Part shown: positions 1 through 64,000 of the stretch, in pieces
Layout: every line of letters starts with the position of its first letter
How positions within the stretch are numbered: the stretch's first letter is position 1
Source: Pseudomonas syringae
Lineage (GTDB): Bacteria > Pseudomonadota > Gammaproteobacteria > Pseudomonadales > Pseudomonadaceae
Assembly: GCF_000737245.1 (NCBI RefSeq)
Contig: NZ_JPQU01000067.1
Location: forward strand, 1 to 64,000
Length of the DNA: 64,000 nucleotides
Direction: 5' to 3'
The notes under the pieces: model-generated
What the model saw: only the letters and a program-made list of their open reading frames with translations
Told to the model about the DNA's origin: nothing
Databases searched by the model: none
Position numbers and translations under genes: made by a program

Positions 1-83
1 GAGCGCGCTTGCCCGCGATTGCGGTGTGTCAGTCACACGATGTTTCTCAGTTGGATAGCTATCGCGGGCAAGCGCGCTCCTAC
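1..83. repeat. REP pair, GCGCGCTTGCCCGCGA family
   Basis: Two inverted copies of an about 18-bp sequence (GAGCGCGCTTGCCCGCGA at 1-18 and its complement at 62-79) flank about 43 bp of unrelated sequence. The same unit recurs at 31820-31884. This is the head-to-head arrangement of Pseudomonas REP doublets. The left side may be cut by the window edge. Confidence 0.8.
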
Positions 84-103
84 GGGTTTAGGCGTACCCT
101 AAA

Positions 104-1162
104 TCAAGCATTCCCCGCCTGTTTCAGGCGCGCCGCCTGGGTAAAGTCCAGCATGCGCTGCAAAGGCCGTACGGCATGCGGAATCACTGCAGGATCGACG
201 AAGATCTCGTTGCTACCCTCACGAAGGCACTGCAAGGTCCGCTCAAGGGTGTTCATGGCCATCCAAGGGCAATGGGCGCAGCTACGGCAGGCCGCGCCAT
301 TCCCGGCGGTTGGCGCTTCGATGAAAATCTTGTCCGGGCACAACTGCTGCATCTTGTAGAAAATGCCGCGATCGGTCGCCACGATGAACATCTTGTTCGG
401 CATTCGTTGCGCGGCCGCGATCAACTGACTGGTTGAACCCACCGCGTCGGCCAGGTCGATCACTGACTCCGGTGACTCCGGGTGCACCAGGATCGCGGCT
501 TCGGGATAAAGGGCTTTCATGTCTTCGAGCTGCTTGGACTTGAACTCCTCATGGACGATGCATGCGCCGTCCCAAAGCAGCATGTCCGCGCCGGTAGCGC
601 GCTGGATATAGCGGCCCAGATGCTTGTCAGGTGCCCAGATTATTTTCTCGCCGTTGTCCATCAGACTTTCGACGATCTCCAGCGCGCAGCCGGACGTCAC
701 GACCCAGTCAGCACGGGCCTTGACCGCTGCAGAGGTGTTGGCATAGACCACCACCGTACGCTCTGGATGCTGATCGCAAAACGCTGAAAACTCATCCACC
801 GGGCAGCCCAGATCCAGCGAACACGTCGCTTCAAGTGTCGGCATCAGCACGCGCTTTTCCGGATTGAGAATCTTGGCGGTCTCGCCCATGAAACGCACAC
901 CCGCGACCAACACGGTTTTAGCGGGGTGGTTATTACTGAAGCGAGCCATCTCCAGAGAGTCGGACACGCAGCCACCGGTCTCTTCGGCGAGCGCTTGAAT
1001 CACCGGATCGCAGTAATAATGCGCCACCAGCACTGCGTCCTGCGCCTTCAATTCGGCGGCGATGGCAGCGCGGTAGTGCATTTGCTCCTCGATACTCAGC
1101 TCTTTGGGCTGTTTGGCGTCGAGGTGGGCCTGGACCAACAGGCGTTCTGATATTTGCGTCAT
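104..1162 (-). CDS. nadA: Quinolinate synthase A
   Basis: Condenses iminoaspartate with dihydroxyacetone phosphate to quinolinate, the second step of de novo NAD synthesis, in the cytoplasm. The 352-residue protein shows the three expected [4Fe-4S] ligands: Cys114 ([10 protein letters not shown]), Cys201 (DGACIVHEE) and Cys298 ([10 protein letters not shown]), matching the spacing of E. coli Cys113/200/297. I chose the internal ATG (MTQISERLL) because the first 11 codons of the longer frame have no family counterpart. It stands alone on the minus strand, 64 bp downstream of the terminator that ends the Sia-type operon, so it probably has its own promoter within 1163-1225. Length and motifs are normal. 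Confidence 0.96.
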
Positions 1163-1225
1163 GTTCGCTGGACCTGAAAGCGCTCGATAGCGCACAAGGC
1201 GAGTTTACACCCGAAAAGCGGACAC

Positions 1226-1270
1226 AAAAAAAGCTGGAAATCCTCATTCATCACGGGCCTTCCAGCTTTA
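1226..1270 (-). terminator. Rho-independent terminator ending the Sia-type operon
   Basis: On the minus strand an AAGCTGGAA...TTCCAGCTT stem is followed by seven T residues. It lies 136 nt after the siaD-like stop codon. The sequence closely resembles the terminator of tRNA-Lys at 4722-4768: the block CACGGGCCTTNCAGCTTTA is shared at 18 of 19 positions. Confidence 0.8.
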
Positions 1271-1282
1271 TAAGTATGTCGA

Positions 1283-1342
1283 CCTGGGGTCGTGGTTCGG
1301 TTTTGATACAGTCGGTAAGACCCACTGCTCAAGCCGCTGAAG
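1283..1342 (-). pseudogene. Possible decayed tRNA-Lys remnant
   Basis: Read on the minus strand, this stretch contains short blocks in the order found in the intact tRNA-Lys at 4788-4863: GAGCAGT (D-arm/anticodon side), CTTACC for CTTTTAACC (anticodon loop), CGAACC for CGAATCC (T-arm) and CACGACCC (3' acceptor). A terminator nearly identical to that of the real tRNA follows it. The 5' acceptor half is not recognisable and gaps are needed, so it cannot fold as a tRNA. This is my hand alignment; chance similarity is possible. Confidence 0.4.
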
Positions 1343-1405
1343 GCGGTCGGATTTTAGCCAGCCCCTTGGGGATTTACCATCAGTTTAACGAGCGTTGCCC
1401 TGCGC

Positions 1406-2170
1406 TTAGGGGCTTTCGGCCATTTCCACCCGATTCCGGCCGGCACGTTTGGCGCAATACAGCGCTGCATCGGCCAGACCGTAAGCCGTATCGAAATCAG
1501 TGCCAGGCGCACTGGCGCTGACGCCAAAGCTGGCGGTGATCGAGCGTGCTACCGGGTCGGCGAATACATGCTCCGCAATAGCAGCACGCATCGCTTCGGC
1601 CAGGTCCAGGCCTTCCTGCAATTCCCCCCCGGGAATCAACACCGTGAACTCCTCGCCACCCACTCGACCAATCGTCCCTGCGTCATCCACGATATGTCGC
1701 AAACAAGTCACGATGCCTTTGATCACCGCATCCCCTACCGGATGACCGAACTCGTCGTTGACCCGCTTGAAGTGATCGATATCCAGCACGATCATCACGG
1801 CCCCTGACTCGCGCAGCGCCTGGACCGAGCAATCAATCACCGCGCCGCGATTCAGGGCACCGGTCAACGGGTCATGAGTGGCGCGGTATTCGAGCTGCTG
1901 CGCCAGGGTGTGAAGCTGGGTATTCAACGCATTCATTTCCCGCTCGGCGCGATCACTGCGCCCGATCAAACGCCGGGTTTCGCGCATCAATCGTTCGAAA
2001 TGGGTGATCAGTTCACCCAGCGAATGCTGATACTCCGCCGGGGCAGCGCCGCTGAGGGCAAATGTTTCACGGGCTCGCTCAAGCGCATCGTTCTCGCTCT
2101 TGAACAGGTCCGGGACGTCGTCCGCAGCAAAACTCAAAGAAACGTCCGATGAAACAGCCGCAATGCGCAT
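1406..2170 (-). CDS. siaD: SiaD-like diguanylate cyclase (GGDEF), last gene of the Sia-type operon
   Basis: Predicted to make cyclic-di-GMP from two GTP. The 254-residue soluble protein has a helical N-terminal region (about 25-95) and a C-terminal GGDEF domain with GGEEF at 171-175 and the upstream THDPLTGALNR motif. The inhibitory I-site RxxD is absent: DDAG occupies 162-165, so product inhibition through that site is not expected. It starts 14 bp after the siaC-like stop. In P. aeruginosa, SiaD is activated by direct binding of unphosphorylated SiaC; the synteny suggests the same here. The symbol rests on synteny plus domain, not on alignment. Confidence 0.85.
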   Translation of the reverse strand: MRIAAVSSDVSLSFAADDVPDLFKSENDALERARETFALSGAAPAEYQHSLGELITHFERLMRETRRLIGRSDRAEREMNALNTQLHTLAQQLEYRATHDPLTGALNRGAVIDCSVQALRESGAVMIVLDIDHFKRVNDEFGHPVGDAVIKGIVTCLRHIVDDAGTIGRVGGEEFTVLIPGGELQEGLDLAEAMRAAIAEHVFADPVARSITASFGVSASAPGTDFDTAYGLADAALYCAKRAGRNRVEMAESP

Positions 2171-2184
2171 GGTCTTCCCCCAGG

Positions 2185-2571
2185 TCAGGCAGAAACCGGA
2201 TGGTCGGTAAATTTGATGGCCTTGAAGTCAGCCTGCAACTCCTCACCGAACTCAAAAATCGTCTCGTCTTCTTCGTCGTGGTACCAATTCATCTGCACCG
2301 TGATACCTGACTGAGCCGCCTCGTCCAGAGCATCGAACAGACTGAACAGCATCTTGGTGCTGGAGCTGTTGAAGTACGCGAGCGCGATGTCGGCAGTAAT
2401 CAGCGAGGCATCTGTGGCTGCCAGATAGTCGCGCAATTGCTGAACAATCGGAGCGTAGAAAGCAGCGGCATTCTCCGGGTACGACTCGCCCTTGATGGTT
2501 AGCAAGTTCTCGCTGAAACGGAAGTCCACTTCCGGTGAAGTCGAGGTTGCTGCGATATAGAAATTTTCCAT
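2185..2571 (-). CDS. siaC: SiaC-like regulator (DUF1987), partner of the GGDEF enzyme
   Basis: A 128-residue anti-anti-sigma-like protein of the SiaC family. In P. aeruginosa SiaC is phosphorylated on one Thr by SiaB, dephosphorylated by SiaA, and binds SiaD only when unphosphorylated. Here the corresponding region is FNSSSTKM at residues 67-74, so Thr72 or a neighbouring Ser is the likely phosphosite; which one needs alignment. A C-terminal acidic stretch (HDEEDETIFEFGEE) is typical of the family. It sits between the kinase and cyclase genes, 21 bp after siaB and 14 bp before siaD, in one transcription unit. Confidence 0.85.
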   Translation of the reverse strand: MENFYIAATSTSPEVDFRFSENLLTIKGESYPENAAAFYAPIVQQLRDYLAATDASLITADIALAYFNSSSTKMLFSLFDALDEAAQSGITVQMNWYHDEEDETIFEFGEELQADFKAIKFTDHPVSA

Positions 2572-2592
2572 CTTGATATCGTCGCTCTTTAT

Positions 2593-3159
2593 TCAAATAG
2601 TGGCTTTGAGGCAAAACAGAGTGGTATCCGGATCGTCTGCCCGAGGATGAAAGGCAAACTCCAGCGGTGCACTCGCGTCCCGAGCCATGGTCAGAAACCC
2701 CAGACCTGCGCCTTTACTGCCTTCTGGCGTCTCGGCGCGCAGGGAAACCTTATAGGCCTGCTTTATCTCGTCCAGAGACATGTTCGCCAGTGGCTCAAGC
2801 TTGTCTCGCAAACGCTGGGCATCCCGGGTGGCAATGGGATTGGCGCACAGCATAAGGTGTCGTTCACCATCAGCGCTGATGCAAACGGCGCCTTGACGCA
2901 CAGCCGGCTCTTCCACGGCGGGGTCCAGAGAGTCGGACGAGTAGTGAATGATGTTCTGCGACAACTCGATGAACGATGAAAACAACTTGCGACGCCGGGA
3001 GCTATCGACGCCGGACACTTCCAGCTGCAGCTTCACGATCTCGGCCATAGCCGCGACGATACTGTGGGAGAAATACCCCATGTGGTAGAAGATCACGTTG
3101 CGCTGCTGGGCCAGGTCGAAGAAAGCGTAATCCTGGCTGGAGGTCGGCGAGTGGTTCAT
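2593..3159 (-). CDS. siaB: SiaB-like protein kinase (GHKL ATPase fold)
   Basis: Predicted to phosphorylate the SiaC-like protein. The 188-residue protein has an N-box-like segment (ELSQNIIHYS) and a glycine-rich G-box (GSKGAGLGF) of the GHKL/HATPase fold, without an obvious receiver or membrane domain. I chose the ATG at 3159 because its codon overlaps the TGA of the upstream phosphatase gene in an ATGA arrangement, implying translational coupling; the longer frame adds eight unneeded residues. Kinase, phosphatase, substrate and output enzyme are thus adjacent. Confidence 0.82.
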   Translation of the reverse strand: MNHSPTSSQDYAFFDLAQQRNVIFYHMGYFSHSIVAAMAEIVKLQLEVSGVDSSRRRKLFSSFIELSQNIIHYSSDSLDPAVEEPAVRQGAVCISADGERHLMLCANPIATRDAQRLRDKLEPLANMSLDEIKQAYKVSLRAETPEGSKGAGLGFLTMARDASAPLEFAFHPRADDPDTTLFCLKATI

Positions 3160-4394
3160 GGCTTTTCCTGAAGGCGGGCACAAAAGAAAGTTAAATCATC
3201 GCGGCGCGGCTGCTGCCCCTGCCAGTCTGCCAGTGAGCCTTGCAACGCCTCGCAAATCTGGCCCACGGGTTGGTGGCGGTGCTCAAGGATCAGCTCGCAG
3301 GCGCGACGCTTGCCAAAAGCGATATTTCTCGGCCCGCCAATCTGGTCGGTCAAACCGTCAGTGGTGATAAATAACAAGCTGCCGGATTGCAGAACCAGCG
3401 TGCTTTGAGTCCACTCATAGTCTTCATCGCTGTCGACGTAACCGACGCCCATGCGCTGCCCGGACAGGCTGGCGAATTGCTGGTCATCGGGTTGCAGCAC
3501 ATGCAGCGCGACGCGCGCCCCGGCATAGACAAGCTCTGCCCGTGCAATGTCGTACCAGAAGAAAGCGGCATCCAGCCCATCGTCAGACTCCGGTGTTTCA
3601 TCCACACCTTTGACCTGGCCCAGCAAGCTCTTCACGCTGCGATTGACCGCCGATAGCAAGGCAGCCGGATCACGAGGGCCGATCTGTGCCAGTGCCTGGG
3701 TCAGCGAGGACGACGCAATCAATGTCATGAACGCTCCAGGCACGCCGTGACCGGTGCAGTCGGCTACCGCGCCGAACCAGCCGTCTTCATGGGTGGCAAA
3801 GTGATAGAAGTCGCCGCCGACCACGTCTCGCGGCTCCCACAGCAACACAGCGTCGGGCAGCGTGGCCGTCAAGGTCTCCCGGGAAGCTCGCAGCATGGCG
3901 CGCTGGATGACGCTGGCGTATTCAATGCTTTGCATCGTCTGCCGGTTCTTTTCCGCTTGCATGTCCGCCACAACGCCCATTAATTCCAGGCCGCTGCCGA
4001 GCCCGATAAAAGCGCCTTCACGGGTCACGATGAAGCCGTCCGCCAGCGCCTTCTCACCGAACTCCACAGTTTTGAAAGTCAACGCCTCGATGCTCATCCC
4101 TGCGTCGACAACTAGCGGGTCCTTGTCCATGAAAGCGATGCAGCTTTTGCGGTCGTAGAGCTCCCGATGAAACGGCTTGCTCATCTGCGACATGAAAATA
4201 TTGCGATTGATCAGACCGATGGGTCGCTCACCCTCAACGACCGCCAGACACACCATGCTGCGCTGGGCCGTGAAGATATCCATGACCTGGGAATTGGTGC
4301 CGTCGGAGTCAATCGTAGGCATCGGATGGCACAAATCAGCCGCACAGCGGTGATTACGCGGCAAGTCCGGACGATCGAACGGAGGGAGAGCCAT
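3156..4394 (-). CDS. CBS-domain PP2C/SpoIIE phosphatase, SiaA-like
   Basis: First gene of the four-gene operon. Residues about 25-145 resemble a CBS pair (first unit MVCLAVVEGERPIGLINRN, second FIVTREGAFIGLG). A linker helix at about 145-175 leads to a SpoIIE/PP2C phosphatase domain. Metal-binding acidic residues are in place: Asp195 (VVGGDFYH), Asp212 (ADCTGHGVPGA) and RRDDLTFF near the C-terminus. It should dephosphorylate the SiaC-like protein and so switch on the cyclase. P. aeruginosa SiaA is a membrane protein with a periplasmic sensor and HAMP; this protein has no membrane segment, so the input signal must differ and is probably a cytoplasmic ligand or redox state. Confidence 0.82.
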   Translation of the reverse strand: MALPPFDRPDLPRNHRCAADLCHPMPTIDSDGTNSQVMDIFTAQRSMVCLAVVEGERPIGLINRNIFMSQMSKPFHRELYDRKSCIAFMDKDPLVVDAGMSIEALTFKTVEFGEKALADGFIVTREGAFIGLGSGLELMGVVADMQAEKNRQTMQSIEYASVIQRAMLRASRETLTATLPDAVLLWEPRDVVGGDFYHFATHEDGWFGAVADCTGHGVPGAFMTLIASSSLTQALAQIGPRDPAALLSAVNRSVKSLLGQVKGVDETPESDDGLDAAFFWYDIARAELVYAGARVALHVLQPDDQQFASLSGQRMGVGYVDSDEDYEWTQSTLVLQSGSLLFITTDGLTDQIGGPRNIAFGKRRACELILEHRHQPVGQICEALQGSLADWQGQQPRRDDLTFFCARLQEKP

Positions 4395-4787
4395 GGTCGT
4401 GCCGAACCTTCAGAATGATGGAGGGCACGACTCTACGACACTGATGTTAATGTGATATGACAGTTGCACAGCGACCTGTCGTATTTATGTGCGCTGCAGG
4501 AATGACCGGATTGGCACTCCTACAGGCCCCATGCCTATTCCGGCGCACTCCAGACCTGTCGGAACTGCCCAAGGCTGCGAATCGCTCAGGCACTTAAGAC
4601 GACCGATTCATGGCCGCCATTCTCAGCATCATTCGAAATAGGTGCGATTTCACCACGTTCATCATTCATTAAGAAGAAGCAAAGCGGCAGGCGCTCTGGG
4701 GTCGGCGGGAAAAATCGAGAGCAAAAAAAAAGCTGTAAGGCCACATTTTCACGGGCCTTACAGCTTTACAACTTTTACATCTAAAAA
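4395..4787. other. Gene-free interval upstream of the Sia-type operon
   Basis: No reading frame here has coding character. It should hold the operon promoter on the minus strand (not resolved by eye) and, at its distal end, the tRNA-Lys terminator described separately. No REP unit was found. Confidence 0.6.
4722..4768 (-). terminator. Rho-independent terminator of tRNA-Lys
   Basis: Stem AAGCTGTAAGGCC / GGCCTTACAGCTT with a run of nine T residues on the minus strand, 20 nt after the tRNA 3' end. Confidence 0.85.
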
Positions 4788-4863
4788 TGGTGGGTCGTGT
4801 GGGATTCGAACCTACGACCAATTGGTTAAAAGCCAACTGCTCTACCAACTGAGCTAACGACCC
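4788..4863 (-). tRNA. tRNA-Lys (anticodon TTT)
   Basis: A 76-nt gene including an encoded CCA. Acceptor GGGTCGT pairs with ACGACCC; the D-arm carries TAGCTCAGTTGGTAGAGCA, the anticodon loop CTTTTAA and the T-arm GGTTCGAATCC. It lies between queC and the Sia-type operon. The corresponding tRNA-Lys of P. aeruginosa is a known integration site for pKLC102/PAPI-1-type elements. Confidence 0.97.
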
Positions 4864-4926
4864 TCTGTTGCGTGGCGCGTATATTACTGATTTCTATGAG
4901 TAATTCAACACCTAATCTCAATTATT

Positions 4927-5616
4927 TTAAAAATAGTTTGTTGGGTCACTGATTCCGGCCGCCGAGAAGCCCTCTGCGCGCAGTCGGCAGCTGTCGCATT
5001 TGCCGCATGCGCGGCCCTGCTCATCGGCCTGATAGCAGGAAACGGTGAGGCCATAATCGACGCCCAGACGCACGCCCGCTTTTACGATATCGGCCTTGCT
5101 CAGGTTCTGCAGCGGCGCCTGAATCGTGAAACCGTTGCCTTCAACACCCGCCTTGGTCGCCAGATTCGCCATGCGCTCGAAAGACTCGATGAACTCAGGT
5201 CGGCAATCCGGGTAACCGGAATAATCCACTGCGTTGACGCCGATGAAGATGTCACGAGCACCGAGCACCTCAGCCCAACCCAGCGCCAAGGACAGGAACA
5301 CAGTATTGCGCGCAGGGACATAGGTCACCGGAATGCCCTCGCCTGGGGTTTCCGGCACGTCGATAGAGCTGTCAGTCAAAGCCGAGCCGCCGATGCCGTT
5401 GAGATCAAGGCCAATGACCTTGTGCTCTACAACGCCCAGATCGCGTGCCACACGCGCCGCAGCATTCAGTTCGGCGCGGTGGCGCTGGCCGTAGTCAAAA
5501 CTCATGGTGTAGCAGGCGTAGCCCTGCTCCTTGGCCATCGCGACCACAGTGGCTGAGTCGAGGCCGCCGGACAGAAGGATTACCGCTCTTTTTTCAGTCA
5601 TGGTTGATTCACTCAT
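4927..5616 (-). CDS. queC: 7-cyano-7-deazaguanine synthase
   Basis: Converts 7-carboxy-7-deazaguanine to preQ0 with ATP and ammonia in queuosine biosynthesis. The 229-residue protein has the PP-loop [10 protein letters not shown] (residues 14-23) and the zinc-binding cysteines Cys194, 204, 207 and 210 in SCYQ...CGKCDSC. It starts 2 bp after the queE stop, so the two act as one unit. The ATG at 5616 is taken; a second ATG five codons later would also work. Confidence 0.96.
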
Positions 5617-5618
5617 AT

Positions 5619-6266
5619 TCAGCGCCCCGGCTCATCGTTCCAGAGAAATTTATGCAGCTGCATCTGCAGACGCACTGGCAGATTGTCTGCAACGATCCAA
5701 TCGGCGAGGTCGCGAGCGTTGAGCTCGTGGTGGCTTGGCGAGAACAGCACCTCGTCGGCGCGACGCTCAAGACCATACTGGATCAGTTTGGACACTGCCC
5801 AGTCGTAGTCCTCGCGAGAACAGATCACGAACTTGACCTGATCGTTAGGCGTTAGCAGCTCGATGTTCTCGTAGCGATTGCGCGCCACCTCTTTGGAACC
5901 TGGGGTTTTCAGATCCAGGATGCGGCTGACGCGGGTATCGACCGCAGAAATATCCAGCGCGCCGCTGGTTTCCAGGGAAACTTCGTAACCGGCATCGCAG
6001 AGGCGCTTGAGCAGAGGAATGGCATTGGGCTGGGCCAGCGGCTCACCGCCTGTGACACAGACATAGCGCGGACGGTATTCGGCGACCTGAGCGAGAATGT
6101 CGTCCAGGGTCTGAATCGTGCCACCACTGAATGCGTAGGCACTGTCGCAATATTGGCAGCGCAGCGGGCAACCGGTGAGCCGCACAAATACAGTGGGCAA
6201 ACCAGCTGTGCGCGTCTCACCCTGCAACGAGTAAAAGACTTCGGTGATACGTAATGTTTCTTGCAT
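5619..6266 (-). CDS. queE: 7-carboxy-7-deazaguanine synthase (radical SAM)
   Basis: Contracts the ring of 6-carboxytetrahydropterin to 7-carboxy-7-deazaguanine, the step before QueC. The 215-residue protein carries the radical SAM cluster motif CPLRCQYC (Cys33, 37, 40) and the downstream glycine-rich [11 protein letters not shown] three codons upstream is possible; I chose the ATG giving [10 protein letters not shown], which matches the family start. Confidence 0.95.
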
Positions 6267-6390
6267 AGGGGCCACGGGCGTAACAGCTAGACAGGCCGTC
6301 CGCCTCCGTCAGGCACTTCAAAACACCCTGCAAACGCAGGATCCAGAGAAGCGTAATAAATACCGGAATTTCGGGTGGCGAATTCTAACG

Positions 6391-6420
6391 AAAAAAGCCG
6401 CGACAAGCGCGGCTTTCTTG
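6391..6420 (-). terminator. Terminator of the tol-pal-cpoB operon
   Basis: On the minus strand, AAGCCGCG CTTG TCGCGGCTT is followed by a T run, just after the cpoB stop codon. It separates the Tol-Pal operon from queE-queC. Confidence 0.85.
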
Positions 6421-6437
6421 AATTACGAGTCAGACTC

Positions 6438-7256
6438 TTACAAACGCTGAAGGTCTCGTTGCGCCAATTGGGCAGCAGAAGTGCCCGGATATTGCGCGAC
6501 AACCTGCTGCAAAATGCCTTTTACCTTATCGGTATGACCCAGACGGCGCTCGACATCAGCCAGCTTGTACAGGGAGTCAGGCACCTTGGCGTGCTTCGGG
6601 TAAGCTTGGCTCACTTTGGCGAATGCCTGGCCAGCACCTTGCAGATCGCCTTTGGCCAGATTCACTTCACCCAGCCAGTACTGGGCATTGCCCGCGTAAG
6701 AGCTGTTGGGGTATTTGCGAAGGAAAGCGGTAAAAGCCTGGCTGGCCTTATCGAAATCCTTGGCTTTGATCAGGTCGAAAGCCGCTTCGTAATAAAGCTT
6801 TTCTTTGGCCGGATCAGGTGGTTCAGTCCCTGTCATCGGCGCTTGAGCAGCCGGTGCAGCAGGAGTCCCGCTGGCGTTGATATCAGCGCCAGCCGGTTGA
6901 GAATTATTGGAAGCCGCTGCGGCTGCGCCGCCTGCTCCTATGCGTGAATCAAGATCCTGATATCGCTCGAGCGCTTCTTGCTTCATGCGCTGGATATCGT
7001 TTTGCTGGACCTCGACCATACCGCGCAAACGCGCGATTTCGTCCTGCATCTGTTGCAACTGCATGAACAGCTGACCTTGTGCCGAGGGCGGGGCCGAAAC
7101 CCCTCCCCCGGCATAGGCGCCGGACGTGCCATAACCTGCTGGCGGATAACTGCTGCTGCCAGAGCCAGAATTGTTATCGACCACAGGAGCCGCACCCCAC
7201 GCAAATAGCGGGAGAGTGAGGGCCAATACGGTTACAGCACGTCGGCACGTTCGCAT
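6438..7256 (-). CDS. cpoB: Cell division coordinator CpoB (YbgF)
   Basis: Periplasmic protein linking Tol-Pal outer-membrane constriction to septal peptidoglycan synthesis. It has 272 residues: a signal peptide (about 1-22, ending near AWGA), a Gly/Ser-rich linker, a coiled-coil trimerisation segment at about 60-105 (LFMQLQQMQDEIARL...), an Ala/Pro-rich linker, and a C-terminal TPR domain (about 150-272) with repeats such as YYEAAFDLIKAKDFDKA and YWLGEVNLAKGD. Last gene of the Tol-Pal operon, 6 bp after pal. Confidence 0.94.
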   Translation of the reverse strand: MRTCRRAVTVLALTLPLFAWGAAPVVDNNSGSGSSSYPPAGYGTSGAYAGGGVSAPPSAQGQLFMQLQQMQDEIARLRGMVEVQQNDIQRMKQEALERYQDLDSRIGAGGAAAAASNNSQPAGADINASGTPAAPAAQAPMTGTEPPDPAKEKLYYEAAFDLIKAKDFDKASQAFTAFLRKYPNSSYAGNAQYWLGEVNLAKGDLQGAGQAFAKVSQAYPKHAKVPDSLYKLADVERRLGHTDKVKGILQQVVAQYPGTSAAQLAQRDLQRL

Positions 7257-7262
7257 GTCAAA

Positions 7263-7763
7263 TTACTTACGCAGTTCGACGCGACGGTTTTGAGCCCAGG
7301 ATTGCTCGTCGTTGCCGGTAGCAACTGGACGCTCTTCACCGTAGGAAACCAATTCCAGCTGAGCTGGGGAAACACCTTGCAGAACCAGGTAGCGTTGAAC
7401 GGCTTTCGCACGACGCTCGCCCAGTGCCATGTTGTACTCACGAGTACCACGTTCGTCGGTGTTGCCTTCCAGAACTACGCGAGCGCCATTGCCTTTCAGG
7501 TCTTTGGCGTGAACGTCCAGAGCGCGCATGGCTTCTGGTTTCAGGTCCGAACTGTCGTATTCGAAGTAGAAAGTGGTGATAGCGCGCAGAGCAGCTTCTT
7601 CGCTCAGGCTGCCATCAACAGCACCAGTGTTGGCGCCGTAACCAGCATTTGGATCAACAGCAGCGCCTGCACCGGCGTTGTCGCCGCCTTTGGACGAGCA
7701 ACCTACAGCTACAGCCATGGCCAGAGCCAGCGCAGCAAATTTACCAAACTTCAGCATTTCCAT
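7263..7763 (-). CDS. pal: Peptidoglycan-associated lipoprotein Pal (OprL)
   Basis: Outer-membrane lipoprotein that binds peptidoglycan and TolB. It has 166 residues: a lipoprotein signal with lipobox AVAVGC, a short linker, and an OmpA-like domain with [11 protein letters not shown] and the peptidoglycan-binding motif [18 protein letters not shown]. The start at MEMLKFGKF reproduces the OprL N-terminus I recall from P. aeruginosa; the longer frame extends into the tolB-pal gap. The residue before TDERG is Asn (EGNTDERG), where I recall His in P. aeruginosa OprL. Confidence 0.96.
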
Positions 7764-7818
7764 CGTGAAACTCCTAATGAACCCCAGTGTGTTAAGCAAA
7801 TCTTTTTGTAGCGCCGCG

Positions 7819-9123
7819 TCAGTTCAGGTAAGGGGACCAGGACGGTTCTCTGACTTCGCCTTGAGCGGTAGGAAGCGGGAGCCTTACGCGTCCGTTAATG
7901 GACACGAGCATCAAGACTCCCCGGCCCTGCTGGCGGGTGGCGTAGATTACCATGGTGCCGTTGGGCGCAACAGTAGGCGACTCATCAAGGTTGCTATCTG
8001 TGAGGATTTTTACGCTACCGCGGGCCAAATCCTGCACTGCTACCTTGAAGTTTGTGAAGCCATCCTGTCTGTGAATCATCACCAGCGTCTTTTCATCCGC
8101 CGACAATTTCGGGTTGGCGTTGTAGTTGCCGACGAAAGTGACTCGTTCAGCACCACCACCATTAATGTTGGTTTTGTAGATCTGTGGCTTGCCGCCACGG
8201 TCCGACGTGAAGTACAGCGTCGAACCATCCTTGCCGAAGAAAGGTTCGGTATCGATCGAAGAATCATTGGTTACGCGGCTCAAGGCGCGCGACGCCAGAT
8301 TCATCACGTAGATCTCAGGGTTGCCGTCCTTGGACAGCACGAACGCCAGCTTGCTGCCATCCGGCGACCATGCAGGCGCGCCATTGAGGCCTTCAAAGTT
8401 GGTGATCTGCTCACGACGTCCGGTATCAATGTGCTGAACGAAGATGCGCGGACGCTTCTGTTCGAACGACACATAGGCAATGCGCTTGCCATCCGGTGCG
8501 AAACGCGGCGACAGAATTGGCTCGCGCGATTGCAACAGTGTTACCGCACGTGCGCCATCGTAATCCGAACGTTGCAGCGTGAAGCGCGTGTTGTTTTCGG
8601 AGAAACGTTCTGCGGTCACGTACAGCATACGAGTGGAGAACGCGCCCTTGATGCCGGTCAGCTTCTCGAACGACTGGTCGGCAATGTAGTGCGCCATGTC
8701 GCGCAGCTGATCATTGGTACCCGAAACATTGCCGGTCAGTACTTGCTGTTCGGTTGCAACGTTGAACAGCGCGTACTGAATCTGCAGACGACCGCCGGCC
8801 GGAACAATGTTGCCGACCATTACGTATTGGGCACCCAGCGCTTTCCAGTCACGGAAAATGACTTCGCTTGCCTGAGTCGGCAGGCTGATCATGTTCTGCT
8901 TGGGGATCGGCGAGTAGTAGCCCGAATTACGCAGATCGTTACCGATGATTTCGCCCATGTCTTCCGGCAGTACGTTTCCGCCCTGCCAGCCGAAAGGTAC
9001 GACAGCAATCGGGGTGGCACGGTCACTGCCGCTGGTGACCAGAATATTCTTCTCTTCTGCCGCAACCATCCCGGCCGCACAACAGAGAACGACTACTAGC
9101 AGTCCTCGAAAAAGCTTGATCAC
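7819..9123 (-). CDS. tolB: Tol-Pal system beta-propeller protein TolB
   Basis: Periplasmic protein that contacts Pal and TolA. It has 434 residues: a signal peptide (about 1-22, [13 protein letters not shown]), an N-terminal alpha/beta domain, and a six-bladed propeller from about 170 with repeated PxxSPDG-type blades ([33 protein letters not shown]). Its ATG overlaps the tolA stop by 4 nt (ATGA), indicating translational coupling. Confidence 0.96.
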
Positions 9124-10214
9124 AAGGCTAGATCTCCAGGTGTGAATGTCATCTTGAAGGAACGATATTGAGCGAAGTCAGCCGGTTTCATACCCTGCAT
9201 TTCCGTCAAACGTCCAATATTCTTGACCGCTGCTACTGCGGAACTGTCAAACGGCCCGTCGCCACTGGACTTCGAAATGGATACCGAAGCGATGGTCCCG
9301 TCCGGCAACATACCGATCTGTAGCGTAACGGACATGTTGTTACGCGCCGACGGTGGTCGACTCCAGCCTTCCGAAGCACGAACACGGATCAAATCATCGA
9401 AGCTACCCGCTGTTTCGTCACCCTGCTCATCCGCCAGCGCCTGTTGCCGTTCCGGTTTATCGGAGAGCAGGTCAGCCAAGGCCTGAGCCTTTTTGTCTTC
9501 GGCAGATTTGCGAGCCGCTTCCTGCGCCTTTTTGGCAGCATCGGCAGTGGCTTTTTTCTTGGCGTCGTCAGCAGCTTTCTTCTTCGCGTCCTCGGCGGCC
9601 TTTTTCTTGGCATCCTCAGCCGCTTTTTTCTTCGCGTCATCGGCAGCCTGTTTCTTGGCTTCCTCTGCTGCAGCTTTCTTGGCGTCTTCCTCGGCCTTTT
9701 TCTTGGCGTCGTCTTCGGCTTTCTTCTTGGCTATATCAGCCAATTGTTTCTCTTCAGCCTTTTTGGCGTCGGCTTTCTTGGCTTCATCAGCTTTTTTGGC
9801 TTCGTCGGCTTTCTTGGCCGCTTCCGCTTTGGCTGCTTCAGCTTTCTCTGCCGCCGCTTCAGCTTTCTGTTCTTCGGCTTTTTGAGCAGCCTCTTCTTTC
9901 TTTTGTTCCGCAGCTTTTACAGCTTCCTGTTTTTCCTGCTCGACTTTCTTCTGTTCCAGCTGCTCGACTTCAGTTTGTCGTGCAGCGGTTTTCTTCGCCT
10001 CGCCAGCGATTTTCTGATTGGTCTGGGTCGTCGCCTGACTCTTGGACTTGAGCTGGTACAGGGTCGCCTGAACAATAGGCTTGGCTTCCGGCAGATCCGG
10101 AGTCATGGCAAAACTGACGAACAGCATGCCAAAAATCAGGATATGCAGCGCCACGGCCCAGACACTAGGCCAGAAATAATTCTCCGAGGCGGATGGCTCT
10201 CGAATCGGCTGCAT
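9120..10214 (-). CDS. tolA: Cell envelope integrity protein TolA
   Basis: Inner-membrane protein spanning the periplasm to transmit TolQR proton-motive energy to Pal/TolB. It has 364 residues: a membrane anchor (about 15-36, including [18 protein letters not shown]), a long Ala/Lys/Glu-rich helix (about 60-245) made of [11 protein letters not shown]-like repeats, and a globular C-terminal domain (about 260-364). The repetitive codons make the DNA low in complexity and create long meaningless antisense frames. Its start overlaps the tolR stop by one base (TGATG). Confidence 0.95.
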
Positions 10215-10678
10215 CAGGGGGCCTCAGTAATCAAGCCAACATTCCCTACCCCAGCCTTCTGCAGCCCACCCATGGTGCCCATTACAGAGCCGTAATCGAC
10301 AGTTTTGTCGCCACGGATGAAGACTTGAGTCTGCTTGCCGGCTTCGCGGCCGGCGGCAACGATTTTGGTCACGGCAGAAGTCAGCTGCGGCAAGGTCATT
10401 GCCTTGTCCATCTGCTTGTCGGTATCGACTTCGCTGCCAAGATTCCAGTAGTAGGTCTTGTCAGCCTTGATCGAAATGGTCAGAACCTGATTGTTGTTGT
10501 CTTGCGGCAAAGCCTCGCTGGAGACTTTGGGCAAATCGACTTTCACGCCCTGATTGATCATGGGAGCGGTCACCATGAAAATGACCAGCAACACCAACAT
10601 CACGTCGATGTACGGGACCACGTTCATTTCGGCGACCGGCTTGCGTTTTCTGCGGCGATCTCGAGCGATTAAAGCCAT
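10214..10678 (-). CDS. tolR: Tol-Pal proton-channel subunit TolR
   Basis: ExbD/TolR family inner-membrane protein that forms the proton channel with TolQ. It has 154 residues: a basic N-terminus (RDRRRKRKPVAEMN), one membrane helix at about 20-40 containing the proton-conducting Asp in NVVPYIDVMLVLLVIFM, and a periplasmic domain. It follows tolQ by 14 bp and overlaps tolA by one base. Confidence 0.96.
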   Translation of the reverse strand: MALIARDRRRKRKPVAEMNVVPYIDVMLVLLVIFMVTAPMINQGVKVDLPKVSSEALPQDNNNQVLTISIKADKTYYWNLGSEVDTDKQMDKAMTLPQLTSAVTKIVAAGREAGKQTQVFIRGDKTVDYGSVMGTMGGLQKAGVGNVGLITEAP

Positions 10679-10692
10679 TGGGAATTACCTGC

Positions 10693-11388
10693 TCACTCTT
10701 CGCTGGTGTGCACTTTACGGTGCAGGATGGCCTGGAATTCGTCGGCGAAGGTGTAGTAACGGCTGATCAAGGTCTCGCTGCGAGCGGCGAAACGGTTGTA
10801 AGCGATTACTGCAGGGATCGCCGCAAACAGGCCAATGGCTGTTGCGATCAAGGCTTCGGCGATACCCGGAGCAACTGTGGCGAGGGTCGCCTGCTGCGCC
10901 GTGGCCAGACCGCGGAAGGAGTTCATGATCCCCCAGACGGTACCGAACAGGCCGATGTACGGGCTGACGGACCCGACAGTGGCGAGGTAAGGCAGACCCG
11001 CTTCGAGCTTTTCTTCCTCACGCGAGATGGCAACGCGCATGGCACGGGCCACGCCTTCCATAACAGCCTCAGGATCAACCCCGGCCTGTTGACGCAGGCG
11101 GGAGAACTCCTTGAAACCGGCGCGGAAGATCTGCTCCACACCCGAATCAGGGTCCGGGTTGCTGCCCGCCTGACGGTACAGCTTGGACAGATCGATACCG
11201 GACCAGAAACGCTCCTCGAAGCTATCCAGTGCCCGGCGTCCAGCGCGCAGCATATTGCTGCGCTGAAAAATCATGATCCATGAAGTGACTGAAGCAGCCA
11301 CCAGGATCAGCATAACCAACTGAACCACAACACTGGCATTGCTGACCAAACTCCACATGGAGGAATGGTCGACGACATTAGCTTCCAC
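10693..11388 (-). CDS. tolQ: Tol-Pal proton-channel subunit TolQ
   Basis: MotA/TolQ/ExbB family protein with three membrane helices (about 18-38, 138-160, 172-195). The conserved segment [16 protein letters not shown] and the last helix ([20 protein letters not shown]) are typical. The start codon is GTG ([10 protein letters not shown]), preceded by AGGAGATAAAGC. It overlaps the 3' end of ybgC by 11 bp, as in other Tol operons. Confidence 0.95.
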
Positions 11389-11845
11389 GCTTTATCTCCT
11401 GCTCTGAATGTGTACCCGCGCCGCTCTGGGCGGCAAAGGCCGCACGCAAAGCTTCGGGAATGGCCCGGGGTTTCAAACTATCGGCGCGCACACACGCCAC
11501 CAAAAACTGCCCTTCACAGAGCAGCGTTTCATCCGCAGCCCGCCTGACTTCTTGCTTGAAGCGCAGGCTGGCACGGTTCAATTCGATTACTTCGGCGCTG
11601 ACCAGCAGTTCATCGTCCAGTCGCGCCGGCCTGTGATAACGAGCCTCGCTGGAATGGACGACGAACAGCAGGTTTTCCTGCGCCATTGAGGACTGGGCAA
11701 AGCCCAATTCCCGCAGCCGCTCGGTACGAGCCCGCTCCATGAATTTCAGATAATTGACGTAATAGACGATGCCGCCAGCATCGGTGTCTTCGTAATAAAC
11801 GCGACAACGATGTGCGAACGACTGAACCCCGTTTTGCGCGCGCAT
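11378..11845 (-). CDS. ybgC: Acyl-CoA thioesterase YbgC
   Basis: Hotdog-fold thioesterase, first gene of the Tol-Pal operon. The 155-residue protein has the 4-hydroxybenzoyl-CoA-thioesterase-type motif [19 protein letters not shown] near residues 15-33 with the catalytic Asp. The family hydrolyses short-chain acyl-CoA or acyl-ACP and is linked to phospholipid metabolism at the inner membrane. The 136 bp upstream (to ruvB) should contain the operon promoter. Confidence 0.94.
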
Positions 11846-11981
11846 ACTCTAGTGCTTACTCCTCAGGTTGCCAATCCGCCACGACAACTGTTTTTCATGT
11901 TTTGCAGGTTATTACCGGTCTGCTTGAGGCAACTGCCAGTCTGACCACGCAAACCCTGAATAAATCAGTGATTTGCGGCTT

Positions 11982-13040
11982 TTAATTGTCTTCGTCTGCA
12001 ACAAATTGTTCAGCACTGGGCATTTCACCCATGCGCGACGGAATGTTCAGACCGAAGTGCAAATACGCATGCCGGGTCACCACCCGTCCGCGCGGTGTGC
12101 GCATGATATAGCCTTGCTGGATCAAATAGGGTTCCAGTACATCCTCAATGGTATGGCGCTCTTCGCTGATGGCCGCGGCAAGGCTGTCAACGCCCACCGG
12201 TCCACCGTCGAACTTCTCGATCATGGTCAGCAGCAAACGCCGATCCTGGTGATCAAACCCACGCTCATCGACGTCCAGCAGATTCAACGCCAGGTCCGCG
12301 ATAGGCTTGGTGATATGCCCTTTACCACGAACTTCGGCAAAATCCCGCACCCGGCGAAGCAGGCGATTGGCAATACGCGGCGTACCACGGGCACGACGGG
12401 CGATTTCAAAGGCGCCTTCCGGCTCGATCGGCAGGCCGAGAATGCCCGCTGAACGGGTTACGATGGTGGCCAGATCGGCAATGTTGTAGAACTCCAGCCG
12501 CTGCACGATGCCAAAGCGGTCGCGCAACGGGTTGGTGAGCATGCCCGCCCGGGTTGTTGCACCCACCAGGGTGAATGGTGGCAGATCAAGTTTGATCGAG
12601 CGCGCAGCAGGACCTTCGCCGATCATGATGTCGAGCTGGAAGTCCTCCATCGCCGGGTACAGGACTTCTTCCACGATGGGCGAAAGCCGGTGGATTTCGT
12701 CGATGAACAGCACGTCGTTGGGTTCAAGGTTGGTGAGAATCGCGGCAAGATCACCCGGGCGCTCCAGCACCGGGCCGGATGTGCTCTTGATCGACACCGA
12801 CATTTCCTGCGCGATGATGTTGGCGAGGGTGGTCTTGCCCAGCCCCGGCGGACCAAAAATCAGCGTGTGATCCAGCGCTTCGTTACGACCCCGTGCGGCC
12901 TGGATGAACAACTCCATCTGCTCGCGCACAGTGGGCTGACCAATATAGTCGGCGAGACTCAGGGGGCGGATGGCGCGATCGATCTGCTCGTCACGATCAC
13001 GGCCGCCGGTGGCGGTTATCAGGCGGTCAGCATCAATCAC
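11982..13040 (-). CDS. ruvB: Holliday junction helicase motor RuvB
   Basis: Hexameric AAA+ ATPase driving branch migration with RuvA. The 352-residue protein has Walker [10 protein letters not shown] (about 64-72), Walker B LFIDEIHR, sensor GATTRAGML and a C-terminal winged helix with RTPRGRVVT. The start codon is GTG (MIDADRLI) directly after the ruvA TAA. Confidence 0.97.
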
Positions 13041-13649
13041 TTAAGCCATTCCCTTCAAGGCACGTCGAATCAAATCAGCACTGCTCAAATCTTTTTCCTT
13101 GATGGCGGAAACGGCTTTGCTCGCTTCCTGTGGCTTGTAGCCCAGGGAAATCAGCGCACTGACCGCGTCAGACTCGGCAGTAACCACAGGCTCCGGCATG
13201 CCGGGACCGCTGGAAACCAGGGTAAAGGTCCCCGGCAAGGTTTCCCAGGCTTTGAAGCGGTCCTTGAGTTCCACCAGCAAACGCTCGGCGGTCTTTTTGC
13301 CGACGCCTGGAATGCGGGTCAAGGCCGAGGTGTCCTGAGCCTGCACGCATCGCACCAGCTCATCGACCTCCAGGCCGGACATCAACGCCAGCGCCAGCTT
13401 CGGGCCAACGCCATTAAGGCGAATCAGCTCACGAAACAACTCGCGCTCGCGCTTCTCATAAAAACCATAAAGCAGATGCGCGTCTTCGCGCACCACCAGG
13501 TGAGTATGCAAAGTCACCGGTTCGCCGACATGAGGCAAGCGGTAGAGCGTGGTCATGGGGACCTCGATCTCATAACCGACACCGTTCACATCAAGCACCA
13601 GATGCGGCGGCTGTTTTTCAGCCAGAAAGCCGCGCAAGCGTCCTATCAC
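13041..13649 (-). CDS. ruvA: Holliday junction-binding protein RuvA
   Basis: Tetrameric junction-binding protein that loads RuvB. The 202-residue protein begins [19 protein letters not shown] (OB-fold), has helix-hairpin-helix motifs ([15 protein letters not shown] and [13 protein letters not shown]) and a C-terminal UBA-like RuvB-contact domain ([16 protein letters not shown]). It lies between ruvC (144-bp gap) and ruvB. Confidence 0.97.
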
Positions 13650-13793
13650 GTATCAAATCCTTTCGTATTGCCGATCACGCAGGGTGATCAACTCGAAATA
13701 ATGGTCGCAATCATTGCAGGCATCACGACGCCTGCAAGTGAAAATGTAAAAGAAGATGATGCTAACAGACACACCGCCCCTCTATCCGAAGCT

Positions 13794-14318
13794 TTAGAGA
13801 CGCAACCGACCACCGCGACTGCGGGCCGTGTTCAGACCATGAGGTATCAGACTGGAGCGGGTGTGCGCATGGCACAAGGCAATCGCCAGGGCATCGGAAG
13901 CATCGATCTGTGGCTTCTGGGTCAACTTGAGCAAGTGCATGACCATCATCATCACCTGCTCTTTATTAGCTGCACCTGTGCCGGCGACAGCCTGTTTGAC
14001 CTGGGTAGCGGTGTACTCGGCAATCTCGAGGCTTTCTTCGGCACCAGCAACGATGGCTGCTCCCCGCGCCTGGCCCAGCTTCAGGGCCGAATCGGCGTTG
14101 CGCGCCATAAAGACCTTTTCAATGCCCATGGTCACCGGGCCATAAATCTGGATCACTTCACGAACCCCACGAAAGACAATCTGCAAGCGCTCATGCAGCT
14201 CGCCACTGCCGGTCCGTATGCAGCCCGACGCGACATAAACACAGCCGCGCCCGGTGTCCCGCACCACGCCATAGCCGGTAATTCGCGAACCGGGGTCGAT
14301 ACCAAGAATAAGAGTCAT
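13794..14318 (-). CDS. ruvC: Holliday junction endonuclease RuvC
   Basis: Resolves Holliday junctions by paired nicks. The 174-residue protein starts [19 protein letters not shown], giving the first catalytic Asp (residue 8); further acidic catalytic residues are visible in GIEKVFM and in the C-terminal [14 protein letters not shown]. The internal ATG was chosen because the 26 upstream codons are outside the family. Confidence 0.97.
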
Positions 14319-14439
14319 AACGCCTGCAGCTTGAGAAGTAACACATCGCGAAAATCGCAGCATAAAGGCAGAAGCCGGAGGCCGATAGCGATACATCGCC
14401 CCGTCACTCCGGCCTCAGGATACAGATAACCCGCTGTTG

Positions 14440-15186
14440 TCAGCCCAACTGCTCCATGACTTCGTCCGGAATTTCAGCATTGGAATAGACGTTTTGCACG
14501 TCATCCAGGTCCTCAAGCATATCGATCAGCTTGAGCACCTTTTCGGCAGTTTCCAGATCCAGCACGGCACTGGTGGTCGGCAACATGACAATCTCAGCAT
14601 CGTTTGCCTTGAACCCGGCCGCCTCCAGAGCGTTACGCACGGCATAGAACCCGGAGAACGAGGTAAACACGTCGATGCTGCCATCTTCATTGGTCACGAC
14701 GTCATCAGCGTCCGCCTCCATGGCGGCCTCGATCAAGGAGTCTTCATCGACACCCGAGGCGAAGGAGATCTGCCCCTTGCGATCGAATAAATAAGCGACA
14801 GAGCCATCCGTACCGAGGTTGCCGCCACACTTGGTGAAAGCATGGCGCACGGCGGCAGCTGTCCGGTTACGATTGTCGGTCATGGTTTCCACCATGATCG
14901 CCACGCCACCCGGACCGTAACCTTCGTAGCCCAGCTCTTCAACATCGTCACCGTCGGCAGCACCCGCACCCCGGGCGACGGCGCGGTCGATGGTGTCACG
15001 GGTCATGTTCGCACCGAGGGCCTTGTCCAGCGCCAGGCGCAGACGAGGGTTGGAACCTGGATCACCACCACCCTGACGGGCAGCGACGGTCAGCTCACGT
15101 ATCCACTTGGTGAAAATCTTGCCTTTCTTGGCATCCTGACGCTCTTTGCGGTGCTTGATGTTCGCCCACTTAGAATGACCTGCCAT
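14440..15186 (-). CDS. yebC: YebC/PmpR-family transcription and translation regulator
   Basis: A 248-residue cytoplasmic protein beginning [19 protein letters not shown], the signature of the YebC/TACO1 family. Members are DNA-binding regulators (PmpR in P. aeruginosa represses the pqs quorum-sensing regulator), and recent work links them to relief of ribosome stalling at proline runs. It lies between aspS and ruvC, the usual arrangement in gamma-proteobacteria. Confidence 0.95.
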
Positions 15187-15215
15187 ATCTCGCTCCAGAT
15201 TTTCTCTTCAAACAC

Positions 15216-15245
15216 TTTTCGCCCGCACGAGTGCGGGCAAAAAGC
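15216..15245 (-). terminator. Hairpin in the aspS-yebC gap (GCCCGCAC stem)
   Basis: The minus strand reads CTTTTTGCCCGCACTCGTGCGGGCGAAAAG: an 8-bp GC stem flanked by A and T runs. It sits just upstream of the yebC start and could attenuate read-through from aspS. Confidence 0.5.
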
Positions 15246-15275
15246 TTTCTTCAATTCAGTAAGGTGCAAAACGCA

Positions 15276-15303
15276 GCGCACCACGTCGGTTGACGTGGTG
15301 CGC
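15276..15303 (-). terminator. Hairpin just after aspS
   Basis: Perfect 12-bp inverted repeat GCGCACCACGTC / GACGTGGTGCGC with a 4-nt loop, 11 nt after the aspS stop. The T tract is poor (TGCGTTTTGC), so it may stabilise the 3' end rather than terminate fully. Confidence 0.5.
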
Positions 15304-15314
15304 TTTAGCACGCG

Positions 15315-17090
15315 TCACTCAGCCTTTGGCTGTTCGCGCAGACGAATGTGCAGCTCGCGCAATGCCTTGGCATCAACAACACCCGGAGCCTGGGTCATGA
15401 CATCGGCCGCGCTCTGGGTTTTCGGGAATGCAATCACTTCACGAATCGACTGGGCGCCGGTCATCAGCATGACCAGACGATCAAGACCGAACGCCAGACC
15501 ACCATGGGGCGGAGCGCCGTACTTCAGAGCGTCCAACAGGAAGCCAAACTTCTCCTGCTGCTCATCTTCAGCGATACCCAGCAGGCGGAAGACCGCTTGT
15601 TGCATCTCTTTGCGGTGAATACGGATCGAACCACCACCCAGTTCGGTACCGTTCAGAACCATGTCGTACGCACGGGACAAAGCGGTGCCTGGGTTGGCCT
15701 CCAGCTCTTCAGGTGTGCACTTGGGTGCAGTGAACGGGTGGTGCAACGCGGAGAAGCTACCGTCTTCGTTCTCTTCGAACATCGGGAAGTCGACGACCCA
15801 CATTGGAGCCCATTCGCAGGTGTGCAGCTTCAGGTCGTTACCGACCTTGATCCGCAGCGCGCCCAAAGCCTCGCTGACGATCTTGGCCTTGTCAGCGCCG
15901 AAGAACACGATATCGCCATCCACCGCGCCAACACGATCAAGGATCACGTTGAGGTTGGCCTCGGGGATATTCTTGACGATCGGTGACTGCAGGCCGTCCA
16001 CGCCGTTAGCGCGCTCGTTGACCTTGATGTACGCCAGGCCCTTGGCACCGTAGATGCCAACGAACTTGGTGTAGTCGTCGATCTGCTTGCGCGGCATGCT
16101 CGCCCCGCCTGGAACACGTAGAGCAGCGATACGGCATTTCGGGTCGTTGGCCGGGCCGCTGAACACCTTGAATTCGACTTCTTTCAGTTGGTCAGCAACA
16201 TCAACCAGCTCCAGCGGGTTGCGCAGGTCGGGCTTGTCCGAGCCATAACGACGCATGGCTTCTGCAAAGGTCATGTGCGGAAAGTCACCGAACTCCAGGT
16301 CCAGAACTTCCTTAAACAGTTGACGAACCATCTTCTCGGTCAGGCCGATGATGTCTTCTTCATTAAGGAAGCTGGTTTCGATGTCGATCTGGGTGAATTC
16401 CGGCTGACGGTCAGCACGCAGGTCTTCATCGCGGAAGCATTTGGCGATCTGGTAGTAACGATCAAAGCCGGCAACCATCAGCAATTGCTTGAACAGCTGT
16501 GGCGATTGCGGCAACGCAAAGAAGCTGCCTGGGTGTGTGCGGCTTGGAACCAGGTAATCACGGGCGCCTTCCGGCGTGGCGCGGGTCAGAATCGGCGTCT
16601 CAACGTCGAGGAAGCCATTGTCGTCCAGATAGCGGCGGATGCTGGTGGTAATGCGCGAGCGCAGACGCAGCTTCTCCGCCATTTCCGGACGGCGCAGATC
16701 GATGAAGCGATAACGCAGACGCGTCTCTTCGCCCACATCGGAGTATTCGTTCAGCGGGAACGGCGGGGTTTCCGACTCGTTCAGTACTTCCAGTTCGTAA
16801 CCGAGAACTTCGATGGCGCCGGAGGCCATGTTCGCGTTCACCGCACCTGCCGGGCGAGTACGCACCTTACCGGTCACCTTGACGACGTATTCGCTGCGCA
16901 CGCGGTCGGCGGCAGCAAAGGTGTCAGCGCGATCAGGGTCGAACACGACTTGAGCCAGACCTTCGCGATCACGGATATCGAGAAAGATAACGCCCCCGTG
17001 GTCACGTCGGCGGTGGACCCATCCGCAAAGGGTAATTTCCTGACCTTCCAGGCTCTCGTTCAATTGGCCGCAATAATGGCTGCGCATCAT
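15315..17090 (-). CDS. aspS: Aspartyl-tRNA synthetase (bacterial type)
   Basis: Class II synthetase charging tRNA-Asp (and tRNA-Asn if non-discriminating). The 591-residue protein has an N-terminal OB-fold anticodon domain (about 1-110), motif 2 ([18 protein letters not shown]), a GAD insertion domain (about 290-415) and C-terminal motif 3 ([15 protein letters not shown]). The start MMRSHYCGQ is the normal family N-terminus. Confidence 0.97.
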
Positions 17091-17406
17091 GATGGTCTGT
17101 TCACTTCTCGTAATTCGAAATTCGGTGGAGCTTTCGCTCTTGGCTTGCGCTCAATAGTGCAAGAGCCCAGGCATGCGTTCAAGCCATGACTCCGCTGGCC
17201 TGCGCTGGACGCGCAAACGTGCCTGTTTCAGCAAGGCGAAGGATTATATAGGGTTAATCGTGGCTGCGCAGCCGTGCGGTAGGGTCAGGGCGAGATAACT
17301 TTCCCGCATCACCTTGAAGGGCCGGCTATGGTCGCCGTCCGAGGTGGAGCGAAAAGCAGGCCCGCCAAAAGGCGAGCCCGCAGAAATTGGTGGTGCACTA
17401 GCCACT

Positions 17407-17748
17407 TCAGGCCTGGGTAAGGTCGAGGCTTTCACCTTTCAACAGGTGGGCAACACAGACCACTCTGATGAGGCCGCTGAAATTCTTCACGCCGCCGTAG
17501 CGGAGGTGGACCTCCCTGTCGATGTAGGAAAGCACCGCATTCACCGAGCAGTCGTTCGAGCTCGCTATTTTGGACAGGATGTTCCAGTAAACATTCTCCA
17601 GACGCAGGCAAGTTGCCAGACCGTTGAGACGTACCGACTTGGAGTGCGGTTGTGCCAGGGTCATATTGAAATCCTCGACAAAAGGATCGTTGCAGATTTT
17701 CGCGGGACGATTGGGATCTCTTGCGTCGCCTTCAACCTCTTGAACCAT
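17407..17748 (-). CDS. Ribbon-helix-helix DNA-binding protein (RHH_4 type)
   Basis: A 113-residue protein. From about residue 35 it fits the RHH_4 family: SKSVRLNGLATCLRLENVYW, then ILSKIASSNDCSVNAVLSYI and DREVHLRYGGVKNFSGLIRV. The first 30 residues (MVQEVEGDARDPNRPAKI...) look disordered. Proteins of this type are dimeric DNA-binding proteins; I know of no characterised target. It lies alone between aspS and dps on the minus strand. The DNA upstream is unusually AT-rich and contains a 21-bp inverted repeat (17868-17888) that could be its own operator. Confidence 0.8.
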   Translation of the reverse strand: MVQEVEGDARDPNRPAKICNDPFVEDFNMTLAQPHSKSVRLNGLATCLRLENVYWNILSKIASSNDCSVNAVLSYIDREVHLRYGGVKNFSGLIRVVCVAHLLKGESLDLTQA

Positions 17749-17867
17749 AGTGGCTTCCTCTAGAATAGTAATTTTGGGGTTCTGTGAGAAACATTTAAAT
17801 ATAAATAAATGCCATACCTATCAGGCCCGAATTACGATTTTATAACTAGCAGGATGAAGGCTTAATG

Positions 17868-17888
17868 TTTGTAGGACATGACTACAAA
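17868..17888. promoter_or_regulatory. Operator-like inverted repeat TTTGTAG-N7-CTACAAA
   Basis: Perfect 7-bp arms with a 7-nt spacer in the AT-rich region, about 120 bp upstream of the RHH gene start. Size and symmetry suit a dimeric or tetrameric regulator; the RHH protein is the obvious but untested candidate. Confidence 0.4.
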
Positions 17889-18061
17889 CTACAGCGGAAT
17901 AACGAACTTCCCGACATCACTAACAAAACATTTTGACGTGCAGGTAGTACATATTTATCGAGCCATGGTGGTGATCTGCACCACACGCCGTCGACCGAGA
18001 AGCAACCTGGCCTCGACTAGCAAAACAAGGCAACTGAGAAGGTGTTACCACGACAGGTGAA

Positions 18062-18099
18062 GAAAAAAGGCGAGCAGCGCAAAGCACTACTCGCCTCAT
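18062..18099 (-). terminator. Terminator of dps
   Basis: On the minus strand GGCGAGTAGTGC TTTG CGCTGCTCGCC is followed by six T residues, immediately after the dps stop codon. Confidence 0.85.
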
Positions 18100-18101
18100 G
18101 A

Positions 18102-18575
18102 TTACTTCGTTTCGAGCATCGAACGAAGCATCCACGCAGTTTTCTCGTGGACTTGCATTCTTTGGGTCAGCAAGTCAGCAGTAGGCTCATCACTAACTTT
18201 ATCCAGAAGAGGAAAAAGACTACGCGCAGTTCGGACAACAGCCTCTTGCCCCTGAACAAGACTTCTGATCATATCTTCCGCGCCTGGCACACCTTCCTCT
18301 TCTTTGATCGAAGAAAGACGGGCATAGGTGGTATAAGTTCCCGGCGCCGGGAATCCAAGCGCACGAATACGCTCGGCGATGGAGTCAACAGCCAGTGCCA
18401 GTTCGTTGTACTGCTCTTCGAACATCAAATGCAGCGTACGAAACATAGGGCCACTAACATTCCAGTGGAAGTTATGAGTTTTCAGATACAGAACGTAAGT
18501 ATCCGCGAGCAAATGAGAAAGACCATCGACGATTGACTTGCGATTCTCTTCGCTGATACCGATATCGATTGCCAT
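18102..18575 (-). CDS. dps: Dps-family ferritin-like DNA-protection protein
   Basis: Forms a dodecameric shell that oxidises and stores iron and protects DNA in stationary phase or oxidative stress. The 157-residue protein carries the ferroxidase signature [16 protein letters not shown] and then [19 protein letters not shown], giving the His, Asp and Glu ligands at the subunit interface. The start is the ATG giving [14 protein letters not shown]; the longer frame adds 16 unrelated residues. The position between the RHH/aspS block and the cold-shock-domain gene matches PA0962 of PAO1 as I recall. Confidence 0.93.
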
Positions 18576-18949
18576 GTTTTTCCCCTTGGTAAATGGCTTG
18601 AATCCTGCTGGTGCAGCCAGCACTGTACCAAGGGAAACGCATTGGTGCAGCCCTGCTTTTGCAAAATGCCCCTCCCTTCACCGCCTCGCAGGTTATGAAG
18701 ATCAACCCGGGTCAGGCACCGCCCGTCGCTTTGTCTGCCGCTGAACTACCCGCACCCTGCGCAACGCAAGCTGTTGATTTGAGTAGCCCTCGGCTTTGCT
18801 GTTAAATACACGGCGTGCCGCAGCGGCCTGTTCCGGTGACTGCGCATAGGCTGAATGATCATCCGTGCCTCACGCCTCCACTTTTCAAGAAGCGTACCGG
18901 GTGTAATCAGCTATTTCCTTTGTGATCCATCTTAATGTGAGTTATCGAC
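18576..18949. other. Intergenic region between dps and the cold-shock-domain gene
   Basis: Divergent promoters for dps (minus) and the membrane cold-shock gene (plus) must lie here, but I cannot place them with confidence. A 36-codon frame from the ATG at 18694 ends at 18804; it has no recognisable family and no clear ribosome-binding site. Confidence 0.5.
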
Positions 18950-19552
18950 ATGTTGAAAATAGTCCACCTGCTGACGGGAGCCGCTGCCCTGCTGCTTTCC
19001 TTTATCCCTGCCCTGCGTGACGAAGCCCTGGCTTCATATCTGCAGCCCGAAGCGCTGTACCTGGCATTATTCGGCCTGCTCAATCTTGTACTTGCACCCG
19101 TGATCCCTTACTGGAACAGGGGACCACGTCACCAACTGCAGAATCTGGTCAGCGCTTTGCTCGTTCTGGCGGTTGCCCTTCAAATCCTGACGTTGCTCGT
19201 TCCACTGGAAACCATCGCTGGTCAGCCCGCTGTCATGATGGGTCTGATTGCCGCAGCACTTGCTGTCGCGCTTCATCTTGCCGTGAGTTTCTATCGCTCC
19301 TCACCTTCGCCGGCCGCTCAAAGCCACGACATGACGAATCGGGATACCGGCACCGTGAAGTGGTTCAACACTTCCAAAGGCTTCGGTTTTATTTCCCGCG
19401 ACTCTGGCGACGATATCTTCGTGCACTTCCGCGCCATTCGCGGCGAAGGCCACCGGGTCCTGGTCGAAGGCCAGCGGGTGGAGTTTTCTGTCATGAACCG
19501 CGACAAAGGCTTACAGGCCGAAGACGTGATTGCGGCGTTGCCTCGTCGCTGA
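18950..19552 (+). CDS. Membrane-anchored cold-shock-domain protein
   Basis: A 200-residue protein with two parts. Residues 1-115 hold about four hydrophobic helices (near 5-20, 35-52, 65-85 and 94-114); residues 133-198 form a complete cold-shock domain with RNP1-like KGFGFISR and RNP2-like DIFVHF. Cold-shock proteins bind single-stranded RNA or DNA, so this would place a nucleic-acid-binding domain at the inner membrane facing the cytoplasm. PAO1 has a cold-shock gene at the equivalent position (PA0961). ATG start; a bidirectional terminator follows it. The function of the membrane portion is unknown. Confidence 0.88.
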
Positions 19553-19577
19553 TCATCACTGTTGCAAAAACCGCTCG

Positions 19578-19620
19578 TAAAAAAGCGCCCCCTCTATAAA
19601 TAGAAGGGGCGCTTTTTTTG
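19578..19620. terminator. Bidirectional terminator between the cold-shock gene and slyX
   Basis: AAAAAAGCGCCCC...GGGGCGCTTTTTTT with stem GCGCCCCCTCT / AGAAGGGGCGC has A and T runs on both sides and so serves both convergent genes. Confidence 0.9.
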
Positions 19621-19647
19621 GGCCCCGATTTCGTACATTCGCCTTGC

Positions 19648-19854
19648 TTAGTAGTGCGGCGGCGGCGCGTCTTCTCCGAAAATCTCGAACTGACTGCCCA
19701 ACTCTTCCTGACGCTTGAGCATTGCCGCCATTTGCTGCTGTAGGCGATCCAGAGCACGCTGCTGAGTGACCAGCACATCGTTCAGTGCCTGGATCGTGTC
19801 ATCCTGGAAAGCCAGCCGACTCTCCAGCTCCGTCACCCGATCTTCGAGATTCAT
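19648..19854 (-). CDS. slyX: SlyX-family coiled-coil protein
   Basis: A 68-residue protein, almost entirely coiled coil ([39 protein letters not shown]), ending in the SlyX signature PPPHY. Molecular role unknown; named from proximity to slyD in enteric bacteria. Its ATG overlaps the stop of the HIT gene by 4 nt (ATGA), so they are co-translated. Confidence 0.93.
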
Positions 19855-20282
19855 AATGGCTGCTCCGCGAACTGCAGGTCTTCAAGAGACGCGCCCTGCA
19901 GTGTGCCCAGAATCGCTGCGAACTGCTCAGCTGCATAAGGTTGCGCAGGATGCTTGCCCCAGACGGGCGCTGGCCAGGCGATGTCGTCCCGCTTGCGCAC
20001 GATGACATGCATGTGAAGCTGGCTTACAACGTTGCCCAGCGCAGCCACGTTCAACTTGTCGGCAGCGAACAATTTGCCGAGAACTTGCGACAACGCCGTC
20101 GTTTCACGCCACAACTGCAACTGGTCCTGTGCGTCCAATTGGAATATTTCACAGATATCTGCCCGTCGAGGCACAAGGATAAACCAGGGGTAATTGGAAT
20201 CGTTGGACAAGAGGAGACGACACAGCGGGAAGTCGCCGATCAGCAAAGTATCTTGTTGCAAGCGTGAATCCAGAACGAACAC
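19851..20282 (-). CDS. HIT-family protein with Gln at the first triad position
   Basis: A 143-residue histidine-triad nucleotide-binding protein. The motif is [10 protein letters not shown] at 88-97: the second and third His (90, 92) are present but the first is Gln88. HIT enzymes hydrolyse or transfer nucleotides from phosphoramidates or dinucleoside polyphosphates; the substrate here is unknown. The start codon appears to be GTG ([10 protein letters not shown]). It forms a two-gene unit with slyX, as with PA0959-PA0960 of PAO1. Confidence 0.88.
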
Positions 20283-21296
20283 GTTATAACTCCTGACCTA
20301 CAGGTTAATTTTAGCGCTGCCTCGTGTTAATGAGCGCCACACAATACCCAGCAGGATACTCGGGAATATCCATGACTTCACTGCCCCGTGGCAGTTAATG
20401 CATTTTTTGGTGCACTCACGTGAAGCTCTCAGCCCAGCCGAGCCCAGCCCCACTCAGGCCCGCACCACCAGCGCACATGAAGATCAGGAAACGCCCTGTT
20501 TTCACCCAGCCTCCTCCTCGCTCACGGTTGAGACGGGTGTTACGAATCTCCACTACGAAATGATTTCTAAGGGGCGTTTTTCGGCGCGACCTGCCGCGAT
20601 GTAATACAAATGAAGCATCAGCGCGATAAAGCTGATTATCGGCGAAGGGCGAGGTACCAGGTTGAGGCACGCCTGAGAGAAAACGCACCAAAACGACCCA
20701 CTCGGCGAATCGGAAAAAACGGATTTATCCGGGAATTACCCACTGAGCAAGCACTGGGGTAACGCAGACATGGTTAAAAAGCTTTTCAAGCCCCTAAAGG
20801 ATCACGACAGCGCAAAGCGCCGTAAAATACTTTTCCTTTTAAAAACAGTGGCTTATGTAAATAGAGTCAAGTGAATGCGAGGTTTTTCACATTTTTTTCT
20901 CATCAGCTGGAATTTTGTGCACGGTTGTTGCTATAACCCTTATCAAGGCCAACGGGGCCGCTGGCGGAAAACAGCGCTCTGGGGTCAAAGGAAAGCGACA
21001 AGCGATGCGTCAGGGAGGATCGGCTGCCAGGGACGTAAACTTTTTAGATCTATGGTCCTGCCATTCAGAGTGCTAAAAAGTTGTTTGGGCCAATAAAATG
21101 GGCCCTGTTTTGCGACATGGATAGTGTGCATCTGCGACATCGCCGTAAAGATTTTGCAAGGACAGCTGAGTAACTATCGCCACCATTGTCAGCGTGATAT
21201 AAGTTTCGCCGACACAAAAAAAAGAAAGAGCCGTCCAGATAAAAAAACAGGTGGGCGGCAGTACTCTTCTCTTAAAAACCAAAGGAGCAAGTCACG
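20283..21296. other. 1-kb gene-free interval upstream of oprD
   Basis: No frame has a convincing start, family or codon use. It separates the minus-strand HIT/slyX unit from plus-strand oprD, so it must hold two divergent promoters. The oprD-proximal 100 bp are A-rich (ACACAAAAAAAAGAAAG, CAGATAAAAAAACAGG), consistent with a long regulated leader. No terminator, tRNA or REP unit was found. Confidence 0.6.
21274..21296 (+). promoter_or_regulatory. oprD ribosome-binding site within an A-rich leader
   Basis: AAAAACCAAAGGAGCAAGTCACG precedes the ATG: a GGAG core with 9-nt spacing. The adjoining A-rich AAAAACCAAA could be bound by Hfq/Crc, which favours AAN repeats; this is a suggestion only. Confidence 0.5.
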
Positions 21297-22619
21297 ATGA
21301 GAGTGATGAAGTGGAGCGCAATTGCACTGGCAGTTACTGCAGCCAGCACCCAACTGGCAACGGCAGCAGCCTTCGTCAGCGACCAGTCTGAAGCCAAGGG
21401 TTTCATCGAAGGCAGCACACTGGACCTGAAAGCTCGCAACTACTATTTCAACCGCGACAAGAAAGACGGCGCTGTTGACGACAAAGACTGGACTCAAGGT
21501 TTCTGGGGCAATTTCAGCACCGGTTACACTCAGGGCACCATCGGTGTCGGCGTTGAGGCTTTCGGCTACTTTGGCCTGAAACTTGACGGTCAGGACAAGT
21601 ACTCCGGTTCCGGCAACCTGGTAACCAACAGCCAGGGCCAGAACGAAGACAGCTTCGGCAAAGCCGGTGGCGCTATTAAGTTCCGCGTTTCGAAAACCGA
21701 ATTGAAAATCGGTGACATGCAGCCTACCAGCCCGGTATTCGCCGTGGGCGGGTCCCGTCTGTTGCCACAAACCGCGACCGGTATCAGCCTGCAGAGCAGT
21801 GAGATCAAGGGTCTGGATCTCGAAGGTGGCCACTTCACTTCGGGCACCAGCCAGGATGACATGAGCCACAGCGGCAACATCTGGGCGACCTATGCGGGTC
21901 AATCGGCAAAATCTGCTGATTTCATCGGTGGCAAATACGCCATCACTGACAGCCTGGGCGTTGCGTTCTACGGCGCGAAGCTGGAAGACATCTGGGATCA
22001 GTACTACGCCAACCTGAACTACGCATTGCCGCTGACTGATTCCCAGTCCCTGGCATTCGATGCCAACCTGTACCGCACTGTCGACGAAGGCAGCGCTAAA
22101 GCAGGCGACATCAGCAACACCGCGTTCTCCGGTTCCGTTGCCTACTCGTTCGCAGCTGCGCACACCCTGACCCTGGCATTCCAGAAGATCAACGGTGATA
22201 CGCCTTTCGACTACATCGGTATTGGCGACAACAATAAGGGTGGCGACTCGATCTTCCTGAACAACTCCATCCAGTACTCTGACTTCAACGGTCCTGGTGA
22301 GAAGTCCTGGCAAGCTCGCTACGACCTGAACATGGCTCCGTACGGCGTGCCTGGCCTGAGCTTCATGACCCGCTACATCAAAGGTTATGACATCGACGGC
22401 ACCAACACACCGACTAACAGCTCCTACGCTGGTCTGTACGGTGCAGATGGCAAGCACCACGAAACCAACCTTGAAGCCAAGTACGTACTGCAGACTGGGC
22501 CAGCCAAGGATCTGTCGTTCCGTATTCGTCAAGCCTGGCACCGCGCCAATGCTGATCAGGGCGAAGGCGATATCAACGAGTTCCGCCTGATTGTCGACTA
22601 CCCGATCTCGGTCCTGTAA
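21297..22619 (+). CDS. oprD: Outer-membrane porin OprD
   Basis: Substrate-specific 18-strand porin; in P. aeruginosa it takes up basic amino acids and small peptides and admits carbapenems. It has 440 residues: a signal peptide (about 1-24, VMKWSAIALAVTAASTQLATA), then mature AFVSDQSEAKGFIEGSTLDL. Segments I recall from P. aeruginosa OprD are conserved, such as GPGEKSWQARYDLN, GKHHETNLEAKYV and SFRIRQAWHRANADQGEGD, and it ends in a C-terminal hydrophobic residue after DYPISV. Synteny (HIT, slyX and the cold-shock gene on one side, a lipoprotein and proS on the other) matches PA0958. Substrate preference in this species cannot be read from sequence. Confidence 0.93.
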   Translation: MRVMKWSAIALAVTAASTQLATAAAFVSDQSEAKGFIEGSTLDLKARNYYFNRDKKDGAVDDKDWTQGFWGNFSTGYTQGTIGVGVEAFGYFGLKLDGQDKYSGSGNLVTNSQGQNEDSFGKAGGAIKFRVSKTELKIGDMQPTSPVFAVGGSRLLPQTATGISLQSSEIKGLDLEGGHFTSGTSQDDMSHSGNIWATYAGQSAKSADFIGGKYAITDSLGVAFYGAKLEDIWDQYYANLNYALPLTDSQSLAFDANLYRTVDEGSAKAGDISNTAFSGSVAYSFAAAHTLTLAFQKINGDTPFDYIGIGDNNKGGDSIFLNNSIQYSDFNGPGEKSWQARYDLNMAPYGVPGLSFMTRYIKGYDIDGTNTPTNSSYAGLYGADGKHHETNLEAKYVLQTGPAKDLSFRIRQAWHRANADQGEGDINEFRLIVDYPISVL

Positions 22620-22643
22620 TCGCAGTCTCGCTACTTGTTAAAG

Positions 22644-22671
22644 AAAAAGCCCGGCTCTTGCCGGGCTTTTT
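22644..22671 (+). terminator. oprD terminator
   Basis: AAAAAGCCCGGCTCTTGCCGGGCTTTTT: 7-bp GC stem, short loop, T run, 25 nt after the stop. Confidence 0.92.
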
Positions 22672-22790
22672 CATACGTCAGGAAAAGTATTTTTGCAGCC
22701 TTCCCGTGTCGGTCTTGGCCTGTACGGGGATAGATGCTGCCCGTACAATGCCCAGTCATTTCCAGTCTCAGCAACCGACAACGGCCTACC

Positions 22791-24506
22791 ATGCGCACCA
22801 GTCAATATTTGCTCGCCACACAGAAAGAAACCCCTTCCGATGCGGTCGTGGTCAGCCACCAGCTGATGCTGCGTGCCGGCATGATTCGCAAACTTGCTTC
22901 CGGCCTCTACACCTGGCTGCCCATGGGCCTGCGCGTATTGCGCAAGGTCGAAGTCATCGTTCGTGAAGAAATGGACGCTGCTGGCGCTCTCGAAGTGTTG
23001 ATGCCTGGCATACAGCCTGCGGAGCTCTGGCAGGAGTCCGGCCGCTGGGAACAATATGGTCCTGAGCTGATGCGTCTGACCGATCGGCACAATCGTGAGT
23101 TCTGCCTGGGCCCGACCCATGAAGAAGTCATTACCGATCTGGCACGCAATGAGCTTAATAGCTATAAACAGCTGCCCATCAATCTGTACCAGATCCAGAC
23201 CAAATTCCGCGACGAGATCCGCCCGCGCTTCGGTTTGATGCGCGGCCGTGAATTCGTGATGAAGGATGCGTACTCCTTCCACGCCGACCATGCGTCGCTG
23301 CAGGAAACGTACGATCGCATGCACTTGGCGTACTGCAACGTCTTCACCCGCCTGGGCCTGAAATTCCGCCCGGTAGAGGCTGACAATGGTTCGATCGGCG
23401 GTGCGGGCTCCCATGAGTTCCACGTACTGGCGGACTCAGGTGAAGACGATATCGTGTTCAGCGACGGCTCCGATTACGCCGCCAACATCGAAAAAGCCGA
23501 AGCCGTACCTCGCGAAACCTCTCGCGCGGCGCCGACCGAAGAACTTCGCCTGGTAGATACACCGAATACCAAGACCATTGCGCAGCTGGTCGAAGGGTTC
23601 AATCTGCCAATCGAGAAGACCATCAAGACCTTGGTGGTTCACGCCGCAGAGGAAGGCAAGTTGATCGCGTTGATCATCCGTGGCGACCACGAACTCAACG
23701 AAATCAAGGCTGCAAAACTCGAACAGGTCGCCAGCCCGCTGGTCATGGCATCCGAAGCCGAACTGCGTGATGCCATCGGTGCTGGCGCAGGCTCCCTGGG
23801 CCCGCTGAATCTGCCGCTGCCGTGCATCATCGACCGCTCGGTTGAGCTGATGAGCGACTTCGGCATCGGTGCGAACATCGACGACAAGCACTACTTCGGC
23901 GTGAACTGGGAGCGGGACCTGCCGGTACCTACCGTTGCCGACCTGCGCAATGTGGTCGCGGGAGATCCTAGCCCGGATGGCAAGGGCACCCTGGAAATCA
24001 AGCGCGGCATCGAAGTGGGCCATATCTTCCAGCTGGGCACCAAGTACAGCGAAGCGATGAAGTGTCAGGTGCTTGGCGAAAACGGCAAGCCGGTGAACCT
24101 TTCCATGGGTTGCTACGGCATCGGGGTTTCCCGTGTCGTTGCCGCTGCAATTGAACAGAACAATGATGCCAATGGCATCATCTGGAACGACACCCTTGCA
24201 CCCTTCCAGATCGCTCTGGTTCCGTTGCGCTATGAGACCGACGCTGTCCGGGAGGCAACTGACAAGCTCTACGCCGAACTGACAGCCGCAGGTTTTGAAG
24301 TGCTGCTGGATGATCGCGACAAGAAAACCAGCCCGGGCAACAAATTCGCTGATATGGAGCTGATTGGTATTCCACATCGCATCGTTGTCAGTGATCGCGG
24401 TCTGGCCGAAGGTAATCTGGAATACAAGAGCCGCACCGAGCCAGAAGCCCAGGCCCTGCCGGTTGCCGACGTACTGTCCTTTATTCAGGGCCGTATTCGC
24501 CGCTGA
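22791..24506 (+). CDS. proS: Prolyl-tRNA synthetase (bacterial type, with editing domain)
   Basis: Class II synthetase. The 571-residue protein starts [18 protein letters not shown]. Motif 2 is visible ([20 protein letters not shown]), followed by the INS editing domain (about 225-405, with [13 protein letters not shown] and [14 protein letters not shown]) and the C-terminal anticodon domain (about 470-571, [10 protein letters not shown]...EVLLDDR). The ATG at 22791 matches the family; the longer frame adds 19 residues. The same MRTSQYLL start is typical of proteobacterial ProS. Confidence 0.97.
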
Positions 24507-24510
24507 GTCT

Positions 24511-24541
24511 TGATAGCGCCCATCGAAAGGTGGGCGCTATC
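24511..24541. repeat. Perfect hairpin after proS
   Basis: GATAGCGCCCA / TGGGCGCTATC, an 11-bp perfect inverted repeat with an 8-nt loop, directly after the proS stop. It lacks a T tract, so it may be a processing or attenuation hairpin between proS and the lipoprotein gene. Confidence 0.5.
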
Positions 24542-24595
24542 GCACCAGCCATGACGCGCAAGCTACGCCACGCGCCTTCATCCGCAAGAGATCTC

Positions 24596-25549
24596 ATGTT
24601 CAACGCAAATCCCCTACGCCTAGGCTGCGCACTCTTGTGCATCACCCTGGTCAGCGGCTGTGCCAATCAGTTGTCACAACGCAGTGAGCACGAAGAGCGT
24701 ATCGAGCGTAAATTGCTCGAGCACAGCGTACAGATCGACATCGGCGAGCCGAAGACTCTTGAGCTCCCGCAACGACGCGTGCGCATTCACGAACACAAGT
24801 CATTCGAAGTGACGGAATTTGAAGTCACTCGTCATTACGACCGCTACACCCCCTACCAGCCCTGGAGAGAAATCTACGAGATTCCCTTGGGAGCGGTCGC
24901 CGTCGTGGCGGGCGTGGGCGCTAACGTGGTCAACGTATTTGCCCTGGGCCGCTTGCCGGACAGCGTGACCAAAGACTGGATCAGCTACGGTTTCGCTGGC
25001 CTCAACCCATTCATGAACGCCCCTTCCCATGGGCGCTCGCAACAGAACCTGGCCTCAATCGACGAAGTACAGCGGGACAGGAAAATCGAAAACTCGACCT
25101 TGCCCTGGAATGAACGACCGGTAATGGTCAAGGCCGGAACTCAGACTCATGATCTGACGACCGACCGAAACGGTGTCTTGCGCTTGAGCCTGCTGGACAG
25201 CCCGTTCGCCGAGCAGGACCTGAGCCATGTCACGCGTCTTTATATAAGTGTTGAAGACGATCAGGATAATGCCCACGCCAATGTGGATCTGCCTATCAGC
25301 CGATCACTGCGGGGTAAGTTGCTGGAAGCTCACGGCCTGATTTACGACGACCTTGAGGACGATGAAGTCAGCCAGTGGGTCTACCGGGTCAAACGCCTCT
25401 CGGACCTGGGCCTGGAAGAAGAAGCCAGCGACCTGGAACAGAGCTTGATCGAAATGACCCGAGACGACCCGCAGCTGCAGCGTGAGTTTCTCAAGTCATT
25501 GGCCAAAGATGCTGGCCGGTTGGTTGCAGATCCGGGTGCAAAGAAGTGA
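24596..25549 (+). CDS. Predicted lipoprotein of unknown function (PA0957-like position)
   Basis: A 317-residue protein with a lipoprotein signal ending LVSGC (Cys about 22) when started at the ATG giving MFNANPLRLGCALL. The frame extends upstream, but the lipobox supports this start. One further hydrophobic stretch (LGAVAVVAGVGANVVNVFAL, about 100-120) could be a membrane or buried segment; the rest is soluble and charged, ending with helices (VKRLSDLGLEEEASDLEQS). No enzymatic motif was seen. It follows proS on the same strand. Confidence 0.8.
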   Translation: MFNANPLRLGCALLCITLVSGCANQLSQRSEHEERIERKLLEHSVQIDIGEPKTLELPQRRVRIHEHKSFEVTEFEVTRHYDRYTPYQPWREIYEIPLGAVAVVAGVGANVVNVFALGRLPDSVTKDWISYGFAGLNPFMNAPSHGRSQQNLASIDEVQRDRKIENSTLPWNERPVMVKAGTQTHDLTTDRNGVLRLSLLDSPFAEQDLSHVTRLYISVEDDQDNAHANVDLPISRSLRGKLLEAHGLIYDDLEDDEVSQWVYRVKRLSDLGLEEEASDLEQSLIEMTRDDPQLQREFLKSLAKDAGRLVADPGAKK

Positions 25550-25613
25550 GGCAACCCCCGGAATGATCTCTCCTGGGGGAATTCTGTGTTTGCCTGCAGG
25601 ACCCTAAGTTCGT

Positions 25614-25699
25614 AGGACCGGCTTTAGCCGGGAGAGCTGCATTCATGACGAAGCAGATGCAGCGCACGTACTGACGTCCTCCCGGCTAAAGCCGGTCCT
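25614..25699. repeat. REP pair, GGACCGGCTTTAGCCGGGA family
   Basis: Perfect 21-bp inverted arms (AGGACCGGCTTTAGCCGGGA and its complement at 25679-25699) around 44 bp. A second doublet of this family is at 43062-43159. It lies between convergent genes. Confidence 0.85.
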
Positions 25700-25741
25700 C
25701 CGGGATTGCACACCAACCCTGGCACACCCCAAAGGCCCCCA

Positions 25742-26803
25742 CTAGGACGAAAACAGTTCCAGCTGTTCATGTGCCCCGCGCAGATCCTGAAGACGCACAC
25801 CAATCCCCAGCAGGCGAACCGGCTTACCTCCCCGGGCAAATGCCTGGGTCAGCAGTTGCTCGAAACTTTCCAGATCCCGGCCTGCACCCGATTGCTCGAG
25901 GGTCGTTTGGGTGAAATCGTGGAACTTCACTTTGACGAAAGGTTTGCCCGGTCGATATTGCTCGTCCATGCGTGCCACCCGGCCAGTGAGTGTTTCCAGC
26001 AACTCAGGAAGCTTCTCAAGACAGCTCGCCAGATCCGGCAAGTCCGTATCGTAGGTATTTTCCACGCTCACCGACTGCCGCCGACTGTCATTTTGCACCG
26101 GGCGATCATCAATACCCCGAGCCAGACTCCACAGGCGTTCTCCGAACGAGCCGAACTCTCGCACCAGGGCGAGCTTCTTCCAGCCCAGCAAATCCGTGCA
26201 ACTGATAATGCCCAGCTTGCCCAATTTGTCAGCGGTCACTTTGCCGACGCCGTGCAGCTTACTCACCGGTAACTGCGCAACGAAGTCCTGGACCTGATTC
26301 GGAGTTATGACGAACAACCCGTTAGGTTTTTTCCAGTCGCTGGCGATTTTCGCCAGAAATTTATTGGGGGCCACGCCGGCGGAAACGGTGATATGCAGTT
26401 GATTGGACACCCGCCGGCGGATGTCCTGGGCGATACGTGTGGCGCTGCCACCGAAGTGGTTGGCCTCAGAGACATCAAGGAACGCCTCATCCAGGGATAA
26501 AGGCTCGATCAGATCCGTGTAATCGCGAAAGATGGTCTGGATCTCTCGGGATGCTTCTTTATAGGCATCCATGCGCGGCTTGACGATGGCGAGATCCGGA
26601 CAGAGCTTCAATGCATGGCGGGAAGACATCGCCGAACGCACACCATAAGCACGCGCCTCATAGTTGCAGGTCGCGATCACACCACGGCGATCCGCTGAGC
26701 CACCGACGGCCAGCGGCTTGCCGGCCAATCGCGGGTCATCGCGCATTTCGATGGCCGCGTAAAAGCAGTCACAGTCGACATGGATGATCTTACGCTGCGT
26801 CAT
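25742..26803 (-). CDS. dinB: DNA polymerase IV (Y family)
   Basis: Error-prone translesion polymerase. The 353-residue protein has Y-family motifs: RKIIHVDCDCFYAAIE (catalytic Asp plus the Tyr steric gate), PLSLDEAFLDV (catalytic Asp-Glu) and the helix-hairpin-helix LHGVGKVTADKL. It ends HEQLELFSS, a beta-clamp-binding-like C-terminus (QLELF). I chose the ATG giving MTQRKIIHV; the longer open frame runs antisense through an initiator tRNA and is not coding. I could not find a CTG-N10-CAG LexA box upstream. Confidence 0.95.
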   Translation of the reverse strand: MTQRKIIHVDCDCFYAAIEMRDDPRLAGKPLAVGGSADRRGVIATCNYEARAYGVRSAMSSRHALKLCPDLAIVKPRMDAYKEASREIQTIFRDYTDLIEPLSLDEAFLDVSEANHFGGSATRIAQDIRRRVSNQLHITVSAGVAPNKFLAKIASDWKKPNGLFVITPNQVQDFVAQLPVSKLHGVGKVTADKLGKLGIISCTDLLGWKKLALVREFGSFGERLWSLARGIDDRPVQNDSRRQSVSVENTYDTDLPDLASCLEKLPELLETLTGRVARMDEQYRPGKPFVKVKFHDFTQTTLEQSGAGRDLESFEQLLTQAFARGGKPVRLLGIGVRLQDLRGAHEQLELFSS

Positions 26804-27025
26804 GAAGGGCGTTTTGGGAGAGGAATGGTCGGCCAGTATCTCATTCGCGCCAAAAAGTGGCATCTCATGATGTGAGAAAGCGGCATTCAGCAAATAAGAA
26901 TTCGCCGTCGCTAAACACTGAAATATCGCCGCACAGCCCCGCCCAGTATGGGCCAAACGATTATTACGGTGCACATTTGGAGAGCTAAGCACTTGAACGA
27001 AAAGCGTTTTTTCTGAATTAACAAT

Positions 27026-27053
27026 TGACAGGCCGGCAATGCTCTGTAGAATG
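27026..27053 (+). promoter_or_regulatory. Promoter of the first initiator tRNA
   Basis: TTGACA, 16-bp spacer, TAGAAT; a near-consensus sigma-70 promoter 12 bp before the tRNA. Confidence 0.85.
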
Positions 27054-27065
27054 CCGACACACAGA

Positions 27066-27142
<77 letters not shown>

Positions 27143-27152
27143 AACATCAAAG

Positions 27153-27181
27153 AAGGCTACTCGAAAGAGTGGCCTTTTTTG
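27153..27181 (+). terminator. Terminator of tRNA-fMet copy 1
   Basis: AAGGCTACTC GAAA GAGTGGCCTT followed by TTTT. Confidence 0.85.
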
Positions 27182-27280
27182 TGCGCGTGGATTTATGCAC
27201 CTCTGTCCGTAGGTGCTCGTACGCTCCTAAAGGGTATGCGCCTCAATCACCGCTTATTTGGCTGCTTTCTGGATTAAAGG

Positions 27281-27308
27281 TTGACACCCCGGCGTTCCAC
27301 TGTAGAAT
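27281..27308 (+). promoter_or_regulatory. Promoter of the second initiator tRNA
   Basis: TTGACA, 16-bp spacer, TAGAAT; same boxes and spacing as the first copy, while the spacer itself has diverged. Confidence 0.85.
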
Positions 27309-27321
27309 GCCGCCACACAGA

Positions 27322-27398
<77 letters not shown>

Positions 27399-27408
27399 AA
27401 CATCAAAG

Positions 27409-27437
27409 AAGGCTACTCGAAAGAGTGGCCTTTTTTG
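27409..27437 (+). terminator. Terminator of tRNA-fMet copy 2
   Basis: Same hairpin as after copy 1: AAGGCTACTC / GAGTGGCCTT, T run. Confidence 0.85.
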
Positions 27438-27523
27438 TGCCTGCAAGAAAAATTTCCACCTCGCCGCCAACCCATTGTCCACCAACGCAATTTTCGTCGG
27501 CCCTGACGTTTAATCGTCACGCC

Positions 27524-27563
27524 CTGTAACGTAATATTACAAAGCCCGACAGTTTTGTTACAG
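27524..27563. promoter_or_regulatory. Inverted repeat CTGTAAC...GTTACAG upstream of mprF
   Basis: Seven-base arms separated by 26 nt; the first arm also belongs to a tighter palindrome TGTAACGTAATATTACA. Possible regulator binding site for mprF; no named regulator can be assigned by eye. Confidence 0.3.
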
Positions 27564-27734
27564 CCTGCCGATAGTGTGGGGTAGCTGAACTGCTCCTGAA
27601 CGGTTACACAAACGCATCTGCTCCATTCGCTCGTTAGACGTTGACGCGCTAACATCTCGAAATATTTTCTGCGTAGGGATTGGTAACTTGGCTGTATACC
27701 TCCATTCTGTCCCGCACGATCCAAGGAGTGATTG

Positions 27735-30377
27735 ATGCGCGACAACCCGTCAGACACCAATGAAGCGGTGACGGCAACTCAACCCATTCAACCTGCCCGC
27801 CTTCAATGGCTTGAGCTGCTGAGTAAATATCGCCAACCCATTGGGCTGGGCGTTACGTTGCTGCTATTCGCGATCGCGCTGATTGCCTGCCGACACATGT
27901 TGAGCGAGCTTGATCTGTACGCGCTGCATGATTCTCTGCTGAGTGTGCCCCTACCTTCTTTGGCGGGCGCTTTGCTGGCCACGGCGATAGGTTTCGTGAT
28001 TCTGCTGGGCTATGAATGGTCAGCCAGCCGTTACGCCAACGTGAATTTGCCAAACAAGACGCTGGCAATGGGCGGCTTTACTGCGTTCGCTATTGGCAAC
28101 GCAGTCGGGCTGTCGATGCTGTCGGGCGGCTCGGTGCGCTATCGGTTGTATTCGCGAAAGGGCGTCGGCGCGGTTGAAGTCGCACGCATGACCCTGTTCG
28201 CCAGCCTTTCATTAGGCTGCGCGCTGCCACCACTGGCCGCGCTGGCCACGTTGAGCAATCTGTCCGGCGCCTCGTTGGCGTTGCACCTGCCTATAGAGAT
28301 GCTGGCAATTATTGCCATCACCGTCCTGCTATTAAGTGGCCTGCTGGCGGTTGCTATTTATCGTCGACGGCTACCGGAACAGAACATCCCGCATACGTTG
28401 CTGGTTCGCGCTGGACGTCGCACGTTGCGTCTTCCTGGCTTGCGCCTGACCCTCATGCAACTGGTGATCACCGCACTCGATGTTGCTGCGGCCGCCACCG
28501 TACTTTATCTGTTGCTGCCCCAGTCGCCGCCATTTGGCGCTTTCCTGCTGGTCTACCTGCTGGCGCTGGCAGCTGGTGTGCTTAGCCATGTGCCCGGCGG
28601 TGTCGGGGTTTTCGAGGCGATTCTGCTAGCTGCATTCGCCAACGAACTGGGTGCCGCGCCGTTGGCAGCGGCGCTGTTACTGTATCGCCTTATCTACGTA
28701 GTACTGCCGCTATTGCTGGCGTGTCTCACGCTACTGTTTACCGAAGGCCAGCGCTTATTGCCCACCAAACAGGCGATGCGCGTGGCTTCGGGTCTGGCGG
28801 CGCCGATCCTCGCATTACTGGTTTTTCTCTCCGGCGTCGTCCTGCTGTTTTCCGGCGCTACCCCTGAAATAGACACACGGATCGAAGACCTCGGTTTTCT
28901 GATCCCCCACCGTCTGATCGATCTTTCGCACTTTGGCGCCAGCCTCATCGGCGTGCTGTGCCTGTTGCTGGCTCAGGGTCTGCGCCGGCGCCTGTCTGCT
29001 GCCTGGATGCTCACGGTAATTCTGCTGCTTGCGGGTGCGGCACTGTCGATGCTCAAAGGCTTCGACTATGAAGAAGCCACGCTGTTGATCCTGACGGCGG
29101 CGCTGCTGGCGGTTTTCCGTCGCTCGTTCTACCGCCCTAGCCGTTTGCTGGAACTGCCCTTCTCGCCCCTGTATCTGGTGGCCAGCCTCTGCGTTCTCGG
29201 TGCTTCGTTCTGGTTGCTGTTGTTTGCCTATCAAGACGTGCCCTACAGCCATCAGCTCTGGTGGCAGTTCACGCTGGATGCCGATGCCCCTCGTGGATTG
29301 CGCTCGGCGCTGGGCAGTGCGGTGCTGCTAGTGATCGTTTCGCTGACCTGGCTGTTGCGCACCGCCCGACCGGTCATCAAGCTGCCGGACGCCGCTGAAC
29401 TTGCGAAGGCCGCTGAAATCATCAATGCCTCGTCCCAGCCGGACGGCGGTCTGGTGCTCACCGGTGACAAAGCGGTGCTGCTGCACCCGAGCGGCAATGC
29501 GTTTCTGATGTACGCCCATCGCGGACGTAGCCTCGTGGCGCTCTATGACCCCATCGGCCCGACGCAACAACGTGCCGAACTGATCTGGCAATTTCGCGAC
29601 CTGTGCGATGTGCACCATGCCCGGCCCGTGTTCTATCAGGTGCGTGCAGAAAATCTGCCGTTCTACATGGACATCGGCCTGACCGCGATCAAGCTGGGCG
29701 AAGAAGCTCGAGTAGATCTGCGGCGCTTCGACATCGAAGCCAAAGGCAAAGAGATGAAGGACCTGCGCTACACCTGGAACCGGGGTGGACGCGATGGTCT
29801 TTCGCTTGAGATCTATGAAGTAGGGCAGGCACCACTGGATGAGCTAAAAGTCATCTCGGACGCATGGCTGACCGGCAAGAACGTGCGCGAGAAGGGCTTT
29901 TCGCTGGGTCGTTTCAGCCCTGAATACCTTAAGCATTTCCGCATCGCGATCATCCACTTCGAAGGCAAGCCGGTGGCATTTGCCAACTTGCTGGAGACAT
30001 CCCGTCATGACCTGGCCAGCCTGGATCTAATGCGTGCTCACCCCGACGCACCGAAACTGACCATGGAATTCATGATGATCGGGCTGATTTTGTATTACAA
30101 ACAGCACGGCTACGACCGCTTCAGCCTTGGCATGGTGCCGTTGTCGGGCTTGCAACCGCGACGGGGCGCCCCTCTGACCCAGCGACTGGGTTCGATGGTC
30201 TTCCGTCGTGGCGAGCAGCTCTACAACTTTCAGGGCTTGCGACGCTTTAAAGATAAATTCCAGCCTGACTGGGAACCTCGTTATATGGCCGTGCCTGCCG
30301 GACTTGATCCGCTTGTGGCACTGGCTGACACCGCCGCACTGATTGCAGGCGGCCTGACTGGATTGGTGAAACGCTGA
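27735..30377 (+). CDS. mprF: Bifunctional aminoacyl-phosphatidylglycerol synthase/flippase MprF
   Basis: Transfers an amino acid from tRNA to phosphatidylglycerol and flips the product, reducing the negative charge of the membrane and conferring cationic-peptide tolerance. The 880-residue protein has about fourteen membrane helices in the N-terminal 540 residues, with the flippase-type segment VPGGVGVFEAILLAAF. The cytoplasmic C-terminal synthase domain (about 550-880) contains RGRSLVALYDPIGP, FSLGRFSPEYLKHFR, FMMIGLILYYKQHGYDRFSLGMVPLSG and KDKFQPDWEPRYMAVP (quoted in parts of the chain). In P. aeruginosa the product is alanyl-PG; the amino acid here is inferred, not shown. The ATG at 27735 follows AAGGAGTG; a TTG one codon upstream is ignored. 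Confidence 0.93.
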   Translation: MRDNPSDTNEAVTATQPIQPARLQWLELLSKYRQPIGLGVTLLLFAIALIACRHMLSELDLYALHDSLLSVPLPSLAGALLATAIGFVILLGYEWSASRYANVNLPNKTLAMGGFTAFAIGNAVGLSMLSGGSVRYRLYSRKGVGAVEVARMTLFASLSLGCALPPLAALATLSNLSGASLALHLPIEMLAIIAITVLLLSGLLAVAIYRRRLPEQNIPHTLLVRAGRRTLRLPGLRLTLMQLVITALDVAAAATVLYLLLPQSPPFGAFLLVYLLALAAGVLSHVPGGVGVFEAILLAAFANELGAAPLAAALLLYRLIYVVLPLLLACLTLLFTEGQRLLPTKQAMRVASGLAAPILALLVFLSGVVLLFSGATPEIDTRIEDLGFLIPHRLIDLSHFGASLIGVLCLLLAQGLRRRLSAAWMLTVILLLAGAALSMLKGFDYEEATLLILTAALLAVFRRSFYRPSRLLELPFSPLYLVASLCVLGASFWLLLFAYQDVPYSHQLWWQFTLDADAPRGLRSALGSAVLLVIVSLTWLLRTARPVIKLPDAAELAKAAEIINASSQPDGGLVLTGDKAVLLHPSGNAFLMYAHRGRSLVALYDPIGPTQQRAELIWQFRDLCDVHHARPVFYQVRAENLPFYMDIGLTAIKLGEEARVDLRRFDIEAKGKEMKDLRYTWNRGGRDGLSLEIYEVGQAPLDELKVISDAWLTGKNVREKGFSLGRFSPEYLKHFRIAIIHFEGKPVAFANLLETSRHDLASLDLMRAHPDAPKLTMEFMMIGLILYYKQHGYDRFSLGMVPLSGLQPRRGAPLTQRLGSMVFRRGEQLYNFQGLRRFKDKFQPDWEPRYMAVPAGLDPLVALADTAALIAGGLTGLVKR

Positions 30378-31717
30378 TGATTCATCGCTACCGGCGCATT
30401 TTGCTCGCAGCACTGTTTATTGTTTTGGCTTTGGTTCTTGGGGTATGGCTGTGGAGCCGCCCCGCTCCACCTGCCACCCTTGAGCGCTCGTCACTGGACG
30501 ATGGCTCGGCGCTGATCAGCGTGACACCGGGAAGTAAGACCAAAGTCCAGGTCGCTCTCGCAGTGAGCGCAGAGGAGCTTCTGTCCGACAAACAACTGCT
30601 GGCGCTGAGCCAGGACGCTTCGGCGAGGATTATTCAGGTGGTACTGCCCAAGGAAAATTGCGTCCTGCAGCAGGAAACCTTCAAGAATGCCCTGAGCAAA
30701 CTGGACGGCGCTCCTACCGTCGTAGCGGGTATTGGTCCAGGTGCAACCCTGGCCTGGCGCTGGCTCGCCGGGCAGCAGAACGACAAGGCCGAAGCCATTT
30801 CAGTCGGTTTCTACATGGAACAGCCTTCACAACCGGTCAAGCCGCTCGATCCGGACGAAACGCCACCGGTCATCTGCGATGTGGCGCTGCCGCAAAGCGC
30901 GCCGCACGGGCACTGGACGGTGGCTTGGAATGATTTCCCTGACGATGAGCCCGCCACTTTTGTGCGCAACCAGGCCAACGCCGAGACCAGTATCAGCGAT
31001 TACGACATCAAGCTGCCTCAAGTGCTCAACAGTGAATTGCGCAGCAAATTGGTGGGCGAAGACGATAAAGGTGGCGGCCTCGGTATTCCGGTCGTGGAAG
31101 TACCTTCCGCACAACCTTCGGATACTGTGACGTTATTTCTGTCCGGTGACGGCGGCTGGCGTGACCTGGATAAGGTGGTCGCCGGCGACATGGCAGGCAT
31201 GGGCTACCCAGTGGTCGGCATCGACGTTTTGCGCTACTACTGGGAGCACAAATCGCCCGAGCAGACCGCGACCGATCTGACTGAGCTGATGCAGCATTAC
31301 CGGCAGAAATGGGGCACCAAGCGCTTCATCCTGGCTGGCTACTCGTTTGGCGCGGATGTTCTACCGGCTATCTATAACCGCCTCGCCCCGGAGGAGCAGG
31401 ATAAGGTCGACGGTATGATCCTGCTCGCCTTTGCCCGCACCGGCAGCTTCGAGATCCGCGTCGACGGCTGGCTGGGTGCGGCAGGCAAAGACCTGCAAAC
31501 CGGCCCGGAAATGGCCAAGTTGCCTGCAGCGAAGGTGCTGTGTGTCTACGGCGTTGAAGAGATCAACGAGAGTGGCTGCACAGACACCACCGCAGTGGGT
31601 GAGAAACTGCAACTGCCCGGTGGCCACCACTTCGACGAGAACTACCCGGCGCTGGCCAAGCGTTTGATTGCTTTCATTGATAAGCGCAAGGCTGCGGCTG
31701 CGGCTGCGGCGCAATAA
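30377..31717 (+). CDS. AcvB/VirJ-type periplasmic hydrolase, predicted aminoacyl-PG hydrolase
   Basis: A 446-residue protein with an N-terminal membrane anchor (about 8-26) and a periplasmic alpha/beta-hydrolase (VirJ) domain in the C-terminal half. The nucleophile is Ser323 in GYSFG; an oxyanion-type FLSGDGGWRD and a late GGHHF supply other active-site segments. The homologue next to mprF in P. aeruginosa (PA0919) hydrolyses alanyl-phosphatidylglycerol, the reverse of MprF. Its ATG overlaps the mprF stop by one base (TGATG), so synthase and hydrolase are translationally coupled. The C-terminus ends in an Ala run (KAAAAAAAQ). Confidence 0.88.
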   Translation: MIHRYRRILLAALFIVLALVLGVWLWSRPAPPATLERSSLDDGSALISVTPGSKTKVQVALAVSAEELLSDKQLLALSQDASARIIQVVLPKENCVLQQETFKNALSKLDGAPTVVAGIGPGATLAWRWLAGQQNDKAEAISVGFYMEQPSQPVKPLDPDETPPVICDVALPQSAPHGHWTVAWNDFPDDEPATFVRNQANAETSISDYDIKLPQVLNSELRSKLVGEDDKGGGLGIPVVEVPSAQPSDTVTLFLSGDGGWRDLDKVVAGDMAGMGYPVVGIDVLRYYWEHKSPEQTATDLTELMQHYRQKWGTKRFILAGYSFGADVLPAIYNRLAPEEQDKVDGMILLAFARTGSFEIRVDGWLGAAGKDLQTGPEMAKLPAAKVLCVYGVEEINESGCTDTTAVGEKLQLPGGHHFDENYPALAKRLIAFIDKRKAAAAAAAQ

Positions 31718-31733
31718 GCGCTTTTAGTCAGGC

Positions 31734-31775
31734 AAAAAAATCCCCGCAAGCTGTGAGGTTGGCGGGGATTTTTTG
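31734..31775. terminator. Bidirectional terminator between the mprF operon and kup
   Basis: AAAAAAATCCCCGC ... GCGGGGATTTTTTG; stem ATCCCCGC / GCGGGGAT with A and T runs on either side. Confidence 0.9.
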
Positions 31776-31819
31776 TTGATGGGGGTTCAGTTAAATATCT
31801 TGCGCCTGGTAAGTCGTAA

Positions 31820-31884
31820 TCGCGGGCAAGCGCGCTCCTACGGTTAGAACACAATCAACCTGTAGGAGCGCGCTTGCCCGCGAT
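31820..31884. repeat. REP pair, GCGCGCTTGCCCGCGA family
   Basis: Inverted copies TCGCGGGCAAGCGCGCTCCT and its complement flanking 21 bp. Same family as 1-83. Confidence 0.85.
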
Positions 31885-31906
31885 AGCGATTTCAAGATCA
31901 CTCAAA

Positions 31907-33805
31907 CTACATCTCCACCTGCGTCCCCAACTCAATCACCCGGTTAAACGGCAACTTGAAGAACCGCAGATTGCCGTTGGCATTCCTCAACATGAAGGCG
32001 AACAACGCTTCACGCCAACGCGCCATGCCGACCATCTTGGACGGGATGACCGTTTCGCGACTCAGGAAGTACGTGGTGCGCATCGGGCTGAAGTCCAGCT
32101 CCTTGAGGTGACACAGCGCCAGGGCTGCTGGCACGTCTGGCTCGTCGATGAAACCGAAGTGCAGGATCACCCTATAGAAACCTTCACCGTAGACCTCCAC
32201 CTCAAACCGCTGCTGGGCCGGAACCCGCGGAGTGTCTTCGTAGACGACCGTGAGCAATACGACCTGCTCATGCAGTACCTGGTTGTGCAACATGTTGTGC
32301 AGCAACGCATGGGGCACCGCGTCGGACCGCGCCGTCAGAAACACTGCCGTGCCCTGAACCCTGTGTGGCGGCTGGACACTGATACTGCTGATGAAGATCG
32401 GAAGCGGCAGCCCGCCTTCGTCGATTCGCTCCACCAACAGCTGTTTGCCGCGCTTCCAGGTGGTCATCAGGATGAACAGCACCACGCCCGCGATCACTGG
32501 AAATGCACCGCCCTGCACCACCTTCGGAACGTTGGCGGCAAAGAACAGGCTGTCCACGAACAGCAGACACAGCAGCAGCGGCACTGCTAACAAAGGCGGC
32601 CACTTCCACTGCAGCAGCATCACTGATGACACCAATATAGTGGTGCATAGCATGGTGCCCGTTACAGCAACGCCGTACGCGGAAGCCAGGGCGCCAGAGG
32701 ATTCGAAACCCAGTACCAGCAGAATCACACCGACCATCAGCGACCAGTTCACCGCGCCGATGTAGATCTGGCCTTGGGCATCGCTGGAGGTGTGCTGAAT
32801 GTGCATGCGCGGAATGTAACCGAGCTGGATCGCCTGCAGCGTCATGGAAAACGCACCCGAGATCACAGCTTGCGAGGCAATCACCGTGGCAAGGGTCGAC
32901 AAACCAACCAACGGCAGGAGTGCCCAGCTTGGGGCTAGCAGGTAAAACGGGTTGCGCGCGGCCTCCGGGTCCTCCAGTACCAGAGCCCCTTGGCCAAAGT
33001 AATTGAGCACCAGCGCAGGCAACACCAGAATGAACCAGGCACGAGCAATGGGCTTCCTGCCAAAATGCCCCATGTCTGCGTAGAGCGCCTCGGCACCAGT
33101 CAAAGCCAGCACCACTGCGCCAAGAATCGCGACACCGATCCCCGGATGCACAATGAAGAAGCGCACCGCCCAGACCGGGTTCATCGCGTGAAGTACTTCA
33201 GGCTGGCGGAGAATGCCGTGAATGCCCAGCAAGCCCAGCACCACAAACCAGGTCACCATGACCGGGCCGAAAAGCACGCCAATGCGCGCCGTACCGTGAC
33301 GCTGAATCAGAAACAGCGCTACCAGCACCACCAGTGCCATGGGCACGACCCAGTGCTCGATGCCATCAAAGGCCAACTCCAGGCCCTCCATAGCCGAAAG
33401 CACTGAAATGGCCGGGGTGATCATGCTGTCGCCATAGAACAGCGCCGCGCCGAACAGGCCGAATACCACCATGGTCATTTGCAGTTTCGGGTATTTGGCC
33501 GATGCTCGCCGGGCCAGTGCCGTGAGGGCCATGATGCCGCCCTCTCCCTGGTTGTCGGCGCGCAGAATGAACACCATGTACTTGAACGAGACTACCCAGA
33601 TCAACGACCAGAAAATCAGCGACAGGATTCCCAGCACGGCGTCATGGGTGACGTCCACGCCATAACCGCCCTGAAACACCTCTTTGAGGGTGTAAAGTGG
33701 ACTGGTACCGATATCGCCATACACCACTCCCACTGCCGCCATCAGCAGTGCGAGCGGCTTAGCCGCCTGATGCCCGGTCTCAGCCTGACTGCTTGCTTGA
33801 CTCAT
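31907..33805 (-). CDS. kup: Low-affinity potassium uptake protein Kup
   Basis: Inner-membrane K+/H+ symporter. The 632-residue protein has about twelve membrane helices in the first 450 residues, starting with the family signature [19 protein letters not shown]; others include [15 protein letters not shown] and [11 protein letters not shown]. The cytoplasmic C-terminal domain (about 455-632) ends [10 protein letters not shown]. The ATG at 33805 is supported by family length. It is monocistronic, divergent from rimO across 271 bp. Confidence 0.95.
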
Positions 33806-34076
33806 CTACGACTCCTGAAACCTGGGCGTGCGCTACAAAACATGCTGATGCTTTGAGTCGCCAGTATTTAATGCTTGCCCCTGAACGGGGTGAAAACCGA
33901 CATATTCTGTAACGGCGCGAAGCATAGCGCAGCACTCGTCGTAATTCTCTGTATAACGCTGGTCAATCGCCGGACTGATCGCTAGAATTGCGCACTTTTT
34001 GATCAGAGGCGCAGCAAAGCGCCCGACAGGTGCCATGGCCGATTGCCAAAGCACCCAATCACGCCGAGGTTAGCCA

Positions 34077-35420
34077 ATGTCCACCGTCACCACGCCATCC
34101 GCCCCAAAGGTAGGATTTGTCAGTCTGGGTTGCCCAAAAGCCCTGGTCGACTCCGAGCGCATCCTCACCCAACTGCGCATGGAAGGCTATGAAGTCGTCG
34201 CGACCTATCAGGATGCCGATGTGGTCGTGGTCAATACTTGCGGTTTCATTGACGCTGCCAAGGCCGAATCCCTCGAAGTGATTGGCGACGCGATCAAAGA
34301 AAACGGCAAGGTTATCGTCACCGGGTGCATGGGCGTTGATGAAAGCGTCATTCGTGAAGTGCACCCAAGCGTGCTGTCCGTCACCGGGCCGCAGCAGTAT
34401 GAACAGGTGGTCAACGCCGTCCACGATGCCGCGCCACCGAATCTGGATCACAACCCGCTGATCGATCTGGTGCCGCCACAAGGCATCAAGCTGACCCCGC
34501 GTCATTATGCGTACCTGAAAATTTCCGAAGGCTGCAACCACAGCTGCAGTTTCTGCATCATCCCGTCCATGCGCGGCAAGCTGGTCAGCCGTCCGGTGGG
34601 TGATGTACTCGACGAAGCCCAGCGCCTGGTCAAAGCTGGCGTGAAAGAGCTGCTGGTGATTTCCCAGGACACCAGCGCTTATGGCGTCGACGTCAAGTAT
34701 CGCACCGGTTTCTGGAATGGTGCGCCAGTCAAGACTCGCATGACCGAGCTGTGTCAGGCTCTCAGCTCTCTGGGCGTCTGGGTGCGCCTGCACTACGTTT
34801 ATCCTTATCCACACGTCGACGAGCTGATCCCGCTGATGGCTGCCGGGAAAATCCTGCCGTACCTGGACATCCCGTTCCAGCACGCGAGCCCGAAGATCCT
34901 CAAGCTGATGAAGCGCCCGGCGTTCGAAGACAAGACCCTGGCTCGCATCAAGAACTGGCGCGAGCAGTGCCCGGATCTGATCATCCGCTCGACTTTCATT
35001 GTCGGCTTCCCTGGCGAAACCGAAGAAGACTTTCAGTACCTGCTGGAGTGGCTGACCGAAGCACAGCTCGACCGCGTCGGCTGCTTCCAGTACTCGCCGG
35101 TTGAAGGCGCGCCTGCCAACCTGCTAGACGCGGCGATCGTCCCAGACGACATCAAGCAGGACCGCTGGGATCGCTTCATGGCCCACCAACAAGCCATCAG
35201 CGCAGCACGCCTGCAGATGCGCGTCGGCCGGGAAATTGAAGTGCTTATCGATGAGGTCGACGAACAGGGCGCTGTCGGCCGTTGCTTCTTCGATGCACCG
35301 GAAATCGACGGTAACGTGTTCATCGGCCTTGAAGAAAACAGCACCATCAAACCGGGCGACAAGATCATGTGTCGGGTAACCGACGCAGATGAATACGACC
35401 TGTGGGCGGAAATCATCTGA
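34077..35420 (+). CDS. rimO: Ribosomal protein S12 methylthiotransferase RimO
   Basis: Methylthiolates the conserved Asp of ribosomal protein S12. It has 447 residues: an N-terminal MTTase domain with cluster cysteines 19, 55 and 84 ([23 protein letters not shown]), a radical SAM domain with CNHSCSFC (Cys153, 157, 160), and a C-terminal TRAM domain (about 380-447). The start [16 protein letters not shown] fits the family. It ends at its own terminator. Confidence 0.96.
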
Positions 35421-35446
35421 TCGCTTGAGATCGGCGTTTTATAAAT

Positions 35447-35476
35447 AGCCCTGCCCTTCAAACGGCGGGGCTTTTT
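35447..35476 (+). terminator. rimO terminator
   Basis: AGCCCTGCC CTTCAAAC GGCGGGGCTTTTT: GC stem with one mismatch and a T run. Confidence 0.85.
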
Positions 35477-35534
35477 ATGAGTCGAACGCAGTGACGACGG
35501 TCCTTTGCACAGCGGCAAGACGGAGCCAAGCCTC

Positions 35535-35978
35535 ATGCAAGTGATATCTACGCCTTATAAGGACGAATACAAGAAGTTGACTCAGGTATGGGAAAACTCA
35601 GTCCGCGCCACCCATGACTTTCTTCCCGATTCGTACATCAAGACGCTCAAGAGCCTGCTGCTGTCCAGATACCTGGGTACGGTTACGCTGTTCTGCACCC
35701 GCGATGAACAGCTGAACATCACTGGTTTTGCAGGGGTGAGCCTGGGCAAGCTGGAGATGCTGTTTGTCGATCCGGCCTGGCGAGGCCAGGGTTTGGGCAA
35801 AACGTTACTTGCTCATAGCGTCGATAACTTCGGCATCAGAGAACTGGACGTCAACGAGCAAAACACCCAGGCGCTGGGCTTCTACCTCAAACAGGGTTTT
35901 GAAGTGAAAAGCCGCTCGGACGTGGACGGGCTGGGGCAGCCTTACCCGATGTTGAGGATGCGGTTGCGAAAGCGATGA
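35535..35978 (+). CDS. GNAT-family N-acetyltransferase
   Basis: A 147-residue protein; acetyl-CoA-binding motif A is LFVDPAWRGQGLGKTLLAHS, followed by motif B (VNEQNTQALGFYLKQGFE). The substrate is unknown; N- and C-terminal layout resembles YjaB/ElaA-like small acetyltransferases. The start MQVISTPYKDEYK was chosen over a start 10 codons upstream, because it sits at the beginning of the fold. It lies alone between rimO and a REP pair. Confidence 0.85.
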   Translation: MQVISTPYKDEYKKLTQVWENSVRATHDFLPDSYIKTLKSLLLSRYLGTVTLFCTRDEQLNITGFAGVSLGKLEMLFVDPAWRGQGLGKTLLAHSVDNFGIRELDVNEQNTQALGFYLKQGFEVKSRSDVDGLGQPYPMLRMRLRKR

Positions 35979-35990
35979 TACAGGTGGCCC

Positions 35991-36082
35991 CTGTGGGAGC
36001 GGTGCTTGCCCGCGATAAGGGCACTGAGGTTTTACAGGTAGATCACCTAAACCTTATCGCGGGCAAGCACCGCTCCCACAGG
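35991..36082. repeat. REP pair, GGGAGCGGTGCTTGCCCGCGA family
   Basis: CTGTGGGAGCGGTGCTTGCC and its complement flank about 40 bp, with an outer ATAAGG/CCTTAT extension. Located downstream of the GNAT gene and upstream of the RluF-like gene. Confidence 0.9.
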
Positions 36083-36204
36083 TCACCACCGACCTGCTCT
36101 TATAGGCAACCACACTGATTACCATCCATTTTCAATGTTGCCGCGATTAACCGGGCGGGCACGGGTACAATGTCGGCCTTTCTCTCAAGTAACGGCTGTT
36201 TGTC

Positions 36205-36915
36205 ATGTCAGAACCCATCCGCCTCTCCAAACGCCTTATCGAGCTGACCGGGTGCTCCCGTCGCGAGGCCGAGCTGTTCATCGAAGGCGGCTGGGTCACG
36301 GTAGACGGCCAGGTCATCGACGAGCCTCAGTTCAAGGTCGACACCCAAGCGGTGGTCCTCGATCCACAGGCCAAGGCCGATACGCCGGAGCCGGTGACGA
36401 TCATCTTTCACAAACCTGCGGACCTCAGCGAAGCCGATGCCCTGGCATTGATTACACCGGCGACCCTCTCTGAGGAGCACAGCTTCGGTAAGCGGCCGCT
36501 CAAAGGCCACTTCTTGCGCCTTGAACCCATCTCGACCCTGCAGGCTAATGCCAGCGGCCTGATGGTATTCAGCCAGGACTGGAAAATCCTCCGCAAGCTG
36601 ACTGACGATCGCAGCAAGATCGAACAGGAATACATTGTGGAGATTTCCGGAGACATGGTCGCTCACGGCCTCAATCGCCTGAACCACGGCCTGACCTACA
36701 AGGGCAAGGAATTGCCTGCCGTCAAAGCCAGCTGGCAGAACGAAAACCGCCTGCGCTTTGCCATGAAAAACCCGCAACCCGGGATCATCGCCCAGCTCTG
36801 CGAAGCCGTGGGCCTGAAGATCGTGGCCGTGCGCCGCATCCGCATTGGCGGGGTCTCCATGGGCAAGATGCCAGAAGGCCAATGGCGCTACATGACTTCC
36901 AAAGAGAAGTTCTAA
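36205..36915 (+). CDS. RluF/RsuA-type pseudouridine synthase homologue lacking the catalytic Asp
   Basis: A 236-residue protein with an N-terminal S4 RNA-binding domain (about 1-50: LSKRLIELTGCSRREAELFI, then GGWVTVDGQVI) and an RsuA/RluF-like pseudouridine synthase fold. In active members the motif is GRLDxxTxGLL. Here it reads PISTLQANASGLMVF, with Gln113 in place of the catalytic Asp, and the preceding GR is ST. The fold continues with the conserved VGLKIVAVRRIRIGGV. It may bind RNA without catalysis, or another residue may substitute. The ATG at 36205 follows CTGTTTGTC. It heads a plus-strand run with DUF1456 and trmO. Confidence 0.82.
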   Translation: MSEPIRLSKRLIELTGCSRREAELFIEGGWVTVDGQVIDEPQFKVDTQAVVLDPQAKADTPEPVTIIFHKPADLSEADALALITPATLSEEHSFGKRPLKGHFLRLEPISTLQANASGLMVFSQDWKILRKLTDDRSKIEQEYIVEISGDMVAHGLNRLNHGLTYKGKELPAVKASWQNENRLRFAMKNPQPGIIAQLCEAVGLKIVAVRRIRIGGVSMGKMPEGQWRYMTSKEKF

Positions 36916-36978
36916 TTCAGTTCAGAGCCGCCCGAAAGTCGGTCGGCATGACCCCCGCCTTACCAGGATTTATGCATC

Positions 36979-37440
36979 ATGATGAACAACGACGTACTGC
37001 GCAGCGTGCGCTACATGCTCGATATCAGCGACGGCAAGATTGTCGACATCACCAAACTCGGTGGTCTTGAAATCACCAAAGCCGACGTGATTGCTTTCAC
37101 CAAGAAAGAAGACGAAGAAGGCTATCTGAACTGCAGCGATGAAATCATGGCGCATTTCCTCGACGGCCTGGTGATCTTCAAGCGTGGCAAGGACGATAGC
37201 CGCGCCCCGCAGCCGATTGAGCTGCCGGTCACCAACAACACGGTACTGAAAAAGCTGCGTGTGGCCTTCGAGCTGAAAGAAGAAGACATGCACGCCATCC
37301 TCAAGTCGGTGGAGTTTCCGGTCTCCAAGCCCGAGCTGAGCGCGCTGTTCCGCAAGTTCGGCCACAGCAACTACCGCACCTGCGGCGATCAACTGCTGCG
37401 CAATTTCCTCAAAGGCCTGACCTTGCGGGTTCGCGGCTAG
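36979..37440 (+). CDS. DUF1456 (YehS-like) protein
   Basis: A 153-residue protein with two copies of the roughly 60-residue DUF1456 helical unit: NDVLRSVRYMLDISDGKIVD and NNTVLKKLRVAFELKEEDM, each ending in a FLDGL/FLKGL-type motif. No biochemical role is known to me. ATG-ATG start; the second ATG (36982) is equally possible. It lies 63 bp after the RluF-like gene on the same strand. Confidence 0.85.
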   Translation: MMNNDVLRSVRYMLDISDGKIVDITKLGGLEITKADVIAFTKKEDEEGYLNCSDEIMAHFLDGLVIFKRGKDDSRAPQPIELPVTNNTVLKKLRVAFELKEEDMHAILKSVEFPVSKPELSALFRKFGHSNYRTCGDQLLRNFLKGLTLRVRG

Positions 37441-37466
37441 AAGACGCATCGACCCAGGGGCACGAT

Positions 37467-37552
37467 CTGTGGGAGCGAATTCATTCGCGAAAAGGCCAGT
37501 AAAGCCGACGCGGCAGGAAAACCGCCTTCGCGAATGAATTCGCTCCCACAGG
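37467..37552. repeat. REP pair, GGGAGCGAATTCATTCGCGA family
   Basis: CTGTGGGAGCGAATTCATTC and its complement flank about 38 bp. It lies directly between the DUF1456 gene and trmO, the 3' arm ending about 27 bp before the chosen trmO start. Confidence 0.9.
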
Positions 37553-37578
37553 ATATCCCTCTCCGACCAGACGCCCAC

Positions 37579-38283
37579 ATGCCTGACTCCTACAACGTCT
37601 CCCCCATCGGCTTCGTGCGCTCCTGCTTCAAGGAGAAATTCGCGATCCCGCGCCAGCCGCAACTGGCCCCGGCCGCCCGTGGCGTGCTGGAGCTGGCTGC
37701 ACCTTTTGATCACCCGGATGCCGTGCAAGGCCTGGAGCAGGTCAGCCATGTCTGGTTGTTGTTCCTGTTCCATCTGGCACTGGAAGACAAGCCCCGGCTG
37801 AAGGTTCGCCCTCCGCGTCTGGGCGGCAATCGATCCATGGGCGTCTTCGCCACGCGCGCCACGCATCGCCCCAACGGTATTGGTCAATCAGTGGTCAAGC
37901 TGGACAAGGTAGAACCGGGGCGCCTTTATCTCTCGGGCATCGACTTGCTGGACGGCACCCCCGTGCTGGATATCAAGCCCTACGTGCCTTATGCCGACAG
38001 CGTAGCGATCGCAACCAACCAGATTGCCAGTGCCGCACCCGACTTGATCCCGGTGGGCTGGGAGCCCGCTGCGCTCGCCCAGGCTCATGAACACGGCCTG
38101 CGCCTGCAAGAGCCGTTGATTGAACTGATTGAACAATGCCTGGCTCAGGACCCGCGCCCTGCTTATCAGACGCCCACCCCGGAACGCCGCTATGGTGCGC
38201 AGTTCTGGGACCTGGATGTACGTTGGCATTACCCGCAGACGGGGATGATCACGGTGCTGGAAGTGGTTGCAGCCAATAGCTAA
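37579..38283 (+). CDS. trmO: tRNA (N6-threonylcarbamoyladenosine37-N6)-methyltransferase TrmO
   Basis: Methylates t6A37 of tRNA-Thr. The 234-residue protein starts MPDSYNVSPIGFVRSCF, matching the family's PIGxIRT/S-type start. The TsaA-like beta-barrel has RPPRLGGNRSMGVFATRATH and RPNGIGQS, the SAM- and substrate-binding segment; DGTPVLDIKPYVPYAD follows. The longer open frame extends into a REP element and was rejected. Confidence 0.94.
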   Translation: MPDSYNVSPIGFVRSCFKEKFAIPRQPQLAPAARGVLELAAPFDHPDAVQGLEQVSHVWLLFLFHLALEDKPRLKVRPPRLGGNRSMGVFATRATHRPNGIGQSVVKLDKVEPGRLYLSGIDLLDGTPVLDIKPYVPYADSVAIATNQIASAAPDLIPVGWEPAALAQAHEHGLRLQEPLIELIEQCLAQDPRPAYQTPTPERRYGAQFWDLDVRWHYPQTGMITVLEVVAANS

Positions 38284-38306
38284 ACGCTTGATGAATATCC
38301 GCCCAC

Positions 38307-38346
38307 AAAAAAACCGCCTGGTCCGTGACCCCCAGGCGGTTTTTTT
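38307..38346. terminator. Bidirectional terminator between trmO and fpr
   Basis: AAAAAAACCGCCTGG ... CCAGGCGGTTTTTTT; a 9-bp GC stem with A and T runs on both sides for convergent genes. Confidence 0.92.
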
Positions 38347-38394
38347 GTTACGAGGGTGGAATGTGCAGAACACACGCCACCTGTAAATCAGCGC

Positions 38395-39174
38395 TTACTT
38401 CTCGACGAATGCACGCTCGATCAAGTAGTCGCCCGGCTCACGCATGCGTGGAGAAACCGTCAGGCCGAAGCTGTTCAACACTTCGCTGGTCTCGTCGAGC
38501 ATGCTCGGACTACCGCACAGCATGGCGCGGTCGTCCTGAGGATTGATCGGTGGCAGACCGATGTCGCTGAACAGCTTGCCGCTGCGCATCAGATCAGTCA
38601 GCCGGCCTTCATTCTCGAAAGGCTCACGGGTAACCGTTGGGTAATAGATCAGCTTGTCGCGCACGGCCTCACCGAAGAATTCGTTCTGCGGCAGATGTTC
38701 GGTGATGAATTCGCGGTAGGCGACTTCATTCACATAACGCACGCCGTGGCACAGGATGACTTTTTCGAAACGCTCGTAGGTTTCCGGATCCTGAATGACG
38801 CTCATGAATGGCGCCAGACCAGTACCGGTGCTGAGCAGGTAAAGATGTTTGCCCGGCTTGAGATCGTCCAGAACCAGCGTGCCCGTAGGCTTCTTGCTGA
38901 TAATGATCTCGTCGCCTTCCTTCAAGTGCTGCAGTTGAGAGGTCAGTGGACCGTCCGGCACTTTGATGCTGAAAAATTCGAGATGCTCTTCCCAGTTAGG
39001 GCTGGCAATCGAGTAGGCACGCATGAGCGGGCGCCCGTTGGGCTGCTGCAGACCGATCATGACGAACTGACCGTTCTCGAAACGCAGACCTGGATCGCGG
39101 GTGCACTTGAAACTGAACAACGTGTCGTTCCAGTGATGGACGCTGAGGACACGCTCGTGGTTCATGTTGCTCAT
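38395..39174 (-). CDS. fpr: Ferredoxin/flavodoxin NADP+ reductase
   Basis: FAD enzyme exchanging electrons between NADPH and ferredoxin or flavodoxin; part of oxidative-stress defence. The 259-residue protein has FAD-binding RAYSIASP, NADP-binding LSTGTGLAPFMSVIQDPETY and a C-terminal ERAFVEK. This is the subclass with extended C-terminus typical of Pseudomonas Fpr. It is divergent from finR; the 122-bp gap holds the shared control region. Confidence 0.95.
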   Translation of the reverse strand: MSNMNHERVLSVHHWNDTLFSFKCTRDPGLRFENGQFVMIGLQQPNGRPLMRAYSIASPNWEEHLEFFSIKVPDGPLTSQLQHLKEGDEIIISKKPTGTLVLDDLKPGKHLYLLSTGTGLAPFMSVIQDPETYERFEKVILCHGVRYVNEVAYREFITEHLPQNEFFGEAVRDKLIYYPTVTREPFENEGRLTDLMRSGKLFSDIGLPPINPQDDRAMLCGSPSMLDETSEVLNSFGLTVSPRMREPGDYLIERAFVEK

Positions 39175-39296
39175 TTACGTGGAAACTCCTGAGATTCGCT
39201 TGCGCCGTGGTAGGAGCGCTATTGCGCGGTATTCTAGTGGCAAGCACAATATCTGTTAAATGGATTATCAAGATATAGGTTATCGGTTATATAGAT
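39175..39296. promoter_or_regulatory. fpr/finR divergent control region
   Basis: The finR-proximal 55 bp is AT-rich with overlapping symmetric elements (TTATCAAGATATAGGTTATC, GGTTATATAGATATG). LysR activators commonly bind such T-N11-A palindromes; FinR is known to activate fpr in other pseudomonads. The exact box is not resolved. Confidence 0.5.
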
Positions 39297-40223
39297 ATGA
39301 GATTTACTCTTCGTCAACTTCAAGTCTTCGTCGCCGTCGCCCAACAGGAAAGCGTTTCCCGGGCGGCCATCCTGCTTTCGCTGTCGCAATCGGCGGCGAG
39401 CACTTCCATTACCGAACTCGAGCGCCAATCCAGCTGCCAGCTGTTTGATCGGGCGGGCAAACGCTTGAGCCTTAACGCCACAGGCCGTCAGTTGCTGCCG
39501 CAGGCGGTAGCCCTGCTGGACCAGGCCAAAGAGATCGAAGACCTGCTCAATGGCAAATCGGGGTTCGGCTCGCTGGCAGTGGGCGCAACCCTGACCATCG
39601 GCAATTATCTGGCGACACTGCTGATCGGCAGCTTCATGCAGCGTCACCCTGAAAGTCAGGTCAAGCTGCACGTGCAGAACACTGAGCATATCGTGCAGCA
39701 AGTCGCCCATTACGAAATTGATCTGGGTCTGATTGAAGGTGACTGCACTCATGCAGATATCGAAGTACAGCGCTGGGTTGAAGATGAGCTGGTGGTGTTC
39801 TGTGCTCCGCAGCATCCATTAGCCAAGCGCGGTCGCGCCACCCTTGATGAACTGACCCAGGAAGCCTGGATACTGCGCGAACAAGGCTCTGGCACACGAC
39901 TGACCTTCGACCAAGCCATGCGCCATCACCGTAATGCGCTGAATGTGCGCCTGGAACTGGAGCATACCGAAGCCATCAAGCGTGCCGTGGAGTCCGGTCT
40001 GGGTATCGGCTGCATTTCCCGCCTGGCGCTGCGAGATGCCATACGACGCGGCAGTCTGGTAGCGGTGGAGACCCCGGAACTGGACCTGTCTCGCCAGTTC
40101 TATTTCATCTGGCATAAGCAGAAGTACCAGACCTCCGCCATGCGCGAGTTTCTCGATCTGTGCCGCTCGCTGACCGCCGACGTTCAGCGCAGCGATGAGA
40201 TCGTATTGCCGAGCATGTATTAG
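39297..40223 (+). CDS. finR: LysR-family regulator FinR, activator of fpr
   Basis: A 308-residue LysR protein. The N-terminal winged helix is RFTLRQLQVFVAVAQQESVS with the recognition helix in SLSQSAASTSITELER. The co-inducer domain starts around 90. It is divergently transcribed from fpr, the arrangement described for FinR in P. putida, where it activates fpr in response to superoxide and nitrosative stress. Function is inferred from position plus family. Confidence 0.88.
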   Translation: MRFTLRQLQVFVAVAQQESVSRAAILLSLSQSAASTSITELERQSSCQLFDRAGKRLSLNATGRQLLPQAVALLDQAKEIEDLLNGKSGFGSLAVGATLTIGNYLATLLIGSFMQRHPESQVKLHVQNTEHIVQQVAHYEIDLGLIEGDCTHADIEVQRWVEDELVVFCAPQHPLAKRGRATLDELTQEAWILREQGSGTRLTFDQAMRHHRNALNVRLELEHTEAIKRAVESGLGIGCISRLALRDAIRRGSLVAVETPELDLSRQFYFIWHKQKYQTSAMREFLDLCRSLTADVQRSDEIVLPSMY

Positions 40224-40243
40224 TCCTTTACTGACAAACAGCC

Positions 40244-40609
40244 TCAGCCGAGCAGAATCAGACCCCAAACCGCCGCGATCATGGTCAGAGAGACCATCTG
40301 CGCGGCGCTGCCCATATCCTTGGCGTTCTTGGACAGGGGATGCAGGTCCAGAGAAATTCGGTCGATGGCGGCCTCCACAGCGGAGTTGAGCAGCTCGACA
40401 ATCAATGCCAGTAGGCACACGGCGATCAACAGCGCGTGCTCACCCCTGCTGACATCGAATATGAAGGATAACGGGATCAGGACCACGTTAAGCAGGACCA
40501 GCTGGCGGAAGGCTGCTTCGCCTTTGAAAGCGGCTGACAGGCCGTCGAACGAGTAGCCGGCGGCGTTGAAGATGCGTTTCAGGCCGGTTTGGCCTTTGAA
40601 AGGTGACAT
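40244..40609 (-). CDS. dgkA: Diacylglycerol kinase (prokaryotic)
   Basis: Integral inner-membrane kinase recycling diacylglycerol to phosphatidic acid. The 121-residue protein has three membrane helices and the catalytic signature ELLNSAVEAAIDRI, with an N-terminal amphipathic GLKRIFNAAGYSFDGLSAAF. The start MSPFKGQTGLKR was chosen; an ATG six codons upstream is also possible. Divergent in order from finR (convergent 3' ends). Confidence 0.95.
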   Translation of the reverse strand: MSPFKGQTGLKRIFNAAGYSFDGLSAAFKGEAAFRQLVLLNVVLIPLSFIFDVSRGEHALLIAVCLLALIVELLNSAVEAAIDRISLDLHPLSKNAKDMGSAAQMVSLTMIAAVWGLILLG

Positions 40610-40693
40610 AGATAGGCTGCTGCACAAAAAAGGAAGTGAACGCTAATCGAGAACAGGTCAAAAAAGCGTGAATGACAGGTGTTTTGCGGCCGG

Positions 40694-41341
40694 TCAGTTT
40701 GGTGAAATCGATTCCAGCTGTTGCAGCAGCAACGCTGCCTGAGTACGAGTCCGGACGCCCAGCTTGCGGAATATAGCGGTGACATGCGCTTTGATCGTGG
40801 CTTCAGAGACGCTGAGTTCATAAGCGATCTGCTTGTTCAGCAGCCCTTCGCACACCATGGTCAGCACCCGAAACTGTTGAGGAGTGAGGCTTGCGAGCCC
40901 GGCACTTGCGGCTTTCGCTTCAGCAGAAACACTGATTATTTCGCTGGCTTGAGGTGGCCACCAGACATCGCCCTCCAGAACCTTCCGCACCGCCAGCTGG
41001 ATGGTTTCCAGCGCACTGGATTTGGGAATGAAGCCACTCGCACCAAATTCCCTGGACCTGACAACAATCGACGCCTCTTCCTGGGCCGAGACCATCACCA
41101 CCGGAATTTGCGGATATTGCCCGCGCAACAGCACCAGACCGGAAAACCCGTACGCCCCCGGCATATTCAAATCCAGTAGCACCAGATCCCAGTCAGCCTT
41201 CTCGGCCAGCCGGGTTTCCAGTTGGGCGATGCTTTCTACCTCTACCAGCCTTACGTCGGGGCCGAGGCCGAGACTCAAGGCCTGATGCAACGCGCTACGA
41301 AACAGCGGGTGGTCATCGGCAATCAGGATTTCGTAGGTCAT
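40694..41341 (-). CDS. erdR: Response regulator, NarL/LuxR type (ErdR-like)
   Basis: A 215-residue protein: receiver domain (about 1-125) with acidic pocket ADDH, phospho-acceptor in LVLLDLNMPGAYGFSG, and Lys in GFIPKSS; C-terminal LuxR helix-turn-helix (about 145-210) with LTPQQFRVLTMVCEGLLNKQ. Adjacent to dgkA as is erdR in P. aeruginosa (PA3604), where ErdR controls ethanol oxidation and acetate use. The partner kinase is not in this window. The start is the ATG giving MTYEILIADDH. Confidence 0.82.
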   Translation of the reverse strand: MTYEILIADDHPLFRSALHQALSLGLGPDVRLVEVESIAQLETRLAEKADWDLVLLDLNMPGAYGFSGLVLLRGQYPQIPVVMVSAQEEASIVVRSREFGASGFIPKSSALETIQLAVRKVLEGDVWWPPQASEIISVSAEAKAASAGLASLTPQQFRVLTMVCEGLLNKQIAYELSVSEATIKAHVTAIFRKLGVRTRTQAALLLQQLESISPN

Positions 41342-41544
41342 GGGGTGATCCTGTTTTTGTAAGTGAGGGCCGATCCATTCGGCGCTCAGCAAGGCATTGG
41401 CAGATGCCGGCAAATCTGGTCGTTGACCTTTTATGCGGCGCCAGCATGCCCAGCGAATAGGGGGTGGTCAAGCATTACGCCCCAAGCGTTGGCGAGCATT
41501 ATTGTGCGCTCATCCGCAGCCCTTTTATCGGGTAAAAAAACCAG

Positions 41545-42255
41545 TCAGAGAAATGCCTTCAAATGGGTGTGCGAAGCATCGTCCGAATCGACAGGATTCT
41601 GGTACTTGGCCCCGAGATAGTGAGCGGTAAACACATCCAGATAAGCGTCGAGCACGCCGCTGGCCTGAGTATCGCCTGCCAGTTCCAGGCACAGCGCGGC
41701 CACCTCGGCGGTGCAGAAATGGTCATCGCGCTTGGAACGACGCAAGCGGTAGCGCGACATTTGCTCAGACTCAAGGCTCAGCACCGGGAAGCGTTCCAGA
41801 TAGGGGCTCTTGCGAAACATCTTGCGAGCCTCAGTCCAGGTGGCATCCAGTAGAATGAACAGCGGACGCTTGCCCTCCACTTTCGCCACCTGATTGACCA
41901 CCCGCTCTGGAGCAACAAACTCTCCGGGGAAAACGATATACGGCTGCCATTGCGGATCATCGAGCAACGCCAGCAACTGCTCATCTACGTGAATCCGCGA
42001 CCAGCCAAATGCGTGCGTGTCTTCAATGACATCGGCGATCAACCACCCGGTATTAGTGGGCTTGAGTGGCTCGGTGTCATACATCAGCAGGCACATGCCC
42101 GAGCTGGCGACAACGCTTGGCTTCCAGGCGCACAAGCAATAGCCGGGAATGACCCGACATTCATTGCAGCGGGGTGCGCGTGATCCACGAGCAATAAAGG
42201 GCTTGGTACTTTGTGCCAGGCGCCGGTCGCGCAGGCGGGAAACGGCGTGACTCAT
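41545..42255 (-). CDS. DTW-domain protein (tRNA-uridine aminocarboxypropyltransferase-like)
   Basis: A 236-residue protein with the N-terminal Cys cluster CNECRVIPGYCLC and the signature DATWTEARKM that names the DTW domain. Characterised members (TapT) add a 3-amino-3-carboxypropyl group from SAM to U47 of tRNA; Pseudomonas has several paralogues and which tRNA position is modified here is unknown. Start MSHAVSRLRDRR. Confidence 0.88.
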   Translation of the reverse strand: MSHAVSRLRDRRLAQSTKPFIARGSRAPRCNECRVIPGYCLCAWKPSVVASSGMCLLMYDTEPLKPTNTGWLIADVIEDTHAFGWSRIHVDEQLLALLDDPQWQPYIVFPGEFVAPERVVNQVAKVEGKRPLFILLDATWTEARKMFRKSPYLERFPVLSLESEQMSRYRLRRSKRDDHFCTAEVAALCLELAGDTQASGVLDAYLDVFTAHYLGAKYQNPVDSDDASHTHLKAFL

Positions 42256-42508
42256 GAGAGCGACCACCGATGAAAGGAAAGCGTGAGCACTGCAGTAACT
42301 CGGATGGGCTGAAAGTCCGCGCAGTTTACCAGAGCCTCGTCGCCTGCGGCCTGTGCTGTGCGGGCATGAATCGCTTTCGTCGGAACTCGTCTTTATACTT
42401 CCCGACTATTGAGCTACTTGGACTTTACAAGCACGTACAGCGCGCCGCGTTGTGAACATACTTTCAAGTTACCGGTCCAAGGGCCAGTCACCGAATCAGG
42501 AGAATTTA

Positions 42509-42922
42509 ATGCTGCGCCTTATCGTCCCTACCCTTACGCTGCTGCTCGTCACCCCATTCTGCGCCCAGGCGGCGTCGAAGCAGGAGTTCGAACTGAGCAA
42601 GATGCTTGAACAAGTCGCGAAGGAAAGCAGCGTCGGTACACCACGTGCGATCAACGAAGATATTCTCGACCAGGGTTACACGGTTGAAGGCAACCAGTTG
42701 ATCAATCACCTGAGCGTACAATCCGGGCAGGCCCAACAGATGCGTTCAAATCCTGATGCCGTGCGTAATCAGCTGGGCAACAGTGTTTGCCACAACAATG
42801 GCTATCGCCAGTTGATGACCAAAGGCGCGGTGCTCAAGTATCAATTCACCGAATACAAGACCAATCGCCCGGTTGCCGTTCAGGTATTCAAGGCGGGCGA
42901 TTGCTCGGTTAAGAAGAAGTAA
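42509..42922 (+). CDS. Small exported protein of unknown function (PA3611-like)
   Basis: A 137-residue protein with a signal peptide (about 1-22, MLRLIVPTLTLLLVT...CAQA cleaved before ASKQEF). Two Cys (CHNNG and DCSVKKK) may form a disulfide. The neighbourhood (erdR, DTW, then LOG and recA) and overall look resemble PA3611 of P. aeruginosa, but I cannot confirm homology by eye. A clear AGGAGAATTTAATG precedes the start. No known function. Confidence 0.75.
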   Translation: MLRLIVPTLTLLLVTPFCAQAASKQEFELSKMLEQVAKESSVGTPRAINEDILDQGYTVEGNQLINHLSVQSGQAQQMRSNPDAVRNQLGNSVCHNNGYRQLMTKGAVLKYQFTEYKTNRPVAVQVFKAGDCSVKKK

Positions 42923-42945
42923 GCCGTGCTTGCAGGAGCAAGGTC

Positions 42946-43035
42946 CAGTGGGAGCGAGCTTGCTCGCGAATGCAGCGTCCCGGCCTGAGAATTATATTGG
43001 ATGTACCGGCCCCTTCGGGAGCAAGCTCGCTTACA
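42946..43035. repeat. REP pair, GGGAGCGAGCTTGCTCGCGA family
   Basis: AGTGGGAGCGAGCTTGCTCG followed about 40 bp later by an imperfect complement, GGGAGCAAGCTCGCTTACAC; the second arm is degenerate. Same family at 59232-59322. Confidence 0.85.
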
Positions 43036-43329
43036 CAAAGCAGCATGAATCTTGGGTTAGCGACGTGGGACCGGCTTCAGCCGGGAAGGCGACATTCCAG
43101 ACGATGGATATCGCGTAGATGTACTGGCCTCTTCCCAGCTAAAGCCGGTCCCACGTCGTCACATCAGCTTTCGAGCAGACATAGAATCTGCCACAGCTGC
43201 CCAGCGAAACCGATGCGCTACACAAACATTGCCAGTTCCAAGTAGGCTAGGCACATTAACGCATCGGAATAAGCGTCACGCTTCAGACAACACAGCAGGC
43301 TGAAGCGGTCACGCATGGAGAAGCCTTTA
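43036..43329. other. Second half of the 42923-43329 gap, upstream of the LOG gene
   Basis: Holds the second REP doublet (43062-43159) and a 14-base inverted repeat around 43272-43314 (GCGTCACGCTTCAG ... CTGAAGCGGTCACGC), just before the LOG start. No extra gene. Confidence 0.6.
43062..43159. repeat. REP pair, GGACCGGCTTTAGCCGGGA family
   Basis: GACGTGGGACCGGCTTCAGC and its complement (AGCTAAAGCCGGTCCCACGTC) flank about 56 bp. Together with the pair at 42946 it makes two different REP doublets side by side. Confidence 0.85.
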
Positions 43330-44445
43330 ATGCCTTATGTCCCCAACGACCTTCTATCTCAGCACTTCGACAGCAACGGGATTGACCTCACCAGCAAGAT
43401 CGAAGAGCAGATCAACCTGGTAGCCCCCAACAGCCCAAATCTTCCGCTCTATCGCGACATGATGCTAACCGTGCTGCGCATGGCTCAGGACGACCGTAAT
43501 CGCTGGAACGCCAAAATCACCCTGCAAGCCTTGCGCGAGCTGGATAATGCCTTTCGCGTCCTTGAGCAGTTCCGGGGCCGGCGCAAGGTCACAGTGTTCG
43601 GTTCCGCACGCACACCTGTGGAGCATCCCCTCTATGCATTGGCCAGAGAGTTGGGCGGATTACTGGCTCAAGCTGATCTGATGGTCATCACTGGCGCAGG
43701 CGGCGGCATCATGGCGGCGGCCCACGAAGGTGCAGGGCTGGAACACAGCCTGGGCTTCAACATCACCCTGCCATTCGAACAACACGCCAACCCTACCGTA
43801 GAAGGGACAGGCAACCTGCTGCCCTTCCACTTCTTCTTCACGCGCAAGCTGTTTTTCGTCAAGGAAGCCGATGCACTCGTCCTGTGCCCCGGTGGCTTTG
43901 GCACGCTGGATGAAGCCCTGGAAGTGTTAACCCTGATCCAGACCGGTAAAAGTCCGCTGGTGCCCATCGTGCTATTGGATGTCCCGGGCGGGAGTTTCTG
44001 GCAGGGCGCGCTGGACTTCATCAAGCACCAGCTGGAAGACAACCGCTATATTCTGCCTAACGACATGAAGCTGCTGCGGCTGGTCCATAGCGCAGAAGCT
44101 GCGGTCGAAGAGATTCACCAGTTCTACAGCAACTTCCATTCAAGTCGCTGGCTGAAGAGCAAATTCATCATTCGCATGCATCGCCCTCTTACCCACAAAG
44201 CCCTTGCGCATATGCAAGGAGCGTTCGCCGATCTGTGCCTGACTGAGGATTTTCAGCAGCACACGTATCAGGGCGAGGAACATGAAGCAGAGTTCAGCCA
44301 TCTGACGCGGTTGTCATTCAGCTTCAGCGGGCGTGATCAGGGTCGGTTGCGGGAGTTGGTGGATTACATCAATTTGCCGGAAAACCAGTTACAGCCTCAA
44401 GCCGAAACAGCAGCTCTGGTTGCTGAAGCCTCAAAGGCGACCTGA
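43330..44445 (+). CDS. LOG-family protein (Rossmann fold)
   Basis: A 371-residue protein with a central LOG domain (about 85-265): VTVFGSARTPVEHPLYALA, ITGAGGGIMAAAHEGA and the phosphoribohydrolase signature PGGFGTLDEALEVLT. Small LOG proteins cleave ribose 5-phosphate from nucleotides; this long form has extra N- and C-terminal regions (about 85 and 100 residues) and its substrate is unknown. The ATG at 43330 follows GGAGAAG and is preferred to the ATG at 43315. Confidence 0.88.
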   Translation: MPYVPNDLLSQHFDSNGIDLTSKIEEQINLVAPNSPNLPLYRDMMLTVLRMAQDDRNRWNAKITLQALRELDNAFRVLEQFRGRRKVTVFGSARTPVEHPLYALARELGGLLAQADLMVITGAGGGIMAAAHEGAGLEHSLGFNITLPFEQHANPTVEGTGNLLPFHFFFTRKLFFVKEADALVLCPGGFGTLDEALEVLTLIQTGKSPLVPIVLLDVPGGSFWQGALDFIKHQLEDNRYILPNDMKLLRLVHSAEAAVEEIHQFYSNFHSSRWLKSKFIIRMHRPLTHKALAHMQGAFADLCLTEDFQQHTYQGEEHEAEFSHLTRLSFSFSGRDQGRLRELVDYINLPENQLQPQAETAALVAEASKAT

Positions 44446-44448
44446 TAC

Positions 44449-44916
44449 TCAGTCGTCCTCACCACGGCCGCTCAACAAGCGGCCGATCATGTCCATCGGA
44501 TACCCGCGATAGCTCAAAAAGCGACCTTGCTTTGCTCGTTCACGGGCATCAACAGGCAAGTGGCCCGCGAACTTGCGCTCCCAGGTTTCCTGCATCTTTT
44601 CCTGCCAGTTGAAACCACACTCCCGAATCGCCTGTTCCACTTCAGCGCGCTGCAATCCCCGTTGATTCAATTCCTCACGAATACGCGCAGGACCATAGCC
44701 CGAGCGGGCACGGTAGGAAACGAAACTTTCGAGGTAGCGAGCTTCGGAGAGCAACCCTTCCTCAACCAGACGGTCGAGGGCAGGTTCGATCAGCTCAGGA
44801 GTTGCGCCGCGCTGACGCAGTTTGCGCGTCAGCTCGACACGACCGTGCTCGCGACGTGCGAGCAGGTCCATTGCGGTTCGCCTTACGGCGACAGGTGTAT
44901 CCAGTACAGCTGACAT
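44449..44916 (-). CDS. recX: RecA inhibitor RecX
   Basis: A 155-residue three-tandem-helix-bundle protein that caps RecA filaments. It has family hallmarks such as [35 protein letters not shown] and the C-terminal [17 protein letters not shown]. It is located 6 bp after recA, the usual operon. Confidence 0.95.
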
Positions 44917-44922
44917 GATCTA

Positions 44923-45987
44923 TCAGATATCAACGTCAGCATCGGCCATGTCAGCAGCAGGCGCTGGTGCACGGGAGGCTTCGGACTTGGTATCAACACC
45001 CGGGGTCAGCAATTTCTCGCGAATCATCTTCTCGAGAGTGGCACCGACTTCAGGGTTATCTGCCAGGAACTTGGCCGAGTTGGCCTTGCCCTGACCGATT
45101 TTGCTGCCTTGGTAGCTGTACCAGGCACCGGATTTCTCAACGAAACCGTGCAGCACGGCCAGGTCAATGATCTCGCCATTGAGGTAGATACCCTTGCCGT
45201 AAAGAATCTGGAACTCGGCCTGACGGAACGGCGGAGCTACCTTGTTCTTCACGACCTTGACGCGGGTTTCACTACCTACAACTTCGTCGCCTTCTTTCAC
45301 TGCGCCTGTGCGGCGGATGTCCAGACGTACCGAAGCGTAGAACTTCAGGGCATTACCGCCGGTGGTGGTTTCCGGGCTTCCGAACATCACACCGATTTTC
45401 ATACGAATCTGGTTGATGAAGATAACCAGGCAGTTGGCGTTCTTGATGTTACCGGTGATCTTACGCAGCGCCTGAGACATCAGACGAGCCTGCAGGCCGA
45501 CGTGCATGTCGCCCATTTCACCTTCAATTTCAGCTTTCGGCACCAGAGCAGCCACGGAGTCGACCACGATCACGTCGATGGCGTTGGAGCGCACCAGCAT
45601 GTCGGTGATTTCCAGTGCCTGTTCGCCGGTATCCGGCTGCGAAACCAGCAGGTCGTCAACGTTGACGCCCAGCTTGCCTGCGTACTCGGGATCAAGAGCG
45701 TGTTCAGCATCGACGAACGCGCAAGTTGCACCCATTTTCTGGGCCTGTGCGATAACCGAAAGCGTCAGCGTCGTTTTACCGGATGATTCCGGGCCGTAGA
45801 TTTCAACGATCCGGCCTTTCGGCAGACCGCCAATACCCAGCGCGATGTCCAGACCCAGCGAACCGGTAGAAATAGAAGGAATCGCCTGGCGGTCATGGTC
45901 ACCCATGCGCATTACGGCACCTTTACCGAATTGACGCTCGATCTGACCCAAGGCCGCAGCCAAGGCTTTCTTCTTGTTGTCGTCCAT
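44923..45987 (-). CDS. recA: Recombinase RecA
   Basis: Strand-exchange ATPase and LexA co-protease. The 354-residue protein starts [18 protein letters not shown], has Walker [12 protein letters not shown], the DNA-binding loop segments and a C-terminal acidic tail ([10 protein letters not shown]). A clear LexA box lies 51 bp upstream. The longer frame adds 15 residues and is not used. Confidence 0.98.
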
Positions 45988-46037
45988 TGAAGTCCTCACG
46001 TAATCAAATTCAATTAGGGGCCTGATGGCCACAACAC

Positions 46038-46053
46038 CTGTATAAGTAGACAG
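46038..46053 (-). promoter_or_regulatory. LexA (SOS) box of recA
   Basis: CTGTATAAGTAGACAG matches the CTG-N10-CAG consensus, about 50 bp upstream of the recA ATG. Confidence 0.9.
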
Positions 46054-46080
46054 TATTATTCCACAGGGTTGCGCGCGCGC

Positions 46081-46581
46081 CTACCCCCGAGTTGGTATTT
46101 CTGCACAGACAAGCTCTATCAGCCCCTCTAGCGCGGCTTTTACCGTTTGTCGGCGCACCTCGTCACGATCTCCGGCAAACTGATATCGGCGTGAAACCTG
46201 ACACTCACCCACTCCCCAGCAAACCCAGACCGTGCCCACCGGCTTCTCCACAGAACCACCGTCCGGGCCCGCCACGCCGCTGACGGCGACCGCGAACCGG
46301 GCGGCGCTGTGAAGCTGGGCACCACGCACCATCGCCCGCACTACCTCATCACTCACCGCCCCGACGCTGTTAAACAAATCCGTCGGGACTTGCAGCTGAA
46401 GGGTCTTCTGCCGATTGGAGTAAGTTACATAACCCGCCTCGAACCAGGCGGAACTGCCCGGTATCCGGGTGATCGCCTCGGCAATTCCGCCGCCGGTGCA
46501 GGATTCTGCCGTGGTGACCTGGGCGTTCACTGTTTGCAGATACCTGCCCAGTTCGCTGGCAAGCCGGGTAATGTCATCCAA
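46081..46581 (-). CDS. CinA-family nicotinamide-nucleotide amidohydrolase (PncC-type)
   Basis: Converts NMN to nicotinic acid mononucleotide in pyridine-nucleotide recycling. The protein consists only of the CinA C-terminal domain, with the signature ITRLASELGRYL, TTAESCTGGGIAEAI and AVSGVAGPDGGS. It starts at a TTG (position 46581) preceded by GGAGAAG; a GTG 18 codons upstream is the other option. Sits just upstream of recA, as PA3618 does. Confidence 0.88.
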   Translation of the reverse strand: MDDITRLASELGRYLQTVNAQVTTAESCTGGGIAEAITRIPGSSAWFEAGYVTYSNRQKTLQLQVPTDLFNSVGAVSDEVVRAMVRGAQLHSAARFAVAVSGVAGPDGGSVEKPVGTVWVCWGVGECQVSRRYQFAGDRDEVRRQTVKAALEGLIELVCAEIPTRG

Positions 46582-46656
46582 GGTGCTCTTCTCCAAAGTG
46601 CTTTCTCCAGCGGGCGACAAACCATCACCGTACACGAGCGTTTTTTGGGTGCAAGG

Positions 46657-46687
46657 CAGGGGCGGTCAAATTCACGACCGCCCCTGC
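46657..46687 (-). terminator. Hairpin downstream of the 43-residue gene
   Basis: GCAGGGGCGGTC / GACCGCCCCTGC, a 12-bp perfect stem with a 7-nt loop on the minus strand; no T tract follows. Confidence 0.5.
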
Positions 46688-46704
46688 TCAAAATAGTCTT
46701 GAAG

Positions 46705-46836
46705 TCAGTGCTGTTTCTTTTTTGGGCAGCCAGGTTTCTTGATGGTTTCGACCGTTGTCTCCTTGGGTCGACGCCGGGCCTCCTCGATTGGAATGAAGCG
46801 CCCGCTTTCTGAATCCCTTGCGCGTTTACCAGCCAT
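46705..46836 (-). CDS. Small basic protein, 43 residues, unknown function
   Basis: MAGKRARDSESGRFIPIEEA, followed by a Pro/Lys-rich tail (KKPGCPKKKQH). It starts with a good ribosome-binding site (AAAAAAGGAATTTTATATG) and ends before a strong hairpin. About one third of the residues are Lys or Arg. It is divergent from mutS. I have no database match; conservation of the start context plus terminator supports a real gene. Possible nucleic-acid or membrane interaction only from its charge. Confidence 0.6.
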   Translation of the reverse strand: MAGKRARDSESGRFIPIEEARRRPKETTVETIKKPGCPKKKQH

Positions 46837-47096
46837 ATAAAATTCCTTTTTTATAAACACCCCCGGTATGGGCGGCGACGCAGCAAAGTCTATACAGCGT
46901 TTGCCCGTCTGTGGCCCGCTGGAAACCCTCGGTGACGATTCAGCCCCGTTGCAGCAGACCTGCGCCCCTGAGTCGTGCGTGGTAATCTTGCGCCCATCGC
47001 AACATGCGCGCACGACCCCGCCTGGTACCCGCACAGGCTTCCAAGGCCTGCCTGCGCCTTTGCCTCCCACTTCTCAAGAATTTGCCTAAACAACTG

Positions 47097-49676
47097 ATGA
47101 ATAAAGCAATTTCCGATCTATCCGCACACACCCCAATGATGCAGCAGTACTGGCGCCTGAAGAATCAGCACCCTGACCAGCTGATGTTCTATCGCATGGG
47201 CGATTTCTACGAGATCTTCTACGAAGATGCGAAGAAAGCCGCCAAGTTGCTGGATATCACCCTGACAGCGCGTGGGCAATCTGCCGGTCAGAGCATCCCG
47301 ATGTGTGGCATTCCTTACCATGCCGCCGAAGGCTATCTGGCCAAACTGGTCAAGCTGGGCGAGTCGGTGGTGATTTGCGAACAGGTCGGCGACCCTGCGA
47401 CCAGCAAAGGGCCGGTCGACCGTCAGGTGGTACGCATCATCACCCCAGGCACCGTCAGCGACGAGGCCTTGCTCGATGAGCGTCGCGACAATCTGATTGC
47501 TGCGGTACTGGGTGACGAGCGTCTGTTTGGCCTGGCGGTGATGGACATCACCAGTGGCAATTTCAGCGTGCTGGAGATCAAGGGCTGGGAAAACCTTCTG
47601 GCAGAGCTTGAACGCATCAACCCTGTTGAGTTGTTGATCCCGGATGACTGGCCACAAGGCCTGCCTGCGGAAAAGCGTCGCGGCTCACGCCGTCGCGCCC
47701 CTTGGGATTTCGAACGTGATTCAGCGTTGAAAAGCCTTTGTCAGCAATTCTCCACCCAGGACCTGAAAGGCTTCGGCTGCGAGAACCTGACCCTGGCCAT
47801 CGGCGCTGCCGGTTGCCTGCTGGGCTATGCCAAGGAAACCCAGCGCACCGCCCTGCCGCACTTGCGTAGCCTGCGCCACGAGCGGCTCGATGACACGGTA
47901 ATTCTCGACGCCGCCACCCGACGCAATCTGGAGCTGGACACCAACCTGGCCGGTGGTCGCGACAACACCCTGCAATCGGTGGTCGATCGCTGCCAGACGG
48001 CCATGGGCACGCGCCTGCTGACCCGCTGGCTCAATCGTCCATTGCGCGATCTGACCGTTCTCAAGGCCCGGCAATCCTCGATCACCTGTCTGCTGGAGAG
48101 GTACCGCTTCGAGAGCCTGCAACCGCAGCTCAAGGAGATCGGTGACATCGAGCGCATTCTGGCGCGGATTGGCTTGCGAAATGCCCGGCCGCGGGATCTG
48201 GCCCGTCTGCGCGATGCTTTGAGCGCCTTGCCAGCGCTGCAAGTGGCGATGACCGAACTGGAAGCGCCACATCTGCAACAGCTTGCCCAGACAGCGGGCG
48301 TCTATCCGGAACTGGCCGAGCTGCTGCAACGCGCCGTCATTGATAACCCCCCAGTCGTCATCCGCGACGGCGGCGTGCTGAAAACCGGTTATGACGCCGA
48401 GCTCGACGAGCTGCAATCCCTGAGCGAAAACGCCGGCCAGTTCCTTATTGATCTGGAAGCCCGTGAAAAGGCCCGGACCGGTCTGGGCCATCTAAAGGTC
48501 GGTTACAACCGGATTCACGGCTACTTTATCGAACTGCCCAGCAAACAGGCTGAGCAGGCACCGGCCGATTACATTCGCCGTCAGACTCTGAAGGGTGCCG
48601 AGCGCTTCATCACTCCGGAGTTGAAGGAGTTCGAAGACAAGGCGCTATCCGCGAAAAGTCGTGCCCTGGCCCGGGAGAAGCTGCTCTACGAAGCGCTGCT
48701 CGAAGACCTCATCGGCCATCTAGCCCCGCTGCAGGACACCGCTTCAGCGCTGGCCGAGCTGGATGTGTTGAGCAACCTGGCAGAACGGGCGCTCAATCTG
48801 GATTTGAACTGCCCGCAATTCGTCGACGAGCCGTGCATGCGCATCGACCAAGGTCGTCACCCGGTCGTCGAGCAGGTGCTGTCGTCGCCCTTTGTCGCCA
48901 ATGACCTGGATCTGGATGACAAGACTCGCATGTTGGTCATCACCGGCCCGAACATGGGTGGTAAATCGACCTACATGCGTCAGACCGCGTTGATCGTGCT
49001 ACTGGCTCACATCGGCAGCTTCGTGCCCGCCGCCAGCTGCGAACTGTCACTGGTAGACCGCATCTTCACCCGTATCGGTTCCAGCGACGATCTGGCCGGT
49101 GGCCGCTCGACCTTCATGGTGGAAATGAGCGAAACCGCCAATATTCTGCACAATGCGACAGATCGCAGCCTGGTGTTGATGGACGAAGTCGGACGCGGCA
49201 CCAGCACGTTCGACGGTTTGTCCCTGGCCTGGGCTGCGGCAGAATGTCTCGCCCAGTTGCGCGCCTACACGCTGTTTGCGACTCACTACTTCGAGTTGAC
49301 CGTGTTGCCGGAAAGCGAGCCTCTGGTTGCCAACGTACACCTGAACGCCACTGAACATAACGAGCGGATTGTGTTTCTGCACCGGGTACTGCCTGGGCCG
49401 GCAAGTCAGAGCTATGGCCTGGCAGTGGCCCAGTTGGCGGGGGTTCCAGCAAGGGTGATTGGCCGCGCCAAGGAACATTTGCAGCGCCTGGAAACCACCA
49501 GCCTGCCTCATGAGCAGCCACGATCCAAACCAGGCAAGCCCACAGCCCCGATGCAAAGCGACCTGTTTGCCAGCCTGCCGCATCCAGTGCTTGAAGAGCT
49601 GTCCAAAGCCAAACTTGACGACCTTACGCCTCGCCAGGCACTCGAGTTGTTATATGCACTGCAAACTCGGATCTAA
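47097..49676 (+). CDS. mutS: DNA mismatch repair protein MutS
   Basis: Recognises mismatches and starts repair. It has 859 residues: an N-terminal mismatch-binding domain with Phe37 and Glu39 (GDFYEIF), connector and lever domains, and an ABC-type ATPase domain (Walker [10 protein letters not shown], signature in [14 protein letters not shown], Walker [17 protein letters not shown]). The C-terminal helical tail (about 800-859) is present. I chose the ATG at 47097 ([15 protein letters not shown]). Confidence 0.97.
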
Positions 49677-49733
49677 CGAGTTTGGTTACAAGCTGTTAGA
49701 ATCCCGCGCGGTTTGAGATGCTGGCAGCTTTTT

Positions 49734-49893
49734 GTGTCCCGTCTCGTAAATACGTTCACTTTGGGCGAGTGGATGGTTTTGTCAGGCAAGGCGCCGCGAC
49801 GACTCATAGTTGTGCTATGGGGAGGAGCGGCAACGCAGCCTGGCGAAATCAGACACCGTCCAAATTGAACAGCTTATTTGCGAGACGGGACAC
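49734..49893. repeat. 160-bp MITE-like palindromic element
   Basis: The ends are GTGTCCCGTCTCGTAAATA (49734-) and its near-complement TATTTGCGAGACGGGACAC (-49893), with further matching blocks inward (TTTTGTCAGGC and GCCTGGCGAAA; CCACTTTGG and CCAAATTG). No transposase or clear target-site duplication was seen. It lies in the mutS-fdxA gap. Confidence 0.8.
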
Positions 49894-50092
49894 TAACCTG
49901 GCTGATCAGATAAATCCGAGCCGCGTGAAAACTTAGCGAACCCAGGGTCGAACGCCGTGCTGTGCAGTCGCTCTGCATTCAGTACCGTTTACCTAATGCA
50001 TGTGTTTTCACACGGCGCGGGAGACTTCCCGAACCCGGCAACCCTGAATGAAAGGGCTCTGCTGTAGCCGCCGCCTGAGGAGAGAATTAGAA

Positions 50093-50416
50093 ATGACCTT
50101 CGTCGTCACCGACAACTGCATCAAGTGCAAATACACCGACTGCGTAGAAGTCTGTCCGGTGGACTGCTTCTACGAAGGCCCGAACTTCCTGGTGATTCAC
50201 CCGGACGAGTGCATCGACTGTGCTCTTTGCGAGCCTGAATGCCCTGCCCAGGCCATTTTCTCGGAAGATGAAATCCCAGCAGGGATGGAAAACTTCATCG
50301 AGCTAAATGCCGAATTGGCGGACGTCTGGCCGAACATCACCGAGAAGAAAGACGGGCTGCCCGATGCGGCGGATTGGGATGGCAAACCAGGCAAAATCGC
50401 AGACCTGGAACGTTAA
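50093..50416 (+). CDS. fdxA: Ferredoxin FdxA ([3Fe-4S][4Fe-4S])
   Basis: A 107-residue seven-iron ferredoxin. The first cluster uses [17 protein letters not shown] and the second [12 protein letters not shown]. The ATG giving MTFVVTDNC is the family start, with GAGGAGAG upstream. Located next to mutS and convergent with rsmZ and rpoS. Confidence 0.96.
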
Positions 50417-50431
50417 GCAAAACGCTTGCTC

Positions 50432-50459
50432 AAAAAAAGGCCCTTCAGGGGCCTTTTTT
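50432..50459 (+). terminator. fdxA terminator (bidirectional shape)
   Basis: AAAAAAAGGCCCTTCAGGGGCCTTTTTTT with stem AAGGCCC / GGGCCTT (one loop mismatch) and T run. Confidence 0.92.
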
Positions 50460-50508
50460 ATATCGCTGGTAACACCTCAACTGCGTGCCATTGCACCTTC
50501 ACGCAGAC

Positions 50509-50537
50509 AAAAAAAGGGGCGGTATGACCCGCCCCCC
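50509..50537 (-). terminator. rsmZ terminator
   Basis: GGGGCGGGTCATACCGCCCC then a T run on the minus strand. Confidence 0.9.
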
Positions 50538-50643
50538 TTTTTTTACTTAATCCCTCTATTCCTTTATTCATCATCCTGATGAATCGCTTCCTGCGATGTC
50601 CTTGGCCCTCTTCCTTGAAAGCCTGTGCCATTCCCTCGGCACA
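50509..50643 (-). ncRNA. rsmZ: Regulatory RNA RsmZ
   Basis: Gac-controlled RNA that sequesters the RsmA/RsmE translational repressors. On the minus strand the transcript shows GGA motifs in four hairpin loops: TGTGCC GAGGGAAT GGCACA; GCTTTC AAGGAA GAGGGC; ATCGC AGGAA GCGAT; TTCATC AGGAT GATGAA. Single-stranded AAAGGAAT and AGAGGGAT follow, and then a strong GGGGCGG...CCGCCCC terminator with a T run. Core block ATCGCAGGAAGCGATTCATC is the same as I recall for P. fluorescens RsmZ. The rpoS-fdxA position is the classical one. The 5' end is inferred from the first hairpin, not measured. Confidence 0.9.
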
Positions 50644-50690
50644 GTTGTGATAGTAGTGATTTTCACGCATAGAACAACCACCGAAAACCT
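50644..50690 (-). promoter_or_regulatory. rsmZ core promoter region
   Basis: TACTAT is placed about 9 nt before the predicted RNA start, with a weak TTGTTC 17 nt further upstream. Weak boxes fit a promoter that needs GacA. Confidence 0.45.
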
Positions 50691-50802
50691 TTCAAAAAAT
50701 TCCTTCACATGAAACATGAAAATAATTTATTCAACTAAATCATTAGCTTATGAAATATAACTCCGCTGAGAGGTCATTTTCCCCCCTCAGTTTTCGCTAG
50801 AG

Positions 50803-50819
50803 CTTACAAAACGGGTAAG
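50803..50819. promoter_or_regulatory. Candidate GacA site upstream of rsmZ
   Basis: CTTAC-N7-GTAAG lies about 160-176 bp upstream of the rsmZ start, the distance at which GacA boxes (TGTAAG-N6-CTTACA) are known in P. fluorescens. It includes a full TGTAAG half-site on the minus strand, but the arms are in the reverse order of the consensus, so the assignment is tentative. Confidence 0.4.
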
Positions 50820-50935
50820 TAAAGGCCTACAGCCAAAATGTCAAAATCACTGAACAGCCGCATGGGGAAACCGCCCTGACAGCGCCGGTCCAGTAGTGGC
50901 CATTTATCAACTGAAAACGATTGAGGCGCACACAT

Positions 50936-50960
50936 AAAAACACCCCGGATCGGGGTGCTC
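50936..50960 (-). terminator. rpoS terminator
   Basis: Minus strand: GAGCACCCCG ATCC GGGGTG TTTTTATG; stem CACCCCG / CGGGGTG with a T run. Confidence 0.85.
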
Positions 50961-51026
50961 TTATGAACGTGCTTTTATGAACAAGAAGCAACGCGATGTT
51001 TACAGTCTCAACGTCTTCTTAACCAC

Positions 51027-52031
51027 TCATTGAAACAATGACTCGCTGGACAAGCCATTCTTCTCGAGGATCTCGCGCAAGCGCTTGAGGCCTTCGACCT
51101 GGATCTGCCTGACACGCTCGCGGGTCAAACCAATTTCCAGCCCTACATCCTCCAGCGTGCTGCTCTCATGCCCGCGCAGCCCGAAACGCCGTATAACGAC
51201 CTCTCGTTGTTTGTCGGTCAGCTCGGATAGCCATTGATCGATGCTCTGAGAGAGATCGTCATCTTGCAGCAGTTCGCACGGGTCGGTGGGACGGTCGTCG
51301 GTCAGGGTATCAAGCAGTGTCTTGTCGGAATCCGGCCCCAGAGAAACGTCGACCGAGGACACCCGCTCATTGAGCCCAAGCATGCGCTTGACCTCGCCGA
51401 CGGGCTTCTCAAGGAGATTGGCGATTTCTTCGGGAGAGGGTTCATGATCGAGTTTTTGCGTCAACTCGCGGGCGGCGCGCAAGTAGACATTGAGCTCTTT
51501 GACCACATGAATCGGCAGCCGAATGGTTCGGGTCTGATTCATGATGGCACGCTCAATGGTCTGACGAATCCACCATGTCGCGTAAGTCGAGAAGCGGAAG
51601 CCGCGTTCCGGATCGAATTTTTCCACAGCCCGGATCAGGCCCAGGTTGCCTTCTTCGATGAGGTCGAGCAATGACAATCCACGATTGACATAACGTCTGG
51701 CGATTTTCACCACCAGCCGCAGATTGCTTTCAATCATGCGCTTGCGTCCGGCCGGATCACCCTTCTGCGAGAGCCTCGCAAAATGGACTTCTTCTTCCGG
51801 AGACAGCAACGGAGAAAAACCGATTTCATTGAGATACAGCTGCGTGGCATCGAGTGCACGTGTGTAATCAATGTATTTGTGCTGCTTGAGCGTTGTAGAG
51901 TTTTTGGCCTTGGCGCGAGTGGCAGAGGCCGCAGGTTTCTGCTTTTCGTCCGAGTCCAGATCGATATCGGCCTCCATCAGGAGGACCTCGTCGTCGATGT
52001 CAAACTCGGGCGCTTCTTTACTGAGAGCCAT
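51027..52031 (-). CDS. rpoS: RNA polymerase sigma factor RpoS
   Basis: Master sigma factor of stationary phase and general stress. The 334-residue protein has region 1.2 ([20 protein letters not shown]), region 2 ([40 protein letters not shown]), region 3 and region 4 ([34 protein letters not shown]). The start [16 protein letters not shown] is the Pseudomonas form. The Shine-Dalgarno stretch CAAAGGACTATAACAATG contains a GGA. It follows nlpD, which often contains an rpoS promoter. Confidence 0.98.
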
Positions 52032-52093
52032 TGTTATAGTCCTTTGGTGAGTTCGACCTCAAGCTCCAGCGACGCCAGTTCCATGGCAACGCT

Positions 52094-52123
52094 TGAGCCT
52101 GTCCCTCTACGTCAAGGAACAGG
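52094..52123 (-). repeat. Hairpin between nlpD and rpoS
   Basis: AGCCTGTTCC...GGGACAGGCT (10-bp arms with one mismatch) on the minus strand, between the nlpD stop and the rpoS start. No T run follows, so it may be a leader structure in the rpoS mRNA. Confidence 0.5.
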
Positions 52124-52133
52124 CTGGCAAAAA

Positions 52134-53000
52134 TCAACGACGCGGCAGGAATTGCAGTGGATCTACAGGCTTACCCTGGCGGCGAATCTCAAAATGCAGT
52201 TTCACCCGGTCAGTTCCTGTTGACCCCATCTCGGCAATCGTCTGCCCAGCCTTGACCTGTTGCCCCTCCCGAACCAACAGCCTACGGTTGTGGCCGTAAG
52301 CGCTTACGTAGGTATCGCTGTGTTTGATGATTACCAATTCGCCGTAGCCCCGCAAGCCACTCCCGGCGTAGACAATCGAACCATCAGATGCAGCCAAAAC
52401 AGGCTGTCCCAAATCTCCAGCGATATCAATTCCTTTATTCAAACTACCGTTTGAAGAGAATTTTCCAATCAATACGCCGTTAGACGGCCACGTCCAGCCT
52501 TTGGGGGCCGGGCCGGCCGGGCCTTGCGGGGGTGCGGAGACCGACGGCACAGCGGCAACAGGCTTGGAAATCACCGTCGTTTTAACCGAGCCTGAAGCAC
52601 TCGTTTGGGTGGACGTCGTGGTAGACGCTGCACCCGAACGAACGGCACCTGGGGCTACCGCAACGCCAGACGATGTTGAATTTGAACGCCCATCAAAGCG
52701 AATCGTCTGACCGGGACGAATGGTGTACGGTTCGGGAATCTGGTTACGAGCGGCTAGCGCCTTGTAGTCCCAGCCGTAACGAAATGCAATGGAAAACAGG
52801 GTATCGCCGCGGCGCACAACATACTGGCCAGTGGTCACGGTAGGGCGTTGAGGGGCGGCATTACTGTTGCGATCCACAACGCGAACGCCGCCGGAAGGCG
52901 AACTTGAGCAACCGACCAAGAGGACACTGAGTGCCACGCCAATCAACAGCCGTTGAAAACCTTTGGAAAAACTTCGCTGCCGAATGACTGTACGACTCAC
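52134..53000 (-). CDS. nlpD: Lipoprotein NlpD (LysM and M23-like domains)
   Basis: Activator of septal amidases, outer-membrane lipoprotein. The 288-residue protein has a signal with lipobox SVLLVGC, a LysM domain (about 55-100, YVVRRGDTLFSIAFRYGWDY), a Pro/Ser/Thr-rich linker (about 105-165) and a LytM/M23-like domain (about 170-288) in which catalytic metal ligands look incomplete, as in other NlpD. The start codon is GTG (MSRTVIRQRS). Confidence 0.94.
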   Translation of the reverse strand: MSRTVIRQRSFSKGFQRLLIGVALSVLLVGCSSSPSGGVRVVDRNSNAAPQRPTVTTGQYVVRRGDTLFSIAFRYGWDYKALAARNQIPEPYTIRPGQTIRFDGRSNSTSSGVAVAPGAVRSGAASTTTSTQTSASGSVKTTVISKPVAAVPSVSAPPQGPAGPAPKGWTWPSNGVLIGKFSSNGSLNKGIDIAGDLGQPVLAASDGSIVYAGSGLRGYGELVIIKHSDTYVSAYGHNRRLLVREGQQVKAGQTIAEMGSTGTDRVKLHFEIRRQGKPVDPLQFLPRR

Positions 53001-53180
53001 CCGCCACTCCCTTTACTGGTGACTGAATTAAAGGTGCCTATTGTGCCGCAATAACGGCTGGCAACTAATGCTTAACTGCTTGAAATACGAACTGAAGTCT
53101 TCTGCAGCTTATAAGGCCAGCGCTGCGACAGGTGGTAGACCGGCCGCGTCGATGAGAATTCAGTTGTCACACAAAACGAC

Positions 53181-54594
<1,414 letters not shown>

Positions 54595-54607
<13 letters not shown>

Positions 54608-55653
54608 GGGCTGTCCGTCTGCCCAACCGGGACCAGATCAACGAGTTCGCGCACCAAAGCGGTGGCGAAGCATCCGGCCGGAAGGACGAATTCCAGTTGC
54701 AGAATGTCAGGCTCGGGATAATGCCACGTCAACCCGCCAATGGGCAGCCGCAGGATGCGACGTTCGTGTTCCATTCCCGCTCTTGTCAGCCAGTCACGCA
54801 GTGCAGATTCGCGATTGGCGACGTCGTTCTCCAGCGTAGCAGTCGCTCCGGACGCAGGTGACGGGCCTGCACCCCATTGAGGACCAGTGGGGTGCAGATC
54901 GAGAATGGCCAGCCGCGGATCGCTGCATTCTTCAACACCGGCCGGGAAAAAGCTCCGACTGTCAGTGAATGCCAGCAGATCGCCAACCTGAGCCCGCTGC
55001 CAGCTGCCATCTGCAACACGGGCCGCCAGCACCTGATTGAAAAGGTAGCTGCGCGCCGTGGACAACAAACGTGAGCGCACCGCTCGCTGTTCCGGCAACG
55101 CCTGGCGGGCCGCATAATCACGAGCCTCACCCAGGTTGCCGCCCAGATAGCCGAAACGCTGGGCGCCAAAATAATTGGGTATACCGGCCTTGGCGATAGC
55201 TTCGAGGCGCGCCTGCAAGGCGTCCTTGTCGGCATTGAGCTGGGTCAGACGCAAGGTGAAGCCATTCGCTGCGTGTGCACCGCGTTGCAACTTGCGCTTG
55301 TGGCGAGTGCTTTTGAGAATCCTCAGGGTTTCATTTTCAGCCGCCGACATATCCGGATCAGCCTTGCCTGGCAGCTGGATACTGAACCACTGGCGGGTCA
55401 ATGCCTGACGATCCTTAAGACCCGCGTAGCTGACGGTCCTGAGCTGTACGCCAGCGGCACGAGCCAATCGGCGGGCCGCTTCTTCGGTATTCAGGCCCCG
55501 CTTTTCGACCCATAACCAAAGGTGCTCGCCATCGCCGGACAGCGGAATGTCGAGCACTTCATCGACCTGGAAATCTTCAGCCGTTGCCTTGAGCACAGCG
55601 CTGCCCAGTGCAGCGCCATACGCGCACGGGCCCAGCAGTTCGGATTCGGTCAT
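54595..55653 (-). CDS. truD: tRNA pseudouridine(13) synthase TruD
   Basis: Makes pseudouridine 13 in tRNA-Glu. The 352-residue protein has catalytic Asp81 in [26 protein letters not shown] and the inserted TRUD domain. Overlaps ispF by 4 bp (ATGA) and surE by 13 bp; clearly co-transcribed. Confidence 0.96.
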
Positions 55654-56123
55654 GCGGACAGCAACAGCGCGACGGCGTGAACGGCGATGCCTTCTTCACG
55701 CCCTACGAAGCCCAGCTTTTCAGTAGTGGTTGCCTTGACGTTCACCTGATCCAGCTCGACCTGGAGATCCGCAGCGATCAACGCGCGCATGGATTCAATG
55801 TGCGGGGCCATCTTTGGCGCCTGAGCGACAATGGTGGCGTCCACGTTACCGACCTTCCAGCCTTTAGTCTGCAGCAGAGCCACCACATGACGCAGCAATG
55901 CGCGACTGTCAGCGCCTTTGAATTGCGGGTCGGTGTCAGGGAAGTGTTTGCCGATATCACCCAATGCAGCAGCCCCGAGCAATGCATCGCTGAGCGCGTG
56001 CAGCACGACGTCGCCATCAGAATGGGCCAGCAGGCCGAAACCGTGTGCAATCCGCACGCCGCCCAAGGTGATGAAATCGCCTTCGGCGAAACGGTGCACA
56101 TCGTAGCCATGGCCAATACGCAT
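55650..56123 (-). CDS. ispF: 2-C-methyl-D-erythritol 2,4-cyclodiphosphate synthase
   Basis: Step of the MEP isoprenoid pathway. The 157-residue protein starts [12 protein letters not shown]; metal ligands Asp8, His10 and the later His42 ([20 protein letters not shown]) are in place. IspD of the same pathway is at 59340-60053. Confidence 0.97.
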
Positions 56124-56166
56124 AAAAAAACGCCCTGAAAAAAGTCAGGGCGTGATTCTACCTACT

Positions 56167-57012
56167 TTAGCTGTTCAAGGCGTTGCCATGATGACGAAGG
56201 TGATCCTCAATGAAGCTGGCAATGAAGAAATAGCTGTGGTCATAGCCGGGTTGCATGCGCAAAGTCAGAGGGTGACCCGCAGCTTTGGCGGCTTGCACCA
56301 GGGTCTCGGGCTTGAGCTGATTGGCCAGAAAATCATCACGATCACCCTGATCCACCAGAATTGGCAGCTTCTCGCTGGCCGTAGCGATCAACACGCTGGC
56401 ATCCCATTCACGCCAACGGGAACGCTCTTCCCCCAGATAATTGGCAAATGCCTTCTGCCCCCACGGGCAATCCATGGGATTGCTGATTGGTGAAAACGCC
56501 GACACCGATTTATAACGTCCCGGATTGCGCAGCGCACAGACCAGTGCACCGTGGCCACCCATCGAGTGACCGCTGATTCCACGAGCCTCGGAAGCGGGGA
56601 AATGCTCCTCGACCAACGCCGGCAACTCATTGACCACATAATCGTGCATCCGGTAATGCCGGGCCCACGGCTCCTGAGTAGCGTTGAGGTAAAAGCCGGC
56701 ACCGAGGCCGAAATCCCACGCGCCTTCAGGGTCGTCCGCCACGTCTGGCCCGCGAGGGCTGGTGTCCGGAGCGACGATGATCAGCCCAAGCTCGGCGGCA
56801 ACCCGCTGCGCAGCGGCCTTCTGCATGAAGTTCTCATCCGTGCAGGTCAGGCCCGAAAGCCAGTAGACCACCGGCAACTTGCCACCCAGTTCAGCCTGGG
56901 GCGGCAGGTAAACTGCAAACACCATGTCACAGCCAAGCACCTCGGAGCGGTGCTTGTAACGTTTGTGCCAGCCGCCAAAGCTTTTCTGGCAGGAAATATT
57001 CTCAAGGGTCAT
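56167..57012 (-). CDS. fghA: S-formylglutathione hydrolase
   Basis: Last step of glutathione-dependent formaldehyde oxidation, releasing formate. The 281-residue esterase has nucleophile Ser150 in GHSMGGHG, the oxyanion segment SGLTCTDENF, and a C-terminal GYDHSYFFI with the catalytic His. ATG start MTLENISCQKSFGG. Follows frmA on the same strand across 93 bp with a repeat. Confidence 0.96.
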   Translation of the reverse strand: MTLENISCQKSFGGWHKRYKHRSEVLGCDMVFAVYLPPQAELGGKLPVVYWLSGLTCTDENFMQKAAAQRVAAELGLIIVAPDTSPRGPDVADDPEGAWDFGLGAGFYLNATQEPWARHYRMHDYVVNELPALVEEHFPASEARGISGHSMGGHGALVCALRNPGRYKSVSAFSPISNPMDCPWGQKAFANYLGEERSRWREWDASVLIATASEKLPILVDQGDRDDFLANQLKPETLVQAAKAAGHPLTLRMQPGYDHSYFFIASFIEDHLRHHGNALNS

Positions 57013-57029
57013 GGTCGCAAACTCCCAGC

Positions 57030-57101
57030 GGCAAGCCGCAAGCTTCAAGCTGCAAGAGGTGCACGACCTTCTTGCAGCTTAAAGCTTGAAGCTTGTAGCT
57101 G
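57030..57101. repeat. Palindromic repeat rich in CTTGAAGCTT motifs
   Basis: GCAAGCCGCAAGCTTCAAGC...GCTTGAAGCTTGTAGCTG with an inner CTTGCAGCTT/AAGCTGCAAG; inverted arms around 10 bp. Sits between frmA and fghA. Unlike the REP families above. Confidence 0.75.
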
Positions 57102-57105
57102 CTTA

Positions 57106-59215
<2,110 letters not shown>

Positions 59216-59231
59216 GGGTCTGACACATAAA

Positions 59232-59322
59232 CTGTGGGAGCGAGCTTGCTCGCGAAGACAATGGTTTACGCCTCAAATACTTATCGGATATACCACCTTC
59301 GCGAGCAAGCTCGCTCCCACGG
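59232..59322. repeat. REP pair, GGGAGCGAGCTTGCTCGCGA family
   Basis: CTGTGGGAGCGAGCTTGCTC and its complement flank about 42 bp, between the convergent gfnR and ispD. Confidence 0.9.
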
Positions 59323-59339
59323 AAGATATCTAAACCGAA

Positions 59340-60053
59340 TCAGCGGGTGAACTCGTTACGCCGCTGCCGCAACCACTCCAGATCTTCAGGTCGAGTGACC
59401 TTGATGTTATCGGAGCGGCCTTCGATCAACCGTGGTGACTGCCCCGCCCATTCGATGGCGGAGGCTTCGTCGGTGATCGCGACATCCGACACCAACCCAT
59501 CGGCCAGTGCGCGGTGCAACGCTCCGAGGCGAAACATCTGCGGCGTATACGCTTGCCAGATCTGGCTACGATCAACGGTTTCGCTGACCCGGCCGTCGCT
59601 TCCAGCGCGTTTGAGCGTGTCTCGGGCCGGAACCGCGAGCAGACCGCCGACGGGGTCGTCAGCCAGTTCAGCGAGCAGATTATCCAGATCCGAGCGAGCG
59701 AGATTCGGCCGCGCGGCATCGTGGACCAGCACCCAATCGTCATCATCAGCGCCTTGAGCGTGAAGATGCAGCAGCGCATTGAGCACCGAGTCCGCACGCT
59801 CCTTGCCACCCGCAACACGCTGAATTCGCGAATCCAGCGCACAAGGCAGCTCAGGCCAGTAAGGATCATCCACAGCCAGGCTGATCACCAGGCCCTTGAG
59901 GCGGGGGTGATCAAGAAAACAAAGCAGGCTGTGTTCAAGAATTGTCAGGCCACCCAATTGTAAATACTGCTTGGGACGGTCTGCGGCCATACGGGCACCA
60001 ACACCCGCGGCGGGGATCACTGCCCAGAAGGCAGGGAGGACGCTTTTCTTCAT
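59340..60053 (-). CDS. ispD: 2-C-methyl-D-erythritol 4-phosphate cytidylyltransferase
   Basis: CTP-dependent step of the MEP pathway. The 237-residue protein has the nucleotide-binding PAAGVGARMAADRPKQYLQL, and LVHDAARPNL. Follows ftsB by 24 bp, as in other gamma-proteobacteria. Confidence 0.96.
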   Translation of the reverse strand: MKKSVLPAFWAVIPAAGVGARMAADRPKQYLQLGGLTILEHSLLCFLDHPRLKGLVISLAVDDPYWPELPCALDSRIQRVAGGKERADSVLNALLHLHAQGADDDDWVLVHDAARPNLARSDLDNLLAELADDPVGGLLAVPARDTLKRAGSDGRVSETVDRSQIWQAYTPQMFRLGALHRALADGLVSDVAITDEASAIEWAGQSPRLIEGRSDNIKVTRPEDLEWLRQRRNEFTR

Positions 60054-60077
60054 AGGATCAGCTTCACAAGGTCAGCT

Positions 60078-60356
60078 TCATTGCGCCAACTGATAAAGCG
60101 TTTCGCCGTCCTTGACCATACCCAGCTCATGACGGGCACGTTCTTCGACGGTTTCCATACCTTTCTTCAACTCAAGCACTTCGGCGTCCATCACTCGATT
60201 CCGTTCGAGCAATACGTCGTTTTCAGCATGCTGATCGGCAATCTGCTGGTTCAGGCTGGCCACTTGCGCAAGGCTCCCATTACCAACCCACAGGCGATAT
60301 TGCAGGCCCGCAAGCATCAGGATCAAGATCAGGAACAACCAGTTAGGACTGCGCAT
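60078..60356 (-). CDS. ftsB: Cell division protein FtsB
   Basis: Bitopic division protein forming the FtsQLB complex. It has 92 residues: a short cytoplasmic N-terminus (MRSPNW), a membrane helix (about 7-22), then a periplasmic leucine-zipper coiled coil (about 25-75) and a short tail with the ELGMVKDGET segment. Confidence 0.95.
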   Translation of the reverse strand: MRSPNWLFLILILMLAGLQYRLWVGNGSLAQVASLNQQIADQHAENDVLLERNRVMDAEVLELKKGMETVEERARHELGMVKDGETLYQLAQ

Positions 60357-60432
60357 TGAATATCAGGTACCCAGTAAAAAGACAGCAGAGCCAACAACTT
60401 CAAGCCAACAAGCGAGCAAAGGACTGAGGGAA

Positions 60433-60460
60433 TCGAGCCTGGCGAAACCAGGCTCGATTG
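60433..60460 (-). terminator. Hairpin after eno
   Basis: ATCGAGCCTGG CGAA ACCAGGCTCGAT: 12-bp perfect stem with a GNRA-like tetraloop, about 75 nt after the eno stop on the minus strand. Poor T tract. Confidence 0.5.
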
Positions 60461-60534
60461 CGACGCATCCGCTTCAATGCCGAACAATCATCCGGGAAAC
60501 CCGACGACTGTCAAAGCACCGGCTGTCTTTTTAA

Positions 60535-64000
<3,466 letters not shown>

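Follow-up and report, generated by a model that had tools for sequence, protein, structure and literature searches.

Among the closest described systems, RluF (NF007784, PDB 3dh3) is the synthase of Psi2604 in 23S rRNA and of Psi35 in tRNA-Tyr. Pseudouridine (Psi) synthases are described with one absolutely conserved, essential Asp (PMC7822408), and the Asp mutants of TruA, TruB, RluA and RsuA are given as inactive in another source (PMC3919597). In the latter, the catalytic residue of RluB is Asp110, and Arg108 displaces the target base, with the R108A mutant keeping 0.6% of wild-type activity; Tyr140 contributes as well (about 3% activity for Y140F) and Arg194 lies in motif III (PMC3919597).

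The host of the window, that is, of the whole stretch of 64,000 nucleotides that was analysed, is a Pseudomonas close to P. viridiflava; protein identity to two isolates is 98–99%. The gene under study (36205..36915, + strand) starts with ATG, encodes 236 amino acids in the good frame that the earlier note had described, and probably specifies a non-catalytic RluF/RsuA-like protein. It is preceded by rimO and a GNAT gene on its 5' side and followed by a DUF1456 gene (36979..37440, +, directly downstream and on the same strand), trmO and then an FAD/NAD oxidoreductase gene on the opposite strand. The Pfam entry for DUF1456 gives no function. Two REP-like inverted repeats (gtgggagcg... / ...cgctcccac), read from the sequence at about 35985–36083 and 37465–37552, flank the pair, one before the gene under study and one after its DUF1456 neighbour.

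Active-site residues and fold of the window protein

Residues were mapped with phmmer alignments to RluF (3dh3) and RluB (4lab), the chain numbering of 4lab being offset by 4 according to a hand count. The motif PISTLQANASGLM corresponds to residues 108–120 of the window protein in the ORF translation, and Gln113 aligns with the Asp of GRLD in both RluF and RluB, so that the replacement of the catalytic Asp by Gln, first pointed out in the earlier note, was reproduced. Beyond that note, two further functional residues were found to be missing. Thr111-Leu112-Gln113 (36535..36543, +) replaces Arg-Leu-Asp, with Thr111 at the place of the base-flipping RluB Arg108 and Gln113 at that of the catalytic Asp110, and Gly193 (36781..36783, +; aligned with the hand-counted offset) replaces the motif III Arg, RluB Arg194. 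Both arginines are therefore gone besides the Asp, and the window protein has none of the three residues by which the RsuA family is recognised (catalytic Asp, base-flipping Arg and motif III Arg). The aligned counterpart of RluB Tyr140, Tyr143 (36631..36633, +), is kept, as is the GL of motif II. At the motif III position, the two RsuA-type rows have His.

The S4 RNA-binding domain is intact at residues 6–51 (36220..36357, +), with 30.4 bits against a cut-off of 22.8 for the Pfam model (PF01479), and was matched at E 0.01 by all 28 members of a 28-member alignment of the window protein's group. With PF00849 (PseudoU_synth_2), the window protein scored 23.7 bits (24.5 in the genome search), below the gathering cut-off of 26.8, and 15 of the 28 members were matched at E 0.01. 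The best-scoring equivalog was the NCBIfam RluF model NF007784, with 52.5 bits and a curated cut-off of 318. The pseudouridine synthase subfamily model TIGR00093 gave 57.7 bits against a curated cut-off of 109.3; three Asp-bearing or other members and the P. aeruginosa protein scored 49.2–70.1 with the same model. An AlphaFold2 model, predicted from an input alignment of 67 sequences (61 group and 6 canonical), had a mean pLDDT of 95 and a pTM of 0.87, and its best solved structural matches were RsuA, RluF, RluB and RluE, with Z values of 17.4–18.4 and a Foldseek value of 5.8e-17 against RsuA. The rmsd was 8.9–11.8 Å for matches spanning both domains, presumably because the domains are set differently, and 2.2–2.4 Å on 153–160 residues for the catalytic domain alone. 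The predicted structure is thus a Psi-synthase fold with an N-terminal S4 domain; the comparison with structural models that the earlier note had called for agrees with its view that S4 domain and fold are intact.

Seven other PF00849 proteins are encoded in the window genome, with RluD, RluC, RluA, the RluA family in general, RluB, RluE and RsuA as best matches, the RluA-, RluE- and RsuA-type proteins falling below their equivalog cut-offs. None of these seven had RluF as its best match.

The degenerate group and its canonical relatives

Conservation was evaluated first among close relatives. Gln113 was present in all of the 110 nearest loci (80 distinct proteins), a set picked for closeness that includes the window's own locus and some genomes twice. 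An orthologue-level match (1e-69 or better) was found in 294 of 298 sampled same-genus genomes, and of the 119 genomes in the family sample, 90 matched at 1e-10, or 84 of 119 once 6 matches judged to be paralogue-level were set aside. The median dN/dS of the window gene against its relatives was 0.098 (50 pairs, Nei-Gojobori), the values for distant pairs being rough since dS reached 1.4; its neighbours gave 0.054 for rimO (42 pairs), 0.088 for trmO (50), 0.13 for the DUF1456 gene (50) and 0.151 for the GNAT gene (43). The 294 genomes include one in 4 contigs (G155) whose copy (L132) is split over two frames but has its usual neighbours rimO, GNAT and DUF1456. In the four others (G133, G156, G272 and G283) only paralogue-level matches were found; with G156 and G272 listed as 99–100% complete, the gene may be one that can be lost, or it may fall in assembly gaps. 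Although the split copy and the four genomes lacking an orthologue-level match would suit a sequencing error or a decaying gene, this explanation has practically nothing left to recommend it, given Gln in 110 of 110 loci, a dN/dS of about 0.10 and only two short proteins in the whole group of 184 described below, and for the window gene it is ruled out by conservation.

More divergent members carry Glu, Leu or Asp at site 113. The P. aeruginosa orthologue, 52.5% identical and annotated as 'rRNA pseudouridine synthase', has Asp at this site, but its Arg111 is replaced by Ala and its Arg193 by Gly; its tag is presumably PA1110, a guess from the numbering of roeA. In a P. aeruginosa record labelled as an 847 kb conjugative plasmid (NZ_CP131792.1, L292), the orthologue lies beside hcuABC and roeA, which we take to be chromosomal genes; the locus may reflect an assembly error or a piece of the chromosome captured by the plasmid.

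The wider family was collected with the 28-member alignment in searches of 194 order, 229 class and 299 phylum genomes, plus 369 class genomes in a further search; the genome sets overlap, and the E-value limits differed between searches. A match was obtained for 286 of 291 loci, corresponding to 246 distinct proteins, or 245 after exclusion of L003, which has no letter at the motif. Two classes were defined by residue 111, with 184 proteins lacking Arg111 (182 full-length and 2 short pieces, namely the split copy and one cut piece) and 61 carrying it. The latter, canonical class has Asp113 and Gly190 in 61 of 61 members and Arg193 and Arg196 in 59 of 61 each. Among the 184, site 113 is Gln in 121, Glu in 45, Asp in 8, Pro in 7, Leu in 2 and Gly in 1, whereas site 193 is Gly in 173, Lys in 1, a gap in 1, another residue in 9 and Arg in none. 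Gly190 is found in none of the 184 (1 gap), Arg196 in 24 and the Tyr at site 143 in 168. The losses are therefore group-wide, and the idea that Gln113 is a one-off substitution was rejected. To the question, raised in the earlier note, of whether Gln113 is fixed among orthologues, the answer is yes for the nearest relatives and no for the wider group, where 121 of 184 have Gln. The members nearest to intermediates are the 8 with Asp113 and the 24 with Arg196. The Asp-bearing members, i.e., these 8 and the P. aeruginosa protein, lack both arginines (111 and 193), and since they keep the Asp, their activity is formally possible. The earlier note had named orthologues with Asp, together with a sequencing error, as the outcome that would speak against it; the first part was found, in proteins that have lost both arginines, and the second was not.

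In a tree built from all columns, 62 group and 48 canonical representatives were split by a branch with an SH-aLRT of 100, the group standing on a long branch (0.86) beside canonical proteins with GLAPAGRLDIDS and G(K/R)KRQIRRMCE. Because the class definition relies on an active-site residue, the tree was rebuilt without the active-site columns (residues 106–120, 139–145 and 187–199), and the same 62 still fell together on a single side of a branch with an SH-aLRT of 99.4. The two trees are quick ones, calculated without bootstraps, and have long branches in two group rows (L287 and L271). Over the 62 group rows, 14 changes of state were counted at site 113, and 6 changes when only Asp and not-Asp were distinguished. 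All group members among the loci retrieved from the phylum sample belong to the window's class, where the group was found in Pseudomonadaceae and several other families, and the loci from other classes (L281–L286 and L288) are canonical. Two canonical sisters, L243 and L293 (Eleftheria terrae), carry, ahead of the S4 domain, a long N-terminal extension of low complexity, rich in Arg, Gly and Asp in L243 and in Pro, Ala and Arg in L293.

A degenerate and a canonical sister copy occur together in seven genomes (G698, G814, G963, G1078, G995, G1013 and G985), and a degenerate copy accompanies an RluF-type copy in two (G948 and G496), the RluF type being judged there by motif and not by family scan. 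As judged from these sequences, the degenerate protein is a paralogue and not a replacement.

The loss of the counterparts of RluB Arg108, Asp110 and Arg194, the 0.6% activity left in RluB when Arg108 alone is replaced (PMC3919597) and the sharing of these losses by a group under purifying selection argue strongly that the group is inactive as a synthase, in line with the non-catalytic protein proposed in the earlier note. Tyr143, the motif II GL and conserved acidic residues elsewhere count against inactivity. A still-active synthase, with other residues in place of the Asp and the two arginines, could draw on these and on the kept fold, on Glu or Asp at site 113 in 53 of the 184 members, and on Glu140 and Glu142, invariant in the 182 full-length members, with Asp135 and Glu146 nearly so. 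Nevertheless, it is very improbable, as site 113 is also Gln, Pro, Leu or Gly, conservation of acidic residues within 106–125 nowhere exceeds 81% (Asp125), not one of the 184 has Arg193, Arg111 is absent by class definition and RluB R108A alone is nearly dead (PMC3919597). A salt bridge between sites 113 and 196 (Glu with Arg, Gln with Ala) was also considered and dropped, because the pairs are mixed (E-R 15, E-A 12, E-E 8, Q-A 99, Q-E 5, Q-R 3 and others) and the motif III Arg maps to site 193, not 196.

Moved constraint, neighbouring genes and the putative role

The fewest changes per site were counted for group and canonical proteins on the tree without active-site columns, the group median being 14 per site. 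Sites 111 (17 in the group vs. 0 in canonical proteins), 113 (14 vs. 0), 190 (17 vs. 0) and 196 (29 vs. 1) are freer in the group, at values equal to or above its median, and sites 193 (9 vs. 1) and 143 (9 vs. 0) were less free. Eight sites are tighter in the group, namely His102 (1 vs. 17), Glu140 (0 vs. 11), Lys174 (5 vs. 23), Ser176 (1 vs. 28), Gln178 (3 vs. 17), Glu180 (4 vs. 29), Arg184 (0 vs. 12) and Lys188 (2 vs. 18), the conservation of Glu140 being new in the group. A separate analysis of these sites pointed the same way. Among the sites to which constraint moved from the cleft, the hairpin KxSWQxExxLRFxxK is notable; it corresponds to residues 174–188 (KASWQNENRLRFAMK; 36724..36768, +), which form two strands in the model. 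Catalytic sites set free while other sites tightened are the signature of a changed job, not of decay. The same eight residues, with few changes in the group and many in canonical relatives, might be a new active or ligand site in a cleft turned to other chemistry, but they lie partly on a strand pair for which contact with RNA or protein is just as possible a role, and we consider this explanation unlikely.

The DUF1456 gene adjoins the gene on the same strand in 108 of the 182 group members with enough downstream DNA to be checked. By residue at site 113, the adjacency was found for Gln in 104 of 119, Leu in 2 of 2, Pro in 2 of 7, Glu in 0 of 45, Asp in 0 of 8 and Gly in 0 of 1. In tree rows, DUF1456 is next door in 15 of 27 without Asp or Glu at the site vs. 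0 of 35 with either. A link between the DUF1456 partner and the loss of the acidic residue was nevertheless rejected, since the independent pairs number 2 when only well-supported branches are used and 7 when all are, which puts significance out of reach. The association follows the tree and is inseparable from ancestry, so ancestry alone may explain it. As neighbours, rimO, GNAT and trmO are almost confined to same-genus loci (rimO is also beside L223, from a same-class genome), and neighbour clustering revealed no further gene common to the whole group. This neighbourhood, together with the weakly basic character of the window protein, could suggest that the protein does not itself bind RNA and instead assists or regulates, without catalysis, another protein, be it a ribosomal protein, the DUF1456 protein or a canonical Psi synthase. 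Such a role has a small chance of being correct, since the S4 domain is kept in all 28 scanned members, the DUF1456 adjacency is confined to part of the tree (0 of 54 with Glu, Asp or Gly at site 113) and ancestry is confounded with it.

The reading that we favour, and regard as likely on sequence grounds, is that of a Psi-synthase paralogue without catalytic activity, retained for RNA binding and possibly serving in ribosome assembly. It would be a paralogue of an RluF-like enzyme, its catalytic cleft having been taken apart a single time, apparently early on in the window's class, after which purifying selection would have kept the protein for a job without the isomerase reaction. The S4 domain and Psi-synthase cradle would together bind a structured RNA stem-loop (rRNA or tRNA), the uridine being neither flipped nor isomerised, and the protein may act as a chaperone of RNA, as a placeholder or as an assembly factor; residue 113 would be a bystander, varying between lineages. 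The kept S4 domain and predicted fold suggest, with moderate confidence, that proteins of the window type bind structured RNA. The estimated charge is about +2 for the window protein, with −4.5 for its S4 part, and the medians are +4.0 for the group (n = 61), +13.4 for the sister proteins (n = 9) and +6.8 for RluF-like proteins (n = 15); a window protein less basic than its canonical sister weakens the case for RNA binding. By analogy, a putative role in ribosome assembly or as an RNA chaperone might be envisaged. That the whole clade is a dedicated non-catalytic RNA chaperone or assembly factor, holding an RNA stem-loop in a remodelled cradle (KxSWQxExxLRFxxK), is conceivable and more doubtful than the favoured reading.

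Comparison with known systems

The clade is well conserved and keeps fold and S4 domain; neither functional arginine is left in it, and most sampled members are without the Asp as well. No description of an inactive or pseudo Psi-synthase group was found in a search of open-access literature, with few subscription papers and preprints among it, which is weak evidence of novelty. As the P. aeruginosa member is annotated as an 'rRNA pseudouridine synthase', the number of Psi synthases counted in a genome may be an overestimate. For P. syringae and P. aeruginosa, Psi maps have been published (PMC13236023), and the prediction of no Psi at RluF sites may therefore be checkable against existing data. 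The clade is also a natural test for a catalysis-independent role of Psi synthases in RNA folding or ribosome assembly. According to PMC11194073, catalytically inactive E. coli RlmB and the RlmL domain of RlmKL still help 50S assembly, whereas in the same strain RluB and RluF gave no rescue of assembly and RluC needed its catalytic Asp. RlmB and RlmL are a precedent for a dead rRNA-modification enzyme promoting assembly, but they are methyltransferases and natively active.

RluB, from which the functional residues were mapped, and RsuA resemble the window protein in fold and architecture; unlike it, they carry GRLD, and each of them is best matched by another gene of the window genome. RluF likewise combines an S4 and a catalytic domain in the same fold, whereas the window protein has neither GRLD nor the motif III Arg nor the basic residue of KxY, and scores far below the RluF cut-off. 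The nearest canonical rows in the tree are RluF-like proteins with GLAPAGRLDIDS ... G(K/R)KRQIRRMCE (e.g., L236, L241, L243, L244, L261–L263 and L272–L280). They have in common with the group a homologous part of similar length and a WR...F end, but they carry the full catalytic motif and, in seven genomes, stand beside a degenerate copy.
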